Shown here: one piece after another, positions 1 through 64,000 of the stretch
How the letters are laid out: each line of letters opens with the position of its first letter
Position numbering within the stretch: the stretch's first letter is position 1
NCBI RefSeq assembly: GCF_024706985.1
Contig: NZ_JAMCCX010000014.1
Location: 1 to 64,000 of the forward strand
Direction: 5' to 3'
Length of the DNA stretch: 64,000 nt
Origin: Alicyclobacillus sp. SP_1
GTDB taxonomy: Bacteria > Bacillota > Bacilli > Alicyclobacillales > Alicyclobacillaceae
Translations under genes and position numbers: made by a program
Notes under the pieces: model-generated
The model's input: only the letters and a program-made list of their open reading frames with translations
Databases searched by the model: none
What the model was told of the DNA's origin: nothing

Positions 1-77
1 CCCATCTCTTCCTTGGTGTAAATTCTCAAGCAACTCGTCCGATAAGACTCACATTTGTCCCGTATCTTCTTTGTCAC
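1..77. repeat. 77-bp exact copy of 723-799 at the left edge
   Basis: Bases 1-77 are identical, in the same orientation, to bases 723-799, which lie inside ylxQ; identity stops at 78 (t versus a at 800). Read on the minus strand, the infB reading frame runs normally down to about base 78 and then enters this copy of ylxQ, where it hits a stop at 49-51. A repeat of exactly 77 bases at a sequence edge equals a common de Bruijn k-mer length, so I infer an assembly-graph end and not a biological duplication. Confidence 0.8.
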
Positions 78-618
78 TTCGCTCAGTCTGCGACGCGCCG
101 TTCGCCGCCACCTCAGTCTGCTGTCCCCCAGCAGCCGTCGACGTAGGCGGAGCGGATGGGTTGTCCGCACTGGCTGCATCCATGCGAACTGTGGAATTTG
201 TCCTTACTTCTGGCGAACTGGCTGCACGAAGCGGCGCGGTTGACGCCTCTCCTTCTGCGGATGAAGCCAGTGCGGCCGTGCGCTGCACCGATGCGTTGCC
301 CGACTTCGCTGCCAAAGCCTGCTCGGAGTGACCTGTTGGCCCATCCGCGGCGATGCGTTCTGACGCTGGCCGATCCGCCCCATTTTCACGCTGCTGCCGC
401 TGCTTTTCCTTCCACTCTTTTTCCACTTCCGTAGCATGACGCTTCGCGGCACGCTGCTTTACATCCGAAAAGAACTGCTCCACTTTTTGCACCATACTTT
501 CATCAAGAACGCTCATATGGTTGGCCACAGGCTCTCCCACGCGCGACAGAATCGTCAAAATTTCTTTGCTGGACATATTTAATTGCTTCGCGTATTCATA
601 TACTCTCAGTTTCGTCAA
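78..618 (-). CDS. infB: Translation initiation factor IF-2, N-terminal part only
   Basis: IF-2 delivers initiator fMet-tRNA to the 30S subunit and promotes subunit joining. Only about 180 N-terminal residues are present. Residues 1-50 match the IF2_N helical domain (LRVYEYAKQLNMSSKEIL), followed by a low-complexity Ala/Ser/Thr/Glu linker as expected; the GTPase domains would lie left of the window. I place the start at a TTG at 618 because a GGAGGTG sits about six bases upstream and the IF2_N domain begins there. The start lies inside the last 23 bases of ylxQ, so the two are probably translationally coupled. The frame is broken only by the 77-base edge copy (1-77), so this is a truncated record and not a pseudogene. 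Confidence 0.9.
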
Positions 619-955
619 ACAATACACCTCCGCTGATTTCCCCCGCCAAGGTCTTGAAGGGCTTTGCAAATCCGGGGTCTGTGACCGCGATAACGGCCAT
701 CACCGACCGTCCCACGGCTCGCCCCATCTCTTCCTTGGTGTAAATTCTCAAGCAACTCGTCCGATAAGACTCACATTTGTCCCGTATCTTCTTTGTCACA
801 TTGTCACCAGCATCGGTGGCTAACAGCACGCACGCCGCCTGGCCACTCGCGATTGCGGCTATCGCCGCATCCGTCCCAGTAGCCGCGCGGCGCGCTCGAC
901 GCGCCATTCCCAGGCTCTGCAAGCCAGCCAACCGTTTAGGTGTCGCCGTGTCCAA
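596..955 (-). CDS. ylxQ: L7Ae-family RNA-binding protein YlxQ
   Basis: A 119-residue member of the ribosomal L7Ae/L30e/S12e/Gadd45 family, the usual small gene between ylxR and infB. Proteins of this family bind kink-turn RNA; the B. subtilis relatives YbxF and YlxQ are small k-turn binders whose cellular role is unsettled. Its position and the tract CVLLATDAGDNVTKKIRDKC, typical of the fold, support the call. The start is a TTG at 955 with GGGAGG nine bases upstream; it overlaps the end of ylxR by 20 bases. A 77-base internal part (723-799) is copied at the left edge of the window. Confidence 0.88.
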   Translation of the reverse strand: MDTATPKRLAGLQSLGMARRARRAATGTDAAIAAIASGQAACVLLATDAGDNVTKKIRDKCESYRTSCLRIYTKEEMGRAVGRSVMAVIAVTDPGFAKPFKTLAGEISGGVLFDETESI

Positions 956-1229
956 CGTCCATCGCCTCCCTCACCATCATCTGTTCTAAATCGTCGTACA
1001 TGACCGGCGGTATCGCCGTTTTCAAAGCTCTTTCGAGCGATTTTTTCTTCCTTGCTTGACGCAGACACTCCACGTTCTTGCACAAGTAAGCGCCTCGCCC
1101 GTTCTGGCGACCACGCAGGTCAAGCAGAATCTTCTCCTCCGGAGTCAGCACCACTCGCAACAACTGCATCTTAGGAAACATTTCTTGACAACCGACACAT
1201 TTGCGCAGAGGAACTTTCCGCACCTTCAC
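936..1229 (-). CDS. rnpM: YlxR / RnpM, RNase P modulator
   Basis: A 97-residue YlxR-family protein (DUF448). The family signature is visible: RKCVGC near residue 9-14 and RGAYLC near residue 45-50, followed by a basic helix (RQARKKKSLERALK). YlxR of Firmicutes binds RNA and has been described as a modulator of RNase P (RnpM). It sits in the conserved order nusA-ylxR-ylxQ-infB. The start is GTG at 1229, with a GAGGTG about eleven bases upstream; an in-frame GTG two codons later is an alternative. Its 3' end overlaps ylxQ by 20 bases. Confidence 0.92.
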   Translation of the reverse strand: MKVRKVPLRKCVGCQEMFPKMQLLRVVLTPEEKILLDLRGRQNGRGAYLCKNVECLRQARKKKSLERALKTAIPPVMYDDLEQMMVREAMDVGHGDT

Positions 1230-1289
1230 TGGGAAATCCGCACCTCGCTTCCTGAACTAGACCTGAAGCAGGGGCATAGACCGCGCCGT

Positions 1290-2405
1290 TTATGGCTCAT
1301 TCAGCCAGTCGGACGAAAGCGTCGCCACTTCTTCAGCATCTTCTTCTGGAAACTCCTCAAACAAATCAAGCCCACCCGCTTGCCGCTCGCTCTTGATATC
1401 AATCTTCCACCCTGTCAACTTGGCGGCCAACCGCGCATTTTGCCCTTCCTTGCCAATCGCCAACGACAGCTGATAGTCGGGAACAATGGTTCGAGCAATC
1501 TTTTCGTCCTCAAGTATTTGAACCTCGACTACTTTCGCCGGAGACAGCGCATTCGCCACAAACTCTGCCGGATCTTCACTCCACTTGACAATGTCGACCT
1601 TCTCTCCGCGCAGTTCGTTGACCACCGCTTGAACTCGTGAACCACGCGAACCCACGCAGGCACCCACCGGATCGACCTCCGGATTGCGGGAATGCACGGC
1701 TATTTTGGAACGATGCCCAGCTTCGCGGGACACGGCTCGAATTTCCACCACACCTTCGAAGATTTCCGGCACCTCTAACTCAAACAGCCGCTTGAGAAGA
1801 CCAGGATTGACTCGAGAAAGAACAATCTGCGGCCCTTTGGTGGTTCGTTCGACTTTCGCGATGAAGGCTCGGATACGGTCCCCGGGTTTCAACACATCCG
1901 TCGGCATCACTTCTGACAGAGGTAACACGGCTTCCGTCTCGCCAAGGTCTACATAGACGTTCCGACCATCTTGGCGCTGAACGATGCCGCTCACAATTTC
2001 TTCTTCCTTATCGGCAAATTTTCCATAAATGACAGAACGTTCTGCCTCGCGAATGCGCTGTGTCACCACTTGCTTCGCCGTCTGTGCTGCAATTCGACCG
2101 AAATCTCGCGGCGTGACTTCAATTTCCACCACGTCCCCAATCTGATAATTTGGGTTCATGTCGCGAGCCGCATCTAAGGATATTTCCAGGCGAGTGTCGG
2201 TCGGCTCCTCCACCACATCTTTGCGAGCAAACACGCGCACGGTGCCAAGTTCACGATGAATGTCCACATGGGCATTCGGGGCAGAATTAAAATTGCGCTT
2301 GTAGCCCGAGATAAGCGCAGCTTCAATCGCCTCAAGCAACGTTTCGCGGTCAATTCCCTTTTCCTTCGCCAACTGGTTCAGTGCTTCAATAAATTCGACG
2401 TTCAT
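1290..2405 (-). CDS. nusA: Transcription termination/antitermination factor NusA
   Basis: NusA binds RNA polymerase and nascent RNA and modulates pausing, intrinsic termination and antitermination. I start it at ATG 2405 (MNVEFIEALNQLAKEKGI), which gives 371 residues, the same length as B. subtilis NusA; the longer upstream reading frame overlaps rimP and has no family support. The N-terminal polymerase-binding domain is followed by an S1 domain (around residues 135-200, IVSGIVQRQDGRNVYVDLGE) and tandem KH domains (GACVGSRGSRVQAV and LAIGKEGQNARLA). It has no C-terminal acidic repeats, as usual in Firmicutes. AAAGGAGG and a closer GGAG precede the start. It is 40 bases downstream of rimP. Confidence 0.98.
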   Translation of the reverse strand: MNVEFIEALNQLAKEKGIDRETLLEAIEAALISGYKRNFNSAPNAHVDIHRELGTVRVFARKDVVEEPTDTRLEISLDAARDMNPNYQIGDVVEIEVTPRDFGRIAAQTAKQVVTQRIREAERSVIYGKFADKEEEIVSGIVQRQDGRNVYVDLGETEAVLPLSEVMPTDVLKPGDRIRAFIAKVERTTKGPQIVLSRVNPGLLKRLFELEVPEIFEGVVEIRAVSREAGHRSKIAVHSRNPEVDPVGACVGSRGSRVQAVVNELRGEKVDIVKWSEDPAEFVANALSPAKVVEVQILEDEKIARTIVPDYQLSLAIGKEGQNARLAAKLTGWKIDIKSERQAGGLDLFEEFPEEDAEEVATLSSDWLNEP

Positions 2406-2445
2406 GCTCCGTTTAACTCCTCCTTTCATCCCCGTCCAAACGAGC

Positions 2446-2919
2446 TTAGGTCCACACCGATAAGCGCGCCGCCGCAATCTTGTCGAGCGGCAAACAGACA
2501 TGACGCTGCACGGATTTCTCTGCGTACTCCATCTCGAGGGACGTTCCATCGCAACGCAACAAGACACCTTCAAAAGCTTTGTGACCGTCGAATGGTTCGT
2601 AGAGGCGAATGTGAATGCGTTCTCCAAGAGCTCGCTCGAAGTCGGCCAGTTTTTTCAAAGGGCGTTCCGCACCAGGCGACGACACTTCTAAAAAATACGA
2701 TGTCGCAATTGGATCCGCCACGTCCAGCGCATCAGACAACTGCTCACTGACGCGGCTGCAGTCGTCAATGTCGACTCCACCGGGTTTGTCGATAAACACC
2801 CGCAAAAACCAATTGGCCCCTTCCTTTTTATACTCCACTTCCACGAGCTCAACCCCCGCATGCTCCGCAATCGGCAGCGCCAATCGCTCCACAATCTCGG
2901 TCACGCGTTCATTCGCCAC
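2446..2919 (-). CDS. rimP: Ribosome maturation factor RimP
   Basis: RimP is needed for maturation of the 30S subunit. The protein has 157 residues from GTG 2919 (VANERVTEIVERLALPIAEH), like B. subtilis RimP (about 156). Family motifs include GVELVEVEYKKEGANWFLRV, DIDDCSRVSEQLSDALD and the conserved LEVSSPGAERPL. A GGAGGAGG lies about eight bases before the GTG. An in-frame extension to 3000 exists but would run through the leader hairpin at 2980-3006, so I reject it. It is the first gene of the rimP-nusA-ylxR-ylxQ-infB operon and follows its own promoter. Confidence 0.95.
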   Translation of the reverse strand: MANERVTEIVERLALPIAEHAGVELVEVEYKKEGANWFLRVFIDKPGGVDIDDCSRVSEQLSDALDVADPIATSYFLEVSSPGAERPLKKLADFERALGERIHIRLYEPFDGHKAFEGVLLRCDGTSLEMEYAEKSVQRHVCLPLDKIAAARLSVWT

Positions 2920-2979
2920 GCCACTTCCTCCTCCGGTCGCTGTCGACCACAAAACCGACATCTTGCTGGTTGCATAAAT

Positions 2980-3006
2980 CGAAGAGTGGGCAGGACCCAC
3001 TCTTCG
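2980..3006 (-). promoter_or_regulatory. Perfect 11-bp hairpin in the rimP-nusA leader
   Basis: CGAAGAGTGGG (2980-2990) and CCCACTCTTCG (2996-3006) pair perfectly around a 5-base loop. It falls about 25-50 bases after the predicted start of the rimP transcript. No U-run follows it on the minus strand (the next bases are ATTTATGCAA), so it is not a standard intrinsic terminator. It may be a 5' stability structure or an attenuation element for the nusA operon; the role is inferred. Confidence 0.6.
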
Positions 3007-3037
3007 CGCGATAACCTATACGAAGTCTAACGGAGTG

Positions 3038-3067
3038 ATTATACCATTCCGAGGCGGAGAAGTGCAA
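3038..3067 (-). promoter_or_regulatory. Sigma-A-type promoter of the rimP-nusA-infB operon
   Basis: On the minus strand TTGCAC (3062-3067) and TATAAT (3038-3043) are separated by 18 bases, in the divergent region between rimP and bipA. The -10 is a perfect consensus match. Confidence 0.75.
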
Positions 3068-3077
3068 CATAGGTACG

Positions 3078-3106
3078 TTGCGCCAGAGGTCTTACCATGG
3101 TATGGT
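3078..3106 (+). promoter_or_regulatory. Likely sigma-A promoter of bipA
   Basis: TTGCGC (3078-3083), a 17-base spacer and TATGGT (3101-3106) lie 70 bases before the bipA start codon. It is back to back with the rimP promoter; the -35 elements of the two face each other about 10 bases apart, so the polymerases may interfere. Confidence 0.55.
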
Positions 3107-3175
3107 GAGGGGCGGAGCACAAATCCACTCCACAAACAAATAGAGAGATAAATCGATGGAGAGAATGAGGAAACT

Positions 3176-5017
3176 ATGTCTATAGAAACTTTGAGTCAAC
3201 TCCGCAATGTTGCTATCGTCGCCCACGTCGACCATGGAAAAACTTCACTCGTCGACCAACTGCTTCGTCAGTCAGGTCTGTTTCGGTCCAATGAGCACGT
3301 GGCGGACCGCGCCATGGACTCGGGAGATATTGAGCGGGAGCGCGGAATCACAATTCTTGCAAAAAATACATCCATTCCTTACGCTGGACTCCGCATCAAC
3401 ATCGTGGATACTCCGGGGCACGCGGATTTCAGCGGAGAAGTAGAGCGCATCGTCAAGATGGTGGACGGTGTCCTGCTCGTTGTAGACGCGTTTGAAGGTG
3501 TCATGCCACAAACCAAGTTCGTACTGCAAAAGGCGCTTGAAGTGGGGCTGGTACCCATTGTCGTCGTCAACAAAATTGACCGAGAAAATTCCCGACCTGA
3601 TGAAGTCATTGACGAGGTCTTAGACTTGTTTATCGATCTCGGTGCATCTGAGGAACAATGTGACTTCCCGGTGGTCTACGCTTCGGCTCTGCAAGGCGTG
3701 GCTACGCTTGACATGGAAGTGCCAGGAACCGACATGCGTCCGCTCTTTGAGGCGATTGTCAAACACATCCCTGCTCCGACGGGAGATGTGTCCGCCCCTT
3801 TGCAATGGCAAGTGACCATGCTTGACTACAATGAATTTCTCGGGCGCATCGGAATCGGGCGCATCACGCGCGGCACGATGAGTGTCGGGGACGCAGTCAG
3901 CGTAGTGCGGCGGGACGGCAGTATCTCTCGGGCTCGCATTGTCAAGTTGTTTGCGTTTCAAGGCCTGAAGCGAATTGAAGTACCCTCTGCAGCTGTCGGA
4001 GACATCGTGGCCGTCGCAGGCATCGCTGACTTGACGGTTGGCGAAACAGTGTGTCCTGTCGACGCTCCAGATGGACTGCCGACGATTCACATTGACGAAC
4101 CCACGTTGCAGATGACATTTCGGGTCAACGACTCACCGTTCGCCGGGCGGGAAGGCCAGTTTGTCACTTCTCGGAAGCTGCGTGAGCGCCTCTATGCAGA
4201 ATTAGAATCGGACGTGTCTCTGCGCGTAGAAGACACAGAAGATACGGATGCATTCCTTGTCTCGAGTCGCGGAGAGCTTCATCTGTCCATCTTGATTGAG
4301 ACCATGCGTCGAGAGGGTTACGAGCTTCAGGTCTCCAAACCACGTGTCATTTTGCGCGAGAAGGCCGGAAAAGTGGAGGAACCAGTGGAGCACCTGATTG
4401 CTGATGTCCCGAGTGACAATATCGGCGCGGTCATTGAAGCTCTCGGTCTGCGCAAAGGCGAAATGGTTAACATGATGCCTGCACCGTCGGGCGGTTCCAC
4501 CCGACTCGAATTTCACGTACCCGCACGAGGTCTCATCGGATTTCGGACAGAGTTTTTGACCATGACTCGAGGCTATGGCACGATGCACCACAGTTTCCTT
4601 CAATACTCCGAATGGAAAGGCGATGTGGTGACGCGCCGTCAAGGAGTACTCGTTGCCAGTGAAAGTGGTACGGCGACGAGCTATAGCATCCAAAATCTTG
4701 AGGACCGCGGCATTCTGTTCGTTACGCCTGGAACCGAAGTTTATGAGGGCATGATTGTCGGCGAACACACTCGTGAAAACGACTTAACCGTGAACGTCAC
4801 GAAAGCGAAACACGTAACGAACGTACGCTCCGCCACAAAGGATGAGACAGTGCGTCTCAAAACTCCACGGCTCCTCACTTTAGAGCAGGCTATGACCTAC
4901 ATCGAGGACGACGAACTGTGTGAGATTACGCCAACCAACATCCGCTTGCGCAAGCGCTACCTCGATAAGGGTGAGAGAGAGCGTGCGGCAAAGCGAGGAA
5001 AAGAAGTCCTGTCATAA
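3176..5017 (+). CDS. bipA: Ribosome-associated GTPase BipA (TypA)
   Basis: BipA is a translational GTPase related to EF-G and LepA that binds the 70S ribosome and helps 50S assembly and stress or cold growth. The 613 residues are full length for the family. The G domain shows [19 protein letters not shown] (G1), [14 protein letters not shown] (G3) and [12 protein letters not shown] (G4), followed by the beta-barrel domain II, the EF-G-like domains and the BipA-specific C-terminal domain. The start is ATG 3176 with GAGG five bases before it. It is monocistronic, transcribed away from rimP, and ends at a strong terminator (5172-5211). A degenerate 28-base tandem repeat begins in its last codons. 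Confidence 0.98.
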
Positions 5018-5109
5018 CGAGCAGAAAAGAGAAGTTTCGTCAGAGAGAGCAAGAAAGAGAAGTTTTGTCATAGCAAACCAGGAAAAAACATCTTGTCGTA
5101 CGCTGCACG
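4998..5109 (+). repeat. Degenerate 28-bp tandem array, four units
   Basis: Four consecutive 28-base units begin at 4998, 5026, 5054 and 5082. Each carries a purine-rich AAARAGAAGT-like stretch followed by a GTC(A/G) at exactly 28-base spacing (5011, 5039, 5067, 5095). Units 2 and 3 agree at about 22 of 28 positions; units 1 and 4 are more diverged. Unit 1 overlaps the bipA stop codon (5015-5017); the rest is untranslated sequence before the terminator. Confidence 0.6.
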
Positions 5110-5171
5110 AAGGCTCCTTACAACTGCACTAGAAACCCTGATTGCCTCCGTCCGGTAATGCCTGGCTAGCC

Positions 5172-5211
5172 CCCGCTAAGGAGAAATACTTTTTCTCTTT
5201 AGCGGGTTTTT
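5172..5211 (+). terminator. Intrinsic terminator of bipA
   Basis: CCCGCTAA-G-GAGAAA pairs with TTTCTC-T-TTAGCGGG and is followed on the plus strand by TTTTT. On the minus strand there is no U-run after the stem, so for the convergent pheA it would be at best a weak end. Confidence 0.88.
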
Positions 5212-5248
5212 GCACCACGAACCGCTGCTCCGCTCGACCCCTCATCAC

Positions 5249-6286
5249 TTATCCGTCCGACGGAGCAGGCGTTGATGAGTTTTGACGAGCGGGATCGATA
5301 TCGTAATAGTACCCGAGTGGTAGAACGGAAATGTCTTGCCATTCCAACATACTGACAACAATGTCCACGATTCGACCCACATCCACGGCCTCATGATGTG
5401 CCGTGACCACGTCCACAAAAAAGTCGTAGTAACCGAACATGCCGCCAACCGGTCGGGACTCAATCCGTGACAAATTTAATCCGTAATATTGGAACGGGGT
5501 CAACGCCGTCAACAAGCCACCAGGCCGATTTCCAACGCCAGTCAGGCAGAGAGAGAGAGTCTTCACCGCACAGTCGTTCGTATTCTGACAGGGAATCCCG
5601 ATTTTACTGAGAAGCCCAAAACGTGTCACATTATCGCAGTCATCCTCAACATCACTCCATGCCATCTCAAGCTCATACAAAGTCGCCGCAGCCGCATTGC
5701 CGAGTGCTCCATAAGAAAAATTCCTCTCATCGCGCACCAACTTTGCGGCCTCTGCCGAGCTGCTGAGGGCCACCGTCTCCACTTTCGGAAATTCACGCTC
5801 CAAAAAATTTTTGCACTGTGCAAGAACTTGCGGATGGGAGTAGATTTTCGCAATCTTCTTCAAATCGGCTCCGGGAAGAGTCAACAGATGATGATGTATC
5901 GGCTCCCTTAACGCCGCGACCAACATCGGTAGCGGCAACTCTTCTCGTTGATCGATGGCTCTGAGGAGTTCAGACAGCACCCATTGGTCCGGACTTTTCC
6001 GGCCATCCGCACGACTACCCGCAAGACTATGCACTGTTTTCCTCATCAAGCGGTCCCAGGTCAAGGTAACAGAACCTTGCACGCTGTTTTCCAGGGGCAC
6101 ACAAGCCATGCTCTCTCCGGGCGCCTCAGATTCTATCGCCTGAATCACTTCGGAAATACTTGCGAGTGGAACCGCCTGAACATCCTTCCAACTTAACAGC
6201 GCAGCCAAATGCTGCGTCGCCACATCTGAGTGTGTTCCGGCGGGCCCGAGGTAATAGACCGTGTGCGGGGGTTTCAAACTGGCCAA
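5249..6286 (-). CDS. pheA: Prephenate dehydratase
   Basis: Converts prephenate to phenylpyruvate in phenylalanine synthesis. The 345-residue protein has the PDT domain in the N-terminal two thirds (YYLGPAGTHSDVATQHL at the start, the VPLENSVQGSV motif near residues 62-72, and a TRFGLL-type segment near its end) and a C-terminal ACT regulatory domain with the phenylalanine-binding ESRP motif (LSRIESRPVGGMFGYYDFF). There is no chorismate mutase domain, as in other Firmicutes. The start is TTG 6286 with AAGGGAG nine bases upstream, only 15 bases after polC, so it is probably the last gene of the rpsB-polC transcription unit. This linkage to polC is not the B. subtilis arrangement. Confidence 0.95.
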   Translation of the reverse strand: MASLKPPHTVYYLGPAGTHSDVATQHLAALLSWKDVQAVPLASISEVIQAIESEAPGESMACVPLENSVQGSVTLTWDRLMRKTVHSLAGSRADGRKSPDQWVLSELLRAIDQREELPLPMLVAALREPIHHHLLTLPGADLKKIAKIYSHPQVLAQCKNFLEREFPKVETVALSSSAEAAKLVRDERNFSYGALGNAAAATLYELEMAWSDVEDDCDNVTRFGLLSKIGIPCQNTNDCAVKTLSLCLTGVGNRPGGLLTALTPFQYYGLNLSRIESRPVGGMFGYYDFFVDVVTAHHEAVDVGRIVDIVVSMLEWQDISVLPLGYYYDIDPARQNSSTPAPSDG

Positions 6287-6301
6287 CCTCTCTCACTCCC
6301 T

Positions 6302-9300
6302 TCAAAAGCTAAAGAGCGTTAGCTGATTGGATTCGGGAAGTCCACCCAAACAGCCAAGTCCAAGCAACACTTCAACGACCGACTTGGAAATACGACTCCT
6401 ATCTTGCAAGTCCTCGATGGACAAAAAAGGACCACTCGACCGGGCGTCCGCCAAATTTCTTGCGGCCGCTTCGCCCACCCCAGCAATGGCAGCAAAGGGC
6501 GGGATCAGCGCTTGTTGATCCTCGTGCATATGAAATTTCGTCGCATCCGACTCGTACAAAGAGATGGGAGCAAATCGAAAACCTCGTTCCACCATCTCCA
6601 GGGCGACTTCTAACACTGTCAGCAAACTTTTTTCCTTTGGTAAAGCCGAATTCCCCTTTTCCTCTATGTCCTCAATCCTCTTTCTGATAGCGCTGGAACC
6701 CTTCGTCATCAGTTCCACGTCAAAGTCGTCTGCTCGCACGGTAAAGTAAGCGCAGTAAAACGCCAACGGATGATACACTTTAAACCACGCTATGCGAACA
6801 GCCATGATGACGTACGCGGCTGCGTGAGCCTTTGGGAACATATACTTGATTTTCTTACCCGATTCAATATACCAGTCAGGAACCTGAAATTCTCGCATAT
6901 AACTTTCCTCATCAGGTTTTAAACCTTTCCCCTTGCGGATAGACTCCATGATTTTAAACGCTCGACTTGGCTCCAGACCTTTATAAATGAGATAGACCAT
7001 GATGTCGTCGCGCGCGCAGATGACTTCAGACAGCGTTGCAACCTTGTTGCGAATCAACGTTTGAGCATTGTTTAACCAGACGTCCGTCCCATGAGACAAC
7101 CCGGAAATTCTCACCAACTCGGAGAATGTCGTTGGGTTTGTGTCCTCGAGCATTTGACGAACAAACTTGGTCCCGAATTCGGGAATGGCGTAAGTTCCCG
7201 TATTTGAGCGAATGCTCTCAGGCGTAACCCCTATGGACTCCGTGCTGCGGAACAGTTGAAGCACAGCGGGATCGTCAAAAGGAATGCTTTTTGGGTCGAC
7301 TCCCGTCAAGTCCTGTAACATGCGAATGACCGTCGGATCGTCATGACCAAGAATATCCAGCTTCAAAAGACAGTTTTCCAAGCCGGAATGATAGTCAAAG
7401 TGAGTCGTTAAGGTACCAGCGTTTTTGTCGTCGGCAGGATATTGTACTGGCGAGAAATCATAAATGGAGACATCGTTTGGCACCACGACCTGGCCACCCG
7501 GATGTTGCCCAGTCGTTCGTTTAACGCCCGTACATCCTTTGACTAATCGGTCCATCTCGGCTTCCCGGAGAACCAGACCGCGCTCCTCCGCATATTTCCG
7601 GACATATCCATACGCCGTCTTTTCCGCGACCACCGAGATGGTTCCGGCACGAAAAACGTGATCGCGCCCAAACAGTTCTTCAGTATACCGATGTGCTCGC
7701 GGTTGGTACTCTCCGGAAAAGTTCAAATCAATATCCGGAACTTTATCTCCTTCAAACCCGAGAAATGTTTCAAAGGGAATGTCTTGACCGTCGCGTGCGA
7801 GAGCACTTTGACAGTTGGGGCACATTTTTGCGGGAAGATCAAACCCGGACCCATAGTGACCATCTTCCATAAATTCGCTATATTTGCAGTTCGGACAGCG
7901 ATAGTGTGGGGCGAGCGGATTGACCTCAGTGATATCAAGCATGGTCGCCACCAACGAACTGCCCACCGAACCACGACTGCCGACGAGATAACCATCGGAC
8001 AGGGATTTGGTCACCAACTTATGGGCAATCAGATAGATCACCGCAAAGCCATTCGAAATAATGGAATGCAACTCTTTTTCTAAGCGTTTTGATACGATTT
8101 CTGGGAGCTCTTTCCCATACAACTCTTCAGCACGGGCATATGCAAGACGACGTACATCGTCTTCAGCCCCTTCAATGACTGGCGTAAACAACTCCGTGGG
8201 GATGGGGCGCACGTCTTCGACCGAGTCCGCAATGGCCTTAGGATGGTCGACCACGACGGCCATGGCTGCTTCGCCCAAATACTCAAACTCCTTCAGCATC
8301 TCATCAGTGGTACGGAGATAGAGCGGCGGTTGATGCATGGCTGCAGAAGCATTCTGCGACTGCAAAAAAACTTCGCGAAACACCCCGTCCTCAGGATTCA
8401 AAAAATGGACATCGCCGGTGGCGACCACGGGTTTGTTCAGTCGTTTGCCGAGGTCGACAATTTGAGCATGTAGCTGTTTGATTTCTCCTACATGGAGAAT
8501 CTCTTCACGAATTAGGTTGTCGTAGTGGCTCGGAGGCTGAATTTCCAAGTAATCGTAGAACGAACAGATTTCTTCTATCTCCTCCATGGACTTTCCGCGA
8601 ATAAACGCTTCAATCAGCTCGCCTTGTTGACAGGCCGTCCCGATGAGCAACCCGTCTCGCAAACGCGCTAATTCCGTTTTAGGAATCCTTGGGGTTCGAT
8701 ACAAATGCGTCGTGTGCGCCAGCGACACCAACTCATACAAATTGCGCAACCCTGCTTGCGACTGGACAATCACTGTCGCGTGAAAAGGACGAACTTTGCT
8801 GACATCAGCAGAATTTGACAAGTCGTTCAATTGGTCAAGGTTATCAATCCCGATCTCAGACAGAGACGCGAGCATTCTCGAAAACACTTTGGCCGTGGCC
8901 TCAGTGTCGGCCAGTGCGCGATGGTGATTGACCAATTCCACATCAAACTTTTGGGTGAGTGTCTTGAGTCGATAATTTTTCTCACCCGGATAAAGAATAC
9001 GCGCCAACGCCAACGTGTCCACGATTGGGGGCGTCCACACATCCATACCTAAACGTTCCATCGACTGTTGCAAAAAACCGCTATCAAATTCTGCATTGTG
9101 CGCAACCAGTACCGCATCGCCCACGAATTCGCGAAATTTCGGCAAGACATCTTCTAGATGAGGCTGTCCGACTAACATGTCCGGTGTAATCCCCGTCAGT
9201 TCCGCAATCTTCGGAGAGTAACCGCGTTCTGGGTCAATCAGAGAGGTAAAGTGGTCAAGCAATTGCCCTCCCCGCATCCGCACTGCAGCAATCTCAATCA

Positions 9301-10861
9301 GTGCATCTTGACGCGCGTTGAGTCCCGTCGTCTCCGTGTCAAACACGACGTATTCAGTCTCGTCGGACAGACGTCGCGTCACTGGGTGAATGACCACTTT
9401 TGCGGCATTATCGATAACATATGCTTCCACTCCAAGAAGCACCTTGACCCCGTGTTTTTTCCCTGCACTGTATGCATCGGGAAATGCCTGGACTCCCCCG
9501 TGATCCGTTATTGCAACGGCAGGATGCCCCAACCGCGCGACTTCCGCGATGAGTTCGGAAGGCGGAATAATTCCATCCAAGGAAGACATGTTGGTATGTG
9601 CGTGCAGCTCAATACGCGGCGCGTCTGCTCCATCCACTCGAAGTTTGGGTTCGGTCGGCTGCATGTCTTGAACCATGAACACGATTTCTTTGCTGTACGT
9701 GTCAAATTGCACCTGCCCGCCAATGCGCAGTGTAACGCCATCTACTAAATCGGAAAACGACTCTTTTTGGCGTTCATCGCGCACAAAACACTTGGCTGTA
9801 ATGGAACTCGTATTGTCGGTGATATTAAACTGAACCAAAGTCCTCCCGCTCGGCAGAGTGCGCTTGTCGACGCTAAACACGCGACCTTCAACAACAGCCC
9901 GACGCATCTCATCCTCAATCAGCCGGATAGAAATGACGTCTTCGGAAGACATGGGCCGACCCAGGGTCAGCGGGGCCGACGACTCCTCTTCTGCGCGTCC
10001 ACGCCGTCCCATCCCCCGTGAAGTCACGGCGTTTGTGGCGGCCTCTCGGGCTGCTGCTGTTTCTTGTTTGGCTTCTTCTTCTAAAATGCTGGCAACGTGT
10101 TCTTGTTCCATCTTTTTCAATTGCGAGCGAAAATCCGCCTGACGCTCTGAAAAACATTCTTGCGTCTCTAGTCTCAATTGGACGGATATCCCGAAAAACT
10201 CGAGTACCGCTCGCTCCATCCACGACGTAACCGACTTCTTTTGAAGTATTTCCACTTCTGAGGGATTTTGAAGCCGTGCTAAGACCACCCACGACACTTC
10301 ATCGGAGAATCCTTCGCTTCTGCTCAGCACCTCCCACTCGGCCGTCAGCAACCAACGGGCAGCTACCGGCTCTTGACACAGCCACGTATGAGCGAGAGCT
10401 TGGAAAATACGCGCATAGGCATTCCCCGACCGGAGTTGCCATGAGTGCGCACATTGAAAGCGCACATCGCGAACGAGCGGGGTTAATGTCCGCTCAACCT
10501 CTGCACGCACTTCCACCGCCACTGTCAGCCAGTCGGCCAGCGCCTGTACGGGGAGGGGTTCAACTGCGCCCTCATCGCCCAAGTCATCTCGCATGGAAAA
10601 AGTACCGGCGTCTAGGAATACATCTTTCGGCGGGCAAAAAAGAACAGTGACGCTAAGAGCTTCTCTATCGACCATAACTTTAGAAACGCAGCGACGAATT
10701 CGGGTGGTCCAGTCCGCAGCATCTTGATAGGTTTGCACCACGCCGGGAGTGGACGGTACCGCCCCATTGCTCTCCATCGCATGGGAAAGCGTCTTGTCGA
10801 TTCCAGAATTCAAGAAACTATTCACTCCTCCAGCAGTCCGAGCTTGTTCGTCTGTTGACAT
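6302..10861 (-). CDS. polC: DNA polymerase III subunit alpha, PolC type
   Basis: The replicative polymerase of low-GC Gram-positives, with built-in 3'-5' proofreading. It has 1519 residues, about 80 more than B. subtilis PolC, the excess being at the N terminus and in a charged linker (about 240-300). Order of domains: N-terminal region; OB fold (about 320-400); PHP domain (ELHAHTNMSSLDG at 418-430, ITDHGG at 451); DEDDh exonuclease inserted in it (DTETTG at 508, HNAEFD at 588, HRALADTEAT at 647); polymerase core with GSRGSVGSS (about 961), a CPNC...CPNC zinc site (about 990-1017) and the catalytic PDIDLNFSGEYQ (about 1042-1053). Start ATG 10861 has only a weak ribosome site (GGAAG). It follows rseP; proS, which separates them in B. 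subtilis, is missing. Confidence 0.98.
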   Translation of the reverse strand: MSTDEQARTAGGVNSFLNSGIDKTLSHAMESNGAVPSTPGVVQTYQDAADWTTRIRRCVSKVMVDREALSVTVLFCPPKDVFLDAGTFSMRDDLGDEGAVEPLPVQALADWLTVAVEVRAEVERTLTPLVRDVRFQCAHSWQLRSGNAYARIFQALAHTWLCQEPVAARWLLTAEWEVLSRSEGFSDEVSWVVLARLQNPSEVEILQKKSVTSWMERAVLEFFGISVQLRLETQECFSERQADFRSQLKKMEQEHVASILEEEAKQETAAAREAATNAVTSRGMGRRGRAEEESSAPLTLGRPMSSEDVISIRLIEDEMRRAVVEGRVFSVDKRTLPSGRTLVQFNITDNTSSITAKCFVRDERQKESFSDLVDGVTLRIGGQVQFDTYSKEIVFMVQDMQPTEPKLRVDGADAPRIELHAHTNMSSLDGIIPPSELIAEVARLGHPAVAITDHGGVQAFPDAYSAGKKHGVKVLLGVEAYVIDNAAKVVIHPVTRRLSDETEYVVFDTETTGLNARQDALIEIAAVRMRGGQLLDHFTSLIDPERGYSPKIAELTGITPDMLVGQPHLEDVLPKFREFVGDAVLVAHNAEFDSGFLQQSMERLGMDVWTPPIVDTLALARILYPGEKNYRLKTLTQKFDVELVNHHRALADTEATAKVFSRMLASLSEIGIDNLDQLNDLSNSADVSKVRPFHATVIVQSQAGLRNLYELVSLAHTTHLYRTPRIPKTELARLRDGLLIGTACQQGELIEAFIRGKSMEEIEEICSFYDYLEIQPPSHYDNLIREEILHVGEIKQLHAQIVDLGKRLNKPVVATGDVHFLNPEDGVFREVFLQSQNASAAMHQPPLYLRTTDEMLKEFEYLGEAAMAVVVDHPKAIADSVEDVRPIPTELFTPVIEGAEDDVRRLAYARAEELYGKELPEIVSKRLEKELHSIISNGFAVIYLIAHKLVTKSLSDGYLVGSRGSVGSSLVATMLDITEVNPLAPHYRCPNCKYSEFMEDGHYGSGFDLPAKMCPNCQSALARDGQDIPFETFLGFEGDKVPDIDLNFSGEYQPRAHRYTEELFGRDHVFRAGTISVVAEKTAYGYVRKYAEERGLVLREAEMDRLVKGCTGVKRTTGQHPGGQVVVPNDVSIYDFSPVQYPADDKNAGTLTTHFDYHSGLENCLLKLDILGHDDPTVIRMLQDLTGVDPKSIPFDDPAVLQLFRSTESIGVTPESIRSNTGTYAIPEFGTKFVRQMLEDTNPTTFSELVRISGLSHGTDVWLNNAQTLIRNKVATLSEVICARDDIMVYLIYKGLEPSRAFKIMESIRKGKGLKPDEESYMREFQVPDWYIESGKKIKYMFPKAHAAAYVIMAVRIAWFKVYHPLAFYCAYFTVRADDFDVELMTKGSSAIRKRIEDIEEKGNSALPKEKSLLTVLEVALEMVERGFRFAPISLYESDATKFHMHEDQQALIPPFAAIAGVGEAAARNLADARSSGPFLSIEDLQDRSRISKSVVEVLLGLGCLGGLPESNQLTLFSF

Positions 10862-10887
10862 AGGCTTCCATCCGCTCTTCTATGCGT

Positions 10888-12159
10888 TCAGAAAAACCGG
10901 ACGACATCTCGATACGTAATGACCACTGTCAACACCATCAACAGGCCAAATCCAACGAGATGGACCAAACCTTCTTTCCGAGGATCAACCGCCTTACCCC
11001 GGATGAGCTCGATGACCATAAAGAGCAGTCGGCCGCCGTCCAAAGCTGGAATAGGAATCAGATTAAAGAGCCCAAGATTAAGCGACAGCAGAGCCGTGAT
11101 GTAGACCACTTGCCAAATACCCGTTTGTGCCTGCTGAGAAATAACATCCGCAATTCCAACGGGTCCAGAAAGATCTCGAAATTGATGCCGCTCAATCACT
11201 TGGCCGTAAAGATGAATGGCACTCACGCTGTTCGTATAAACCGAAGCAAATCCGTGTACAAAAGCTTTGGCTGGATTGTGCGTCAGAGCACTATCAATCC
11301 CGAGCAAGGGCACTCCGTTTGGCCCCAACTCTGGTTTAACCTCAACTACCTTGCGCTGACTACCATGCATGACCACTAATTTCACGGGACGAGGTGGATT
11401 TGTATTGTCGGAATGAATTGCCTGAACCAATTGTCCCCAAGAATCAATCGGTCGCTGTCCAGCTTGAACAATACGGTCACCCGTTTCCAGATGGGCTGCA
11501 GCAGCCGGCGTACCCGATATCACCCCACCAACCACGGGTTGTCCAGACGGCATGCCAAAGTGAATGAACGCTAAGGAAAAGAGCACACCCGCCAACAGAA
11601 AATTCATCACTGGACCTGCAAGAATAATCGCTGCTCGTTGGGAGAGAGGCTTTCCAATCAACTGTTCCCGCTTTTCAACAATGGGGATGGACGACCGTGG
11701 ACCCGTCATCACACGAGCGTGTGGTTGCACAGGAAATGTCCGCAAGGTACCGTCGGCCGTCTCTAAAGTCACAGTCAACTTTTGCATTAAGTCGAGGGCG
11801 CGAACCACTCCCACTGGCGCATCCGGAATAGTATCAGGCTCCGCTAAGACACTGATTTGCCCATGGTCATTCAGTCGATAGGCAACCGACTCCCCAATGC
11901 GAAAATAAGCGTCTTGCGGCATCTCTCCAGCGAGTTGAACAAATCCGCCGATCGGAAATAGGCGAATGGAATACTCCGTACCACCGCGTTGAAACGCAAA
12001 CAGCTTCGGACCCATACCGAGTGCAAAGACAGGAACAGCCACTCCAGACTTTTTCGCCACATAAAAGTGACCAAATTCATGCAAAACGATGCATACGACA
12101 AACACCAAAATAATCGCAATGGCTGACCGAAGGATGTGCAACAAGGAAATCAACCACAT
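10888..12159 (-). CDS. rseP: Site-2 intramembrane protease RseP/RasP
   Basis: A zinc metalloprotease that cuts membrane-embedded anti-sigma factors and leftover signal peptides. About 423 residues. Helix 1 carries the zinc-binding HEFGH, a PDZ domain sits in the middle (GGVISGTPAAAAHLETGDRI), and the C-terminal half has the second active-site motif NLIPIPALDGGRLLF followed by membrane segments. I prefer ATG 12159 (MWLISLLHIL) because GGAAGGG lies 13 bases upstream; a GTG at 12171 would sit almost on the ribosome site. It lies 21 bases after dxr, in the conserved cdsA-dxr-rseP order. Confidence 0.95.
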   Translation of the reverse strand: MWLISLLHILRSAIAIILVFVVCIVLHEFGHFYVAKKSGVAVPVFALGMGPKLFAFQRGGTEYSIRLFPIGGFVQLAGEMPQDAYFRIGESVAYRLNDHGQISVLAEPDTIPDAPVGVVRALDLMQKLTVTLETADGTLRTFPVQPHARVMTGPRSSIPIVEKREQLIGKPLSQRAAIILAGPVMNFLLAGVLFSLAFIHFGMPSGQPVVGGVISGTPAAAAHLETGDRIVQAGQRPIDSWGQLVQAIHSDNTNPPRPVKLVVMHGSQRKVVEVKPELGPNGVPLLGIDSALTHNPAKAFVHGFASVYTNSVSAIHLYGQVIERHQFRDLSGPVGIADVISQQAQTGIWQVVYITALLSLNLGLFNLIPIPALDGGRLLFMVIELIRGKAVDPRKEGLVHLVGFGLLMVLTVVITYRDVVRFF

Positions 12160-12180
12160 CGTGTTACACACACCCTTCCG

Positions 12181-13332
12181 TTAAGAATCCAAAACACGAC
12201 TTGCGAGTGCGCGCGCATTGGCATCGATGTAGAGAATATCGTCTAGAGACTGTGGCCGATAACATTCTGCCACGGACAACACCTCTTCAATCACTTCTGG
12301 TATTCGCCCGAACCGAACTCGGCCTGCCAAAAACGCTGCTACTACAATTTCATTGGCAGCGTTAACAACACAGGTTGCAAAATCACCCGCTACGCCAGCT
12401 TGATAGGCGAGACGAAGGCACGGGAAACGCTCCATGTCAGGCTCTTCAAAGGTCAAACACGACATGTCCTGCAAAGTGAGTCGGCGCGCTCTGTTTTCGC
12501 GGCGTTCCGGATACGTAAAAGCATACTGCACAGGAATACGCATGTCGTGTGTGGCTAACTCCGCAAGTACGGCCCCATCTTCATACTCTACTAGAGAATG
12601 GACAATGCTCTGCGGGTGAACCAGTACTTTAATTTTATCATATGGAGCACCAAACAAATGATGAGCTTCAATGACTTCGAATCCTTTGTTCATCATGGAG
12701 GCACTGTCTACTGTTATTTTCTCGCCCATCTTCCAATTTGGATGCCGGAGCGCCTCTGCTCTCGATGCCTGCTCAATTTGAACTTTAGGCCATTCCCGGA
12801 ATGGTCCACCAGAAGCCGTCACCCAAAAAGATGCCACATCCTGTCTCCGGCCCGCTAATAAGGACTGAAAGACGGCCGAGTGCTCACTGTCCACAGGGAT
12901 GATTTCCGCTTTATGGCGTCGCGCGTGTTCCATGACCAGATGCCCGGCTGCTACCAACGTCTCCTTATTCGCCAGCCCAATTCGCGCACCGCGAGCCATC
13001 GCGGTCCAGGTGGGAATTAATCCCTTGGCGCCAACAATCGCAGTTAACACTAAATCAGACGAAACATTGGCCGCAGCGACGAGCCCATCATCACCGATGC
13101 CGACGTCACAGGGGAGTGCGCCATCGAACTCCTCCAGCAGACGACGATAAGCCGCCTCATCTCCAACCGAAACATACTCCGGATGATATATTCGGATTTG
13201 TTCGGCCAGCACGTCCATCTGTTGCCCAGCAGACAGAGTTGCTACCTGCCACTCAGAGGAAAGGTCAGAGACAACGGCGAGGCCCAGCTTACCGACGACG
13301 CCAGTCGAACCGAAAATAGACACTCGTTTCAA
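12181..13332 (-). CDS. dxr: 1-deoxy-D-xylulose 5-phosphate reductoisomerase
   Basis: Second step of the MEP isoprenoid pathway: DXP to MEP, with NADPH and a divalent metal. 383 residues, normal length. Visible: the NADPH Rossmann start SIFGSTGVVGKLGL, LANKETLVAAG, the metal-binding VDSEHSAVFQ, the flexible-loop W/K region (SGGPFREW, HPNWKMGEKITVDSASMMNKG) and KVLVHPQSIVHSLVEY. The start is TTG 13332 with GGAGG ten bases before it. It sits between cdsA and rseP, next to the other envelope-precursor genes uppS and cdsA. Confidence 0.97.
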   Translation of the reverse strand: MKRVSIFGSTGVVGKLGLAVVSDLSSEWQVATLSAGQQMDVLAEQIRIYHPEYVSVGDEAAYRRLLEEFDGALPCDVGIGDDGLVAAANVSSDLVLTAIVGAKGLIPTWTAMARGARIGLANKETLVAAGHLVMEHARRHKAEIIPVDSEHSAVFQSLLAGRRQDVASFWVTASGGPFREWPKVQIEQASRAEALRHPNWKMGEKITVDSASMMNKGFEVIEAHHLFGAPYDKIKVLVHPQSIVHSLVEYEDGAVLAELATHDMRIPVQYAFTYPERRENRARRLTLQDMSCLTFEEPDMERFPCLRLAYQAGVAGDFATCVVNAANEIVVAAFLAGRVRFGRIPEVIEEVLSVAECYRPQSLDDILYIDANARALASRVLDS

Positions 13333-13366
13333 GAATGACTCGCCTCCAGTGGGTAGTCTGTGTATG

Positions 13367-14173
13367 TCAATACGCGATGTGCAGCCAATTCATGACTCCA
13401 GAAGTAGCAAACCAGAGCATCAAGGGAGCTGCAAACAACAAGCTATCAATTCGGTCCAGAACACCGCCGTGTCCAGGCAGTAGCCATCCAGAGTCCTTCA
13501 CTCCAGTAGACCGCTTATAAGCAGATTCAATTAAGTCTCCCAGTTGAGAGAGAATCGACAGGCACACACCAAGAATAAAATAGCCGATGCCTCCACTGAC
13601 CCCGTTACCGACGACCATACCAAATATCCAGGCAGCCATTCCTGCTCCCAAAATACCGCCGATAGCGCCGCTCCATGTTTTCTTTGGGGAAATTTCGGGC
13701 CACATGAGCGGTCCCTTTAACCACCTGCCAACAAAAAAAGCACACGTATCACTCATAAAGACAGAAATGAGCAAAGCCCAGACCAACAGAGGGCCGTGGG
13801 CTAAACTCCGCAAAGACATAAGACTCATGCCACCGATGCCAACATACAGGGCACCTATGAATATCGGAGAAGTTTTCCCTAATTCTTGTCTGTTCTTCGT
13901 CGCTACTGGCCAGAGCAGGGCGATAGCAACCATCAGAAACAGTGACAACGGCCGATACCAGTCGGCCGAAAACTCGATGTAGGCTGTTGCCAGGACTGCG
14001 GCGTACGCAATCGGACTTCGATACGTGGCTCCGTACATTTGCGCAAACTCCATGACGCCAAGACCAGTGACCAAAAACACCAGTACGGCCCAAGGAATCG
14101 AGGTAGGGAAAATCAAAATCACAAAAATTGTTATAATCCCAATTGCTGCAGTCAGAACTCGCTGCCTCAGCAC
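13367..14173 (-). CDS. cdsA: Phosphatidate cytidylyltransferase (CDP-DAG synthase)
   Basis: Makes CDP-diacylglycerol from phosphatidate and CTP in the cytoplasmic membrane, the branch point of phospholipid synthesis. 268 residues, highly hydrophobic with about eight membrane segments. The signature is at the C terminus: SAYKRSTGVKDSGWLLPGHG followed by GVLDRIDSL, with catalytic Asp residues in KDSG and LDRID; SPKKTWSGAIGG precedes it. It lies 10 bases after uppS, in the usual uppS-cdsA-dxr-rseP series. Confidence 0.97.
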   Translation of the reverse strand: MLRQRVLTAAIGIITIFVILIFPTSIPWAVLVFLVTGLGVMEFAQMYGATYRSPIAYAAVLATAYIEFSADWYRPLSLFLMVAIALLWPVATKNRQELGKTSPIFIGALYVGIGGMSLMSLRSLAHGPLLVWALLISVFMSDTCAFFVGRWLKGPLMWPEISPKKTWSGAIGGILGAGMAAWIFGMVVGNGVSGGIGYFILGVCLSILSQLGDLIESAYKRSTGVKDSGWLLPGHGGVLDRIDSLLFAAPLMLWFATSGVMNWLHIAY

Positions 14174-14183
14174 ATTATTTCAC

Positions 14184-14948
14184 CTACTTTACGTCACCGA
14201 AACGTCGTTTACGATGATGAAATGCGTGTAACGCTGCGAGTAAATCTGATTTCGTAAAGTCTGGCCACAGCGTATCCGTAAACCACAGTTCGGAATATGC
14301 CGACTGCCACACTAGAAAATTGCTCAAGCGTAATTCTCCGCTGGTCCGAATAATCAAGTCCGGGTCGACTAATTCTCGTGTTGAGAGCCTCGCTGCGATG
14401 GCACTTTCATCAATGTCGTCGACCGATAACAGGCCTTGCTCCACATCTTGCAACAAGCGCTTTGTCGCCTCGACAATATCGCGCCGCCCTCCATAATTGA
14501 GCGCAAAAGTAACAATCATCCCCGTATTGTGGGCCGTTCGCTCAAGCGATAGTCGCACCGTCTCCTGAGTGTAAGTCGGCAAGCGATGCGTTTCGCCTAT
14601 GAATTTGAGACGTACACCACGTTGAACCAACTCGTCCATTTCGGAACGAAAGAATTGGTCCGGCAACTTCATCAAATATTCCACTTCGTTCTCCGGACGT
14701 TTCCAATTCTCGGTGGAAAACGCATACAAAGTAACACAAGATATCCCGCAGTCGTCACAGGCCCGAATCGCTTCTTTCATTGCGTTCATCCCAGCATGAT
14801 GACCTGCCATACGGGGCAACCCTCGCCGCTTCGCCCAGCGTCCATTCCCATCCATGATAATGCCAAGATGTTGAGGGAGATTCCAATCGGCAACCTGCTC
14901 CAATTCCTCGGACCGCAAGCGAGGGCGGCTTCTAAATCCCCACTGCAC
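14184..14948 (-). CDS. uppS: Undecaprenyl diphosphate synthase (cis-prenyltransferase)
   Basis: Elongates farnesyl diphosphate with IPP to C55 undecaprenyl diphosphate, the lipid carrier for peptidoglycan and surface glycans. 254 residues, full length. Motif I (HLGIIMDGNGRWAKRRGLPR) contains the catalytic Asp; also visible are VTLYAFSTENWKRP, ALNYGGRRDI and the C-terminal LIIRTSGELRLSNFLVWQ. The start is GTG 14948 with GGGGGG seven bases before it. 92 bases separate it from frr, with no clear terminator. Confidence 0.98.
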   Translation of the reverse strand: MQWGFRSRPRLRSEELEQVADWNLPQHLGIIMDGNGRWAKRRGLPRMAGHHAGMNAMKEAIRACDDCGISCVTLYAFSTENWKRPENEVEYLMKLPDQFFRSEMDELVQRGVRLKFIGETHRLPTYTQETVRLSLERTAHNTGMIVTFALNYGGRRDIVEATKRLLQDVEQGLLSVDDIDESAIAARLSTRELVDPDLIIRTSGELRLSNFLVWQSAYSELWFTDTLWPDFTKSDLLAALHAFHHRKRRFGDVK

Positions 14949-15040
14949 AACAACGCCCCCCTCGACCCATCCACCTTACAACACTTCGACGCAGAGAGAA
15001 AGCTGCCCCCTATGATTCACCGAGTTCACGCCAGCTTCCA

Positions 15041-17060
<2,020 letters not shown>

Positions 17061-17099
17061 TCGATTAAGTCCTCCTTATCGTAACTCAACGCACTGCAC

Positions 17100-17134
17100 A
17101 AAAAAGGTGACGAGCTGAAGATACCCCCGTCACC
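17100..17134 (-). terminator. Intrinsic terminator or attenuator between rpsB and tsf
   Basis: On the minus strand GGTGACG (complement of 17128-17134) pairs with CGTCACC (complement of 17106-17112) around a 15-base loop and is followed by six U (17100-17105). It lies in the 86-base gap after rpsB. It would end part of the rpsB transcript and leave read-through for tsf and downstream genes. Confidence 0.7.
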
Positions 17135-17146
17135 CGCCGACCTAAA

Positions 17147-17845
17147 TCAAGCGGTCGTCTCTTCGCCCTGCGTTCCTTCCAACACCGCATCCGCCAACTT
17201 CGCTGTCAAGAGCTTCACAGCACGAATCGCATCGTCGTTGCCTGGGATGACGTGGTCAATCTCGTCAGGGTCACAATTCGTGTCGACGATAGCAACGATG
17301 GGAATACCCAACTTCCGAGCTTCAGCGACCGCGATTCGCTCCTTGCGGGGGTCAATGACATACATGGCACTCGGGATTTTTTTCATTGTCTTGATGCCGC
17401 CCAAGAACCGTTCCAGACGCTCCGCCTCTTTGCGCAGTAGAATAACTTCTTTCTTGGGAAGCACATCGAACGTTCCGTCCTCTTCCATTCGTTCTAAGTC
17501 GAGAAGGCGTTGAATACGCTTCTGAATCGTATTGAAGTTCGTCAGTGTACCACCAAGCCAGCGTTGGTTGACATAATACATACCGCAACGCTCGGCCTCA
17601 TCTTTTACCGCTTCTTGTGCTTGCTTTTTGGTACCGACGAACAAAATCGTCTCTCCGTTTTGCGCCAATTCACGAACAAAATTGTACGCTTCTTCTACTT
17701 TCCGGACCGTCTTTTGAAGGTCAATAATATAAATCCCGTTGCGCTCCGTGAAAATGTACCGTGCCATTTTCGGATTCCAGCGCCGCGTCTGATGACCGAA
17801 GTGAACTCCGGCCTCCAGTAGTTGCTTCATTGAAATAATAGCCAA
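17147..17845 (-). CDS. rpsB: 30S ribosomal protein S2
   Basis: Small-subunit protein S2, 232 residues. Recognised by [40 protein letters not shown] and [20 protein letters not shown]. The start is TTG 17845 ([10 protein letters not shown]) with GGAGG seven bases before it; an in-frame ATG five codons later has no comparable ribosome site. It has its own promoter (17969-17997) just downstream of swrB, as in B. subtilis where rpsB follows the fla/che operon. Confidence 0.98.
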
Positions 17846-17968
17846 TGTAAATCCTCCTCATTTGGTTTGTCCGCCGCCACCATCATCCGAAAAGCTTCCT
17901 CAAGGGACCAAGCTCTTCGTCCTTTGGCGTGAGTACTCCACACTTTCGTGGGTGATGCACCGTTCTCA

Positions 17969-17997
17969 AATATACCACACAGCGTGAGTCCAGGCAA
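17969..17997 (-). promoter_or_regulatory. Sigma-A-type promoter of rpsB
   Basis: On the minus strand TTGCCT (17992-17997), a 17-base spacer and TATATT (17969-17974). It leaves a leader of roughly 115 bases before the rpsB start, which contains a small GTGG/CCAC-type hairpin around 17935-17955; such leaders can bind S2, but I see no proven match to a known leader family. Confidence 0.65.
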
Positions 17998-18061
17998 TGT
18001 GTACAATGGTGTTCTCGTCAAACGAGGAAACAGGTGGAACTGTTGATATCCTTGTTCGTCT

Positions 18062-18733
18062 TCAGTTTGGCTCCGACACTGACAGCACGGGAGAAGACAT
18101 GATGTACTGAACTCTCTGAACTGCCGCTTCCGTTACATCCAATCGATGACTGACCTGCACGCTCGTATAGCCTTGCGATAGCAGGTCGAGAATATCAAAG
18201 TATTTTTCGGAAAAAACCTCGTTTTCTAAGGCATGGCTATCTGGTCCATTCGCGTGGTTCTCCTCTGCGCCTTGATGGCCGAGTGCTGTCCCTTCGGCGA
18301 AAAGAGGTCTATTTCCACCTACAGCATCACGACTCTCCTCATAGCCTGCTCGAGCACCACCTGTTGTAGCATGCGCGTCCGATTCTCCGGAAAAACGCGT
18401 TCTAGGCATGTTCGACAAACCCTCCTGAAGCGACGTCTGGCCTAACATCGACTCTAATCGAGACAATCGCTCTTCCATCTGAAGGCGTAGTTGCTCCACA
18501 TCCCCTTTCAAGTCTGCATACAAGTCTTCGAGAATGGCCGCAACCTCTTCATCCATGGTGCTACTCCCACTCGCAGAGCGCTTTGACGGCAACGTTGGGT
18601 CCGACAACGCGCCGCTACGAATCCACCGAAATATCCCCAATAACCCACCATACTGTCGCCAACCGCCAGTGATTGTATAGAGAACGATGATGAGAGCAAT
18701 CGACAATAAGCCCATTAAGATGGTCAATCCCAC
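18062..18733 (-). CDS. swrB: SwrB-like flagellar regulator (YlxL), membrane-anchored
   Basis: 223 residues: one N-terminal membrane helix (about 4-24), a predicted coiled coil (about 60-100, DEEVAAILEDLYADLKGDVE then QLRLQMEERLSRLES), a long polar low-complexity middle, and a C-terminal helix-turn-helix-like segment (DILDLLSQGYTSVQVSHRLD). This architecture and the position between the chemotaxis genes and rpsB match SwrB of B. subtilis, which activates the flagellar export apparatus and swarming. Sequence similarity cannot be judged further by eye. sigD, normally just upstream, is not present: only 64 bases separate this gene from cheD. Confidence 0.75.
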   Translation of the reverse strand: MGLTILMGLLSIALIIVLYTITGGWRQYGGLLGIFRWIRSGALSDPTLPSKRSASGSSTMDEEVAAILEDLYADLKGDVEQLRLQMEERLSRLESMLGQTSLQEGLSNMPRTRFSGESDAHATTGGARAGYEESRDAVGGNRPLFAEGTALGHQGAEENHANGPDSHALENEVFSEKYFDILDLLSQGYTSVQVSHRLDVTEAAVQRVQYIMSSPVLSVSEPN

Positions 18734-18797
18734 CCGATTCCCTCCCCTTACTGTCTTTCAGTCGCCAGACGTCGTAGCTTTGCGCGACACGCCTCGC

Positions 18798-19304
18798 TCA
18801 GAAACAATACGTTCCACTCAAGGCCGTGCGTACCGACATCGTCTCTGTCCGCACATCAAACTCGATGGTCCGGCCAGCATTGCCTCCAACATCCGACCCG
18901 AACAGCGGGATACCGTGCCGCGCTAAGGCTTCGCGCACCGCCTCCACATTGCGAGGACCGACTCTCATGACTTCCGAAGCCTGTCCAGTAGCGGCAAACA
19001 TCTGCGCACCGCCAGCCATCTTTGCTCGTATCGATGCCAGAGAGACGCCCTGTGCCGTTAACTCAGACACCAGCCAGTCCGTTCCAGTGTCCGCGTATTT
19101 ACAGACGTTGGTAACGTTCTCTCTAGGTGCCGAGGGCAACATAATGTGAACTAGTCCGGCGAGTTTCTGACCCTCATCGTAAAGAACGAGGCCGACACAA
19201 GAGCCAAGTCCTGTGGTGGAAATTCTCTGCGGCGCTCGAACCACATTCCCTTGCGCAATACCGACACGAACAACCTCAGAGGACACTGGAATGGTAGACA
19301 TCAT
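18798..19304 (-). CDS. cheD: Chemoreceptor glutamine deamidase CheD
   Basis: Deamidates glutamines on chemoreceptors and binds CheC. 168 residues with the CheD core: TTGLGSCVGL (Cys36 nucleophile, Thr30), AGLVHIMLPS (His53), KMAGGAQMF and VGPRNVEAVREAL. These match the Thr-Cys-His catalytic set known from Thermotoga CheD. It overlaps cheC by four bases. The protein ends SGTYCF, with the last gene of the chemotaxis subcluster being swrB. Confidence 0.96.
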   Translation of the reverse strand: MMSTIPVSSEVVRVGIAQGNVVRAPQRISTTGLGSCVGLVLYDEGQKLAGLVHIMLPSAPRENVTNVCKYADTGTDWLVSELTAQGVSLASIRAKMAGGAQMFAATGQASEVMRVGPRNVEAVREALARHGIPLFGSDVGGNAGRTIEFDVRTETMSVRTALSGTYCF

Positions 19305-19918
19305 AGACTACACCCCAATGCCGCAAAAAGTGGCGCCATCGACTCAGGATGCGGCAGCATAAAAAAATGGCCATCCACGCTGCGGTCCCCTTGCCAGATG
19401 GAGGTATTGATTAAAATCGCTCGATCCGCCACGTCCCCTGACAACATGAACCCAACATCCAAAATGGCCCCGGCCATATCCAATGCAACCGCAGGAACCG
19501 ACAACTGCAAGACTAAGGAAGACATTTCCGCAATCGCCGTCAAATAACTCCCCGAAAGGATGTTTCCGACCTCGGCCAATGCAGACATCTCCAGATCACT
19601 GAGGCCTTCTTCGCTGTCCACGGGAAGATGCAGATGACGCAGCAGTTGACGAGCACTGGAGAGCGGCAAGAGCAGAAACATGCTTCCATGAAGACCTCCA
19701 TTCAACTGCAGAAAAATGCCAACAACGGGCACCTCCGCGCCACCGACGACCTCCGAAATTTCGTCAAATTCGCAGAGGCGGGCTGCTGTCACAGACATCC
19801 GAACGGTTTGACCGAGCAGAACGGAGAGCGCAGTAGCTGCATGGCCAGCGCCTACATTCCCCAATTCGCGCAGTACGTCCTGTTGCTGCTCACTGAGTGA
19901 TGAATTCTCGGACGTCAT
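19301..19918 (-). CDS. cheC: CheY-P phosphatase CheC
   Basis: Dephosphorylates CheY-P; activity is stimulated by CheD. 205 residues with two phosphatase helices carrying the E-x2-N signature: LRELGNVGAGHAATALS near residue 15-31 and ALAEVGNILSGSYLTAI near residue 112-128. It belongs to the CheC/FliY/CheX family; FliY in this operon has the same two motifs. It is coupled to cheW and cheD by four-base overlaps, and cheD is the expected partner. Confidence 0.95.
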   Translation of the reverse strand: MTSENSSLSEQQQDVLRELGNVGAGHAATALSVLLGQTVRMSVTAARLCEFDEISEVVGGAEVPVVGIFLQLNGGLHGSMFLLLPLSSARQLLRHLHLPVDSEEGLSDLEMSALAEVGNILSGSYLTAIAEMSSLVLQLSVPAVALDMAGAILDVGFMLSGDVADRAILINTSIWQGDRSVDGHFFMLPHPESMAPLFAALGCSL

Positions 19919-20388
19919 CCTTGTAGACTCTTTTCCACTGCTCGCAACTGCCTTTCCTCCACGTCACTCAATAGTCGAGACAGATTAAGAAGAATCAGCA
20001 AGCGGTCGTCCAACTTCGCAACTCCTTTCAAATATTCTGCACGAAGTCCCCCAACGATAGATGGCGCAGGTTCGACCATGGACTCGTCCAAAGTCACCAC
20101 GTCCGTTACTGCATCGACGGTCATTCCAACAAGCATACTGTCTACGTCTACCACAACAATTCTCGAGTCCTCCCCACTGGCGCCACTGGTAAGTCCAATG
20201 CGCTCTGCTAAATCGATGACCGGCACCACCGCACCGCGTAGATTCATGATTCCTTTGATGAACGGCAAGGTCTTTGGAACCCTGGTCACTTCCAATCTCT
20301 TTTCAATGGAAAGTACTTGCTCCACGGGCGCCCCATAGCGCTCCACTCCGACCGCCATCACCACGTATTGCTGTTCTCGAATTCCCAC
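19915..20388 (-). CDS. cheW: Chemotaxis coupling protein CheW
   Basis: Scaffold that links chemoreceptors to CheA. 157 residues forming one CheW domain: QYVVMAVGVERYGAPVEQVL at the start, PFIKGIMNLRGAVVPVIDLA in the middle and IVVVDVDSMLVGMTVDAVTD after it. The start is GTG 20388 with GGGAG ten bases upstream. A 96-base gap without a visible terminator separates it from cheA, and it overlaps cheC by four bases. Confidence 0.97.
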   Translation of the reverse strand: MGIREQQYVVMAVGVERYGAPVEQVLSIEKRLEVTRVPKTLPFIKGIMNLRGAVVPVIDLAERIGLTSGASGEDSRIVVVDVDSMLVGMTVDAVTDVVTLDESMVEPAPSIVGGLRAEYLKGVAKLDDRLLILLNLSRLLSDVEERQLRAVEKSLQG

Positions 20389-20484
20389 GGATGGTCCACT
20401 CCCTTCATCCTACTTTGTACAATCGTCCCCTTCGGCACGCCTCATGTAAACTACTCTGACTCTGCACTATGACTCTCGAGACAA

Positions 20485-22572
20485 CTATACAGCCCATTGA
20501 TGCAGGTCGAGAATGAGTCCCATCGACCCATCTCCGAGTATGGTAGCTCCCGAAAAACCTTCAACGTGCTTTAAATAAGAGCCGAGCGGTTTATTGACAA
20601 TCTCTTGTTCACCCATCAGGTTTTCCACAATCAGCCCCACAGCGCGATTGCCCTCCCGGCAAATGAGAACTGGCCAAGGAAAGGCTTGTGAGGTACGCTC
20701 ACCGTAGAATTCAAATGACAAGTCGACAAGAGGCAGTACTTTTTCTCGATACTTCAACATTCTCTCGCCGCGAATCGAATCCAAGTCCGACTTTTCCACG
20801 TAAATTACCTCGTCCACGCTGCCCAGAGGAACCGCAAACTGGTCCTTCTGGACGGTAAACAACAAGGCCGGCAGCACCGCCAAGGTCAACGGAAGCTGGA
20901 TGCGAAAAGTCGTTCCTCGCCCGAGTTCCGAGTCAATAGAAATTCGGCCTGAAAGAGACTCTACCTTGGCCTTGACTGCGTCTAATCCAACTCCTCGGCC
21001 AGAGATATCGGTCACTTGTGCAGCCGTGGAAAACCCTGACGCAAATAACAAACCATAAATTTGCCCAGGTTTCCACGTCTTTGCCGTCTCCGCATCTACC
21101 AATCCTCGTTCCACGCCTTTGGCCAACACTGTCTCCGCATTGATGCCAGCACCATCATCACTGACTTCGAGATACACGTTCTGACCGGATGAATAGGCGA
21201 CCAGTCGCATGGTCCCATGTGCCGACTTCCCCTTCGCGAGACGTTGTTCCGCCGATTCAATGCCGTGATCCGCCGCATTTCGAATGAGATGAACGAGTGC
21301 CTCCCCCATCTCGTCTATGACGGTTCTGTCTAACTCGGTATCCCCGCCGGAAAGTTCCAGGCGGATATCTTTTTTCAGAGATTTGGATAAGTCCCGCACC
21401 AATCGAGGAAACCGCTGAAAGAGGGTGTCCACCGGAACCATCCGCAAGGACATCAGTCCCGACTGGATGTCTCCAGAGATTCTCGTCAACTGGGACACGC
21501 GCTCTGTCAACTCGGCGTCGTCTCGAGCCAGCGCGAGCGTCTCCATACTGGTGCGAGCAATGACGAACTCGCTGAGTAAGTTCAACAACACGTCCATGCG
21601 TTCGACCGGAACACGAATGGTCCTCTCAAGACGCACGGATTCACCGTCGGCCGAAACTGGTCCCGATTGTCTTTTGGGAGGGATTCCCGGATGGTCTGCT
21701 TCCACTGGCGCCGTTTTCTCAACCTTTTCGAGGAGTGGTGAACCAGTGTCGTTCTTGCCCCCAGACGCCTCCCCATCCCAGACGTCAAAGCGTACCGCTG
21801 TCACTTCGGAGATATTCTCGATCGCTCGGAGAACGGGTGCCTCGTCTTGCCCAGTTAACGCTACCAACCATCGCAGTTCGGAGTCGTATTTGCCTTCCTG
21901 TATGTCGTTTGCACTGGGAACGCAGCCGAGACAGTCTGCCATTTGCTCTAATTCGCGCAACACCAGCAGAGCACGCACTGCTTTCATGGGACAAGATGGA
22001 TGGATACAAACCGTCAGAACACCTACCAAAAGGCCCTCGGCCTGGGCAGCCATCGCGACGGTCATCGATTCCTCAGGAAAGTCTTCCAGCACTCCGCGAC
22101 CTGACGTCTGATGTGGCGATGTGGCCGCAACATGTGTCGATTCTAGCGAGTTTGCGTTGGCTTCCGTCAAGCGCGCATGCCATACGGTCAATTGTGCGAT
22201 AGGCTCTTCATCCGCTGTCCCTTCGTCCGAATGCGTAGAAATAATTTGATTCAAAAGAACACTGAGATGATCGATCCCCTCAAACAGTGCATCCGTCACA
22301 GCCGCTGTCAACTTTGATGGATGGGAACGAAGTACGCCCAACAAGTCCTCCAGTCGATGCGTCAACGTGGCCATTCTTGTAAACCCCATGCTCGCGCTCA
22401 TCCCTTTTAAAGTGTGGGCCGCGCGAAACATGGCAGCAAACAGATCGTCGGACGGACCTTGCTGCTCTAAACGCAAACACAAGTCACCCATAGTCTGAAC
22501 ATTTTCTTGGGACTCTTCCAGAAAAGCTTGCAAATACTCTTCATTTTGCACGAGTGGCACCTCTTCCACCAT
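20485..22572 (-). CDS. cheA: Chemotaxis histidine kinase CheA
   Basis: Receives signals from receptor arrays and phosphorylates CheY. About 695 residues from ATG 22572 (MVEEVPLVQNEEYLQAFLEE), with GGAG five bases before; the upstream extension to 22644 is not conserved. P1 Hpt domain with phosphorylated His53 in FRAAHTLKGMSASMGF; P2-like region (about 180-290); dimerisation helices P3 (RIPVERMDVLLNLLSE-like, about 320-390); P4 kinase with HLIRNAADHGIES, DDGAGI and GRGVGLDAVK; C-terminal CheW-like P5. Because the operon's CheB lacks a receiver, CheY is the only response regulator in the window it could phosphorylate. Confidence 0.97.
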   Translation of the reverse strand: MVEEVPLVQNEEYLQAFLEESQENVQTMGDLCLRLEQQGPSDDLFAAMFRAAHTLKGMSASMGFTRMATLTHRLEDLLGVLRSHPSKLTAAVTDALFEGIDHLSVLLNQIISTHSDEGTADEEPIAQLTVWHARLTEANANSLESTHVAATSPHQTSGRGVLEDFPEESMTVAMAAQAEGLLVGVLTVCIHPSCPMKAVRALLVLRELEQMADCLGCVPSANDIQEGKYDSELRWLVALTGQDEAPVLRAIENISEVTAVRFDVWDGEASGGKNDTGSPLLEKVEKTAPVEADHPGIPPKRQSGPVSADGESVRLERTIRVPVERMDVLLNLLSEFVIARTSMETLALARDDAELTERVSQLTRISGDIQSGLMSLRMVPVDTLFQRFPRLVRDLSKSLKKDIRLELSGGDTELDRTVIDEMGEALVHLIRNAADHGIESAEQRLAKGKSAHGTMRLVAYSSGQNVYLEVSDDGAGINAETVLAKGVERGLVDAETAKTWKPGQIYGLLFASGFSTAAQVTDISGRGVGLDAVKAKVESLSGRISIDSELGRGTTFRIQLPLTLAVLPALLFTVQKDQFAVPLGSVDEVIYVEKSDLDSIRGERMLKYREKVLPLVDLSFEFYGERTSQAFPWPVLICREGNRAVGLIVENLMGEQEIVNKPLGSYLKHVEGFSGATILGDGSMGLILDLHQWAV

Positions 22573-22647
22573 GGGTCTCCGGACATTCCTGACAAGGTCA
22601 CAAGCGAATACTTCAACGCCAGAAGTCGACGAACTGCGAGACAACGT

Positions 22648-23259
22648 TCAGAATTTATCCCTCGGAGCCAGCCGTCGCGTCAAGGCCGGCGGTATCTCCT
22701 GCACTGCCAACAATTCGCATACCGCCTTCAATTCGACGGCGGCACGAGGCATGCCATAGACAGTGCAGGTCTCCGCCGACTCAGCGATGGTCCAACCTCC
22801 CCCTTCTCGAATGGAGAGCATCCCACGCGCTCCATCTTTACCCATTCCAGTCAGCAGACAGCCCACCGTGTGCGGCAGAATGTCCGCTGGAATAGACTGC
22901 ATTAACAGATCCACCGCAGGTCTCTGGAAATGGACCAAATCTCCGTCGGTCAAATCCACATACCAGTCGGGACCATCGGCCCGAAACAGACCGTGCTTTC
23001 CCGCCGGAATGACAAGGGCCGTCGAACTCTGCAACTGCGAACCATGGATAGCCTCTTCAATCCGCCACTGAGACACGTCGTTTAAACGGTTAGCAAAGCG
23101 GCGCGTAAAGCCAATCGGCATGTGCTGTACGATGAGACAAGTCACTCCGCTGAGAGCGGGGAAGTCCCGAAATACGATCTCCAGTGCCTTTGGCCCACCT
23201 GTCGATGCACCGACCACCAGCAATTTGGTAGGCGAAGTTTTATGCAGAGTGTCCAGAAT
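22648..23259 (-). CDS. cheB: CheB methylesterase catalytic domain without receiver, non-canonical start
   Basis: Protein-glutamate methylesterase that removes methyl groups from chemoreceptors. The catalytic domain is complete: Ser19 in VVGASTGGPKAL, His46 in IVQHMP and Asp142 in TGMGKDGARGM. Nothing resembling a CheY-like receiver precedes it; upstream the DNA encodes flhG in another frame. No ATG, GTG or TTG lies between the flhG frame and the domain: GGGAGGAG stands eight bases before an in-frame ATT (23259), with CTG (23256) just after. I therefore place the start at ATT 23259 (203 residues, overlapping flhG by 20 bases). A TTG at 23361 inside flhG is the best conventional alternative. 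Confidence 0.8.
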   Translation of the reverse strand: MLDTLHKTSPTKLLVVGASTGGPKALEIVFRDFPALSGVTCLIVQHMPIGFTRRFANRLNDVSQWRIEEAIHGSQLQSSTALVIPAGKHGLFRADGPDWYVDLTDGDLVHFQRPAVDLLMQSIPADILPHTVGCLLTGMGKDGARGMLSIREGGGWTIAESAETCTVYGMPRAAVELKAVCELLAVQEIPPALTRRLAPRDKF

Positions 23260-24142
23260 TCTTATCTCCTCCCGAATCCCCCGTTCGCCCCAAAAGACGT
23301 GACAAAAATCTTGTCCAGCCCCCTCGACTGGGTCTGTCTGCCCGAAGATAATTTTGGACAATTTGCTCCATACAACGAGTCGCGGTGCTGTTCGGATGAG
23401 ACAATACCCACGGAGTTTGACGCATGACTGCCTTTTGCACATCCTCATCCTCCAGGACGTACCCCAACACCTGCACATCCAAATCCAAAAACCGCCGCAC
23501 GGTTGCGGATAGCTTTTCCGCCGCATCCTTCGCATCAACCAAGCGGCGCGCGCGATTGATGACCAGTCGCCAATGCGGACGATGGCCATTCTCTTGCACA
23601 TACTTGATGAGAGCATAGGCATCGGACAGCGCAGTCGGTTCAGGAGTGGTGACGACCACCATCTCATCCGCTTCCGCGACTAAAGTCGAGAACTGAGGAC
23701 CAATGCCCGCACCGAGATCGAACACAACAACGTTGAAGCGTTCACCCAGTCTTCCGAGTTGTGAGTGAAGGCGCTGCACACCTTCTCCGTCTAACTGATT
23801 GACGCTCGAGAGACTGCTACCACCCGACAGAAAAGGCAATCCGTGCTTGCTGTATTGGACCACGTCCCAGACGTCAGCCGTGCCACACAAATCCAACACG
23901 GTTGCCGTGGGACGCGCGTCTAACAGCAATTCCACGTTGGCAAAACCGACATCGCTGTCCACCACCACCGGGCGGTATCCCTGTTGACTCAAAGAGAGCG
24001 AAAAGTTGACGCAGAAGTTCGATTTACCGACCCCTCCTTTTCCGCTGGCTACCACAATCACTCTCGGCACGAACTCTCCTTCCAATGCCGGTGGCGCGAC
24101 TTCAACCATGCGGCGACGCAAGGACTCCGCCTGGTCTGTCAT
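23240..24142 (-). CDS. flhG: Flagellar number regulator FlhG (YlxH, MinD-like ATPase)
   Basis: MinD/ParA-type ATPase that stimulates the FlhF GTPase and sets flagellar number and placement. 300 residues. The N-terminal amphipathic segment (SLRRRMVEV) carries the DQAxxLR-type FlhF-activating motif (MTDQAESLRRR). The deviant Walker A is VVASGKGGVGKSNFCVNF; VVVDSDVGFANVELLL is the switch I/Walker A' strand. It overlaps flhF by four bases, and its 3' end overlaps the likely cheB start. Confidence 0.96.
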   Translation of the reverse strand: MTDQAESLRRRMVEVAPPALEGEFVPRVIVVASGKGGVGKSNFCVNFSLSLSQQGYRPVVVDSDVGFANVELLLDARPTATVLDLCGTADVWDVVQYSKHGLPFLSGGSSLSSVNQLDGEGVQRLHSQLGRLGERFNVVVFDLGAGIGPQFSTLVAEADEMVVVTTPEPTALSDAYALIKYVQENGHRPHWRLVINRARRLVDAKDAAEKLSATVRRFLDLDVQVLGYVLEDEDVQKAVMRQTPWVLSHPNSTATRCMEQIVQNYLRADRPSRGGWTRFLSRLLGRTGDSGGDKNSGHSA

Positions 24143-25407
24143 GGCAATTCCCCCTTGAACGCCTCATCGAGAAAAGGGAATGTCGATGCGAGAGCGAGAT
24201 CGTCCGGGACATTCTGTCCAGTGGTCACATAAGATAAGGGAATCTTCATTTTCCAGGAAAGTTCCAGTGCTGCGCCGTGGGATGAAGTTTCGTCCAATTT
24301 CGTGAACAGCAGCTTGTCCACACCAACTGGTTCAAACGCCGCACAGAGATTGGCCAAGTCGCACACTTTCGACGTCATGGCCAACACGAGATACGTCTCA
24401 TCCACTGTGGTGGTCGCCAAAAGCCGTTGCATTTCGTCAACCATCTTCGGCACGATATAATTGCGACCAGCAGTATCCACCAAAATCAGGTCAGCGCCGT
24501 CAAGTTCTCGGACTGCGTCATCCAGTCCTTTTTGTGGATCCGCCACAACCATAGGAATGTTGAGAATGGTGGCGTACGTGCGCAATTGCTCCGCAGCTGC
24601 AATGCGATACGTGTCCGCCGTCACTAGAGCCACTTTGCGACGTCCAGACAGAACGTGCAGTGCTGCCAGTTTTGCGATGGTGGTCGTCTTCCCGACGCCT
24701 GTGGGGCCAACAAACGCGACGACTTTGGAAGAGTCGGAAATTCCCGCCGATGGCATGACGTTTAAGACACAGTCTTTCAACCAGCCTCGATAGAGAGTCT
24801 GATTCCAAGTTGCCGGGTCTGGATGAGATTGTGTGAATTCATCCCACCACATGCCCGCCACCGCTTCAGAAACCCCCGCCTCCTTGAGTTCATTGACAAA
24901 GAGCGCCGTGCCAGTTTGTCGATGTTGCCCATCCAACGTCTGTATCCATGTTTTGAGACTCTTCATTTCTGACAAAATCGGCTCTAAGGCTGCTTGAAGC
25001 CGTTGGTCGGACTCTACTCCAACCTCCGTCTGACTGCTGTCGGCAAAGCTCTCACTCGCGCTGGCAGCGATGTTCGCAAGATGGGCCGCTTGCACTGAGG
25101 CCGGTGACATTGAGGCGTTAGCCTGTGGACGGACCGAACTTGGTGCAGTCGATCCACCTACTCCAGTGTTGCTGGCGTCTGCCCATGAAACAGCAGTCTG
25201 TTGTGAATTGCGGCTTTCGTCCACCAACCGAACCGGTACGTCTCCAGCGACGGCAGCCGTGACTTCGATTCGCTTCGAGGACCACAGGAACCACTTGCGC
25301 ACGCGTACCCGTTTGCTACCTAGAATAATCGCATCTTTGCCAAGTTCTCCGCGAATTCTGATCAGCGCTTCGGGCATGTCTCGCACCACATACTTTCGTA
25401 TCATCAT
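24139..25407 (-). CDS. flhF: Flagellar biosynthesis SRP-type GTPase FlhF
   Basis: Third member of the SRP GTPase family, marks where flagella are built. 422 residues: basic N-terminal B domain (EALIRIRGELGKDAIILGSK), a variable linker to about residue 140, then the NG domain with G1 [37 protein letters not shown] (G2) and ILVDTAGRN (G3). Its ATG shares a base with the flhA stop (TGATG), and it overlaps flhG by four bases, its functional partner. Confidence 0.97.
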   Translation of the reverse strand: MMIRKYVVRDMPEALIRIRGELGKDAIILGSKRVRVRKWFLWSSKRIEVTAAVAGDVPVRLVDESRNSQQTAVSWADASNTGVGGSTAPSSVRPQANASMSPASVQAAHLANIAASASESFADSSQTEVGVESDQRLQAALEPILSEMKSLKTWIQTLDGQHRQTGTALFVNELKEAGVSEAVAGMWWDEFTQSHPDPATWNQTLYRGWLKDCVLNVMPSAGISDSSKVVAFVGPTGVGKTTTIAKLAALHVLSGRRKVALVTADTYRIAAAEQLRTYATILNIPMVVADPQKGLDDAVRELDGADLILVDTAGRNYIVPKMVDEMQRLLATTTVDETYLVLAMTSKVCDLANLCAAFEPVGVDKLLFTKLDETSSHGAALELSWKMKIPLSYVTTGQNVPDDLALASTFPFLDEAFKGELP

Positions 25408-27440
25408 CAGAGACTCACCACCCCGCCACTTTCAACTTCCACCGTAGGATCAAGCTCATTGTAGGACAGCACAACCAAGTCTGGCAGGTACCGAGTCAAC
25501 CACCGATAGACTGCCAAACGAAGATGTGGGTGAACCAACAAAACCGGAGTTTTGCCCTGACCTGACAGTCTCGACGACTCGTCCTTTAAGCGGCGATATA
25601 TTTGTTGGGCGATGGTCGGCTCCATCCCCACAATAGCTCCGTCGTCCTGATGGACGAGAGACTCCTGAACTCTCTCTTCCACCGTGGGGGCGAACGTCAG
25701 AACCGTCAATGGCTGACCAGGATTCCGGAATTGATGAGAAATTTGCCTGCCTAAAGCGCGTCGCACATGTTCTGTCAGCACATCGATATCTTTCGTAGCC
25801 TTTCCATAGTCTCCTAGAGTTTCAAGAATCGTGACTAAGTCGCGAATCGACACCCGCTCTTTGAGTAAGTTGGCAAGCACTCTCTGGACTTGTCCTAATG
25901 ACAAGTTCCCATTCAAAACATCGTCGACAACCGCAGGCGCTGTACTTTTGACATGGTCCAAAAGAGCTTTCGTCTCTTGGCGACTGAGCAACTCATGAGC
26001 GTGTTTGCGCAGCACCTCGGTAAGGTGCGTAGCGAGAACCGAAGGCGGATCGACCACGGTATAGCCAACCATTTCGGCCTGTGTCTTCATATCCCCGGTG
26101 ACCCACAGTGCTGGTAAGCCGAATGTCGGTTCCTTCGTCGGCACGCCAATGACCGATGGATCGTCATGACCTGGGGAGATGGCCAGCCAATGTCCGATGA
26201 GAATTTCACCGCCAGCAACGTCAATCCCTCGCATCTTGATAACATATTCTGTCGGTTTCAGTTGAATGTTGTCACGAAGCCGGATGACGGGAATGACAAG
26301 ACCTAATTCCAAAGCTAATTGACGGCGGATCATCACCACGCGATCCAACATATCTCCTCCCTGCTTGGCATCCACCAAAGGGACGAGTGCGTAGCCGAAT
26401 TCAAACTCAATAGGTTCCACGTGAATGAGAGACAGAGCATTTTCCGGCCTTTTCGTGTCTTCCTTGCGAGTTCGCAATGCCTGTTCCTTGTCCCGTTGAA
26501 CTAGGCGATTGGCATTGACCTGTACTCTCCAACCCGTGACAAACGCGATGATGGAGACAGGAAGCACCGGCAAAATGCCGATAGGAGTGAACAAGCCCAG
26601 AAAGAAAATGGCGCCGCCAACCAAGTAGAGCGTCCGCGGATATTGAAAGATTTGGCCGATGACATCGCTGCCCAAGTTTGACTCAGATGCAGCTCTGGTG
26701 ACCATAAGACCGGTGGCTGTCGAAAGCAGCAAGGCTGGAATCTGGCTTACCAGGCCGTCGCCGACAGACAGCAACGTATATGTGTGCAATGCTTGGCTAA
26801 AAGACATGTGATGCATCACCATACCGATGATAAAACCGCCGACGATGTTGACCGCGACGATGAGCATGGAGGCGATGGCATCGCCTTTTACGAATTTGGA
26901 CGCTCCGTCCATCGCTCCGTAAAAATCAGCTTCTCGCTCGATGTCATGCCGACGCTTCCGGGCCTGCGCTTCATCAATCAAGCCCGCATTCAAATCTGCA
27001 TCAATCGCAATTTGCTTCCCGGGCATCGCATCCAGAGTGAAACGCGCCGCTACTTCTGCCACCCGCTCCGCTCCGCGTGTGATGACAATGAATTGAACAA
27101 TGACAATAATTAGAAATACTATAAATCCGACCACCGGATTGTCACCAATGACAAATGAACCAAAGGTTTCAATGACGGCACCGGCATTGGCTTGGCCCAA
27201 AATAAGTCGTGTCGTAGAAATATTGAGAGATAATCGATAGAGTGTCGTCATCAGCAAAATGGATGGAAACACTGAGAAATCTAAAGGTTCCTTTGTGCCC
27301 ATGGCGACCAACAGGATAGTCAAAGAAACAAAAATGTTGACGATGAGAAGCACGTCCAAGACGGGACGGCTCATTGGGATGACCATCATCACGATAATCC
27401 ATATAATCGCTGCCATGACACCCAAATCAGACTTTTTCAC
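25407..27440 (-). CDS. flhA: Flagellar export gate protein FlhA
   Basis: Nonameric export gate of the flagellar type III secretion system. 677 residues: eight membrane helices in the first 330, including the conserved FHIPEP-family loop region (ALDAMPGKQIAIDADLNAGL), then the cytoplasmic domain that docks chaperones (VIPVIRLRDNIQLKPTEYVI, HLTEVLRKHAHELLSRQE). GTG 27440 overlaps the flhB stop by four bases. Confidence 0.97.
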   Translation of the reverse strand: MKKSDLGVMAAIIWIIVMMVIPMSRPVLDVLLIVNIFVSLTILLVAMGTKEPLDFSVFPSILLMTTLYRLSLNISTTRLILGQANAGAVIETFGSFVIGDNPVVGFIVFLIIVIVQFIVITRGAERVAEVAARFTLDAMPGKQIAIDADLNAGLIDEAQARKRRHDIEREADFYGAMDGASKFVKGDAIASMLIVAVNIVGGFIIGMVMHHMSFSQALHTYTLLSVGDGLVSQIPALLLSTATGLMVTRAASESNLGSDVIGQIFQYPRTLYLVGGAIFFLGLFTPIGILPVLPVSIIAFVTGWRVQVNANRLVQRDKEQALRTRKEDTKRPENALSLIHVEPIEFEFGYALVPLVDAKQGGDMLDRVVMIRRQLALELGLVIPVIRLRDNIQLKPTEYVIKMRGIDVAGGEILIGHWLAISPGHDDPSVIGVPTKEPTFGLPALWVTGDMKTQAEMVGYTVVDPPSVLATHLTEVLRKHAHELLSRQETKALLDHVKSTAPAVVDDVLNGNLSLGQVQRVLANLLKERVSIRDLVTILETLGDYGKATKDIDVLTEHVRRALGRQISHQFRNPGQPLTVLTFAPTVEERVQESLVHQDDGAIVGMEPTIAQQIYRRLKDESSRLSGQGKTPVLLVHPHLRLAVYRWLTRYLPDLVVLSYNELDPTVEVESGGVVSL

Positions 27441-28561
27441 ATGTTCACCTCATCATTCAACAGCTCAGTCTCTCTAGGTTGCTTCAAGGCATATACGTAA
27501 GCTAGAATCTCTGCCACCGCTTGATAGAGTTCTGGAGGAATAGCATCTCCCAATTCGACACTGGTGTACAGAGTTCGCGCGAGCGGTCGGTTTTCCACAA
27601 TCGGAACCTCACTGGCAGCCGCAATTTCGCGAATTCGCAACGCAAGATGGTCTTGCCCTTTAGCGACAACACGCGGTGCCGACATCTTTTCGACCTCGTA
27701 CCTCAGCGCGACGGCGTAGTGCGTCGGATTCGTGATAACGACATCCGCCTTGGGAACTTCCTGCATCATCCGCCGCAGCGCCAAAGCCCGTCCGCGACGA
27801 CGAATACTCGCTTTGACACGTGAGTCACCTTCCATTTGCCGATATTCGTCTTTCACTTCCTGCTTAGTCATACGCAAATTTTTCTCGTACTCATAGCGTT
27901 GAAAGAAGAAGTCCAGACCCGCCAGTCCGAGCATCAATAGGCTGACGGCCAAACCAAGCTGAAAAACAATGCCCCCAACCGCAGGAACCAGCACCGAAAC
28001 CGAAGTATTCGGCAATACCGCTATACTTTCTATCACTTTGTGAATGAAGTAGTAAGCAACGCCGACCACAATGGCCAGTTTTAAGATGGACTTCAAGCTC
28101 TCGACCAAGGTACGAGCCGTAAATAGTTTTTGCACACCAGATATTGGGGAAATTCTGTTTAACTTCGGCAGCAACAACTTCGGTACAAAGAGTGGACCAA
28201 CTTGCACGAATCCGGCCAAAATACTTAGACCAAAGGCGACCAAAACCACCGGCAACAGGCCGCCAATGACATAACCCACTTGACTCGAGAGCATCTCGAT
28301 GACCGCTTCGACCGTCATATGCACCGCCGCTGCGTTGGCGATGTCGTGGCGAAACATCTCCATCCATGCTCCCCATACTTTGCCTCCGACGATGCGCAAA
28401 ACCACCATCGCACCCAAGAGACCGATTGCCGCAGATAGTTCGACACTTTTCGGCACATTTCCTTCTCGCCGTGCCTCTTGTCGTCGACGCGGAGTCGCAC
28501 GTTCCGTTTTTTCTCCGGAGCTCGAACTACCTGCAAAGCGCTGCAGTTGAATTGAAAGCAA
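27437..28561 (-). CDS. flhB: Flagellar export switch protein FlhB
   Basis: Controls the change of export substrate from rod/hook to filament proteins by self-cleavage. 374 residues: N-terminal basic tail (GEKTERATPRRRQEARREG), four membrane helices, linker, and the cleaved NPTHYAVALRYE motif (about residue 280), then the cytoplasmic C subunit (APRVVAKGQDHLALRIREIA). The start is TTG 28561 with GAGGAGAG six bases upstream. A free-standing homologue of its C subunit is encoded at 56822-57082. Confidence 0.97.
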   Translation of the reverse strand: MLSIQLQRFAGSSSSGEKTERATPRRRQEARREGNVPKSVELSAAIGLLGAMVVLRIVGGKVWGAWMEMFRHDIANAAAVHMTVEAVIEMLSSQVGYVIGGLLPVVLVAFGLSILAGFVQVGPLFVPKLLLPKLNRISPISGVQKLFTARTLVESLKSILKLAIVVGVAYYFIHKVIESIAVLPNTSVSVLVPAVGGIVFQLGLAVSLLMLGLAGLDFFFQRYEYEKNLRMTKQEVKDEYRQMEGDSRVKASIRRRGRALALRRMMQEVPKADVVITNPTHYAVALRYEVEKMSAPRVVAKGQDHLALRIREIAAASEVPIVENRPLARTLYTSVELGDAIPPELYQAVAEILAYVYALKQPRETELLNDEVNM

Positions 28562-28580
28562 GCCATTCTCTCCTCTTCAC

Positions 28581-29357
28581 TCAGCCTGTATAGTGCATGA
28601 AGATACTCAAATCGGCAAAGAGGGTATTAAAAATGTGTCCAAACAGTTCCACCATCCCGGGCATGGCAATTGCAAAAATAGCCAGACCCACAAACAACTG
28701 CACGGGCAATCCAGTGATGTAGACGTTCATCTGCGGCACAACCCTCGTCAATAAGGCAAAAGTGATGTTGGTCAAAAGCAACGCCACCATGACAGGCGCT
28801 GCCAACTGCACTGCATCAGCCATGACCACATCCATTAACGAAGACAAAGCACTGGCAAAGGACGCTGGAAAGTGAAAAGCTCCGATTGGAATGAGATGAT
28901 AACTATCAATGGCGGTGAGTGCCAGTCCATCCAATCCGTTTTCACCTAGAAAATAGAGCGTAAAAAGCAGATTGAAGAAGGTTCCTGAGAGTCCTGTGAC
29001 AAACGACATTTGCGGATTAAAAAGTTCGGCAGAAGAGAAGCCAATCTGAACGTCAATCAGCTGTCCGGCGACCGTCAGTACAGAGAATATCATCGTTGCA
29101 ATGAATCCAAAGAAAAGTCCGGTGACCGATTCAACCACAGCTAAGACGATAAACGCTCCTGGTTTTGAAATGGGCGACGGAACCGATGCGTGGACTAATC
29201 CAACTGTCCACAGAGACATCATGACAACGAGCCCCACTTTAGCGACTGTTGGAAACGACTTGGTCGAAAAAATCGGCGACGCGCCGATCATGCCTGCAAT
29301 TCTCAAAATGACCAGGAGCAACAATGGGTAATGAGTAAGCGTATAGGCCAACATCAC
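28581..29357 (-). CDS. fliR: Flagellar export protein FliR
   Basis: Part of the FliPQR export channel. 258 residues with about six membrane helices; MIGASPIFSTKSFPTVAKVG near the start is typical, as is VQIGFSSAELFNPQMSFVTG in the first half and LLTRVVPQMNVYITGLPVQL in the second. The start is GTG 29357 or the adjacent ATG 29354; there is no good ribosome site, so translation is probably coupled to fliQ, whose stop is only three bases upstream. Confidence 0.96.
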   Translation of the reverse strand: MMLAYTLTHYPLLLLVILRIAGMIGASPIFSTKSFPTVAKVGLVVMMSLWTVGLVHASVPSPISKPGAFIVLAVVESVTGLFFGFIATMIFSVLTVAGQLIDVQIGFSSAELFNPQMSFVTGLSGTFFNLLFTLYFLGENGLDGLALTAIDSYHLIPIGAFHFPASFASALSSLMDVVMADAVQLAAPVMVALLLTNITFALLTRVVPQMNVYITGLPVQLFVGLAIFAIAMPGMVELFGHIFNTLFADLSIFMHYTG

Positions 29358-29360
29358 TTA

Positions 29361-29630
29361 TCACTGAACGTATTGCATGAGATGGCCCAGAATTGACTGC
29401 GTAAAGTCGACCATCGTCGTCAGCATCCAAGGGCCAAAAATCAACAGTGCCACCATCACAGCCGCGATTTTCGGAATGTATGCCAAACTCTGCTCTTGGA
29501 TTTGGGTGGTCGCCTGAAACACAGCGACAAGCAGACCAACGGCCAGTCCAAAACCGAGCAGCGGCCCGACGAGTTTTACGACCAGCCACATCACTTGCGC
29601 ACCCAACCCGACAATAAATGATGCATTCAA
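29361..29630 (-). CDS. fliQ: Flagellar export protein FliQ
   Basis: Small channel subunit of the FliPQR complex. 89 residues with two membrane hairpins, the standard length, from TTG 29630 (LNASFIVGLGAQVMWLV) with GGGAGG eight bases before it. Characteristic segments: GLLVAVFQATTQIQEQSLAY and PKIAAVMVALLIFGPWML. A 20-codon in-frame extension to 29690 overlaps fliP and is rejected. Confidence 0.95.
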   Translation of the reverse strand: MNASFIVGLGAQVMWLVVKLVGPLLGFGLAVGLLVAVFQATTQIQEQSLAYIPKIAAVMVALLIFGPWMLTTMVDFTQSILGHLMQYVQ

Positions 29631-29643
29631 AACAATGCCCTCC

Positions 29644-30420
29644 CTAGCTATAACCTGCCAGCAGAGACTGAACGACAAGATGCCAACCATCTACCATGAC
29701 AAACAACAAAATTTTAAATGGAAGTGAAATGATGACTGGAGGCAGCATCATCATTCCCATCGACATCAGCGTTGTCGACACAACCAAGTCAATCACCAAA
29801 AACGGTAGGTAAATCATAAATCCAATTTGAAACGCTGTCTTTAACTCGCTGATTGTGTATGCCGGAACTAGGGCAGTAATCGGAATTTTGTTGACAGACT
29901 TCGGCAACGGAATGTGGCGAAACTGGAGAAACAACTGCAGGTCCGAAGGGCGCGTTTGCTTCGCCATAAATTGTTTAAACGGAATCTCGGCTTGCTGCAA
30001 CGCTGCAGACTCAGACAACTTGCCAGCCAAATAGGGTTGCAACGCATGGACATTCACCTGGTGAAACGTGGGTCCCATGATGAAAAAAGTGATGAACAAC
30101 GCGAGGCCAATCAGGACTTGATTTGGCGGTGAATTCTGAAGTGCTAACGCACTGCGGACGAAGGAAAGTACAACGATGATGCGCGTAAAGCATGTCATAA
30201 GCAAGAGAATCGCTGGGGCGATGGACAACACCGTCAACAACAAAACAATTTGTACCGTACTGTCGACCGACTTGGGAGAAGACGACGTGCCTAAGGACAA
30301 ATGCAAGCCCGGAATCAGACCAGCCGGAGTCGCTGCCTGAACGATGTCTCCCCCACACAACAGAAATACACTCAGAAATGCGATGGCAAAACCGATGGGG
30401 TAAATGCTCCGACGCCTCAT
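29644..30420 (-). CDS. fliP: Flagellar export protein FliP
   Basis: Core of the export channel (pentameric FliP). 258 residues with a cleavable-looking signal segment (AIAFLSVFLLCGGDIVQA) and four more membrane helices. Family hallmarks: TCFTRIIVVLSFVRSALAL, QNSPPNQVLIGLALFITFFI, IPFKQFM and GFMIYLPFLVIDLVVSTTLM. It overlaps fliO by four bases and is followed 13 bases later by fliQ. Confidence 0.97.
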   Translation of the reverse strand: MRRRSIYPIGFAIAFLSVFLLCGGDIVQAATPAGLIPGLHLSLGTSSSPKSVDSTVQIVLLLTVLSIAPAILLLMTCFTRIIVVLSFVRSALALQNSPPNQVLIGLALFITFFIMGPTFHQVNVHALQPYLAGKLSESAALQQAEIPFKQFMAKQTRPSDLQLFLQFRHIPLPKSVNKIPITALVPAYTISELKTAFQIGFMIYLPFLVIDLVVSTTLMSMGMMMLPPVIISLPFKILLFVMVDGWHLVVQSLLAGYS

Positions 30421-30905
30421 GATTTGTCAGCACTATCCCCCTCGGTTCGATACTTTTTTCGAATTTGTTCGACAGCAGACGACAGCGAAGAAGCAAAACC
30501 AAGCTCGACTTCCGGATTCGTCATGCTGTCGCCCATCTCATCCGTCACGTCGGCCAACAAGGTGATATCGTTGCCCACTCCGAGAAGAAATTTTCGTCCA
30601 TGGACGTCGACCACTTGAACGGAACGGTTAGGGGCCAGTTGTCGCGCTGCGACAACTCTAATATCGCCCCGCTGTGTAATATTAGCCCTTCTTGCCAAGA
30701 AACGGATGACGACGAGAATAAGGACAATGACAATAACAAACGCGACGACGGCTTGAACGATATTTTCATAGGTAGACCCAACGTTAGGCAATGGCGCCGT
30801 CTTTTCTGGAGACGTCGCTGCAAGCACCAAGCGACATCCCGCCACTCGGAGAATGGCGATAACGGTTAGGAGCGCGAGACCCCTTTGACTCAGGCGCGCC
30901 TTCAT
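30417..30905 (-). CDS. fliO: Flagellar biosynthetic protein FliO (FliZ of Bacillus)
   Basis: FliO scaffolds assembly of FliP. About 162 residues from ATG 30905 (MKARLSQRGLALLTVIAILR): signal segment, one transmembrane helix (VVAFVIVIVLILVVIRFLAR) and a conserved beta-rich tail (IRVVAARQLAPNRSVQVVDV, KFLLGVGNDITLLADV). The sequence is variable, so the call leans on position between cheY and fliP plus this architecture. The start lies five bases after the cheY stop; the ribosome site is weak. Confidence 0.88.
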   Translation of the reverse strand: MKARLSQRGLALLTVIAILRVAGCRLVLAATSPEKTAPLPNVGSTYENIVQAVVAFVIVIVLILVVIRFLARRANITQRGDIRVVAARQLAPNRSVQVVDVHGRKFLLGVGNDITLLADVTDEMGDSMTNPEVELGFASSLSSAVEQIRKKYRTEGDSADKS

Positions 30906-30909
30906 GAAA

Positions 30910-31272
30910 TCACGCCAGTGCCTTGCGGACCGCTTCGACAACCCTATCTGCTTGAAACGGCTTGACAATGAAATCCTTGGCACCGGCTTGAATTGCGTCA
31001 ATCACCATCGCCTGCTGACCCATCGCCGAACACATGATAACCCGTGCATTTGGGTCAATTTCGCGAATCTTCTTTAACGCCTCAATGCCGTCCATTTCTG
31101 GCATGGTAATATCCAAAGTGACTAAGTCCGGAGATAGCTCTTGAAATTTTTCTACAGCTTGTGCTCCGTCTGCAGCTTCACCTATGACTTCAAAATCGTT
31201 TTTACCCAAGATGTCCTTAATCATCATTCGCATAAATGCAGCATCATCTACCACTAGAATCCGATTTGCCAC
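30910..31272 (-). CDS. cheY: Chemotaxis response regulator CheY
   Basis: Phosphorylated by CheA, binds the FliM/FliY switch and changes rotation. 120 residues from GTG 31272 (VANRILVVDDAAFMRMMIKD) with AAGGAG ten bases upstream; this equals B. subtilis CheY in length. Acidic pocket DD at 8-9, phospho-acceptor Asp in LVTLDITMPEMDG, switch Thr/Ser in VIMCSAMGQ and Lys in GAKDFIVKPF are all present. Its position between fliY and fliO is the Bacillus arrangement. A 127-base gap separates it from fliY. Confidence 0.97.
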   Translation of the reverse strand: MANRILVVDDAAFMRMMIKDILGKNDFEVIGEAADGAQAVEKFQELSPDLVTLDITMPEMDGIEALKKIREIDPNARVIMCSAMGQQAMVIDAIQAGAKDFIVKPFQADRVVEAVRKALA

Positions 31273-31399
31273 GGGCCCATCGCTCCTTCTCATTCTTTGA
31301 TGACATATCTATTGACCCAACTGTGGAGTTGATTCAATCCTGAGAGATACGCTTCTGCTTTTTCCCTACTGCGAGAAACCGACCATCGACAACCAGCAT

Positions 31400-32569
31400 T
31401 TACAAGCTGCGGACACGCTCAGATGGACTAATGATATCCGTCAAGCGCACTCCAAAGTTTTCGTCAATCACCACTACTTCTCCTGTTGCAATTTTTTTAT
31501 TGTTGACGAGAATGTCTACCGGTTCGCCAGCCAACTTATCCAACTCCACAATGGAGCCTGGGGCCAAGTCCAAAATGTCGCGAATCAATCTCTTGGTCCT
31601 ACCCAGTTCGACCGTGATGCTCAGTGGGACATCGAACAACAAAGAAAGGTTGCGCGAAGAACCCACGGAAGTAACCTCTAACCCATCAAAATCGGAAAAC
31701 TCGGGCTGTTGTATCACGGCTTCAGGTCGTTTGAACGAAGCTGCAAGTGCATTCGCTGGCGGCGCTGGTGGTACGGATTGCATCGAGGCGTGGCTTGCCG
31801 CTGCAGAACCTTCTGTGACCACCGTTCTATGTTCTGGGCTACGAGTACTCTCCGCAGTCGAAGGTGACCGTGACGGCGCAGTTTCGGTCGACTGGGAATG
31901 GACTGTAGCATCTGCGCCGCCAACCCCCAACTGTCCCAAGATGACGTTGGCAAACGGATACGGCATCAACTGCATAATTTTCGAATCAATGAGGTGATCG
32001 ACCTTTATCGAGAATTCGACATTGACAATCGGTCCCTCAAACCCTAAATTGACCTGTTCTTTACTCGACAGGTCGACCACCTGCACCTTAGGGGGAGAGA
32101 TATCGATTCTCTGGCCAAAGATTTGAGACATCGAAGTGGCGGCACCGCCCATCATTTGATTCATCGCTTCGCCAACCGCGCTCAAATGCAGGTCATTGAG
32201 TTCATCGAGCGTATTGGTGCCATCTCCACCGAGCATCAAATCCGCAATAGTCTTTGCATCACTGAGCTCAATTGCCAGTGCATTAGACCCTTTCAGCCCC
32301 TCCGTGTACTCTACGGACACTAAGACATACGGCTTCGGAAACTGTTCCTGAATGCCAGCGGCATCGACGACCGATACACTGGGTGTGGTAATCTCGACTC
32401 GATGCTGAAGCAGGGTAGATAATGCAGTCGCAGCGGATCCGAATGAAATATTTCCAATTTCACCAAGTGCATCCGCCTGTGCTGGCGTTAATGTTGGACC
32501 TATAGATGTTTTGTCCATCTGAAACAAAGAGTCAATTTCCTCCTGAGACAATGCTTGACGGTCGGTCAT
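31400..32569 (-). CDS. fliY: Flagellar motor switch protein FliY
   Basis: C-ring protein and CheY-P phosphatase of Gram-positives, taking the place of FliN. 389 residues: N-terminal LSQEEIDSLF, which resembles the CheY-P-binding peptide of FliM; CheC-type domain with two phosphatase motifs (ALGEIGNISFGSAATALS; AVGEAMNQMMGGAATSMS); a Ser/Pro/Ala-rich linker (about 225-300); and a C-terminal SpoA/FliN domain (LFDVPLSITVELGRTKRLIR, GSIVELDKLAGEPVDILVNN). ATG 32569 lies inside fliM (38-base overlap) and has GGAGGAG seven bases upstream. Confidence 0.96.
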   Translation of the reverse strand: MTDRQALSQEEIDSLFQMDKTSIGPTLTPAQADALGEIGNISFGSAATALSTLLQHRVEITTPSVSVVDAAGIQEQFPKPYVLVSVEYTEGLKGSNALAIELSDAKTIADLMLGGDGTNTLDELNDLHLSAVGEAMNQMMGGAATSMSQIFGQRIDISPPKVQVVDLSSKEQVNLGFEGPIVNVEFSIKVDHLIDSKIMQLMPYPFANVILGQLGVGGADATVHSQSTETAPSRSPSTAESTRSPEHRTVVTEGSAAASHASMQSVPPAPPANALAASFKRPEAVIQQPEFSDFDGLEVTSVGSSRNLSLLFDVPLSITVELGRTKRLIRDILDLAPGSIVELDKLAGEPVDILVNNKKIATGEVVVIDENFGVRLTDIISPSERVRSL

Positions 32570-33557
32570 CAGTCATCTCCTCCTTCCACTCTCTCAAGAT
32601 TCGAACCGCCATTTTGTCTTTTCGCCTGCCGACGCGGCCAACAAATGTCGGAATGTCGTCGACAGCGACAGTGACCGTTTCGGCAATGCGCTGTTGAAGA
32701 GGAATGACGTCACCAATTTGCAAATCAAGGACGTCTTGTACACTCAATTCCGTCTCACCGAGTGTAACCGATATCTGTGCGACGAGATCTTTCACATGCG
32801 ACGACAGCTTGCCACCCTCCACTTGGTGCTCCGACTTTGTCTTGACGCCATCCATGAAGTATTGCGTGGTCAGGTTGGGCATGATGGGCTCGAGGGTCAC
32901 ATGCGGTATGCACAAATTGATGAGGCCGGTTGTGGAACCCACTCTGGCGCTGAGCGTGATGACTAAGACCGTCTCATTCGGCGTAGATAACTGCAAAAAT
33001 TGCGGATTGCTCTCAATCGACAAAAACTGCGGCTGAAGATCGACCACATTGTGCCAGGCGTCTTTAAAAAAGACTTCCGTCTGCTCAAAAAACGGCCGCA
33101 AGAGCGACTCTTCAATTTCCGTCAACTCGCGTTCACGGTATGGGCCTCGAATCGTTCCACCCATCATTCGGTCGAGCATGGCAAATATGATTTGCGGGTT
33201 AACCTCCATTACAATCTGTCCACTAAAAGGAGAAAAGGCGACAAGCTCGATGACGGTCAACATAGGCACCGAGCGAACGAATTCCTCGTACGGGACTTGG
33301 TCCACCGACTCCACTTGAATTTGCACGACACTGCGCAATTGGCCCGACAGATACGTCGTCATCAGGCGCGCAAAGTGCTCATGAATTCTCGAAATAATGC
33401 GGATGTGGTCCTTCGAAAAACGCATCGCGCGGCGAAAATCGTAAGTCCTGACCTTACTCCCGGAGGGTGCATCGCGAATGTCATCTGCCTTGACTTCACC
33501 TCGTGTCAAGGCAGAAAGGAGTGCATCGATTTCCGACTGAGACAGTACCTCGGCCAT
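32532..33557 (-). CDS. fliM: Flagellar motor switch protein FliM
   Basis: C-ring component that binds CheY-P and FliG. 341 residues from ATG 33557 (MAEVLSQSEIDALLSAL), which gives the canonical N-terminal CheY-P-binding peptide and has AAAGGAGG eight bases before. The middle CheC-like domain contains YDFRRAMRFSKDHIRIISRI, DRMMGGTIRGPYRERELTEI and the C-terminal SpoA domain LSVQDVLDLQIGDVIPLQQR. It overlaps the start of fliY. Confidence 0.97.
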   Translation of the reverse strand: MAEVLSQSEIDALLSALTRGEVKADDIRDAPSGSKVRTYDFRRAMRFSKDHIRIISRIHEHFARLMTTYLSGQLRSVVQIQVESVDQVPYEEFVRSVPMLTVIELVAFSPFSGQIVMEVNPQIIFAMLDRMMGGTIRGPYRERELTEIEESLLRPFFEQTEVFFKDAWHNVVDLQPQFLSIESNPQFLQLSTPNETVLVITLSARVGSTTGLINLCIPHVTLEPIMPNLTTQYFMDGVKTKSEHQVEGGKLSSHVKDLVAQISVTLGETELSVQDVLDLQIGDVIPLQQRIAETVTVAVDDIPTFVGRVGRRKDKMAVRILREWKEEMTDDRPSSIVSGGN

Positions 33558-33574
33558 TCGCATCGCCTCCTTTG

Positions 33575-34006
33575 TCACTGAACGACAATTTGTGAAAGAT
33601 AGACCTTCGTGACACTGCCTTTTTGCAACTCTTGATTGACCGTGGTCTGAATCGCAGTTCGGAGCGCATTGAAACCGCTGACCTGCTTTAACTGTGTTCC
33701 AGTAAACCGACGCATAAGGCCATTCACGGAGTTTTCAATTTCCGGCATCATGGACTTAATCTCGTTTTTTGTTGATGTAGAGTTTGCTTGCAGTGTCATC
33801 GTGAACTGAATCAATCCGTCCGACCCCAGATTAGTGGTCATCTCCGGAAAGGAAATCTGCAACTGTTCCTGTTGTTGCGCGGTCAGAACGGGTTTCGCCG
33901 CAGGGCCGTCCTTCTTTGAAGTAAAGACATAAATCCCAACTCCACCAACAGATAAGATAGCGATGACGAGTAGAATAATGAACAGCCACATAAGGGGTTT
34001 CTTCAC
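33575..34006 (-). CDS. fliL: Flagellar basal body-associated protein FliL
   Basis: Single-pass membrane protein near the stator, supports motor torque. 143 residues: membrane helix at the N terminus (WLFIILLVIAILSVGGVGIY) and a periplasm-side stomatin-like domain with FPEMTTNLGSDGLIQFTMTL. It overlaps flbD by four bases and its stop abuts the fliM ribosome site. The protein ends VTKVYLSQIVVQ, as expected for FliL. Confidence 0.93.
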   Translation of the reverse strand: MKKPLMWLFIILLVIAILSVGGVGIYVFTSKKDGPAAKPVLTAQQQEQLQISFPEMTTNLGSDGLIQFTMTLQANSTSTKNEIKSMMPEIENSVNGLMRRFTGTQLKQVSGFNALRTAIQTTVNQELQKGSVTKVYLSQIVVQ

Positions 34007-34218
34007 ACCATGTCCCCCCTTCGTGACACCAAGCCCAAAAGACCCACTTGCTTCATAAAATCCTGTACCTTGGTGATAATTTCTTCTGGACTCTCGCGAA
34101 TAACATACTTGTGACCATTGGTCAAAGTCACGATGGAGTCCGGGGTCCTCTCTACAGATTCGATGAGCATTGGATTCAGCCAGATATCCGACCCATTTAT
34201 GCGTTTCAACGCGATCAC
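34003..34218 (-). CDS. swrD: FlbD/SwrD flagellar protein
   Basis: 71 residues, the B. subtilis SwrD (YlzI) length, from GTG 34218 (VIALKRINGSDIWLNPMLIE) with GGGGAGG eight bases upstream. The family core is LKRINGSDIWLNPMLIESVE followed by RTPDSIVTLTNGHKYVIRES. In B. subtilis SwrD raises motor power for swarming. It lies between flgE and fliL as in Bacillus; the 91-residue in-frame extension is rejected. Confidence 0.93.
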   Translation of the reverse strand: MIALKRINGSDIWLNPMLIESVERTPDSIVTLTNGHKYVIRESPEEIITKVQDFMKQVGLLGLVSRRGDMV

Positions 34219-34277
34219 CCCACTGACCTCCCCGCCGCGGCCCTCAGTGGACCGCGGCTCCGTTCCATAGCGCTGCA

Positions 34278-35237
34278 TCAGACGTTGTTCATCAGCGTCT
34301 GCAGAATTTGTTTATCCGTCGCGATGACCTGGGAATTCGCAGCATAGCCGTTTTGAGCCACAATCATGTCCGCAAATTGTTTGGTCAAGTCGACATTCGA
34401 CTGCTCCACGGCACCGGACTGCAACGTTCCGCTCGTGGTCGATGGAATCTGATAACTGGCCGCACCTGAATTGGAAGACGTTTGCCACATAGAATCTCCG
34501 ATCTTCTGCAATCCGCTGTAGTTCGGAAATGTGGCTAATGCCAGATTCCCGATGGTGTGAACATTTCCCTGTGTATCCGTCACCGTAATGGCACCCGTCG
34601 AACTAATGGAAACATTCGGATTGGCCGCAAGTGTCCAAGTGGTATTTGCGGGATTGTTTGTGGCTCCGGTCACCGCTCCACCTGCTCCCTGAGTCAGGGC
34701 CGTAATGTTCATGGGAACTCCGGGGGCGTTCGTGGGTGCAGTCGATGAAGCAGCCCCACCTGGAGTGCTATAGTAATCGCCGGTGCTGTTCACTCCGTAC
34801 CCCATTACAACCATTCCATTCGGCAACACCAAGTTGGATGCTGAATCCAAATTAAAATCTCCCGCTCGGCTGTATGAGTACTGATAATTGCCGTTGGAAC
34901 TCATTGGAGATGCGACAAACACCCCAGCCCCGTTGATGGCGACATCCAGTGGATTACCAGTCGTCTGGTCCGCACCTTGAGTCCACTCATTCGTGATGGC
35001 TGCAATTTGTGTGCCCAATCCGACTTGCTGACTATTGATGCCACCAAGTCCGCCATTCGTTCCTGACGCACTCGGCGCACTGGCACTAGCCACGGTCTGG
35101 CTGAGCATATCTGAAAATACAGTACTTGCCGATTTATAACCGATAGTATTGACATTGGCAATGTTATTCCCGACTACGTCTAAATCTGTTTGAAATGCGT
35201 CCATCCCAGACACTGCCGAACCTAGAGATCTCAACAT
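34278..35237 (-). CDS. flgE: Flagellar hook protein FlgE
   Basis: Rod/hook-family protein; the gene in this operon slot encodes the hook (annotated flgE, earlier flgG). 319 residues, short for FlgE but larger than the 264 of B. subtilis. N-terminal rod/hook motif (MDAFQTDLDVVGNNIANVNT then IGYKSAS), central hook domains rich in Ser/Thr/Gly/Asn, and the C-terminal helix (GAVEQSNVDLTKQFADMIVA, QNGYAANSQVIATDKQIL). ATG 35237 has GGAGG ten bases before it. Confidence 0.93.
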   Translation of the reverse strand: MLRSLGSAVSGMDAFQTDLDVVGNNIANVNTIGYKSASTVFSDMLSQTVASASAPSASGTNGGLGGINSQQVGLGTQIAAITNEWTQGADQTTGNPLDVAINGAGVFVASPMSSNGNYQYSYSRAGDFNLDSASNLVLPNGMVVMGYGVNSTGDYYSTPGGAASSTAPTNAPGVPMNITALTQGAGGAVTGATNNPANTTWTLAANPNVSISSTGAITVTDTQGNVHTIGNLALATFPNYSGLQKIGDSMWQTSSNSGAASYQIPSTTSGTLQSGAVEQSNVDLTKQFADMIVAQNGYAANSQVIATDKQILQTLMNNV

Positions 35238-35268
35238 ATCATCGGATCCTCCTTAACATTTGTAAGAT

Positions 35269-35349
35269 CTAACTCGATGAAAACCCGACTTTGACAGCGC
35301 TGACGCAATTCGTAAGCACCAGTCGCTCTCCCGGAAGCAGTTCAGTCAT
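35269..35349 (-). CDS. Possible 26-residue ORF between the TIGR02530 gene and flgE
   Basis: In the 133-base gap upstream of flgE an ATG at 35349 opens a 26-codon frame (MTELLPGERLVLTNCVSAVK...) ending at TAG 35269. A purine stretch (GGGGGCGGGGA) stands directly before the ATG, too close for an ideal ribosome site. I recognise no function. It could be a small peptide gene, a remnant, or chance. Confidence 0.25.
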   Translation of the reverse strand: MTELLPGERLVLTNCVSAVKVGFSSS

Positions 35350-35370
35350 TCCCCGCCCCCACACAGTCTC

Positions 35371-35817
35371 CTATCGGTCCAACTGTGGAATCACGACAAC
35401 GCTGTCCACATTAGTCACCACTTTCCCTCCTGAGTCGGAAAAAGCGGTCACCACCGTGCGGCTCGGCACATGAACCACCAACCCCACCTGTCCAAGAACC
35501 AGAAACGCGTCTTTCGCCCCTTTATTCGCTGCAGCGTCAATGGCGCCTCCAATGGCTCCCCACTGTTTGGGCGACAGATGCACATTGCCTTCCGTTAGTC
35601 TCAACTCCGCGTGACCGCTCACCCGCACACCGTTTTCGTGAGAAAACTGACCCATAGACTTTTTGCTTGTCCGCACTTGGTCCAACAGGGCTGCAAAAGG
35701 TACATCTTTAGTCACAGGCGTTGGTTTTTCTTTGGATGTCTCCTGGCCAGTATCCGGCTTTCGTGTCATCTGGCTCGCGGGAGGTGGTATGTTTATCAAA
35801 AAGTCGTTCACCTTCAA
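35371..35817 (-). CDS. Flagellar operon protein of the TIGR02530 type
   Basis: 148 residues of unknown biochemical function. After a polar N terminus it has the pattern HAELRLTEGNVHLSPKQWGA, then IDAAANKGAKDAFLVLGQVG and VVHVPSRTVVTAFSDSG, which is the layout of the small conserved flagellar-operon family TIGR02530 found between flgD and flgE in clostridia and some bacilli. It overlaps flgD by four bases. No signal peptide or membrane helix; likely cytoplasmic and linked to hook assembly by position only. Confidence 0.75.
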   Translation of the reverse strand: MKVNDFLINIPPPASQMTRKPDTGQETSKEKPTPVTKDVPFAALLDQVRTSKKSMGQFSHENGVRVSGHAELRLTEGNVHLSPKQWGAIGGAIDAAANKGAKDAFLVLGQVGLVVHVPSRTVVTAFSDSGGKVVTNVDSVVVIPQLDR

Positions 35818-36212
35818 GCACTCCCTATCGCCGTGACATCAGAGAGGCTGTACGAAATTCCGTTGACCGTAACTTGCGGTTCGCCCTTTGATGAGAGTTG
35901 AACAGAACTCACGGTGCCACTGACCGTCTTTCCATCACTCGCAATCGACACCTTCGCTCCAATCAACTGATGCGCAAGGGATGCGTTCATTTCCGTGGAT
36001 AGACTCTGCACTGCGGTGAGAATTTCTCCTTCTGTCTGAGTCGTCGCCGTGGCCTGCTGTAACGCAGTGAACTGCGCCAACTGCGCCAGAAACTGCGTAT
36101 TGGACATCGGGCTCATCGGGTCTTGATATTTGAGCTGTTGCACTAACAATTGCATAAACGAGCTTTGACTTAATTCACCGCTGGATGCGAGAGACGAAGC
36201 ATTCATAGACAC
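35814..36212 (-). CDS. flgD: Flagellar hook-assembly scaffold FlgD
   Basis: Caps the growing hook. About 132 residues from GTG 36212 (with GGGGGTGA just upstream); ATG 36206 is an equally possible start. The conserved N-terminal part is clear: FMQLLVQQLKYQDPMSPMSN followed by TQFLAQLAQFTALQQ. The C-terminal segment (QLIGAKVSIASDGKTVSGTV) matches the short Gram-positive type of FlgD. It follows fliK and is coupled by a four-base overlap to the next gene. Confidence 0.94.
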   Translation of the reverse strand: MSMNASSLASSGELSQSSFMQLLVQQLKYQDPMSPMSNTQFLAQLAQFTALQQATATTQTEGEILTAVQSLSTEMNASLAHQLIGAKVSIASDGKTVSGTVSSVQLSSKGEPQVTVNGISYSLSDVTAIGSA

Positions 36213-36225
36213 GTTGTCACCCCCT

Positions 36226-37734
36226 TTAGACGCGCACATTAATCTGCCTGGATGGACCCTCTGAACGAGCCATCGCAGATGGGCCTTGTACCATAGAATC
36301 TAGGGACTCCACCGAAGTCACCTTGGACCAGTTCGAATCATTCGTTCGATGATGAGATTCGCGTCGACCATGCCCGTCCCCTCCCTGGGCATTCGCCCCG
36401 AGCCACGAAATTTCCAGTCCACTGAGAGCGACACCATTTTGTTGCATCGTCCGTGAGAGGTCCGCGAGGTTGTTATTCAACCACTGCAACGTCGCGCTTT
36501 GGTTAGCCGCAATTTGCACCTGTACGCCGTCCTCTGCTTTCATCACGAGAATGGACAACTCACCGAGGCCTGCAGGGTGCAATTTCACTTGGAGAGACTG
36601 AACGCCAAGATGCTGTTGAGACTGCGCGAGTTGTGTCAATTGTGTAAGCGACTGGTTATGGCTTTGGACCGACTCTGCCTGGTTTGCCAAATGGACTACA
36701 CCTGGCCAGATGACTTTGGCGCTTGTTGGTGGCGGCGTCATCATCGATGGCATTGCAGAGGGGTTCGCCGAATGTCCGGTCGAGCCTTCGACGGTTGTTT
36801 CACCACCCACTCGGCGGAGACTTTTTTCGGACGTTGGCAAAGAAGACCGCATGCGTTGACTCGAGAACCGAACGCCAACTCGACGTATAGGGCTCTTCAC
36901 AGTACTCAGCAAAAATTTCTTCTCATTAGCGGTACCCGTGCCATTCAAGGCAGCGGTTTTGTCGGACTTTCTCGATTCGGAAGATGCGGGCAGTGATTTT
37001 CGAGGCTTAATTGTCAACAGCGCCTCGCCGTCCGCTCCATCCGCATTGAATCCCGCCGTAGTCCCGTCTCTTGAAGCTTGCTCCGCGACGACTCGCTCCG
37101 TCTGCATTCGACGGTTCGTGGCTTTGCCGTCGCTACCACCTGGTTTCGCATCGAACGCCTTCAGAACACCACGATGCACCCGTGCTGAACGGGTCAAACC
37201 GTTCCTCGAGATGCCCCCCAACGCCACTTTTTTCGCAGCCGACTCGTTCGTCTTAGGTCCGACTCCCGATGACTCTTCCGTACCAGTCTTTAAAGGCCCT
37301 TGACCGGCAGATAGTGACGCGCTTCCGACAAAGCGAGTCAAGCGAGTCGAAGCCAGTGTCTTGACCTGCTCCGTATTCACCAGTTGCCTCCCTGCCAGAG
37401 AACTATCTGGAGCCAAAACAAGTAATGGTTCGTGCGCGTCTGCCTCGGTTTTGTGCTCATGCTGCTTCTGGCGAGAAGTTTTCTGACGAGATGTTTCAGC
37501 GATAGTCTCCGGAACCTTGGAAAGTCTCGAGGAGCGAGCATCCTGCTTACTATCAGAACTGCCGCGGCGATTGTTTAAAATCTTGTGAAACGCCTGTTGC
37601 CCGCCTGCACCCGACTCAACTTCCGCTTTTCCGGCCACTCCAGCAGGCTGAGGGGTACCAGTAACACGGGTCGATCTCGTTGCACCGCCTGCCAACAGGC
37701 CGGGCAACCCACTTTGCATGTTCATGTTTATCAC
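36226..37734 (-). CDS. fliK: Flagellar hook-length control protein FliK
   Basis: Secreted ruler that measures hook length and triggers the FlhB switch. 502 residues: long low-complexity N-terminal part rich in Ser, Thr, Lys and Arg, and a conserved C-terminal Flg_hook domain (LQVKLHPAGLGELSILVMKA, ATLQWLNNNLADLSRTMQQN, VALSGLEISW). The N-terminal two thirds are not recognisable by sequence, as normal for FliK. It lies between the MotE/YlxF-like gene and flgD. Confidence 0.92.
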   Translation of the reverse strand: MINMNMQSGLPGLLAGGATRSTRVTGTPQPAGVAGKAEVESGAGGQQAFHKILNNRRGSSDSKQDARSSRLSKVPETIAETSRQKTSRQKQHEHKTEADAHEPLLVLAPDSSLAGRQLVNTEQVKTLASTRLTRFVGSASLSAGQGPLKTGTEESSGVGPKTNESAAKKVALGGISRNGLTRSARVHRGVLKAFDAKPGGSDGKATNRRMQTERVVAEQASRDGTTAGFNADGADGEALLTIKPRKSLPASSESRKSDKTAALNGTGTANEKKFLLSTVKSPIRRVGVRFSSQRMRSSLPTSEKSLRRVGGETTVEGSTGHSANPSAMPSMMTPPPTSAKVIWPGVVHLANQAESVQSHNQSLTQLTQLAQSQQHLGVQSLQVKLHPAGLGELSILVMKAEDGVQVQIAANQSATLQWLNNNLADLSRTMQQNGVALSGLEISWLGANAQGGDGHGRRESHHRTNDSNWSKVTSVESLDSMVQGPSAMARSEGPSRQINVRV

Positions 37735-37763
37735 CTCCTTTCATCGAGTTGCTAACGGTCATC

Positions 37764-38363
37764 TCACGATGTTGCGGAATTCGTGTTCGCGGAGACCGTC
37801 AGTTTTTCATCTAAGGCCGCCGCAGCGATCAACTTGCTCGCCAATTGTGGCGGTACATCCGCCAAGATTTGTCCCGAATCGGAAGCCTGCATAACAGCAA
37901 TCGTTCTCGCAGCCGCGGTAAATTTCATGTTTTCAAGGACAGCCGCCGCTTTTTGCGGATCCATCTGAACCAAGATATTCGCTTCCGTTTCGGCTGCAGC
38001 ATGATCCGTCACCTGGACCCCCTGTTCGGCTTCCAGCTTCTTGACTTCCGCCTTTAGCGCCTGCAGTTTTTGTGTATCGAGACTCAGTTGGTTCTCCAGT
38101 GAGTGATTTTCTGCAACTTGCACCGCCATCTGACTCGATAACGCATTCTGGCTACTGGCGGTTCCATTGGCCTCATGTTTCTTCGGCAGAGGCATCACCC
38201 AGTCCGTTACCGTCTTAATGACCGGAACACCCACATATTCCAAGGCGCCGCCAATGATGCCTGCCGCCGCCAATAACCCAACCACCGCCAGCAAAATCCA
38301 AATCAACAAACGTTTGAACAGAGACGGAGAGCGCTCTGTTGATACAGTGGTCGTATTAGCCAC
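37764..38363 (-). CDS. ylxF: MotE/YlxF-like flagellar protein with MgtE-N-type domain
   Basis: About 199 residues from GTG 38363 (VANTTTVSTERSPSLFKRLL), with GGAG eight bases upstream. One membrane helix (LLIWILLAVVGLLAAAGIIG), a coiled coil (about 95-125, NHSLENQLSLDTQKLQALKA) and a C-terminal helical domain like the MgtE N-domain (ILVQMDPQKAAAVLENMKFT). This is the architecture of YlxF of Bacillus and MotE of proteobacteria; its exact function in Gram-positives is not established. It overlaps fliJ by eight bases. Confidence 0.83.
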   Translation of the reverse strand: MANTTTVSTERSPSLFKRLLIWILLAVVGLLAAAGIIGGALEYVGVPVIKTVTDWVMPLPKKHEANGTASSQNALSSQMAVQVAENHSLENQLSLDTQKLQALKAEVKKLEAEQGVQVTDHAAAETEANILVQMDPQKAAAVLENMKFTAAARTIAVMQASDSGQILADVPPQLASKLIAAAALDEKLTVSANTNSATS

Positions 38364-38796
38364 CGACCTCTCTCCTTCCGTGGCGGAGAACGGCGTCATC
38401 ATCGGCGACGCGCTGCAACAATGTTTCCATCTCTGTCACGGCGAGTCTGTCTTGATGCCCCACCACTTCATGCCACTGTCTCTCGGTGCGATGGGCCATC
38501 ATCAGCGACTCTCGCTTCCTCGCGACATCCAACGACACTTCTGCGCGCAGTCGCTCCAACTGACTCCACTGACTTTGCAAGAGGCACAGGTGATTGTTCC
38601 ACACTTGCCAGTGAGAAACCTCTAAATGAAGCGATCTTTGCCGCACAGCTTCCGCCATTGCCGCCTGCAGTTCGGCCATTGTCTCTTCCAACTCCTGAAG
38701 TTGCCTTTGCGATAGCGCGAATTGTCGCTGCGCTGCCGTTTCTAAATTCTCCTGAATCGCATGGTACCGTTTGGCGAAACGTCGAAAGTCATTCAC
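38356..38796 (-). CDS. fliJ: Flagellar export chaperone-escort FliJ
   Basis: Central stalk of the export ATPase that links FliI to FlhA. About 146 residues, nearly all coiled coil (FAKRYHAIQENLETAAQRQF, LEETMAELQAAMAEAVRQRS). The family is defined more by shape than sequence; position directly after fliI and length support it. GTG 38796 overlaps the fliI stop by four bases (GTGA). Confidence 0.88.
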   Translation of the reverse strand: MNDFRRFAKRYHAIQENLETAAQRQFALSQRQLQELEETMAELQAAMAEAVRQRSLHLEVSHWQVWNNHLCLLQSQWSQLERLRAEVSLDVARKRESLMMAHRTERQWHEVVGHQDRLAVTEMETLLQRVADDDAVLRHGRREVGG

Positions 38797-40106
38797 ACGA
38801 CCACCCCCGACACGCACTCCAGCTGCCTCAAGGTGTCTTCCCACGTAGCGGCTTCGTCCCGATGCTGACGCACCAAAGCATGGATCTCCGGCAATTTGCG
38901 AATGGCCATGTCCGCATCGGGATCGGCCCCTGGTTGATAAGCACCAATCCTCACCAAGTCTTCAACTTCTCGATAGCGCTGCATCCAACTCCGCACTTGC
39001 CGCGCAGCAGTTGCTTGTACCGGAGTGGCCAGCGAGGGGAACAGTCGGCTCAAACTCGCCAACACGTCTACTGCGGGAAAGTGCCCAGCATTTGCAATCG
39101 TACGCGACAACACCATGTGCCCGTCAAGAATACCTCGCACCGCATCTGCAATCGGATCGTTCATGTCATCGCCATCGACCAAAACCGTATAGAAAGCCGT
39201 GATGGTTCCATTTTTTCCAGCGCCGGACCGTTCCAAGAGACGCGGGAGCATCGCAAAAACCGATGGAGTATATCCGCGACTGGTAGGTGGTTCCCCAACT
39301 GCGAGCCCAATTTCTCGCTGGGCCATGGCAAAGCGCGTGATGGAGTCCAACATGAAGTTCACATGATATCCTTCATCCCGAAAGTACTCCGCGACTGTGG
39401 TCGCTACCATCGCTGCTTTAATCCGAATGAGTGCCGGTTGATCGGACGTGGCGACAATCACGACGCTCTGCCCCAAGCCCTCAGTCCCCAAGTCGTTTTC
39501 AAGAAACTCGCGAACTTCGCGGCCACGCTCCCCGATTAACCCGATAACGTTCACATCCGCTTGAGAGTGCCGCGCAATCATAGACAAGAGAGTCGACTTA
39601 CCGACGCCACTACCAGCAAAAATGCCCATGCGCTGACCTCGCCCAACCGTGAGCAGGCTGTCAATGACGCGTACCCCCGTTGGCATTGGCTGGGCGATCC
39701 GCTGTCGCTCCAAGGGATGTGGAGAAGCTCCGTCCATCAGGCGTAATTCCGCACCTTGCACTGGGCCAAGCCCGTCCATCGGTTGCCCGAGTCCGTCGAG
39801 AATCCGCCCCCGCAAGTTCGGACCGCACGGAACTGCGAGCGAAGAGCCAAGTGCTGTCACGTCCGCCCCCGGAGACACGGACTTAATTTCGCCGAGTGGC
39901 ATCAAAATGAGACGGTCTTCTCGAAAACCAACAACCTCTGCAGTACATTCCGCGCCGCCGTCCGATTGAATCGAACAGATATCTCCAATCGTCGCCTTGG
40001 GTCCCATCGATTCAATCGTCATCCCGACCACTTTAACGACTCGGCCATAGAGCCGAAAAAGTCGCATCTGCTGCAATTTTTCATCAAACCACAGCGTGTT
40101 AGTCAT
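38793..40106 (-). CDS. fliI: Flagellum-specific ATPase FliI
   Basis: Hexameric ATPase of the flagellar export machine, related to F1-beta. 437 residues. Walker A IFAGSGVGKSTLLSMIARHS (about 168-187), catalytic Glu region GLIGERGREVREFLENDLGT, Walker B VNFMLDSITRFAMAQREIGL and the PPTSRGYTPSVFAMLPRLLE tract are present. Starts eight bases inside fliH. FliH regulates it. Confidence 0.98.
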   Translation of the reverse strand: MTNTLWFDEKLQQMRLFRLYGRVVKVVGMTIESMGPKATIGDICSIQSDGGAECTAEVVGFREDRLILMPLGEIKSVSPGADVTALGSSLAVPCGPNLRGRILDGLGQPMDGLGPVQGAELRLMDGASPHPLERQRIAQPMPTGVRVIDSLLTVGRGQRMGIFAGSGVGKSTLLSMIARHSQADVNVIGLIGERGREVREFLENDLGTEGLGQSVVIVATSDQPALIRIKAAMVATTVAEYFRDEGYHVNFMLDSITRFAMAQREIGLAVGEPPTSRGYTPSVFAMLPRLLERSGAGKNGTITAFYTVLVDGDDMNDPIADAVRGILDGHMVLSRTIANAGHFPAVDVLASLSRLFPSLATPVQATAARQVRSWMQRYREVEDLVRIGAYQPGADPDADMAIRKLPEIHALVRQHRDEAATWEDTLRQLECVSGVVV

Positions 40107-40872
40107 CGGCGCTCAGACTCCGTTCTATGAGCTCGCGGATAAGCGGTTCGAGCAGAGAAAAGCGTGTCTCCTTGCGCGCATCCACCCTGCCAACTTCAGA
40201 ACGAATCTCGCAGCCGCCGCGACTCAGACTGGCGTCTGGAACAATGACCACATCCCACTCACCAAACTTCCGCTGTTGCCAGAACCCATGAGCATCTGCT
40301 GCCGCGGCAAAGTCATCGGGATGAACGCGAATTTCAACCCGCGAAGCACCTAAGACATAGTCCAGCAACTCGCCGACCATTTTCTCAACATTAGGAGCAC
40401 CAGTGAGCAACTCACGCTGCAAGAGGCGCTCCGTCATGGAAATCACTGCATCACGCAGAGGATTGGCCAACTTTGCATAAAGTTCGCCACGCAACCTCCC
40501 AACATCTTGAACCAACAACCGCATCTGGTCTATTAGAGGCAGATACTCATCCATGAACTCTTGTCGAGCGGTCGTCTGCCCCGCCTGGAATCCTGCCTGA
40601 TAGCCATCTACGGTCGCCTGTTGGCGGATGACTGCTGCCTCCTCCACAGCTGCCGCGCGCACTTCTGCGGCTTGGCGATGAGCGTTTTCCACATCTCGAT
40701 GGATATTCTCCCGCCATGCCTGGTTCCACACTTCTTCCGAAACGAAACACTCCTCTGCTGTATCTGGGAAGATGCTCGGAAGTGGCAGCCACTGAGAATC
40801 GTCGAACGACGGTATCATGGCTATCTTCGCGCTGTCCGTGAGTACCTCGAATCCTTTCAAGACTTTAGACAA
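40099..40872 (-). CDS. fliH: Flagellar export ATPase regulator FliH
   Basis: Binds FliI and holds the ATPase complex at the C-ring. About 257 residues from TTG 40872 (LSKVLKGFEVLTDSAKIAMI), with GGAGGAGGTGA eight bases upstream. The middle is Ala/Glu-rich coiled coil (NAHRQAAEVRAAAVEEAAVI, then GYQAGFQAGQ), and the C-terminal domain (LLQRELLTGAPNVEKMVGEL) is V-type stator-like. It overlaps fliG and fliI by eight bases each. Confidence 0.9.
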   Translation of the reverse strand: MSKVLKGFEVLTDSAKIAMIPSFDDSQWLPLPSIFPDTAEECFVSEEVWNQAWRENIHRDVENAHRQAAEVRAAAVEEAAVIRQQATVDGYQAGFQAGQTTARQEFMDEYLPLIDQMRLLVQDVGRLRGELYAKLANPLRDAVISMTERLLQRELLTGAPNVEKMVGELLDYVLGASRVEIRVHPDDFAAAADAHGFWQQRKFGEWDVVIVPDASLSRGGCEIRSEVGRVDARKETRFSLLEPLIRELIERSLSADD

Positions 40873-41878
40873 TGATATCGTCACCTCCTCCACGAGCGAC
40901 GATGATTTCGCCGGACTCTTCGAGCCTGCGAATCACACCGACAATTCGCTGTTGAGCATCCTCAACATCACGCAGACGAACGGGACCCATAAACTCCATG
41001 TCTTCCTTGAACGTCTCGACCATACGCTTCGACATATTTTCAAAAACGATACGCTGCACTTCCTCGCTTGACACCTTGAGAGATAATTGTAAATCTTTGG
41101 GATCCACATCGCGTATGACGCGTTGAATCGAGCGACCGTCGAGAAGCACAATGTCTTCGAAGACAAACATTTTTTTCTTAATTTCATCCGCTAGTTCAGG
41201 ATTTTCCAACTCGAGCGTTTCAAGAATCGCTTTTTCGGTACTGCGGTCCACGCCATTCAATATCTTCACGACCGCGTCAACCCCACCTGTTTGGGTACTA
41301 TCGAAAGATGCCATGGTCGACAATTTCTCTTCGAGCACTTCTTCAACGTGCGATATCACATCCGGTGAAGTACCGGTCATGAGAGCAATCCGCCTCGCCA
41401 CATCCGCTTGCATGGGATGCGGCAACGCCGAGATAATCAAAGCCGCTTGAGTTGGTTCCAAGTAAGACAGAACAAGAGCCATCGTTTGTGGATGCTCGTC
41501 CTGCAAAAAAGTGAGCAATTGCGTAGGGTCAGCTTTACGGGCAAAATGAAATGGCCTCACTTGTAAACTCGACGTCAATTTCAGCAAGATACTTTCCGCC
41601 TCCGAGCTACCAAGCGCCTTCTCCAGCGCTTCCCGAGCAAACGCAATGCCCCCCGTGGAGATGTACTCTTTGGCCATTGCAATGTCCCGAAACTCTTTTA
41701 AAACACTCTCACGCTGTTCGAGGTCGACTTTGCTCAAATTCGCAATTTCAAAGGTCAGTTGCTCGACTTCATCGCTCGAAAGTTGTCGATACACTTTTGC
41801 AGCAACATCTTGTCCAAGCGAAATTAAAAGTACCGCAGCCTTTTGTCTTCCCGACATCCCCTGTCGCGACCGTTGCAA
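40865..41878 (-). CDS. fliG: Flagellar motor switch protein FliG
   Basis: Rotor protein that contacts the stator and generates torque. 337 residues, full length. N-terminal FliF-binding domain (GRQKAAVLLISLGQDVAAKV), the EHPQTMALVLSYLEP motif in the middle domain, and the C-terminal torque helix with charged residues (LLDGRSIQRVIRDVDPKDLQ, LSLKVSSEEVQRIVFENMSK). The start is TTG 41878 with AAAGGGGG ten bases before; an ATG seven codons in is the alternative. Confidence 0.98.
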   Translation of the reverse strand: MQRSRQGMSGRQKAAVLLISLGQDVAAKVYRQLSSDEVEQLTFEIANLSKVDLEQRESVLKEFRDIAMAKEYISTGGIAFAREALEKALGSSEAESILLKLTSSLQVRPFHFARKADPTQLLTFLQDEHPQTMALVLSYLEPTQAALIISALPHPMQADVARRIALMTGTSPDVISHVEEVLEEKLSTMASFDSTQTGGVDAVVKILNGVDRSTEKAILETLELENPELADEIKKKMFVFEDIVLLDGRSIQRVIRDVDPKDLQLSLKVSSEEVQRIVFENMSKRMVETFKEDMEFMGPVRLRDVEDAQQRIVGVIRRLEESGEIIVARGGGDDIIV

Positions 41879-41910
41879 TGAGTTCCATCCCCCTTTCTTC
41901 TCACGTCGCT

Positions 41911-43437
41911 TTACTCGGTCAGCCAGGTTCTTAACAGACTCGCGAATTCTTCCGGCTTTTTGTTGGCTAAATTAGCCAGTTGTTCACGCATACGTTCATC
42001 ATCCGTAAGCGGAACCCCTTCCATGTCGTCGACGGCTGATGTCTGCGCAAAAATCGGTTCAGCCTGTGCATCCGCAGCACGTTGGCGCCGACGATACATG
42101 GCATATCCGCCGCCAGCCATCGCCATAACTGCCAACAAGCCGAGCAGCTCATAAAGCAGCGTATGAGTGTGCGACGAAACCGGTTGACTCGGTGTCACAT
42201 GGAAGGGCATGAGTGACACAGACACGGTATTGACTTTGCCCGGCGCGCCTTGACCAACAGAGTTACTAACAAACGTCTTGATCTGACTCAATGTAGATGC
42301 TGGAATGGTTCGGGTAGTTCCATTCAAAAACACTGCGACAGAATACCCTTTGATTTGTACCGGGTCTTTCACCGTCGTCGTATTGATATAGCTATTTGTG
42401 TAATTGGTCGTGGTCTGAGAACTCGTCGAACTCGATGGCCCAGTACTAGACCCCTTGCCTGCATACGTCGGTAAGTTTGGATTGGTCGCGGCTTGCCCCG
42501 CCGGCCCACCGGCCGTATTGGCTCCGTTGGTTGAAGAACTGCGTGTGACCTGACTGCTCGTCGGGAGCCCTGTCGTCTGCCCAGGCAACGTCTGCAAAAT
42601 GTGGGATTTACTCTGGACTTGATTAAAAGTGACATCCGCGTGGACTATGACCACGGCGTTTCCCTGACCGACCAATTGATCTAATCCTTGCTGCAGTTGC
42701 TGCGTCATGGTCTGATTAATTTGATTGCGGAGAGCAATTTCGGACGAAGTCGTAGGACTGAGGGCAACCCCGGAAGATTGTGAGGACAACGTGACACCAT
42801 CCTGGTCAGTCACAGTCACTTGAGACGGGGTCAATCCGGTGACGGAGTGCGCAACCAATTGCTGAATCCCAGCCACTTGCACCGACGACAGCTGAACGCC
42901 TGGCCCTAATTCCACAAAGACCGAAGCTTTGGCTCCTGTCTCTGGTTGCGAAATAAAGATTTGCTGTTGGGGCATCACAATGTGCACCTGCGCACTCTCG
43001 ACGCCATTGATGCTTTCAATGGTGCCATTCAGACTCTCTTGAAGAGCATTGAGAACTTGTAAATTAAATTGGTCTTCGGTCATTCCAAAGGAACTTTTCA
43101 CGGAACTGTAACCAATGTAACCCGACTTCGGTAGTCCCGCCATTGCCAGTTGGATCCGTGCAGTATTGGCATCTGCCTTCGGCACTAGGACTGCCGAACC
43201 TTCAATTTGCGACGGGATTTTTAGCGTCTCCAGTTGCGTTTGGACTTGACCGAGAGACTTATTGTCCAAGCCGCTCATAATCGTCACATAATTCGGTCGA
43301 AGCGCGATCCAGAGGATTGCAAAGAAGGCCGCAAGAATAGCGACGACAGCAATCAAGAGATTTCGCCGCTGAGTAGGCGAAAATGCCATCCATCTTCCCT
43401 TTACCCTACCCCAGACCCGATTGAAAGTATCACCCAA
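41911..43437 (-). CDS. fliF: Flagellar MS-ring protein FliF
   Basis: Membrane ring on which the rotor and export gate are built. 508 residues: membrane helix (LLIAVVAILAAFFAILWIAL), ring-building motifs (GLPKSGYIGYSSVKSSFGMT, NGVESAQVHIVMPQQQIF), a Ser/Thr/Gly-rich loop (about 300-360), second membrane helix near 430 and a C-terminal FliG-binding tail (NLANKKPEEFASLLRTWLTE). The start is TTG 43437 with AAGGTGG about eight bases upstream. A 154-base gap to fliE holds no clear gene. Confidence 0.97.
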   Translation of the reverse strand: MGDTFNRVWGRVKGRWMAFSPTQRRNLLIAVVAILAAFFAILWIALRPNYVTIMSGLDNKSLGQVQTQLETLKIPSQIEGSAVLVPKADANTARIQLAMAGLPKSGYIGYSSVKSSFGMTEDQFNLQVLNALQESLNGTIESINGVESAQVHIVMPQQQIFISQPETGAKASVFVELGPGVQLSSVQVAGIQQLVAHSVTGLTPSQVTVTDQDGVTLSSQSSGVALSPTTSSEIALRNQINQTMTQQLQQGLDQLVGQGNAVVIVHADVTFNQVQSKSHILQTLPGQTTGLPTSSQVTRSSSTNGANTAGGPAGQAATNPNLPTYAGKGSSTGPSSSTSSQTTTNYTNSYINTTTVKDPVQIKGYSVAVFLNGTTRTIPASTLSQIKTFVSNSVGQGAPGKVNTVSVSLMPFHVTPSQPVSSHTHTLLYELLGLLAVMAMAGGGYAMYRRRQRAADAQAEPIFAQTSAVDDMEGVPLTDDERMREQLANLANKKPEEFASLLRTWLTE

Positions 43438-43591
43438 AGTCGTTCCACCTTGCCCTTTTGCACGCGCGCAATGTTTCTCACTCTGGCGCGAGCTGTTTAG
43501 TCATCATCTCAGTTGTATAAAAGCGTACCGAAAACCCTGGATTTGAGGCAGAAAAGAGGACTGTCCAAAATCACCTGTACCAAAACAAAGC

Positions 43592-43900
43592 TCACATTTG
43601 CATATTCATAATGGAGTCATACGCCGAAACCACGCGATTTCTGACTTGGACCATAGTGTCGAGCGCAAGGGTTGCCTTTTGTTCGGCAACCATCACTTGG
43701 TCGATGGATACGGGACCACCCATCGCATAACTCATGGCTGCCTTATCTGCTTTTTGAGACAGCTGGTTAACTTGCGAGAGAGAGTTCTGGAGATACTGCA
43801 AAAACGAATTTCCCGCTGACGAATTTGACGAATGTCGCGTAGTCAGTGCAGTCGAGGAAAGACTCGTGGACAGGCTGAACGGTAGAATCGCGCTCATCAA
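43592..43900 (-). CDS. fliE: Flagellar hook-basal body protein FliE
   Basis: Joins the MS-ring to the rod. 102 residues: Ser/Thr-rich start, then the conserved FliE helices (SFLQYLQNSLSQVNQLSQKA, GGPVSIDQVMVAEQKATLAL, MVQVRNRVVSAYDSIMNMQM). It lies 34 bases after flgC, in the standard flgB-flgC-fliE-fliF order. Confidence 0.97.
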   Translation of the reverse strand: MMSAILPFSLSTSLSSTALTTRHSSNSSAGNSFLQYLQNSLSQVNQLSQKADKAAMSYAMGGPVSIDQVMVAEQKATLALDTMVQVRNRVVSAYDSIMNMQM

Positions 43901-43934
43901 TACTCACTCCAATAATGTTGTCTTTTGACTACGC

Positions 43935-44384
43935 TTACTTTCCTAGGTTAATCGCGTCCATGTCCATACTCTTTGTTGCGTCAAACGCTGTTACATTCGC
44001 TTCGTACGCTCGGCTAGCAGACATGAGATCTGCCATTTGGGTGCTAATATCAACATTCGGCATTTGTACATAGCCATTCACAGCATCAGGGCTCGATGGG
44101 TCATAGACAAGGCGAAAAGGACTCGGGTTCTGCATTATCCCTGATACTTGCACACCAGCAGTTGCGGATGAAATGCCAGAAACGCCAGCCTGTTGAAGAT
44201 AACTCGCAAAGGAAGAAGACATCGAAATCGGAGATAGGACCGGAATTTCCTCCCGATACGGACCACCTTCTGGAGTGCGGGTGGTGTCAGCATTCGCAAT
44301 GTTGTTTGCAATCACATCCATTACCAGCCGCTGCGCTGTCAGCCCAGATGCACTGATGGACAGACCACCAAGCCAGTCGCTCAT
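43935..44384 (-). CDS. flgC: Flagellar rod protein FlgC
   Basis: Proximal rod subunit. 149 residues: rod-family N terminus (LSISASGLTAQRLVMDVIAN then NIANADTTRTPEGGPYR) and C-terminal helix (NVDISTQMADLMSASRAYEA then NVTAFDATKSMDMDAINLG). Five bases after flgB. Confidence 0.98.
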   Translation of the reverse strand: MSDWLGGLSISASGLTAQRLVMDVIANNIANADTTRTPEGGPYREEIPVLSPISMSSSFASYLQQAGVSGISSATAGVQVSGIMQNPSPFRLVYDPSSPDAVNGYVQMPNVDISTQMADLMSASRAYEANVTAFDATKSMDMDAINLGK

Positions 44385-44389
44385 TATGT

Positions 44390-44815
44390 TCAGCCCCCTA
44401 CGATGGCAGTTTCCAATCTCTGAAACCGCAATTGCATGTCTTGTACCAACGCATTGTAACGAATCTGATTTGCAGCCATCTTCGCCATCTGGCTGTCTAG
44501 GTTGACGTTGTTACCATCATTCTCTACCGAGGTATCGCTTGATGCAGTGATTGCCGGCGTTTGACCTAACCACTGCGAAGCAGAGGAAACAATTCCAGAG
44601 CCGGAAACGGAGATAGGAATATGAGAAGCTCCAAAGGCAGTGCCACCATTGGGCTTTGAAACTGCAGAGCGCAGAGTCACTTCGAACGAAACGTGTTCAG
44701 CCTTGTAACCAGGGGTATTCGCGTTGGCAATATTCGTGGAATAAACCTGCTGACGCAAATCAGCCACCTGAAGCGCCCGCTCCAAAACATCCATAGTTAG
44801 ACCATCTAACGACAC
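44390..44815 (-). CDS. flgB: Flagellar rod protein FlgB
   Basis: Proximal rod subunit and first gene of the fla/che operon. 141 residues; VADLRQQVYSTNIANANTPG followed by YKAEHVSFE is the rod/hook family N terminus, and LDSQMAKMAANQIRYNALVQ the C-terminal helix. Start GTG 44815 (VSLDGLTMDVLERAL) aligns with the usual MSL start of FlgB even though the purine-rich GAGGGGTGA lies close to it. Confidence 0.97.
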   Translation of the reverse strand: MSLDGLTMDVLERALQVADLRQQVYSTNIANANTPGYKAEHVSFEVTLRSAVSKPNGGTAFGASHIPISVSGSGIVSSASQWLGQTPAITASSDTSVENDGNNVNLDSQMAKMAANQIRYNALVQDMQLRFQRLETAIVGG

Positions 44816-44843
44816 ACCATCACCCCTCGCGCGTCAGACTGCG

Positions 44844-44887
44844 CACCGACGAATTCAGGAGAATGCAGAAAACGTGGCGCGTCGGTG
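44844..44887 (-). promoter_or_regulatory. Inverted repeat in the fla/che operon leader
   Basis: CACCGACG (44844-44851) and CGTCGGTG (44880-44887) form a perfect 8-bp inverted repeat with a 28-base loop, 29-72 bases upstream of flgB. In the transcript it could fold just before the flgB ribosome site. I found no convincing sigma-A or sigma-D promoter in 44888-44992, although TTGACG occurs there without a good -10. Confidence 0.4.
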
Positions 44888-44992
44888 AACATCTCAATCC
44901 ATTTAGGACTTGTCGTAGTTGCATATTCGTCAAGAACAACGTAATTCCTGCATGAACAGACATCCTTCGACAAAACGCGTATGTTCCCCAAC

Positions 44993-45018
44993 AAAAAAAC
45001 CGACTCCCATCGAGTCGG
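44993..45018 (-). terminator. Intrinsic terminator after hslU
   Basis: On the minus strand CCGACTC and GAGTCGG (complements of 45012-45018 and 45000-45006) form a 7-bp stem with a 5-base loop, followed by seven U (44993-44999). It ends the trmFO-hslVU transcript 57 bases after hslU and separates it from the fla/che operon. Confidence 0.88.
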
Positions 45019-45075
45019 TCAGGCAAATGCACAGATACAGACCTCGCAGAAAGTTTAAAGATATGAGAGTACTGG

Positions 45076-46458
45076 TCAAAGAATGTACTGACTCAAGTCC
45101 CGGTTCAGAACGATTCCCGCTAACTTTTCATCCACATACTCCGGAGTAATCGATATCTCAGCCAGGTGAATCTCCGGCGCCTCAAACGAGAGATCCTCCA
45201 ACACGCGTTCCAGTAACGTATGCAACCTTCGGGCGCCAATGTTTTCAGTCTCTTGATTCACCTTTTGCGCCATTTCCGCAATCCGTTGAATGCCCGCTTC
45301 CGTAAATTGCACACGAATTCCCTCAGTATCGAGCAACGCAATGTATTGCTTGATCAGCGAGTGCTCGGGCTCTTTCAGAATTCTCACGAACTCGGCCGCC
45401 GTCAACGGTTCTAGTTCTACGCGAATTGGGAACCTCCCTTGCAATTCGGGAATTAGGTCCGAAGGTTTAGCCATGTGAAAGGCACCCGCTCCGATGAACA
45501 AGATGTAATCCGTTTTGACCGCACCGTGCTTCGTGACCACCGTCGACCCTTCGACGATGGGCAGAATATCACGCTGCACCCCCTCGCGCGATACATCTTG
45601 ACCCCGAGACTCTTTTCCAGCGATTTTGTCCATTTCATCAATGAAAATAATGCCGCGATTTTCTGCCCTATGAACGGCCTCTGTAGTGACAGAATCCATG
45701 TCAATTAGCTTCTGAGCTTCCTCTTGCATGAGTACTTCTCGCGCTTCTTGAACGGTCATTCTGCGCTTTTTGCGACTCTTCGGAAGGAGACTCCCGAGGG
45801 CTTCCTGCAGGTTTCCGAGACCTTCGGCCCCCATGCCAGGCATCAGTCCGAGAGGCATCTGACTTTGCTCCTCCACCTCCACTTCGATCATCTGCGTCTC
45901 GAGGTTGCCCATATCCAGTTGCCGCTGCACGCGCATCCGCTCTGTACGAATCGACTCGGAAGGCTGACTGTGGGTGGTGTTGTTCCCCCCCCCACCAAAC
46001 AGCATTTCGAGTGGATTGGAAACGGACTTACGCGCACTGGGGTCCGGAACTAAAGTCTCGACAATTCTCTCCTCGGCCCGCCGCCGCGCCTCATCTCGCA
46101 CTCTGTCCATGTGTTCAAGCTTGACCATGCGAATGGCCGTCTCGACCAAATCGCGAATCATCCCCTCGACGTCTCGGCCAACGTAGCCAACCTCCGTGAA
46201 TTTCGTAGCCTCCACCTTAATAAACGGCGCACCCACTAATTTGCTAAGCCTTCGGGCAATCTCGGTCTTCCCTACACCAGTCGGCCCAATCATGAGAATG
46301 TTTTTCGGCGTAATCTCATCCTGCCACTCCGAGTCCAACTGAGCACGGCGAAAGCGATTGCGCAAAGCGACCGCTACCGCTCGCTTGGCAGCGCGTTGAC
46401 CTACGATGTACCGGTCCAATTCAGCGACAATTTGCTTTGGTGTCAAATCTCGTTCCAT
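45076..46458 (-). CDS. hslU: HslU (ClpY) ATPase of the HslUV protease
   Basis: AAA+ unfoldase that feeds HslV. About 460 residues from ATG 46458 ([20 protein letters not shown]), nine bases after GGGGGG; the ATG three codons upstream is on top of that purine run. Walker [18 protein letters not shown], the intermediate I domain (about 110-240, with [10 protein letters not shown] further on), Walker [15 protein letters not shown] and sensor region ([12 protein letters not shown]) are present; the C-terminal RDLSQYIL is the HslV-activating tail. 21 bases after hslV. Confidence 0.98.
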
Positions 46459-46479
46459 TTTGCCCATCCCCCCGCTCAG

Positions 46480-47037
46480 TCAGTTCGCGATACTCTGGTC
46501 CGCTCCAACCTTTTCGATGACCAGGTGGTCGTTCGTAAAGACGCAAATTTCCGAAGCGATAGTCAGAGCTTGGTGTGCAATTTCGGCCGGTTCCATATCC
46601 GTCGAACGAGCCAATGCTCGGCCTGCGGCGAGAGCATAAGGGCCGCCCGATCCGATAGCACAAATTCCATCATCCGGCTCAATAACTTCTCCACCACCGG
46701 AGACAATGTACAGATTTTCTGAATTCATGGTCAGCAACATCGCCTCTAGTTTTTGGAGAACCTTGTCAGAGCGCCATTCTTTGGCGAGTTCTACCACAGA
46801 ACGAGACATGTTCCCGTGATACTCCTCCAACCGCGCTTCAAATTTTTCAAACAGCGTGAAGGCATCTGCCACAGACCCAGCAAACCCAGCAACTACAGTT
46901 CCGTGATACAAACGTCTGACTTTGCGCGCCCCGCGCTTCATCACCATGGAATTCCCGAAAGTCACCTGTCCGTCTCCAGCCATGGCCCCTACTCCATTTT
47001 TCAGAATGGCGAATATCGTCGTGGCATGCAATTCCAT
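46480..47037 (-). CDS. hslV: HslV (ClpQ) peptidase subunit
   Basis: Proteasome-like peptidase of HslUV. About 185 residues from ATG 47037 with GAGGAG nine bases before. The core [20 protein letters not shown] followed by [11 protein letters not shown] is clear, as are [20 protein letters not shown] and [17 protein letters not shown]. The N terminus reads MELHATT: there is no Ser directly after Met, unlike the B. subtilis enzyme, which is reported to use its N-terminal Ser. The nucleophile here may be the first Thr of the TT pair after processing. Upstream xerC, usual in Bacillus, is absent. Confidence 0.96.
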
Positions 47038-47116
47038 CGGCACTCTCTCCTCTCGTGCGGCCCGCAGCCGCCGCGATGACCTTTTTACTGTGATGCACTA
47101 GACCGACAACACATTT

Positions 47117-48436
47117 TCACTGACAAGCACGCACTTGAAAACGGTCTAGGAACGCGTCGAGTTCAGCCAATGCTCGATCCGCCATTTTTGCCGCACGCTC
47201 CCGCTTGTCGCGAACTTTTTCGGACAGCGACGGTAGCAGTCCAAAAGTCGCGTTCATCGGTTGAAAATAGCGCGTGTCTGCATGAGTTATGTAATGCGCG
47301 AGGCTACCGATGGCTGTCGTCTCAGGAAACTCCAGCACATCCTGCAAAGTCGCTAGACGTGCAGCGTTCATGCCCGCAACCAGACCTGATGCAGCAGACT
47401 CAACGTATCCTTCCACACCAGTCATCTGTCCAGCAAAGAAGAGGTTAGGCGACCGCTTACACTGATAAGATGGCAACAGGATATGCGGACTATTGATGTA
47501 AGTATTCCGATGCATAACGCCATAGCGCACAATCTCCACCTGTTCCAATCCAGGAATGAGACGAAAAACGCGGCTCTGTTCGCCCCACTTTAGATGAGTC
47601 TGAAACCCCACCATATTGAGCAGAGTTGCGGCCGCATTGTCTTGGCGGAGTTGAACCACGGCGAAAGGTCTCTTCCCACTTTGCGGATCAGTCAACCCAA
47701 CAGGCTTCATCGGGCCGAACAAGAGCGTCTTTGGCCCCCTCGACGCCATCACTTCGACAGGCATGCAACCCTCAAAGTACCGTTCTTCTTCAAAATCTTT
47801 TAAGTCTGCGGTTTCCGCGTGAATCAGAGCATCATAAAACTGCTCAAACTGAATCTCCGTCATCGGACAATTCAAATAGTCCGCGTCGCCTTTGTCATAA
47901 CGGGATTGATAAAACAATTTATCCATATCCAGCGACTCTTTCGTCACAATCGGTGCTGCAGCGTCAAAAAAATACAAGTACTCCTCGCCCAACAACTCAG
48001 AGATGCGGCGGGACAGTATCTCCGACGTCAGCGGGCCAGTGGCCAAAACACAGATCTCTTCGTTCGGAATTTGCACCCATTCTTCGCGGTGCACGTGAAT
48101 CCTCGGATGCTCCGTTAGGGCGCAGGTCACGTGGCGAGAAAAACCTTCACGGTCGACCGCCAATGCTCCACCTGCGGGCACAGCGTGGGCGTCCGCAGCC
48201 GCGATGATCAGTGAATCTAAGCGGCGCATTTCCTCTTTCAGCAACCCAACTGCATTGGTCAATTGATTCGAGCGCAGAGAATTGCTACAGACCAACTCGG
48301 CAAAACCATCCGTATGGTGTGCTGGAGTTTGCTTGACGGGCCGCATTTCATACAAGTCAACGTCGACTCCGCGCCGAGCCAACTGCCAAGCAGCCTCAGA
48401 GCCTGCAAGCCCTGCCCCGACCACAACCACGCGCAT
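47117..48436 (-). CDS. trmFO: Folate-dependent tRNA (uracil-54-C5)-methyltransferase TrmFO
   Basis: Makes ribothymidine at position 54 of tRNA using methylene-tetrahydrofolate and FADH2. 439 residues. N-terminal FAD-binding [20 protein letters not shown], family motifs [27 protein letters not shown] and the C-terminal FAD contact [20 protein letters not shown]. Start ATG 48436. 50 bases after topA, before hslVU. Confidence 0.97.
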
Positions 48437-48487
48437 ACAGTAACCCCCTCTCAGCTCGGAGTGACGATACAGGCTCCCATCAGAGAA

Positions 48488-50584
48488 TCACGAACGAACC
48501 ATCATGGTCGATCCGGCCGTCTCATGGGCAGCCTCATTGCTACAAGTAACCCACGTTTTTCCCTTTGATGTCTTTTCTACCATCGGATGCCCACACACTG
48601 GACAACTTTGTCCCGTTGGTTTGTTCCAAATCACATAGTCGCAATCGGGATATCCGCTACACCCATAAAAGACTTTTCTTTTCTTTCCCTTGCGCTCCAC
48701 AATGACCTTGCCACACTTCGGGCAGTTTGCGCCAGTTTCTTTGGTAATTGCCTTTGTGTTTCGACACTCGGGAAAACCTGGACAGGCTAAAAACTTTCCG
48801 TATCGACCCGTTTTCACAACCATGTTTTTACCACACTTTTCACAAATGACGTCCGATACTTCTTCCGTCAGGTGTACATGTTCTAAAGATTTTTCTGCCT
48901 GTTCCAAGTCGTGTTCAAACGTTTCGTAAAAACGAGACAATAATTGATTTCCCTCAATTCGCCCTTCTTCGACTTGATCTAAATCTCCTTCCATCTGAGC
49001 CGTGAAGTCCACGTCAATGAGTTGATGGAAATTTTGTGTCAGCAAGTCGACCACAACTTCCCCTAATTCCGTAGGGACAAACCGCTTGCTCTCGAGCAGC
49101 ACATAACCACGCTTAAGAATGGTGTCCATCGTGGGAGCATAGGTACTCGGACGACCGATTCCCAATTCCTCCATCGCTTTGACCAAACTGGACTCGGAAT
49201 ATCGCGGCGGTGGCTGCGTAAAGTGCTGCTCCGATTCGTACTCAGGACTTTTGAAGACATCTCCTTCTGCCAAAGGAGGGAGTGTTTTTGCATCTTCGTC
49301 GGTCAACGAAGCATCGTCTTGTCCCTCAGTATAGACGGCCATGAAACCTGGAAATCGAACAATCGACCCAGTGCTTCGAAAAAGTGCCCCATTCGCCGTC
49401 AAATCTACTGAGGTGGTGTCTAAAATCGCCTGGGTCATTTGACTTGCAATGAACCTCTCCCATATCAATTTGTACAATTTCCACTGGTCCTTACTGAGGT
49501 CCGACTTCATCGCGTCCGGGCTGCGCAGAACAGAGGTCGGCCGAACCGCCTCGTGCGCATCTTGGGCTCCACCTTTCGTCGCATACTGGCGCGGCTTGCC
49601 CGGCACATAGTCAGCACCGTAACGGTTGCGAATATAGTCGGAAGCTTCCGCTTGAGCTGTCTCCGCAACACGAGTGGAGTCCGTCCGCATGTAGGTGATG
49701 AGACCGACGGTCCCTTCCCCGCGTATTTCCAAACCCTCGTATAATTGTTGGGCCACCGCCATCGTGCGATAAGCACGAAAACCCAGTTTCCGAGCTGCTT
49801 CTTGTTGCAGAGAACTGGTGATGAACGGGGGACTAGGATTTCTCCTGCGCTCCGATTTCTTCACTTTCGAGACCACTAAGTCATGACCGTTAACGCACTC
49901 TAACAGTCGCTCCACATCTTCGCGACTGTTCAAAGGTGTTCTATCTTGGCCATACCCGTGAAATCGTGCCGTAAATTTTTGTTTCATCGCCATTAATTTT
50001 GCATCGACTGTCCAATATTCCTCTGGTTGAAATGCTCGAATCTCTCGCTCACGATCAACAATCAACCGCACGGCGACAGATTGAACTCGGCCAGCAGACA
50101 AGCCTTTCTTGACTTTTCTCCACAGCAGCGGACTTAAACGATAACCCACCAATCGGTCGAGGATTCTTCGCGTCTGCTGTGCGTCGATCAGGTCCATATT
50201 GAGTTGTCGCGGAGCGTCAAACGCGGCCTTGACCGCATCTTTCGTAATTTCGTGGAACACCACTCGACATTGCTCATTCTCAGGAATATCCAATATGTTT
50301 TGAAGGTGCCAAGCAATTGCCTCACCTTCGCGGTCGGGGTCAGCCGCCAGATACACTTTCTTAGCCTTTTTCCGCGCCTCGCGCAGACTCTTGATGACGT
50401 CTCCCTTACCCCGAATGGTAATATAATGAGGTTCAAAATCATGGTCCACATCTACCCCGAGTTGACTTTTCGGCAAGTCTCGGATGTGGCCCATGGATGC
50501 TTTCACAGTATACTTTTTGCCAAGATATTTGCCGATGGTCTTGGCTTTAGCAGGCGATTCAACAATCACCAGATAATCCGCCAA
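48488..50584 (-). CDS. topA: DNA topoisomerase I
   Basis: Type IA topoisomerase that relaxes negative supercoils. 698 residues. Toprim domain (YLVIVESPAKAKTIGKYLGK; AADPDREGEAIAWHL), active-site Tyr298 in GLITYMRTDSTRV, and three C-terminal C4 zinc ribbons (CEKCGKNM..., CPKCGKVI..., CPVCGHPM...), the last with CSNEAAHE in place of a full CxxC pair. Start TTG 50584 with GAGGAGG upstream. It has its own promoter. Confidence 0.98.
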   Translation of the reverse strand: MADYLVIVESPAKAKTIGKYLGKKYTVKASMGHIRDLPKSQLGVDVDHDFEPHYITIRGKGDVIKSLREARKKAKKVYLAADPDREGEAIAWHLQNILDIPENEQCRVVFHEITKDAVKAAFDAPRQLNMDLIDAQQTRRILDRLVGYRLSPLLWRKVKKGLSAGRVQSVAVRLIVDREREIRAFQPEEYWTVDAKLMAMKQKFTARFHGYGQDRTPLNSREDVERLLECVNGHDLVVSKVKKSERRRNPSPPFITSSLQQEAARKLGFRAYRTMAVAQQLYEGLEIRGEGTVGLITYMRTDSTRVAETAQAEASDYIRNRYGADYVPGKPRQYATKGGAQDAHEAVRPTSVLRSPDAMKSDLSKDQWKLYKLIWERFIASQMTQAILDTTSVDLTANGALFRSTGSIVRFPGFMAVYTEGQDDASLTDEDAKTLPPLAEGDVFKSPEYESEQHFTQPPPRYSESSLVKAMEELGIGRPSTYAPTMDTILKRGYVLLESKRFVPTELGEVVVDLLTQNFHQLIDVDFTAQMEGDLDQVEEGRIEGNQLLSRFYETFEHDLEQAEKSLEHVHLTEEVSDVICEKCGKNMVVKTGRYGKFLACPGFPECRNTKAITKETGANCPKCGKVIVERKGKKRKVFYGCSGYPDCDYVIWNKPTGQSCPVCGHPMVEKTSKGKTWVTCSNEAAHETAGSTMMVRS

Positions 50585-50629
50585 ACCGCTTCCTCCTCGC
50601 TCTGTAGAAAAGCGCGCTGTGGTTCACCC

Positions 50630-50659
50630 ATATTATCACCTCGGGAAAAACGTTTGCAA
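50630..50659 (-). promoter_or_regulatory. Sigma-A-type promoter of topA
   Basis: On the minus strand TTGCAA (50654-50659), an 18-base spacer and TAATAT (50630-50635), 46 bases before the topA start and after the dprA stop. Confidence 0.65.
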
Positions 50660-50708
50660 ACCTATCCATTTAATTACGCCTGCGACAGACGCGATTGTGA
50701 CACAGACT

Positions 50709-51788
50709 TCACACTTTTTCGGAGTTGCGGCAGTACCTTGCTCCCGGTAATCTCTGAACATATCCAGCCAATTCCGCCTCAAGAAGAATTGCGTAGACAT
50801 TTTGCACAGGCCAATCAAGTATCGCAGCAAGGTCTTCCGCCCCAAGTGGTTCAACGCAGGCGCCGAGCAACGCCTCCCAACTTTCAGGGAGAGTACGCCT
50901 AGAACGCATAGACCATGAGTTGTCAATACCCAGATCTTTCAATAAGTCCTGCGGGTCAACCAAGGGTCGGGCGCCATCGTAGAGCAATTGATTCGACCCA
51001 CGAAAGTGTGCGCTGGTAATCGGTCCGGGTACCACGTAAATCTCCTTTCCCATACCAAGTGCATACTCAGTCGTCGTCAATGCTCCCGACTTGTCCCCAG
51101 CTTGAACCAAAATCAGCGACTGACAGAGAGCCGCAATAAGGCGATTTCTTTCCAAAAAATAATACGGCTTTGTTCGGCGATTAGGTCCATATTCGCTGAC
51201 ACAGCAGCCAGAGGCACAGATACTCTCGTACAACACACGATGCGACGGCGGATACGCCTCCTGAATGCATGTTCCGAGAACCGCGACGGTGTACCCGCCC
51301 GACTCCAAAGCTGCCCGATGCGCGGCGCCGTCAATCCCTAGCGCCATCCCTGACACCACATCCACGCTATTTTGAGCGAGTGTCGAGCCAATCCAGCGCG
51401 CAGCCTCCATACCGTAGGGCGATGCTCGCCTTGTCCCAACGACACTTACAACCGGATTTCTCCCCAAACGGCAATTTCCACGCACAAACAGACCAATAGG
51501 CCGATCCGGTAGTTCTCGCAAAGCTTGAGGATAATCGTCATCCAACAGCGTCAGCATGCGTACGCCCCAATTCGCAAGTGGGTCCACCCAGTCGCTCAGG
51601 TCCGCCTGTCGTCGCCAATGCACAAAGTGCTTGGCCACATCTTTCATAACTCGGTGGTTGTCTACCAAGTCCGTTTCCTCCGCTGTCCAGACAGCTAGCC
51701 CACAACCGTATTCGCGGACCAGTCTCCGTGCTAAACTTGGTGCCAAAGCAGGTGCCAGCATCAACAACTTTAAGATATCTTCTTCCAC
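50709..51788 (-). CDS. dprA: DNA processing protein DprA (Smf)
   Basis: Loads RecA on incoming single-stranded DNA during natural transformation. About 359 residues from GTG 51788 (VEEDILKLLMLAPALAPSLA) with GAGGGG ten bases before; the ORF extends to 51905 through the sucCD terminator, so the longer form is rejected. N-terminal SAM-like region, Rossmann core (VVSVVGTRRASPYGMEAAR, VVSGMALGIDGAAHRAALES, TVAVLGTCIQEAYPPSHRVL) and a C-terminal winged helix (LAAILDWPVQNVYAILLEAE). Along with comM this hints at competence, though other com genes are not here. Confidence 0.96.
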   Translation of the reverse strand: MEEDILKLLMLAPALAPSLARRLVREYGCGLAVWTAEETDLVDNHRVMKDVAKHFVHWRRQADLSDWVDPLANWGVRMLTLLDDDYPQALRELPDRPIGLFVRGNCRLGRNPVVSVVGTRRASPYGMEAARWIGSTLAQNSVDVVSGMALGIDGAAHRAALESGGYTVAVLGTCIQEAYPPSHRVLYESICASGCCVSEYGPNRRTKPYYFLERNRLIAALCQSLILVQAGDKSGALTTTEYALGMGKEIYVVPGPITSAHFRGSNQLLYDGARPLVDPQDLLKDLGIDNSWSMRSRRTLPESWEALLGACVEPLGAEDLAAILDWPVQNVYAILLEAELAGYVQRLPGARYCRNSEKV

Positions 51789-51850
51789 AACAAATCTGCC
51801 CCTCGACGATAGAGTCTCATCGAATATGACGGATTCGTCGCACGATGTCG

Positions 51851-51892
51851 ACAAATTAAAGGAGAATCCTGCTATCGGCAGCAAGATTCTCC
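51851..51892 (-). terminator. Intrinsic terminator after sucCD
   Basis: GGAGAATC (51861-51868) and GATTCTCC (51885-51892) form the stem, with a further GC-rich inner pairing; on the minus strand it is followed by TTTAATTTGT (51851-51860). It lies 58 bases downstream of sucD and upstream of the dprA start. Confidence 0.82.
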
Positions 51893-51950
51893 CCAAAATC
51901 AACACTTAATTTTGCAACGCAACGGAAGTAACGGCGTGAGACGCCACCCA

Positions 51951-52856
51951 TTATTTCGAAATCTTACAACGCTCCAACAAACCTTTTTGCTCCAGCACGG
52001 AATACAGTGTCGAGCCCATTTCTGACGGGGTCGGCGCCACGCGAATTCCGCAAGACTCCATGGTCTTAATTTTTGATTCGGCTGTGCCACTTCCACCAGA
52101 AATGATGGCACCTGCATGGCCCATGCGACGTCCCGGAGGTGCGGTCGCTCCTGCGATAAAGCCCACTACAGGTTTCGTCATATGGTCGCGTACATACTCC
52201 GCAGCCTGCTCTTCCGCCGTACCCCCAATTTCACCAATCATGATGACCGCTTCTGTATCGGGATCGTCCTGGAACTGCTTGAGAACATCTACAAAGTTTG
52301 TACCGTTGACTGGGTCTCCACCAATGCCAACGGCAGTCGATTGACCAATGTCGCGGACCGTCAATTGATACACCGCTTCATACGTCAAGGTTCCACTGCG
52401 GGAGACCACGCCGACCTTTCCAGGAGTATGAATATAGCCAGGCATGATGCCAATTTTGCACTCTGCGGGAGTGATGACACCGGGACAGTTCGGTCCAATC
52501 AGACGAGTGTGACGTCCCTGCATGTAGCGTTTGACCTTAACCATATCCAAGACGGGAATTCCTTCGGTAATACAGATGACCAAATCCAGTTCGGCATCGA
52601 CCGCTTCCATAATAGCGTCGGCGGCAAAAGCGGGGGGAACATAAATGACAGAAGCATTGGCTCCCGTCTCGCGAACAGCATCTGCTACCGTATTGAAGAC
52701 CGGAACCCCTTCGACGGTTGTTCCACCTTTTCCAGGTGTAACTCCTCCGACCATCTGAGTGCCATATTCAATAGCTTGTTTTGTGTGGAAAAGACCCTGC
52801 GACCCAGTGATTCCCTGCGTAATGACCCGCGTATGTCGATTGACAAGAATGCTCAC
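51951..52856 (-). CDS. sucD: Succinyl-CoA ligase, alpha subunit
   Basis: TCA-cycle step making ATP or GTP from succinyl-CoA. 301 residues. CoA-binding Rossmann N terminus ([20 protein letters not shown] then [16 protein letters not shown]), [20 protein letters not shown] and the phospho-His loop [20 protein letters not shown]. It follows sucC by 12 bases and the pair ends at the terminator 51851-51892. Confidence 0.98.
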
Positions 52857-52868
52857 GATTTCTCCTCC

Positions 52869-54023
52869 TTACACCAAAGCGACCATTTTTTGAGCAGCAT
52901 CTGCCAAAGAATCTGCGGCGACGATGTTCAATTCGGACTCATTCAATATCTTCTTACCCAAGTCTACATTCGTGCCTTCCAAACGAACGACAAGAGGCTT
53001 GTCTAGGCCAATCTGACGCGCTGCAGCGATGACACCATTGGCAATGATGTCGCACTTCATAATGCCGCCGAAGATGTTGACCAGAATGCCTTTAACGTTT
53101 TTATCGGATAAAATAATTTTAAATGCTTCTGTAACCTTCTCTTCAGTAGCTCCCCCGCCAACATCCAGAAAATTGGCTGGCTCTCCACCGTAATACTTGA
53201 TGGTGTCCATCGTCGCCATGGCCAAACCTGCACCATTGACCATGCAACCAATATTGCCATCTAAGGCAATGTAGGTCAGACCAAATTTTGTCGCTTCTGT
53301 CTCTTTCGGGTCTTCTTCGTCCAAATCTCGCAACTCTTGTATCTGCGGCTGACGATATAACGAGTTGTCGTCAAAGTTCAGTTTCGCGTCAAGAGCCAGC
53401 ACATTGCCGTCACCCGTTACGACGAGTGGGTTGATCTCGGCAATCGAGCAGTCTTTGTCAACAAACGCCGCGTAAAGCGCCATCATAAATTTCACGGCCT
53501 TGTTCACCAATTCACTTGGAATTCCAATCTGAAACGCCAAATTGCGGGCTTGAAAAGGAATCAGGCCTGTCGCGGGGTCAATCTGTTCGCGAAATATTTT
53601 TTCCGGCGTTTTGGCAGCCACTTCTTCAATTTCCATGCCACCTTCAGCCGAGGCCATCATGACGATCCGTCCAATAGCGCGATCGAGCACCAGACCTATG
53701 TAGTATTCCTTTTTAATGTCGGTCAACTGTTCAATCAGAAGCCGCTTGACGACTTTCCCGGCGGGTCCAGTCTGATGCGTAACCAAGACTTTCCCCAACA
53801 GTGCTCGAGAACTCTCTTCCACTTCTTCGAGCGAACGCGCTAACTTGACGCCACCTGCTTTGCCTCTGCCACCAGCGTGAATCTGCGCTTTGACAACTGC
53901 CTTTCCACCTAACTCACGCGCTACTTCTACCGCCTCTTCGACCGTGAACGCGACCTTTCCCTGCGGAACGGCAACGCCATACTGGGCGAGCACGGCTTTC
54001 GCTTGATACTCGTGAATGTTCAC
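52869..54023 (-). CDS. sucC: Succinyl-CoA ligase, beta subunit
   Basis: Nucleotide-binding subunit of succinyl-CoA synthetase. 384 residues: ATP-grasp fold ([40 protein letters not shown]), substrate region ([20 protein letters not shown] then DAKLNFDDN) and [20 protein letters not shown] then [14 protein letters not shown]. Start GTG 54023 with GGGAGG nine bases upstream. First gene of sucCD, preceded by a likely promoter and a short tandem array. Confidence 0.98.
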
Positions 54024-54111
54024 TCTCCATAGCCTCCCTCAAGTGTTGCTTTGACAATGTCTCTACAACCGTTCGGATAGACCAAAATACCATTCGGTTT
54101 TATCCTCTCAT

Positions 54112-54140
54112 AGCATAGAACAGTGGACCCCCATTTACAA
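54112..54140 (-). promoter_or_regulatory. Likely promoter of sucCD
   Basis: On the minus strand TTGTAA (54135-54140), a 17-base spacer and TATGCT (54112-54117), 88 bases before the sucC start. The rest of the 340-base gap 54024-54363 holds the 13-bp array (54178-54216) and otherwise nothing I can assign. Confidence 0.5.
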
Positions 54141-54177
54141 CTTGCACAATATCCCCTTTTCGCCACGTATGGCAAAT

Positions 54178-54216
54178 CTTTTTAAACAAACTTTTTAAAC
54201 AATCTCTTTAAACAAT
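54178..54216. repeat. Three tandem 13-bp units upstream of sucCD
   Basis: CTTTTTAAACAAA, CTTTTTAAACAAT and CTCTTTAAACAAT follow each other without a gap (54178-54190, 54191-54203, 54204-54216), so TTTAAACAA recurs at exactly 13-base spacing. The array lies 38 bases upstream of the proposed sucCD -35. It could be a set of binding sites for an oligomeric regulator, an AT-rich UP-like element, or a simple slippage product. Confidence 0.7.
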
Positions 54217-54363
54217 GAGGCGGAATTCCTGACAAGGGAAAACGACCAGGTTACCTTGCCCTAGTCGAATCGACAAAACTATGAAAGTCTGACGTCAAAC
54301 GAACTCATCCACTCTTAAAAACGCACAAGAGCATGCTCTCAAGGAAGGGATACAAAGGTCTTC

Positions 54364-54744
54364 TTAGAAAAATCCGGTTTTGGTCAGGGAAGCGACGTAA
54401 GCCACTAAGAGACAGACCGCCAATACTCCGAGCGGCTTGGTCGCGCGCGGATTGCGCATAGCCGCCAAGGCGAGCGCAGGGACGAAACCCACGGTTGCCA
54501 GAAACATGGCCACAATCATCGAACTCGGAGCAAATTTTTGGGAAAGGTAGCCGATGCCCACAAAGACCAAGGATAGCGCACCGAGTGTATACGCACAGAA
54601 GAACAGTATCGCCTGGAGATTGACGTGCGATTGACGCCATTCCGCAGCCCTGCGACGCGACCGAAACGACTTGAGATCCACCACTCGCTCGCCTCTGGCA
54701 ACCGGACGCCTGGGACGCTCTGGGCGCTTTTTCGGTTCCTGCAT
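54364..54744 (-). CDS. Small membrane protein of unknown function
   Basis: About 126 residues from ATG 54744 with GATGAGG eight bases before. A basic cytoplasmic start (about 1-40, many Arg/Lys/Pro: KKRPERPRRPVARGERVVDL) is followed by three membrane helices (AILFFCAYTLGALSLVFVGI; SMIVAMFLATVGFVPALALA; LGVLAVCLLVAYVASLT). I do not recognise a family. It is divergent from comM and convergent with nothing; it stands alone between sucCD and comM. Confidence 0.7.
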   Translation of the reverse strand: MQEPKKRPERPRRPVARGERVVDLKSFRSRRRAAEWRQSHVNLQAILFFCAYTLGALSLVFVGIGYLSQKFAPSSMIVAMFLATVGFVPALALAAMRNPRATKPLGVLAVCLLVAYVASLTKTGFF

Positions 54745-54877
54745 GGAATGCACCTCATCTCACCATCAAGTATGTCATGGTACTGATCGTAACTTTCGAG
54801 CGATATTGGTGCAATACATGTTCGTGCGCATTTTGCAATTTTTCTCGGCATCATGGCGGAATCTAAGATGATCTTGT

Positions 54878-54891
54878 TATATGTTCATATA
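54878..54891. promoter_or_regulatory. 14-bp palindrome in the comM upstream region
   Basis: TATATGTTCATATA is a perfect 6+2+6 palindrome placed about 67 bases upstream of comM and 134 bases upstream of the divergent membrane-protein gene. It may be an operator; AT-rich palindromes also arise by chance. Confidence 0.3.
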
Positions 54892-54957
54892 CCGAAAAGT
54901 TGACAGCGACACGAGTCGACCGAAAAACACATTCTTTTCACAGGGAGAGGAAATTAG

Positions 54958-56424
54958 GTGATTGGAACATCGTATGGAGCGGTGCTCGATGGCATGGAGG
55001 GCAAAGTGGTGCGAGTAGAGGCCGATGTCAGTGCAGGCCTGCCTCAGTTCACCGTAGTCGGTTTACCAGACTCATCTGTCAATGAGTCCAAAGCTCGCAT
55101 TCGCTCCGCCATTCGTAACAGTGGACTTGAATTCCCGCGCGGTCGCATTACCGTCAATTTAAGCCCTGCGGGCATTCGAAAACGCGGCGTAGGGTTAGAC
55201 CTCGCTATCGCCATTGCCATCCTGCGCGCTGGGCGCCAACTCGCTCCACGACCGGAGAATGCTGCTTTTCTCGCCGAACTGGCACTGACAGGTGAGTTAT
55301 TGCCGCTCCCCGAAGCACTGCGCTTAACCGACGCCTGTGCGGAAAAGAGTTTACCGAATGTCGTCGTCTCACACTTACAGAGGGACGGAGAGTGGCTTTT
55401 GAACCAAGCTACGTGGCAAAACGCCACCACCTTGCTAGAAGTTTCGGACTGGTTGAATGGATTGGGTCAACTAACAACGCATCGACCCCTGCCTCCGAAA
55501 CTCAAACGGCACGAAGCATGCGACATGTGTGAAGTCGAAAATCTGACCTTTGCCAAGCGTGGTCTCGAAATCGCGGCCGTTGGCGGACTTCATACCCTCC
55601 TCGTCGGCCCACCAGGTAGCGGAAAGACGATGTTGGCCGAACGGTTTGTCACTCTACTTCCATCTTTGCCTCCCACCCACGCACGCGAAGTCGTATCGCT
55701 GCTGCACTCCTTCAGCAATGTCGATTGGTGCTCGGCAACGCCGCCTGTGCGCGCCCCTCACCATTCCATTTCGAGCACAGGACTCACGGGAGGCGGACAT
55801 CCGATATACCCCGGTGAGGCCACATTCGCCCACCGAGGTGTACTGCTTCTTGACGAACTCCTAGAATTTAACCGCTCTGCTTTGCAATCTTTGCGCGAGC
55901 CGTTGATGGAGAGACAAATCCGAATTTCGCGCGCCGGACAGTCGGTTCTTCTTCCGGCCGACTTTATCCTCATAGCCACGAGCAATCCGTGCCCATGTGG
56001 TCAATATGGTTTTGGCGTGTGTCGATGCTTGGAGAGTGAGCGAAATCGATATTGGAGCAAAATTGCTGGCCCGCTGATGGACCGCTTCGACCTCGTCATT
56101 GCCGTACATCAGAGTTCGTCGATTCAGAAATTCCCCGTGTCTATGCCGGAAAAATCCCAATTCATAAGATCACGCGTGAGCGAAGCCAAGGCAGCGCTGT
56201 CGGCACAAACGAGGTTGTCTCTGTCTTCGACCCGTTCTCGACTCGCAAATCCGTCATTCTTAGTTCGGTCGGCCGAGATTGCCGCAGCATTGGGAATATC
56301 TCGGCGCGGACTGGAAAGTGTCCGCCACATTGCCAATTGTATTGCGGTTCTCGACGGAATCGAAGTTCCTGGAGAACCTCAGTTACTGGAGGCACTTCAG
56401 TATCGAAATCCGCAAATCCGATAG
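54958..56424 (+). CDS. comM: Mg-chelatase-like AAA+ ATPase ComM/YifB
   Basis: Hexameric helicase-like ATPase; in transforming bacteria ComM promotes branch migration during integration of donor DNA. 488 residues. N-terminal Lon-like ChlI domain (PQFTVVGLPDSSVNESKARI, GRITVNLSPAGIRKRGVGLD), Walker A LVGPPGSGKTMLAERF (about 215-230), Walker B GVLLLDELLEFNR, Cys-rich insert (SNPCPCGQYGFGVCRC) and a C-terminal lid (LGISRRGLESVRHIANCIAV). GTG 54958 has GGGAGAGG seven bases before. It is transcribed on the plus strand, against all neighbours. Confidence 0.96.
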   Translation: MIGTSYGAVLDGMEGKVVRVEADVSAGLPQFTVVGLPDSSVNESKARIRSAIRNSGLEFPRGRITVNLSPAGIRKRGVGLDLAIAIAILRAGRQLAPRPENAAFLAELALTGELLPLPEALRLTDACAEKSLPNVVVSHLQRDGEWLLNQATWQNATTLLEVSDWLNGLGQLTTHRPLPPKLKRHEACDMCEVENLTFAKRGLEIAAVGGLHTLLVGPPGSGKTMLAERFVTLLPSLPPTHAREVVSLLHSFSNVDWCSATPPVRAPHHSISSTGLTGGGHPIYPGEATFAHRGVLLLDELLEFNRSALQSLREPLMERQIRISRAGQSVLLPADFILIATSNPCPCGQYGFGVCRCLESERNRYWSKIAGPLMDRFDLVIAVHQSSSIQKFPVSMPEKSQFIRSRVSEAKAALSAQTRLSLSSTRSRLANPSFLVRSAEIAAALGISRRGLESVRHIANCIAVLDGIEVPGEPQLLEALQYRNPQIR

Positions 56425-56466
56425 ACACGAGCCTGCGACGTTCATGGACATGGCACGTCTTCTGTA

Positions 56467-56838
56467 TCACCACTCTGCGGCATTGAAAACATGGAGAAAA
56501 TCCACGACGACTCCTCGTTTTGTCACTATATCGATCACGTCTACCCGCGCCTCGCAAACACTGCTTTCAATATGCCTATCCAAATAAACGCCTAACAATC
56601 GACAAAGACGTGCCCGCTTGCGGGCATCCACCGACTCCGCGCCAGTACCGAAAGACTGTCTTTGGTCGCGCGTTTTCACTTCAATGGCGACGATACAGTC
56701 ATTATGTCGTGCCACAATGTCCAACTCACCAAACTGGCATCGCCAATTGCGCTCCAATATCGTCCAACCCATGGTCCGCTCCACATACTCTGCCGCGAAG
56801 CTCTCTCCCATCTTGCCGAGTTCATGAGTGTTCTTCAC
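56467..56838 (-). CDS. yraN: YraN-family (UPF0102) endonuclease-like protein
   Basis: 123 residues with the nuclease-fold core of UPF0102: GKMGESFAAEYVERTMGWTI, NWRCQFGELDIVARHNDCIV (Asp of the ELDIVA motif) and AIEVKTRDQRQSFG (ExK). Function is unproven; often near rnhB and comM, as here. It starts at GTG 56838 inside the last codons of the FlhB-like gene (17-base overlap), and is convergent with comM with 42 bases between stops. Confidence 0.9.
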   Translation of the reverse strand: MKNTHELGKMGESFAAEYVERTMGWTILERNWRCQFGELDIVARHNDCIVAIEVKTRDQRQSFGTGAESVDARKRARLCRLLGVYLDRHIESSVCEARVDVIDIVTKRGVVVDFLHVFNAAEW

Positions 56839-57082
56839 GCTTTTGGAAGAGAAACGCCAGTATCTGTGCGACCGGTTCGTAAAGTTCTTGAGGAATGACA
56901 GAATCTACCTCAACTCGCATCAAAGCTTCCGCCAGTTCTTCACTCTCGTGCAATGGAACACGATGTTCACCCGCTAAGCGGACGATGGTTGCGGCGACCT
57001 CGCCCGTTCCTTTGGCAACCACGCGCGGAGCCGCTTCAGACTGATGTTCGTAACGGAGCGCAATAGCTCGCCTCGTAGTCAT
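56822..57082 (-). CDS. ylqH: Stand-alone FlhB C-terminal-domain protein (YlqH-like)
   Basis: 86 residues from ATG 57082. The whole protein matches the cytoplasmic C subunit of FlhB: TTRRAIALRYE aligns with PTHYAVALRYE of the FlhB in this window, followed by AAPRVVAKGTGEVAATIVRL (FlhB: SAPRVVAKGQDHLALRIREI) and VIPQELYEPVAQILAFLF (FlhB: AIPPELYQAVAEILAYVY). It starts at the residue where FlhB self-cleaves and lacks the NPTH itself. B. subtilis has an equivalent, YlqH, of unknown function. Overlaps ylqG-like by four bases and yraN by 17. Confidence 0.85.
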   Translation of the reverse strand: MTTRRAIALRYEHQSEAAPRVVAKGTGEVAATIVRLAGEHRVPLHESEELAEALMRVEVDSVIPQELYEPVAQILAFLFQKREEHS

Positions 57083-57963
57083 TCCAAAATCTCCTCCAGT
57101 CCGGTCGTCCACTGCCGCAACTCCCAGCCGCATTGACGCAGGGCGAGTCTCGCAGCCGATTCGTTGGACTCAAAATCGCGCAGGGTCATCACATCTCCTG
57201 ACGAGAGGTGGACAAACAAAAAAGGTTGCATCGCCGTCACTTGCAACGAGACGGAACCGCTCGCCAAGCTCAGTTTGAGGTCAATGCGGTGAACAATCCT
57301 ACCAGCCGTCCCTAACTTCGTTTGTCGATTGGCTTGCCAGCGCACCGCGCGGGATTTGCCCCGTGAGCGCTCTGCAGTCAAGAACAGCCCTCTTCCCGAC
57401 CGCTCATAAGGATCTATGACGGTAGCCGCCGTAAGCCGGTCGAGGAGGACTGGTGCCAACAGACCACTCGCCCGAAGTGCCGGAATGTCACTTACCTGCA
57501 ACGTACTGAACGAAACAAGAGGGTTTCCCGAAGGTCCCTTGTCCAACCCAACCAATTCCGACGAACTGTCTACAGCGAGTTCATCCAACATACGCCAAAA
57601 GTTTTGCAATGCATCTTCCGGACTCACCGTCACAGCATTCGAATCTTCCTTTACCCCTGCCTGCACCATCGATTGACTCAGCATCGAACGCCAGGCCCAC
57701 TCAGTGTCCATCATTTCTTGGCTCGAGAGAATGGAGGTCGGTAACCGAGCTTCAAACTCAGCGTAGACTGAAGACCCTTCGGTTAGGTCTCGGGATGTGA
57801 CCTCGTCGCTGCGAGAGGGCGAAGAAGTTACATCCTGCGTTTCTGGCTTATCCACCGATGCTGAGCGCGTTTTCGAAGAACCGCTCGTTGCAGTCGGAAC
57901 AGTTGAGGTATTGACCGTTGACGTATTGACGGCTGGCGGTATCGATTCCATCGAAACATTCAC
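57079..57963 (-). CDS. ylqG: YlqG-like protein, possible FliK relative
   Basis: 294 residues from GTG 57963 (ATG 57951 is an alternative). N-terminal 80 residues are Ser/Thr/Val-rich low complexity; the rest is a globular part of about 200 residues with PLVSFSTLQVSDIPALRASG and a beta-rich C terminus (RIDLKLSLASGSVSLQVTAM, RLALRQCGWELRQWTTGLEE). The layout of disordered start plus compact beta domain resembles FliK, and B. subtilis YlqG sits in the same place (rnhB-ylqG-ylqH). No sequence motif proves FliK homology. Overlaps rnhB by four bases and ylqH by four. Confidence 0.65.
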   Translation of the reverse strand: MNVSMESIPPAVNTSTVNTSTVPTATSGSSKTRSASVDKPETQDVTSSPSRSDEVTSRDLTEGSSVYAEFEARLPTSILSSQEMMDTEWAWRSMLSQSMVQAGVKEDSNAVTVSPEDALQNFWRMLDELAVDSSSELVGLDKGPSGNPLVSFSTLQVSDIPALRASGLLAPVLLDRLTAATVIDPYERSGRGLFLTAERSRGKSRAVRWQANRQTKLGTAGRIVHRIDLKLSLASGSVSLQVTAMQPFLFVHLSSGDVMTLRDFESNESAARLALRQCGWELRQWTTGLEEILE

Positions 57964-58601
57964 CCTTTTCTCAAACCCGCTAACCTTTGCACTGGTGCGA
58001 AACTGTAGCGGTGATGTTCAGTGGGTCCAAATCTTTGAAGGCAATCCAAGTGCCTCTTTGTGCCATACCCCATATGTTGGTCAAACGCATAATCGGGAAA
58101 TTTTAAATTCAACGTTCGCATATAATGATCCCGCCATACTTTTGCGACGATTGAAGCAGCTGCGATGGACGGGCAACGCTCGTCGCCTCGAATGACTGCG
58201 AGCGACGGCGTATCCTCTACCAGTGACCGAAGATTTGTCACACCGTCGACCAAAATGATGTCGACCTTTGAATCTAATTGAGCGACCGCTCGATACATGG
58301 CCAATAAGGACGCACGTTGGATATTATGTTGGTCAATTTCCTCTACTGTGGCTTGACCAACAGCAACCGTGACTGCGACTTCTCGAATCGCTGCCGCCGT
58401 CCTCTCTCGCGCCTGACTGGTCAATTTCTTGGAATCAAGACTGCCTAAGGCCGCAAACTCCCGCGGCAGAACGACTGCGGCCGCAACTACGGGACCAGCA
58501 AGACAACCTCGCCCTACTTCATCCACCCCAGCAATGGTGGACATCCCGCCGGTGAGCCAATCTTCAAACATACTTCGTGACGATAAGTCTCGCCTACCCA
58601 T
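57960..58601 (-). CDS. rnhB: Ribonuclease HII
   Basis: Removes ribonucleotides from DNA. 213 residues. Active-site motifs: IAGVDEVGRGCLAGPVVAAA (Asp, Glu), DSKKLTSQARE, IILVDGVTNL (Asp) and SIVAKVWRDHYM (Asp); ends with GTKRHLDCLQRFGPTEHHRY then SFAPV. ATG 58601 with GGAG eleven bases upstream. 129 bases separate it from rbgA; that gap contains GTGAATCGGTTCAC, a small inverted repeat at 58706-58719. Confidence 0.97.
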   Translation of the reverse strand: MGRRDLSSRSMFEDWLTGGMSTIAGVDEVGRGCLAGPVVAAAVVLPREFAALGSLDSKKLTSQARERTAAAIREVAVTVAVGQATVEEIDQHNIQRASLLAMYRAVAQLDSKVDIILVDGVTNLRSLVEDTPSLAVIRGDERCPSIAAASIVAKVWRDHYMRTLNLKFPDYAFDQHMGYGTKRHLDCLQRFGPTEHHRYSFAPVQRLAGLRKG

Positions 58602-58730
58602 TCACTCGCTGTCTCCATTCTGTGCAATCCCATCATACGAACACCTTGTCGCCAGTCTACCTTGAACTAGGTATTCTTGAACAGCCACCATAGAAGAATG
58701 TTGAAGTGAATCGGTTCACGACATCAAATT

Positions 58731-59612
58731 TCACGAACACCATTCAAAGGTAATGCGACCAAGTTTCCCAGTTTGTGTTTCTCGCACTAAGGCTTCGGAC
58801 AAACGCTCCACGTCTGGCCGTGCTGCGGACATCAACATTCCACGGCGGATGGCCAAATTGGACAGTTCGCCATCGACCAGACCCACATCGTCCGTCGACT
58901 GAAAGTCCACGGTTGCTAAGGAAGACGGCGTGAGACCAAGCCGATCTTCCACAATCTGTGGGTACGACCTTGCCAAAAAAACCACTAAATGCATCGCTAA
59001 ATCGACCGTGTCCAGGATTTCCGGCTTAATTGCCCCACTCATAGCTAAAATGTAACCAGATTCCGCCGTGTCAAATTTGGGCCACAAGACTCCTGGCGTA
59101 TCCAGTAGATCGACAGGGCCAATTCGTATCCATTGCTGTGCTTTAGTGATTCCAGGCCGATCTCCCGTCTTCGTCACAGCCCGCTGCGCCAATCGATTAA
59201 TGAGCGATGATTTACCGACGTTTGGAATGCCGACCACCATCGTCCTAAGCGGTCTTGGGCGAATGCCTCTGCGCGCATCGCGCTCACGCTTCAAAGTAGC
59301 CGCCGCTTCCAAAGCCGGCACAATCTGTTTGATGCCTTCGCCCGACTTCGCATCGACAGCAATCGCAGCCATCCCGAGTTTTCGGTAATGAGAGAGCCAA
59401 CGTTCTGTTTGAATCCTGTCTGCCATGTCCGCGCGCGTCAAAACCATGACACGGGGGCGGGCTCCAATGATATCACTCAGCATCGGATTAGCGCTCGATA
59501 ATGGCAACCTTGCATCCACCAACTCTACCACCGCATCGACAGCCTTCATCGCGGCCGTCATTTCTCTTCGAGCTTTGGCCATGTGACCAGGAAACCACTG
59601 TATGTTTTGCAA
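58731..59612 (-). CDS. rbgA: Ribosome biogenesis GTPase RbgA (YlqF)
   Basis: Circularly permuted GTPase for late 50S assembly. About 293 residues from TTG 59612 (LQNIQWFPGHMAKARREMTA), which restores the family start WFPGHM. Permuted order: G4 appears as LTRADMAD (the usual NKxD is TRAD here), then G1 VVGIPNVGKSSLINRLAQR, and G3 LLDTPGVLWPKFD. C-terminal ANTAR-like helix tail is present. GGACGGAG precedes the start by four bases. In-frame extension to 59747 overlaps the rplS-rbgA hairpin and is rejected. Confidence 0.95.
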   Translation of the reverse strand: MQNIQWFPGHMAKARREMTAAMKAVDAVVELVDARLPLSSANPMLSDIIGARPRVMVLTRADMADRIQTERWLSHYRKLGMAAIAVDAKSGEGIKQIVPALEAAATLKRERDARRGIRPRPLRTMVVGIPNVGKSSLINRLAQRAVTKTGDRPGITKAQQWIRIGPVDLLDTPGVLWPKFDTAESGYILAMSGAIKPEILDTVDLAMHLVVFLARSYPQIVEDRLGLTPSSLATVDFQSTDDVGLVDGELSNLAIRRGMLMSAARPDVERLSEALVRETQTGKLGRITFEWCS

Positions 59613-59745
59613 TGTACTCCGTCCTCTCAACAGTCCATAGCGACCTTCATGCAGAATCGATTTAACCAGCAGGAAATGCCGCCTGTTTGCCACGGGAGTC
59701 CGCGCCGGGATTATGGTCAAATCCAACAGCCCTTTTACCGACGAC

Positions 59746-59775
59746 AAGAACGGGAGACCATGGCCTCCCGTTCTT
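59746..59775 (-). promoter_or_regulatory. 11-bp perfect hairpin between rplS and rbgA
   Basis: AAGAACGGGAG (59746-59756) and CTCCCGTTCTT (59765-59775) pair around an 8-base loop, 53 bases after rplS. No U-run follows on the minus strand. It may be a weak terminator or a processing or stability element separating the abundant rplS message from rbgA. Confidence 0.55.
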
Positions 59776-59828
59776 CACGCATGGAGCCAGACAGCCAACC
59801 ATGCCAGTGTAATTTTTATGCAACTTTA

Positions 59829-60170
59829 CTACCGGATTTCTTTGATACGTGCAGCTTTCCCAGACAAGCCTCGAAGATAGTATAGTTTGGCTCGACGTAC
59901 TTTACCGCGCCGCATCACTTCAATTTTGTCAACTTTGGGAGAATGAAGTGGGAAAGTCCGTTCTACGCCAACACCGTAGGAAATTTTCCGTACAGTATAG
60001 GTGGCACTAATGGCACTGCCACGACGACGTATGACCAGTCCTTCAAACACCTGAATGCGTTCTCGTTGACCTTCTCGTACTTTCACGTGAACGCGCACTG
60101 TATCTCCAGGACGAAAACTCGGAATATCAGAGCGAAGTTGTTCACGGGCCACCAATTGCAATAAGTTCAT
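59829..60170 (-). CDS. rplS: 50S ribosomal protein L19
   Basis: 113 residues, standard L19. [40 protein letters not shown] and [20 protein letters not shown] followed by [24 protein letters not shown]-type tail. ATG 60170 with GGAGG upstream. The rimM-trmD genes that precede rplS in B. subtilis are not here; it has its own promoter. Confidence 0.98.
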
Positions 60171-60207
60171 AAGGAATTCCTCCTTTCACAGCCGCGTTCG
60201 TGCCAGT

Positions 60208-60417
60208 TCAGCCGACTGACAGAGGACCGCCGTAGTCACGCGCCGTAGCATACCACAGTACGGCATCGCATTGCAACTTTCCCATTTTAGAGCTCGCCAC
60301 CATGCGACCAACAAGTCCTAACGCTGACGAAGGCGCCACCTGAAAATAACTCAGTGTGACGCCCAAAGCATATGAGACTATCGTTCCTAGGCAGACACCT
60401 TGCGAGACATCCGTCAA
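60208..60417 (-). CDS. Doubtful 69-residue ORF with one hydrophobic segment
   Basis: Starts at TTG 60417, overlapping the previous ORF by four bases, with no good ribosome site. It encodes a hydrophobic stretch (VCLGTIVSYALGVTLSYFQV) and then a polar tail, and it contains the rplS promoter in its 3' half. I do not recognise it. The four-base overlap favours a real second gene of the riboswitch transcript; the poor start and embedded promoter argue against it. Confidence 0.3.
   Translation of the reverse strand: MTDVSQGVCLGTIVSYALGVTLSYFQVAPSSALGLVGRMVASSKMGKLQCDAVLWYATARDYGGPLSVG
60247..60276 (-). promoter_or_regulatory. Sigma-A-type promoter of rplS
   Basis: On the minus strand TTGCAA (60271-60276), an 18-base spacer ending TGTGG and TATGCT (60247-60252), giving a leader of about 70 bases before rplS. 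Confidence 0.6.
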
Positions 60418-60665
60418 TGAGATTTGGGAGCGTCAGTTGGCTGTTTCAAGGAAGGAACATCCTCTTGCGAAGACATGGAGTCGGCACGAGACGAGGGAAG
60501 TAACTTCTGCAAACTGTACATGATTTCTTGGTCTCGTTCCCACTGTGGCAACTCAGCTTGCATTTTCAATCCAATCATCTCCTCGGAGGCAAGTTTGTGC
60601 CTACCGCGGATTCCATGAAGTTTTCTGTGGACGTACATGCTCGCCACATAGGCCTCATTAAGCAT
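60414..60665 (-). CDS. Unknown 83-residue protein downstream of the c-di-AMP riboswitch
   Basis: ATG 60665 gives 83 residues; a stop codon (TGA) is in frame three codons upstream. The ATG lacks a ribosome site, and GTG 60647 (77 residues), five bases after a TGAGG, may be the true start. The protein is polar, with a charged helical middle (LASEEMIGLKMQAELPQWER then DQEIMYSLQKLL) and a Ser/Pro/Asp tail (DVPSLKQPTDAPKSH). No membrane helix or signal peptide. I do not recognise a family. It is the first ORF after the riboswitch, so it is the likeliest controlled gene. Confidence 0.5.
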   Translation of the reverse strand: MLNEAYVASMYVHRKLHGIRGRHKLASEEMIGLKMQAELPQWERDQEIMYSLQKLLPSSRADSMSSQEDVPSLKQPTDAPKSH

Positions 60666-60696
60666 GATAGCGCGTCACACGGGTAACACCACCTAC

Positions 60697-60808
60697 AACG
60701 CTTACGGAGTTAGCTGACGGGTTTGGGAGCAGGCTTCCCTACGCTACTTGCGCGATTCACCCCAAAAGATTGGTTTCTCCGCTTCTCATGGAATTCAGCG
60801 ATAGAACA
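60697..60808 (-). ncRNA. Cyclic di-AMP (ydaO/yuaA) riboswitch
   Basis: On the minus strand the aptamer landmarks of the ydaO family occur in order: CGCTGAATTCC (5' side, 60800-60790), AACCAATCTTTTGGGGTGAATC (around 60775-60754, split here as ACCAATC and GGGGTGAATC), GTAGGG, then CCCGTCAGCTAACTCCGTAA and GCG (about 60722-60699). CGCT and AGCG close the P1 stem. Consensus elements GGGTGAATC and CCGTCAGCTAAC are diagnostic. ydaO riboswitches sense c-di-AMP and usually switch off cell-wall hydrolase or potassium-uptake genes. A TATACT -10 lies just upstream (60814-60819). I see no classic terminator after it. Confidence 0.9.
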
Positions 60809-60844
60809 TCCTCAGTATACATCATTTCCAGTATGGATGCCACA

Positions 60845-60897
60845 CTTTTTCTCAAACAACGGGTGGCAGGAATGAACATAGCCACTCCTGCCACCCG
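60845..60897 (-). terminator. Intrinsic terminator of the lipoprotein operon
   Basis: CGGGTGGCAGGA (60860-60871) and TCCTGCCACCCG (60886-60897) form a perfect 12-bp stem with a 14-base loop; on the minus strand it is followed by TTGTTTGAGAAAAAG, a mediocre U-tract. It ends the ligase-membrane-lipoprotein transcript just before the riboswitch promoter. Confidence 0.7.
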
Positions 60898-60957
60898 GAA
60901 TCCGTCCCGCAGAGAGTTGGGTACGGAAGAACAAAACCATCAGCCGTAGGCTACTTG

Positions 60958-61728
60958 TCAATCCTTCATTTGCTTAACGAGTGAAGCGGGGACTGTAACA
61001 TCCGCATACTTTTTGTTCATATTGAATAGCACCGTGGTCGAAGTCAATTCAATCGGCCCAATGTTTGGCAAGGAACCAACCGATGTCGTTTGGACCTCCC
61101 GCAATTCATCATTTCGCTTTCCAATCATCAAAGTCATCAACACTGGGGAACTCGACGAAAACACTTCGCCTCCGTCCCACTCCGCTAATTGTTCCACCGC
61201 TGCGGCAGGGACTTTTACCGCATAGACCGTGCAGTACTCGTCGACAATGTACTGTGTTGGTTCTAAGTAGACCGGCGCACCTGTCTTGGCTGCACCTTCA
61301 AGAATTTGTAGATAAGTCGGAAAGACATCTGGGTTTGACAGCGGCGTGGCCACAGACCAATGACCGTTGATGAAGGAAAATGCCGACTTCCCTTGTTGAA
61401 AGAAGTCAATGTTAAAGTCCCCTTCATGAACGCTCATCGACACCTTGTCCGGCTTTTGAATCGAACCATAGGTGGCGTAATAAGGATGCAAAGAGTTGTC
61501 CACAACCTCTACCTTTGACTTGATTTGATACTTCTTCAACTGTGTGCCTTTTTGCACTGACGCAAGAATGGCCGACCAGCCATTTGGAGCAATTTTTTGA
61601 AACGAGACAGGGGTCATCCCCGCCAACGGCTGTTGAATACTTGGCGAACACCCCACGAGGAAGGTGCAACCAAGCAGCGCGATCCCCCATGCGGAAGCGC
61701 GTTTCCATACTTTACGATGACTGGACAC
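60958..61728 (-). CDS. Lipoprotein, possible LolA/LprG-like carrier fold
   Basis: About 256 residues from GTG 61728 with GGAGG seven bases before. Basic N terminus, hydrophobic core and lipobox (AWGIALLGCTFLVGC) give a type II signal peptide with Cys at about residue 28. The mature part is beta-rich with paired strands (KYQIKSKVEVVDNSLHPYYA, KVSMSVHEGDFNIDFFQQGK) like DUF6612/LolA-type lipoproteins, which is only a suggestion. It overlaps the stop of the membrane-protein gene by 17 bases and ends the operon. It probably works outside the membrane with that partner. Confidence 0.8.
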   Translation of the reverse strand: MSSHRKVWKRASAWGIALLGCTFLVGCSPSIQQPLAGMTPVSFQKIAPNGWSAILASVQKGTQLKKYQIKSKVEVVDNSLHPYYATYGSIQKPDKVSMSVHEGDFNIDFFQQGKSAFSFINGHWSVATPLSNPDVFPTYLQILEGAAKTGAPVYLEPTQYIVDEYCTVYAVKVPAAAVEQLAEWDGGEVFSSSSPVLMTLMIGKRNDELREVQTTSVGSLPNIGPIELTSTTVLFNMNKKYADVTVPASLVKQMKD

Positions 61729-63364
61729 GCGACGACCTCCTCTCCCGAATGCGCAGCCCAAAACCTACCAGGCAAATCAAAACGAACGCAACCGCCGTCG
61801 CAGGTAGAACAGGCAAATAAGAACGCCGGAGAATTAGATATTCACCGGATCCGTAAATCGAGACGGCAAGGTCTTCTCGACCGCCCACCCATTGAATCGG
61901 CTGCACATTGACAACGTTGGTTTCGTAAACACGCCAATTCCGGTACAGTTGACCCTGCCGATACGTATAGGATGTAAAGTATCGCGTTGGAACATCCCGA
62001 AGGGCACTTGGGTCGTTCGTGATGATTTCCGGCGGGTCACTGGGCTTCGACTGCAAGACGGCTTCAAAACGCAGCGAGTCATTCGGAGCGGTATACACAA
62101 GATGGAATTGACCATCCTTTTGGACCGTCAAAATATACGCTGGCGTCGCATTGACAAAAATGGCATCCCGTCCACCCTGACGCAATGGACCCGTGACAAT
62201 ATTATGTGGCAAGCCGCGAGTCAGCGTCGCATGATACGTGCCGACCACTTGTTGTGAATTCAAGTCAACCACTTGGAGAATATCTGCACCCTCCACCAAT
62301 ACTTGATGCGCTCCGCGGCTGGTGAAGGAACCTTCACTAAGAACAATCTGCCCTTTCACAGGCACGTGTATCGGGGCCCCATGCCACTCGCCTTCCAAGA
62401 CGTTATGATGTATTTCCAATGCGGGCAAAACCATAGATGAACCAGCAGTTGTGACCGCTTCCTGCCACTCGGACATATCGGTATCCCATGCCTGCTGGGA
62501 CAGCGCAAGAAAATTCCCCGGATAACTGACTGGCTCGAGACCTAAACTCGTCGCACTCTCAGCATCTAGCGTGGGACTCAAATAGGTAATGACGTGATTG
62601 TCAACCACTTTCCAATGCGAGATGGCAAATGGAAAAGTCGATGAAATGAGATCCCATGGCTGTATCTTCCCCATATCTCTGGGAGGTAATGGACGAACTT
62701 CTGTGTGTCCGCCGACATGTCGAATCTGTACCAATTCATACTCATGGTCCGCTGACTGCAACAAATTGTAGAGGGAATTTTTTGAGTGAGTTGATTCGCT
62801 GGCCAATTCCTTCAATTGTGCTTTGGTGGGAACGGCGAGACTCAACGTCACCAAGCTCTGCCCGTTCTTACCATTGATGACCGCCCAGGGTAGCGCCGGG
62901 ATATCGGCGGGAATCAGACTCATGCGTCCCTCTTTAGCAATGGTGAAGTGCGTCAAAAACGGCCATTCGGAAACAGGGAGCCAAATCGTGGCGACGAGAA
63001 TGCCGAGCGTGCTGACCAGAATGTTTCGCCAGCCAGCTTTGGTAATGAAGAGCGCCAGAAAGAACAAACCCAAAAGCATGATCACGCTGTAAATAATGCG
63101 AGAATCGGTCGGGTAAAACGCGACACTCGACAGCCCTTGTCCTAATAACAGAGCAAAGACCGTAAACGTGATCCACTTTTTTCGAGCATAAGCAGGAATG
63201 CTCGTCAGCCACAACAAAATGATGAGCAGAACAGCAATGACCCCAAGCAACGCCAAATCCTTAACCAGTGGGCCGATAACCCACATGTTAAACCCATTGA
63301 CAAAGAGAGCCCACAACAGGTATACCAACCACATCCAGCGTCGACTAGTCTTTGACGGATTCAT
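61712..63364 (-). CDS. Large membrane protein with extracytoplasmic beta domain, unknown function
   Basis: About 550 residues from ATG 63364 with AAAGGGGGG seven bases before. About five membrane helices in the first 160 residues (WMWLVYLLWALFVNGFNMWV; LLGVIAVLLIILLWLTSIPA; IIYSVIMLLGLFFLALFITK), then about 350 exported residues rich in beta strands and repeated Val-Asp-Gly patterns (VLVEGADILQVVDLNSQQVV, GGRDAIFVNATPAYILTVQK) that suggest a beta-propeller, and a last helix near the C terminus (VLPATAVAFVLICLVGFGLR) before a basic tail. No family recognised. Overlaps the ligase by 20 bases and the lipoprotein by 17, so all three are coupled. Confidence 0.85.
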   Translation of the reverse strand: MNPSKTSRRWMWLVYLLWALFVNGFNMWVIGPLVKDLALLGVIAVLLIILLWLTSIPAYARKKWITFTVFALLLGQGLSSVAFYPTDSRIIYSVIMLLGLFFLALFITKAGWRNILVSTLGILVATIWLPVSEWPFLTHFTIAKEGRMSLIPADIPALPWAVINGKNGQSLVTLSLAVPTKAQLKELASESTHSKNSLYNLLQSADHEYELVQIRHVGGHTEVRPLPPRDMGKIQPWDLISSTFPFAISHWKVVDNHVITYLSPTLDAESATSLGLEPVSYPGNFLALSQQAWDTDMSEWQEAVTTAGSSMVLPALEIHHNVLEGEWHGAPIHVPVKGQIVLSEGSFTSRGAHQVLVEGADILQVVDLNSQQVVGTYHATLTRGLPHNIVTGPLRQGGRDAIFVNATPAYILTVQKDGQFHLVYTAPNDSLRFEAVLQSKPSDPPEIITNDPSALRDVPTRYFTSYTYRQGQLYRNWRVYETNVVNVQPIQWVGGREDLAVSIYGSGEYLILRRSYLPVLPATAVAFVLICLVGFGLRIRERRSSRVQSS

Positions 63365-64000
63365 CCTGTTGCCCCCCTTTGCCAAACTTTCGCGTGCCCC
63401 AAATCAGAGCCAAGATAACCACTGCGTAATACAAGGCGACCATTGGATTATACTCCCATACATTTTCTACAAAATCGTGCATGGCTACGGCCAAAACCCC
63501 AGCAAACAAACCGATGGCCAAGAATCTGTCCCTTCCCAATGCTTTCCGAACAACTTTGCGATAGATTTCAAACAACAGACTGACTTGAATTCCAGCGAAT
63601 AGAACCAAGCCAACCAAGCCCGATTCGCCAAGGGTTTTGGCGTAATAGTTGTCCGAATAAATGCCATGACGATAGAAAGCCGCAACCTGTCCTCCGTATC
63701 TTCCCAACCCGGCTCCAAAAAGCGGATTTGCCGCCATTTTGTCAAACGCCGTCAACCACCGAGAAATGCGCCCCGCCTCCGCAGACTTCAAAAGATATAC
63801 TGGCGAGAACAAGTCTGCGACACGATGGTGAATGGGCGGCAAGAAAAAACCAACTACCGCAACCACGAGTACAATTAAGAACAATCTGCGGTCAAATAAC
63901 AGTGCCGAGATGACCATCGCCAACGCGAAAGCGAGCCATGCTCCTCGCGTAAACGTGAACAAAAGCGTAGCGAGACACACCACTACCCCAAATCCATAGA
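63345..64000 (-). CDS. O-antigen ligase family membrane protein (Wzy_C), 5' part outside the window
   Basis: The C-terminal 217 or so residues of a polytopic membrane protein that continues beyond 64000. The Wzy_C pattern is visible: LFTFTRGAWLAFALAMVI, an exported loop with NPLFGAGLGRYGGQVAAFYR, and closing helices (LVGLVLFAGIQVSLLFEIYR, LAIGLFAGVLAVAMHDFVEN). In monoderm Firmicutes such proteins polymerise or transfer surface glycans. It ends in a short Gln/Asp tail that overlaps the next start. First gene seen of the three-gene operon. Confidence 0.88.
   Translation of the reverse strand, partial: YGFGVVVCLATLLFTFTRGAWLAFALAMVISALLFDRRLFLIVLVVAVVGFFLPPIHHRVADLFSPVYLLKSAEAGRISRWLTAFDKMAANPLFGAGLGRYGGQVAAFYRHGIYSDNYYAKTLGESGLVGLVLFAGIQVSLLFEIYRKVVRKALGRDRFLAIGLFAGVLAVAMHDFVENVWEYNPMVALYYAVVILALIWGTRKFGKGGQQDESVKD

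Follow-up and report, generated by a model that had tools for sequence, protein, structure and literature searches.

A c-di-AMP riboswitch in front of a conserved 51-residue protein in Alicyclobacillaceae

INTRODUCTION

Riboswitches for c-di-AMP mark genes that the cell ties to this second messenger, and their usual targets are wall hydrolases. Translational riboswitches that work with sequester and anti-sequester helices are known from several classes. Regulated proteins of very small size are exemplified by MntS in the MntR regulon of E. coli. The kdp c-di-AMP riboswitch uses a terminator and works as a transcriptional OFF switch (PMC6488665).

An earlier note on DNA from Alicyclobacillus sp. 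SP_1 (RefSeq assembly GCF_024706985.1, contig NZ_JAMCCX010000014.1, positions 1 to 64,000; this whole stretch of 64,000 nucleotides is called the window below) placed a c-di-AMP riboswitch in front of orphan small open reading frames (ORFs) followed by rplS. We compared this locus with other genomes; where genomes, loci and genera have to be told apart, they are given as G, L and g numbers, respectively. As a whole, the locus is best explained as a single-gene unit consisting of a promoter, an aptamer, a translational platform and a conserved 51-residue protein, and we consider this explanation probable. As far as tools and literature show, the riboswitch class is known, whereas the target family, the conserved unit and the platform are undescribed. 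In the literature covered (titles and abstract openings), we found no c-di-AMP riboswitch before a free-standing small gene; the 51-residue protein is likewise unreported there, and an earlier report is possible.

RESULTS

The aptamer and its upstream surroundings

The elements discussed below all lie on the minus strand and are listed in the order of reading:

60860..60897, minus: terminator-like hairpin ending the preceding (lipoprotein) transcription unit; 16 pairs, then TTGTTTGA
60814..60843, minus: putative promoter of the riboswitch mRNA, GTGGCA-18-TATACT, based on its place and a -10-like box in relatives (by eye)
60684..60810, minus: c-di-AMP (ydaO/yuaA) riboswitch aptamer, RF00379; 95.8 bits, model positions 1-134 of 134
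60785..60800, minus: proposed switch helix, 5' strand CGCUGAAUUCCAUGAG, inside the aptamer (5' strands of P1 and P2)
60610..60620, minus: proposed switch helix, 3' strand CUUCAUGGAAU
60580..60610, minus: hairpin taking up part of the Shine-Dalgarno sequence; -16.1 kcal/mol, z -2.9
60579..60584, minus: Shine-Dalgarno sequence GAGGAG
60414..60569, minus: small gene for 51 residues, starting with TTG and given with its stop codon: MKMQAELPQWERDQEIMYSLQKLLPSSRADSMSSQEDVPSLKQPTDAPKSH
60171..60276, minus: neighbour, not part of the unit: rplS promoter (60247-60276) and a stretch resembling the L19 leader (by eye)

The c-di-AMP riboswitch read on the minus strand was borne out by a covariance search. 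In an Rfam scan of the whole window, the RF00379 match covers the full model far above its gathering cut-off of 38 bits (E 2.3e-21 for the window) and is the sole match reaching the cut-off of its family. Judged from its sequence, the element is a member of the known c-di-AMP riboswitch class, and ligand binding is predicted. The genome (3.4 Mb, 105 contigs) holds three RF00379 matches, and the remaining two precede wall hydrolases, one with LysM and Hydrolase_2 and the other with LysM and NlpC/P60 domains. A different leader type was also considered, since UGGAACCCGCG resembles UGGNACCGCG, a motif of T-box leaders. This reading was dropped for want of a T-box match: RF00379 is the only family found at gathering level across 40 loci, and a permissive Rfam scan up to E 10 found no T-box in L069, L070 and L104.

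A -10 box (TATACT, 60814-60819) lies just upstream of the aptamer, as had been noted, and a terminator-like hairpin does separate the riboswitch from the preceding genes. The promoter scan found one site versus 0.7 expected from shuffles, a count not above shuffles; the putative promoter therefore rests on its place and on relatives, which share a -10-like box at the corresponding place (by eye), and not on the scan. In 21 of 34 loci, the palindrome TTACGTAA or a close variant lies between the -10 box and the aptamer, at or near the presumed transcription start, where it might be an operator or a 5' stem of the RNA; it is absent from the window. The preceding genes of the window (60958-63385, minus) encode a lipoprotein of 267 residues and a 557-residue membrane protein, with no Pfam match at the cut-off. 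By eye, relatives of the lipoprotein precede the riboswitch unit or rplS in the majority of the loci inspected; this holds for both families of the order, G016 being a case without one.

Borders of the small gene

The earlier note had assigned 83 (or 77) residues to the first frame behind the aptamer. Compared with the sister species, however, the first 32 codons of this frame are without clear protein conservation, and they cover the RNA hairpin and the ribosome-binding site. The upstream part is better described as expression platform; when it is read as protein, the two sister species give a poor alignment. The 83/77-residue frame, for which no Pfam or NCBIfam match was found, was rejected because clear conservation is missing before the TTG at 60569. 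Among the 34 loci with the small ORF, 32, including the window, have a start codon exactly five codons before an invariant E-L, with a Shine-Dalgarno-like stretch before it; in G061 and G009 the distance is four codons. The start codon of the window is TTG at 60567-60569, and therefore the product comprises 51 residues (60414-60569, minus). On these comparative grounds, the 83-residue frame begins too early and the conserved product is the 51-residue protein read from TTG.

Conservation and selection

In the sister species (G001, the only other genome of this genus), lipoprotein, riboswitch, small ORF and rplS follow one another in identical order, and the two small ORFs have AELPQWERD in common. 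With an E limit of 0.1, a two-sequence profile gave matches in 29 of the 59 genomes that represent the order. The aptamer landmark GTCAGC lies 106-164 bases ahead of the core in 28 of the 29 loci kept; G061 has a one-base variant of the landmark, and its aptamer is nevertheless recognised by Rfam. Two other matches were discarded, namely a second one in G029 (L067) of the profile search, which is without the core, and one in G044 of the first protein search (E 0.0035), which has internal stops and was regarded as chance. Alignment of 28 proteins (excluding the near-duplicate G035) revealed eight invariant columns and a variable tail, the core being M-x(3)-P-E-L-P-x(3)-R-D-x-E-I-x(3)-L.

The small frame is also conserved by the measure of dN/dS. 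For the core, the pooled value is 0.09 (19 codons, 36 within-genus pairs, 28 of the 34 genomes; G035, G061, G015, G016, G006 and G009 were not grouped), with synonymous change saturated in two single-pair groups, that of the window included. Values of single groups reach 0.21 (g4) and 0.19 (g8). For the two alternative frames of this DNA, the values are 0.86 and 2.64, so that the comparison points to strong purifying selection on the amino acids.

A second alignment (A4), which combines 16 sequences of the 51-residue type with four of a sister type described below, yielded a profile that matches 36 of the 41 Alicyclobacillaceae genomes at 1e-5 or better and none of the 18 genomes of the other family of the order. 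When 398 genomes sampled evenly from the class were searched at 0.02, 28 of them matched, and each of these is from Alicyclobacillaceae. In the phylum sample, there are two matches among 398, one being the own genome and the other lying inside a 620-residue frame, which we take as chance. Within the range of these samples, it is thus a protein of Alicyclobacillaceae. As a separate observation, G003 carries a solo copy of the core, ELPELSDFVRDSEIAAQL (L118, about 1486-1536, minus; E 0.0014), followed by another small ORF; a short-motif scan found no aptamer landmark in this stretch.

The riboswitch and the small gene occur together

The small ORF of this unit was found in 34 of the 41 family genomes: the 29 found by profile search, G006, G008, G011 and G022, and finally G009, whose diverged copy was read at the rplS locus. 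Rfam places an aptamer directly upstream of the ORF in 32 of these 34 loci, and in this comparison the riboswitch precedes a gene that it could control. We also tallied 39 rplS loci (those of G013 and G033 excluded): 31 have both aptamer and small ORF, two the ORF alone and six neither. The six loci without the ORF (G002, G007, G010, G012, G017 and G028) are all without an aptamer. Taken from sequence comparison, the small ORF and the aptamer are a unit that recurs in the family Alicyclobacillaceae and in most cases immediately precedes rplS.

Of the two readings offered in the earlier note, the one of a new small effector in the c-di-AMP network is supported as far as comparison goes, since the ORF and the riboswitch are conserved jointly in the family. 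The other, a riboswitch that has lost its target and is now followed by frames due to chance, would agree with the finding that no frame has a significant family match. Against it stand the 51-residue frame, which is conserved, under selection and syntenic, and the lack of a single aptamer without the ORF among the 39 rplS loci, while two genomes have lost the aptamer and kept the ORF. We find a lost target scarcely credible. The opposite pattern, in which the riboswitch is conserved and the ORF is not, was looked for, and the ORF turned out to be conserved alongside.

In the two genomes just mentioned (G011 and G022; loci L069 and L070), a natural deletion has removed the core of the aptamer while the promoter, the aptamer 5' strand, the platform hairpin and the ORF are kept; even a permissive scan found no RF00379 at these loci. 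A further variant is G033 (L050), where the unit is intact and rplS does not adjoin; instead, a gene on the other strand follows, which by eye we name citrate-synthase-like. The unit and rplS are therefore separable.

Transcription unit and relation to rplS

That rplS follows the small ORF in the window was confirmed, and it lies downstream, at once or beyond another gene, in 33 of the 34 loci. In at least five genera (g2, g3, g7, g8 and g11), an HlyD-like gene (assigned by eye, one confirmed with Pfam) stands between rplS and the small ORF or its place. The 69-residue ORF that the earlier note had tentatively added after the small gene does not hold up as a gene. It covers the putative rplS promoter (TTGCAA-18-TATGCT) and the L19-leader-like stretch, and it was rejected as it has no significant Pfam or NCBIfam match; on the coding strand of the sister species, no frame of at least 60 residues is listed at its place. 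The rplS promoter is not among the sites listed by the consensus promoter scan, and a promoter-like site before rplS is seen by eye in the sister species as well. As for the leader itself, a search of the window with an E limit of 10 gave no RF00556 match (cut-off 36 bits), and matches before rplS below the cut-off occur in L070 (34.2 bits), L069 (22.2) and L104 (22.2).

Given its place, the small ORF might be a leader peptide, in which case riboswitch-controlled translation would tune transcription into rplS or the HlyD-like gene. The recurrent position upstream of rplS speaks for such a role. However, in 28 of the 34 loci the ORF is followed by a terminator-like hairpin and a T-rich tail (none was found in the window, G064, G030, G025, G015 and G011), and rplS has a promoter-like site and a leader-like stretch of its own. 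The low dN/dS of the core, the intact unit of G033 away from rplS and the presence of the sister type in other operons also argue against a leader peptide, which we regard as very improbable. Most likely, the riboswitch and the small ORF form a single-gene transcription unit.

Expression platform and proposed switch helix

Between 60684 and 60569, the scan of the window found no terminator-like site, so that the terminator type of arrangement seen in kdp was not encountered. Instead, in all 34 loci the stretch from GG[A/G]A to the start codon folds into a hairpin (z -0.8 to -5.5). Of the best Shine-Dalgarno match, five bases long, between one and five bases are taken up by the 3' arm of this hairpin; for g5, the largest genus, it is only one base, at the edge of the Shine-Dalgarno sequence. 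Just 5' of the hairpin, GG[A/G]A[C/U] is present in 34 of 34 loci and pairs with UUCC in the aptamer 5' strand. More fully, the strand CGCUGA[G/A]UUCC... can pair with GGAA[C/U]..., running into the 5' arm of the hairpin. In the window, the helix pairs AUUCCAUGA with UCAUGGAAU. Both strands differ in a matched way in the sister species, where AUUCCUAA lies opposite UUAGGAAU (partly by eye). Since P1, P2 and the hairpin 5' arm all contribute bases to this switch helix, it would exclude both P1/P2 of the aptamer and the hairpin.

In the alignment of 32 loci, 88.3% of the cells of an eight-pair switch helix are standard pairs versus 9-58% when the strands are slid, a control that favours any structure found in these sequences; four of 500 shuffles reach the same percentage. 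G001 is misplaced by one column in this alignment (by eye), which works against the pairing count. Changes on both sides were found for two pairs, 15-294 (A-U 12, G-C 6, U-G 1) and 10-299 (G-C 30, A-U 1), a result reached by 35 of 500 shuffles. Further pair types are not above shuffles in the switch helix (499 of 500 reach that number), and pairing fails in 13 of the 32 sequences at 15-294 and in 14 of 32 at 9-300. Helix extension with the partner of the same species exceeds that with swapped partners (mean 1.7 vs 1.0; a sum as high as the real one arises in 9 of 5000 permutations), with the qualification that both the shuffles of the covariation test and the partner swaps ignore relatedness. 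At the loci of G011 and G022, where the aptamer is lost, GUUCCA and UGGAAC are still present opposite one another, 19-20 bases apart, and the hairpin is kept. Together with some covariation, the comparison suggests a switch helix between the aptamer 5' strand and GGAA[C/U]. The alternative stem proposed earlier, between the GCGT at the end of P1 and the ACGC behind it, is not supported: ACGC occurs within 45 nt after P1 in only 2 of 32 loci. The alternative pairing that is conserved has other partners.

Direction of regulation

In the best fold of the window leader, the switch helix is present, at -81.1 kcal/mol versus -71.6 with P1 forced (a cost of 9.5); for a slightly longer stretch, its ensemble probability is 0.39. 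For the window, the cost of opening the ribosome-binding site is 5.4 kcal/mol when the full leader is folded and 8.5 kcal/mol when the aptamer is kept closed. Over the 32 aptamer-bearing leaders, the picture is mixed. The switch helix has a probability above 0.5 in 16 of them. Opening of the ribosome-binding site is cheaper in the full leader by at least 1 kcal/mol in 17, the window included, dearer in seven, the sister species G001 included, and within 1 in eight. By comparison with the closed aptamer, the Shine-Dalgarno sequence of the full leader is freer in seven and less free in 16. The OFF direction preferred here therefore rests in part on the known OFF behaviour of the class.

With the opposite direction, binding of c-di-AMP would expose the Shine-Dalgarno sequence, or the hairpin would present it, and the protein would be made at high c-di-AMP. 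Such an ON switch fits the 16 of 32 unbound leaders in which the Shine-Dalgarno sequence is less free and the hairpin of genus g5, which ends at the Shine-Dalgarno sequence. On the other hand, the opening energies lean the other way in the 17 leaders given above, and the known case is a transcriptional OFF switch (PMC6488665). We deem an ON switch, or some other logic of the platform, unlikely. A translational OFF switch, provided that the platform is translational, appears rather more plausible than its opposite, with folding energies supporting this direction only partly.

The protein and its sister type

The structure model of the 51-residue protein, based on an alignment of two sequences only, has one confident helix at residues 9-23 (mean pLDDT 68.5). 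The amphipathicity of this helix is weak and uneven between genera, and we therefore make no claim of membrane binding; the charge of the tail also differs between genera. Among the 28 members, no NCBIfam family was matched up to E 1, and two Pfam families were matched by one member each (best E 0.045), neither significantly. Profile matches among solved structures are mostly designed helical repeats, and five of six have no stretch passing on its own, so that they tell little about the protein. Our best guess is that the protein would act as a one-helix adaptor for a partner protein.

A sister type with the core P-E-L-x(2)-L-L-R-D-x-x-I stands behind a protein of about 180 residues in riboswitch operons of G011, G022, G028 and G017. 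The occurrence of the same core in a second riboswitch setting suggests that this core is part of the c-di-AMP response and is not tied to rplS. In G013, a sister small protein stands alone behind an aptamer, with the Shine-Dalgarno sequence directly after P1. Together, the sister-type loci of these genomes are L119, L011, L013, L020 and L022. As to the larger protein, 16 of 30 riboswitch loci of relatives (L007-L036) precede one unnamed family of 160-190 residues by eye (L007, L009-L013, L018, L020, L025-L031 and L033; 11 aligned), which would be another protein of the c-di-AMP regulon. For this family, there was no match at the curated cut-off in Pfam (two members scanned) or NCBIfam (five scanned), and no solved relative was found at E 0.1.

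DISCUSSION

Based on these observations, a regulatory scheme can be proposed. When c-di-AMP is absent or low, the switch helix would form as an anti-sequester, leaving the ribosome-binding site freer, and the protein would be made. With c-di-AMP bound, the aptamer would hold its 5' strand, the hairpin would close on the Shine-Dalgarno sequence and synthesis would fall. The low c-di-AMP state may correspond to low potassium or osmotic downshift. In this state the protein, predicted to consist of one short helix and a disordered tail, might act by binding a partner protein.

It is tempting to go one step further and to suppose that Alicyclobacillaceae have dedicated c-di-AMP-regulated miniature proteins, built on one helix of the form P-E-L-x(4)-R-D-x-E/A-I-x(3)-L, which occur in two forms and share a partner. 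One form would be the free-standing gene under its own translational riboswitch, and the second would be the one behind the protein of about 180 residues in other riboswitch operons. We are evenly divided as to whether this broader idea is right. If it is, the miniature proteins, acting on their shared partner, would give c-di-AMP one more output in addition to potassium transport and wall hydrolysis. In any case, a selected, unnamed mini-protein directly behind a c-di-AMP riboswitch, conserved in the family, points to a regulator or adaptor overlooked by annotation, and the 51-residue protein is a good candidate for an additional component of the signalling network of potassium and the cell wall. 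The mRNA of the small gene is also a ready test system, as the aptamer, the switch helix and the Shine-Dalgarno hairpin can be mutated singly and two natural aptamer deletions are at hand.

How does the locus compare with known systems? Its likeness to MntS lies in a very small protein placed under a physiological sensor; the sensor in the window, however, would be an RNA for a second messenger. The kdp riboswitch has an intrinsic terminator between aptamer and gene (PMC6488665), whereas none was found at that place in the window. Compared with the c-di-AMP (ydaO/yuaA) riboswitches of RF00379 at large, the aptamer of the window is identical in class, with its match to the full model. It differs in its target, a 51-residue protein without a known family, and in its platform, which looks translational and whose helix would use the aptamer's own 5' strand. 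Finally, with the sequester/anti-sequester riboswitches of several classes the locus has in common a hairpin at the Shine-Dalgarno sequence together with a proposed alternative helix of the aptamer that would exclude this hairpin.
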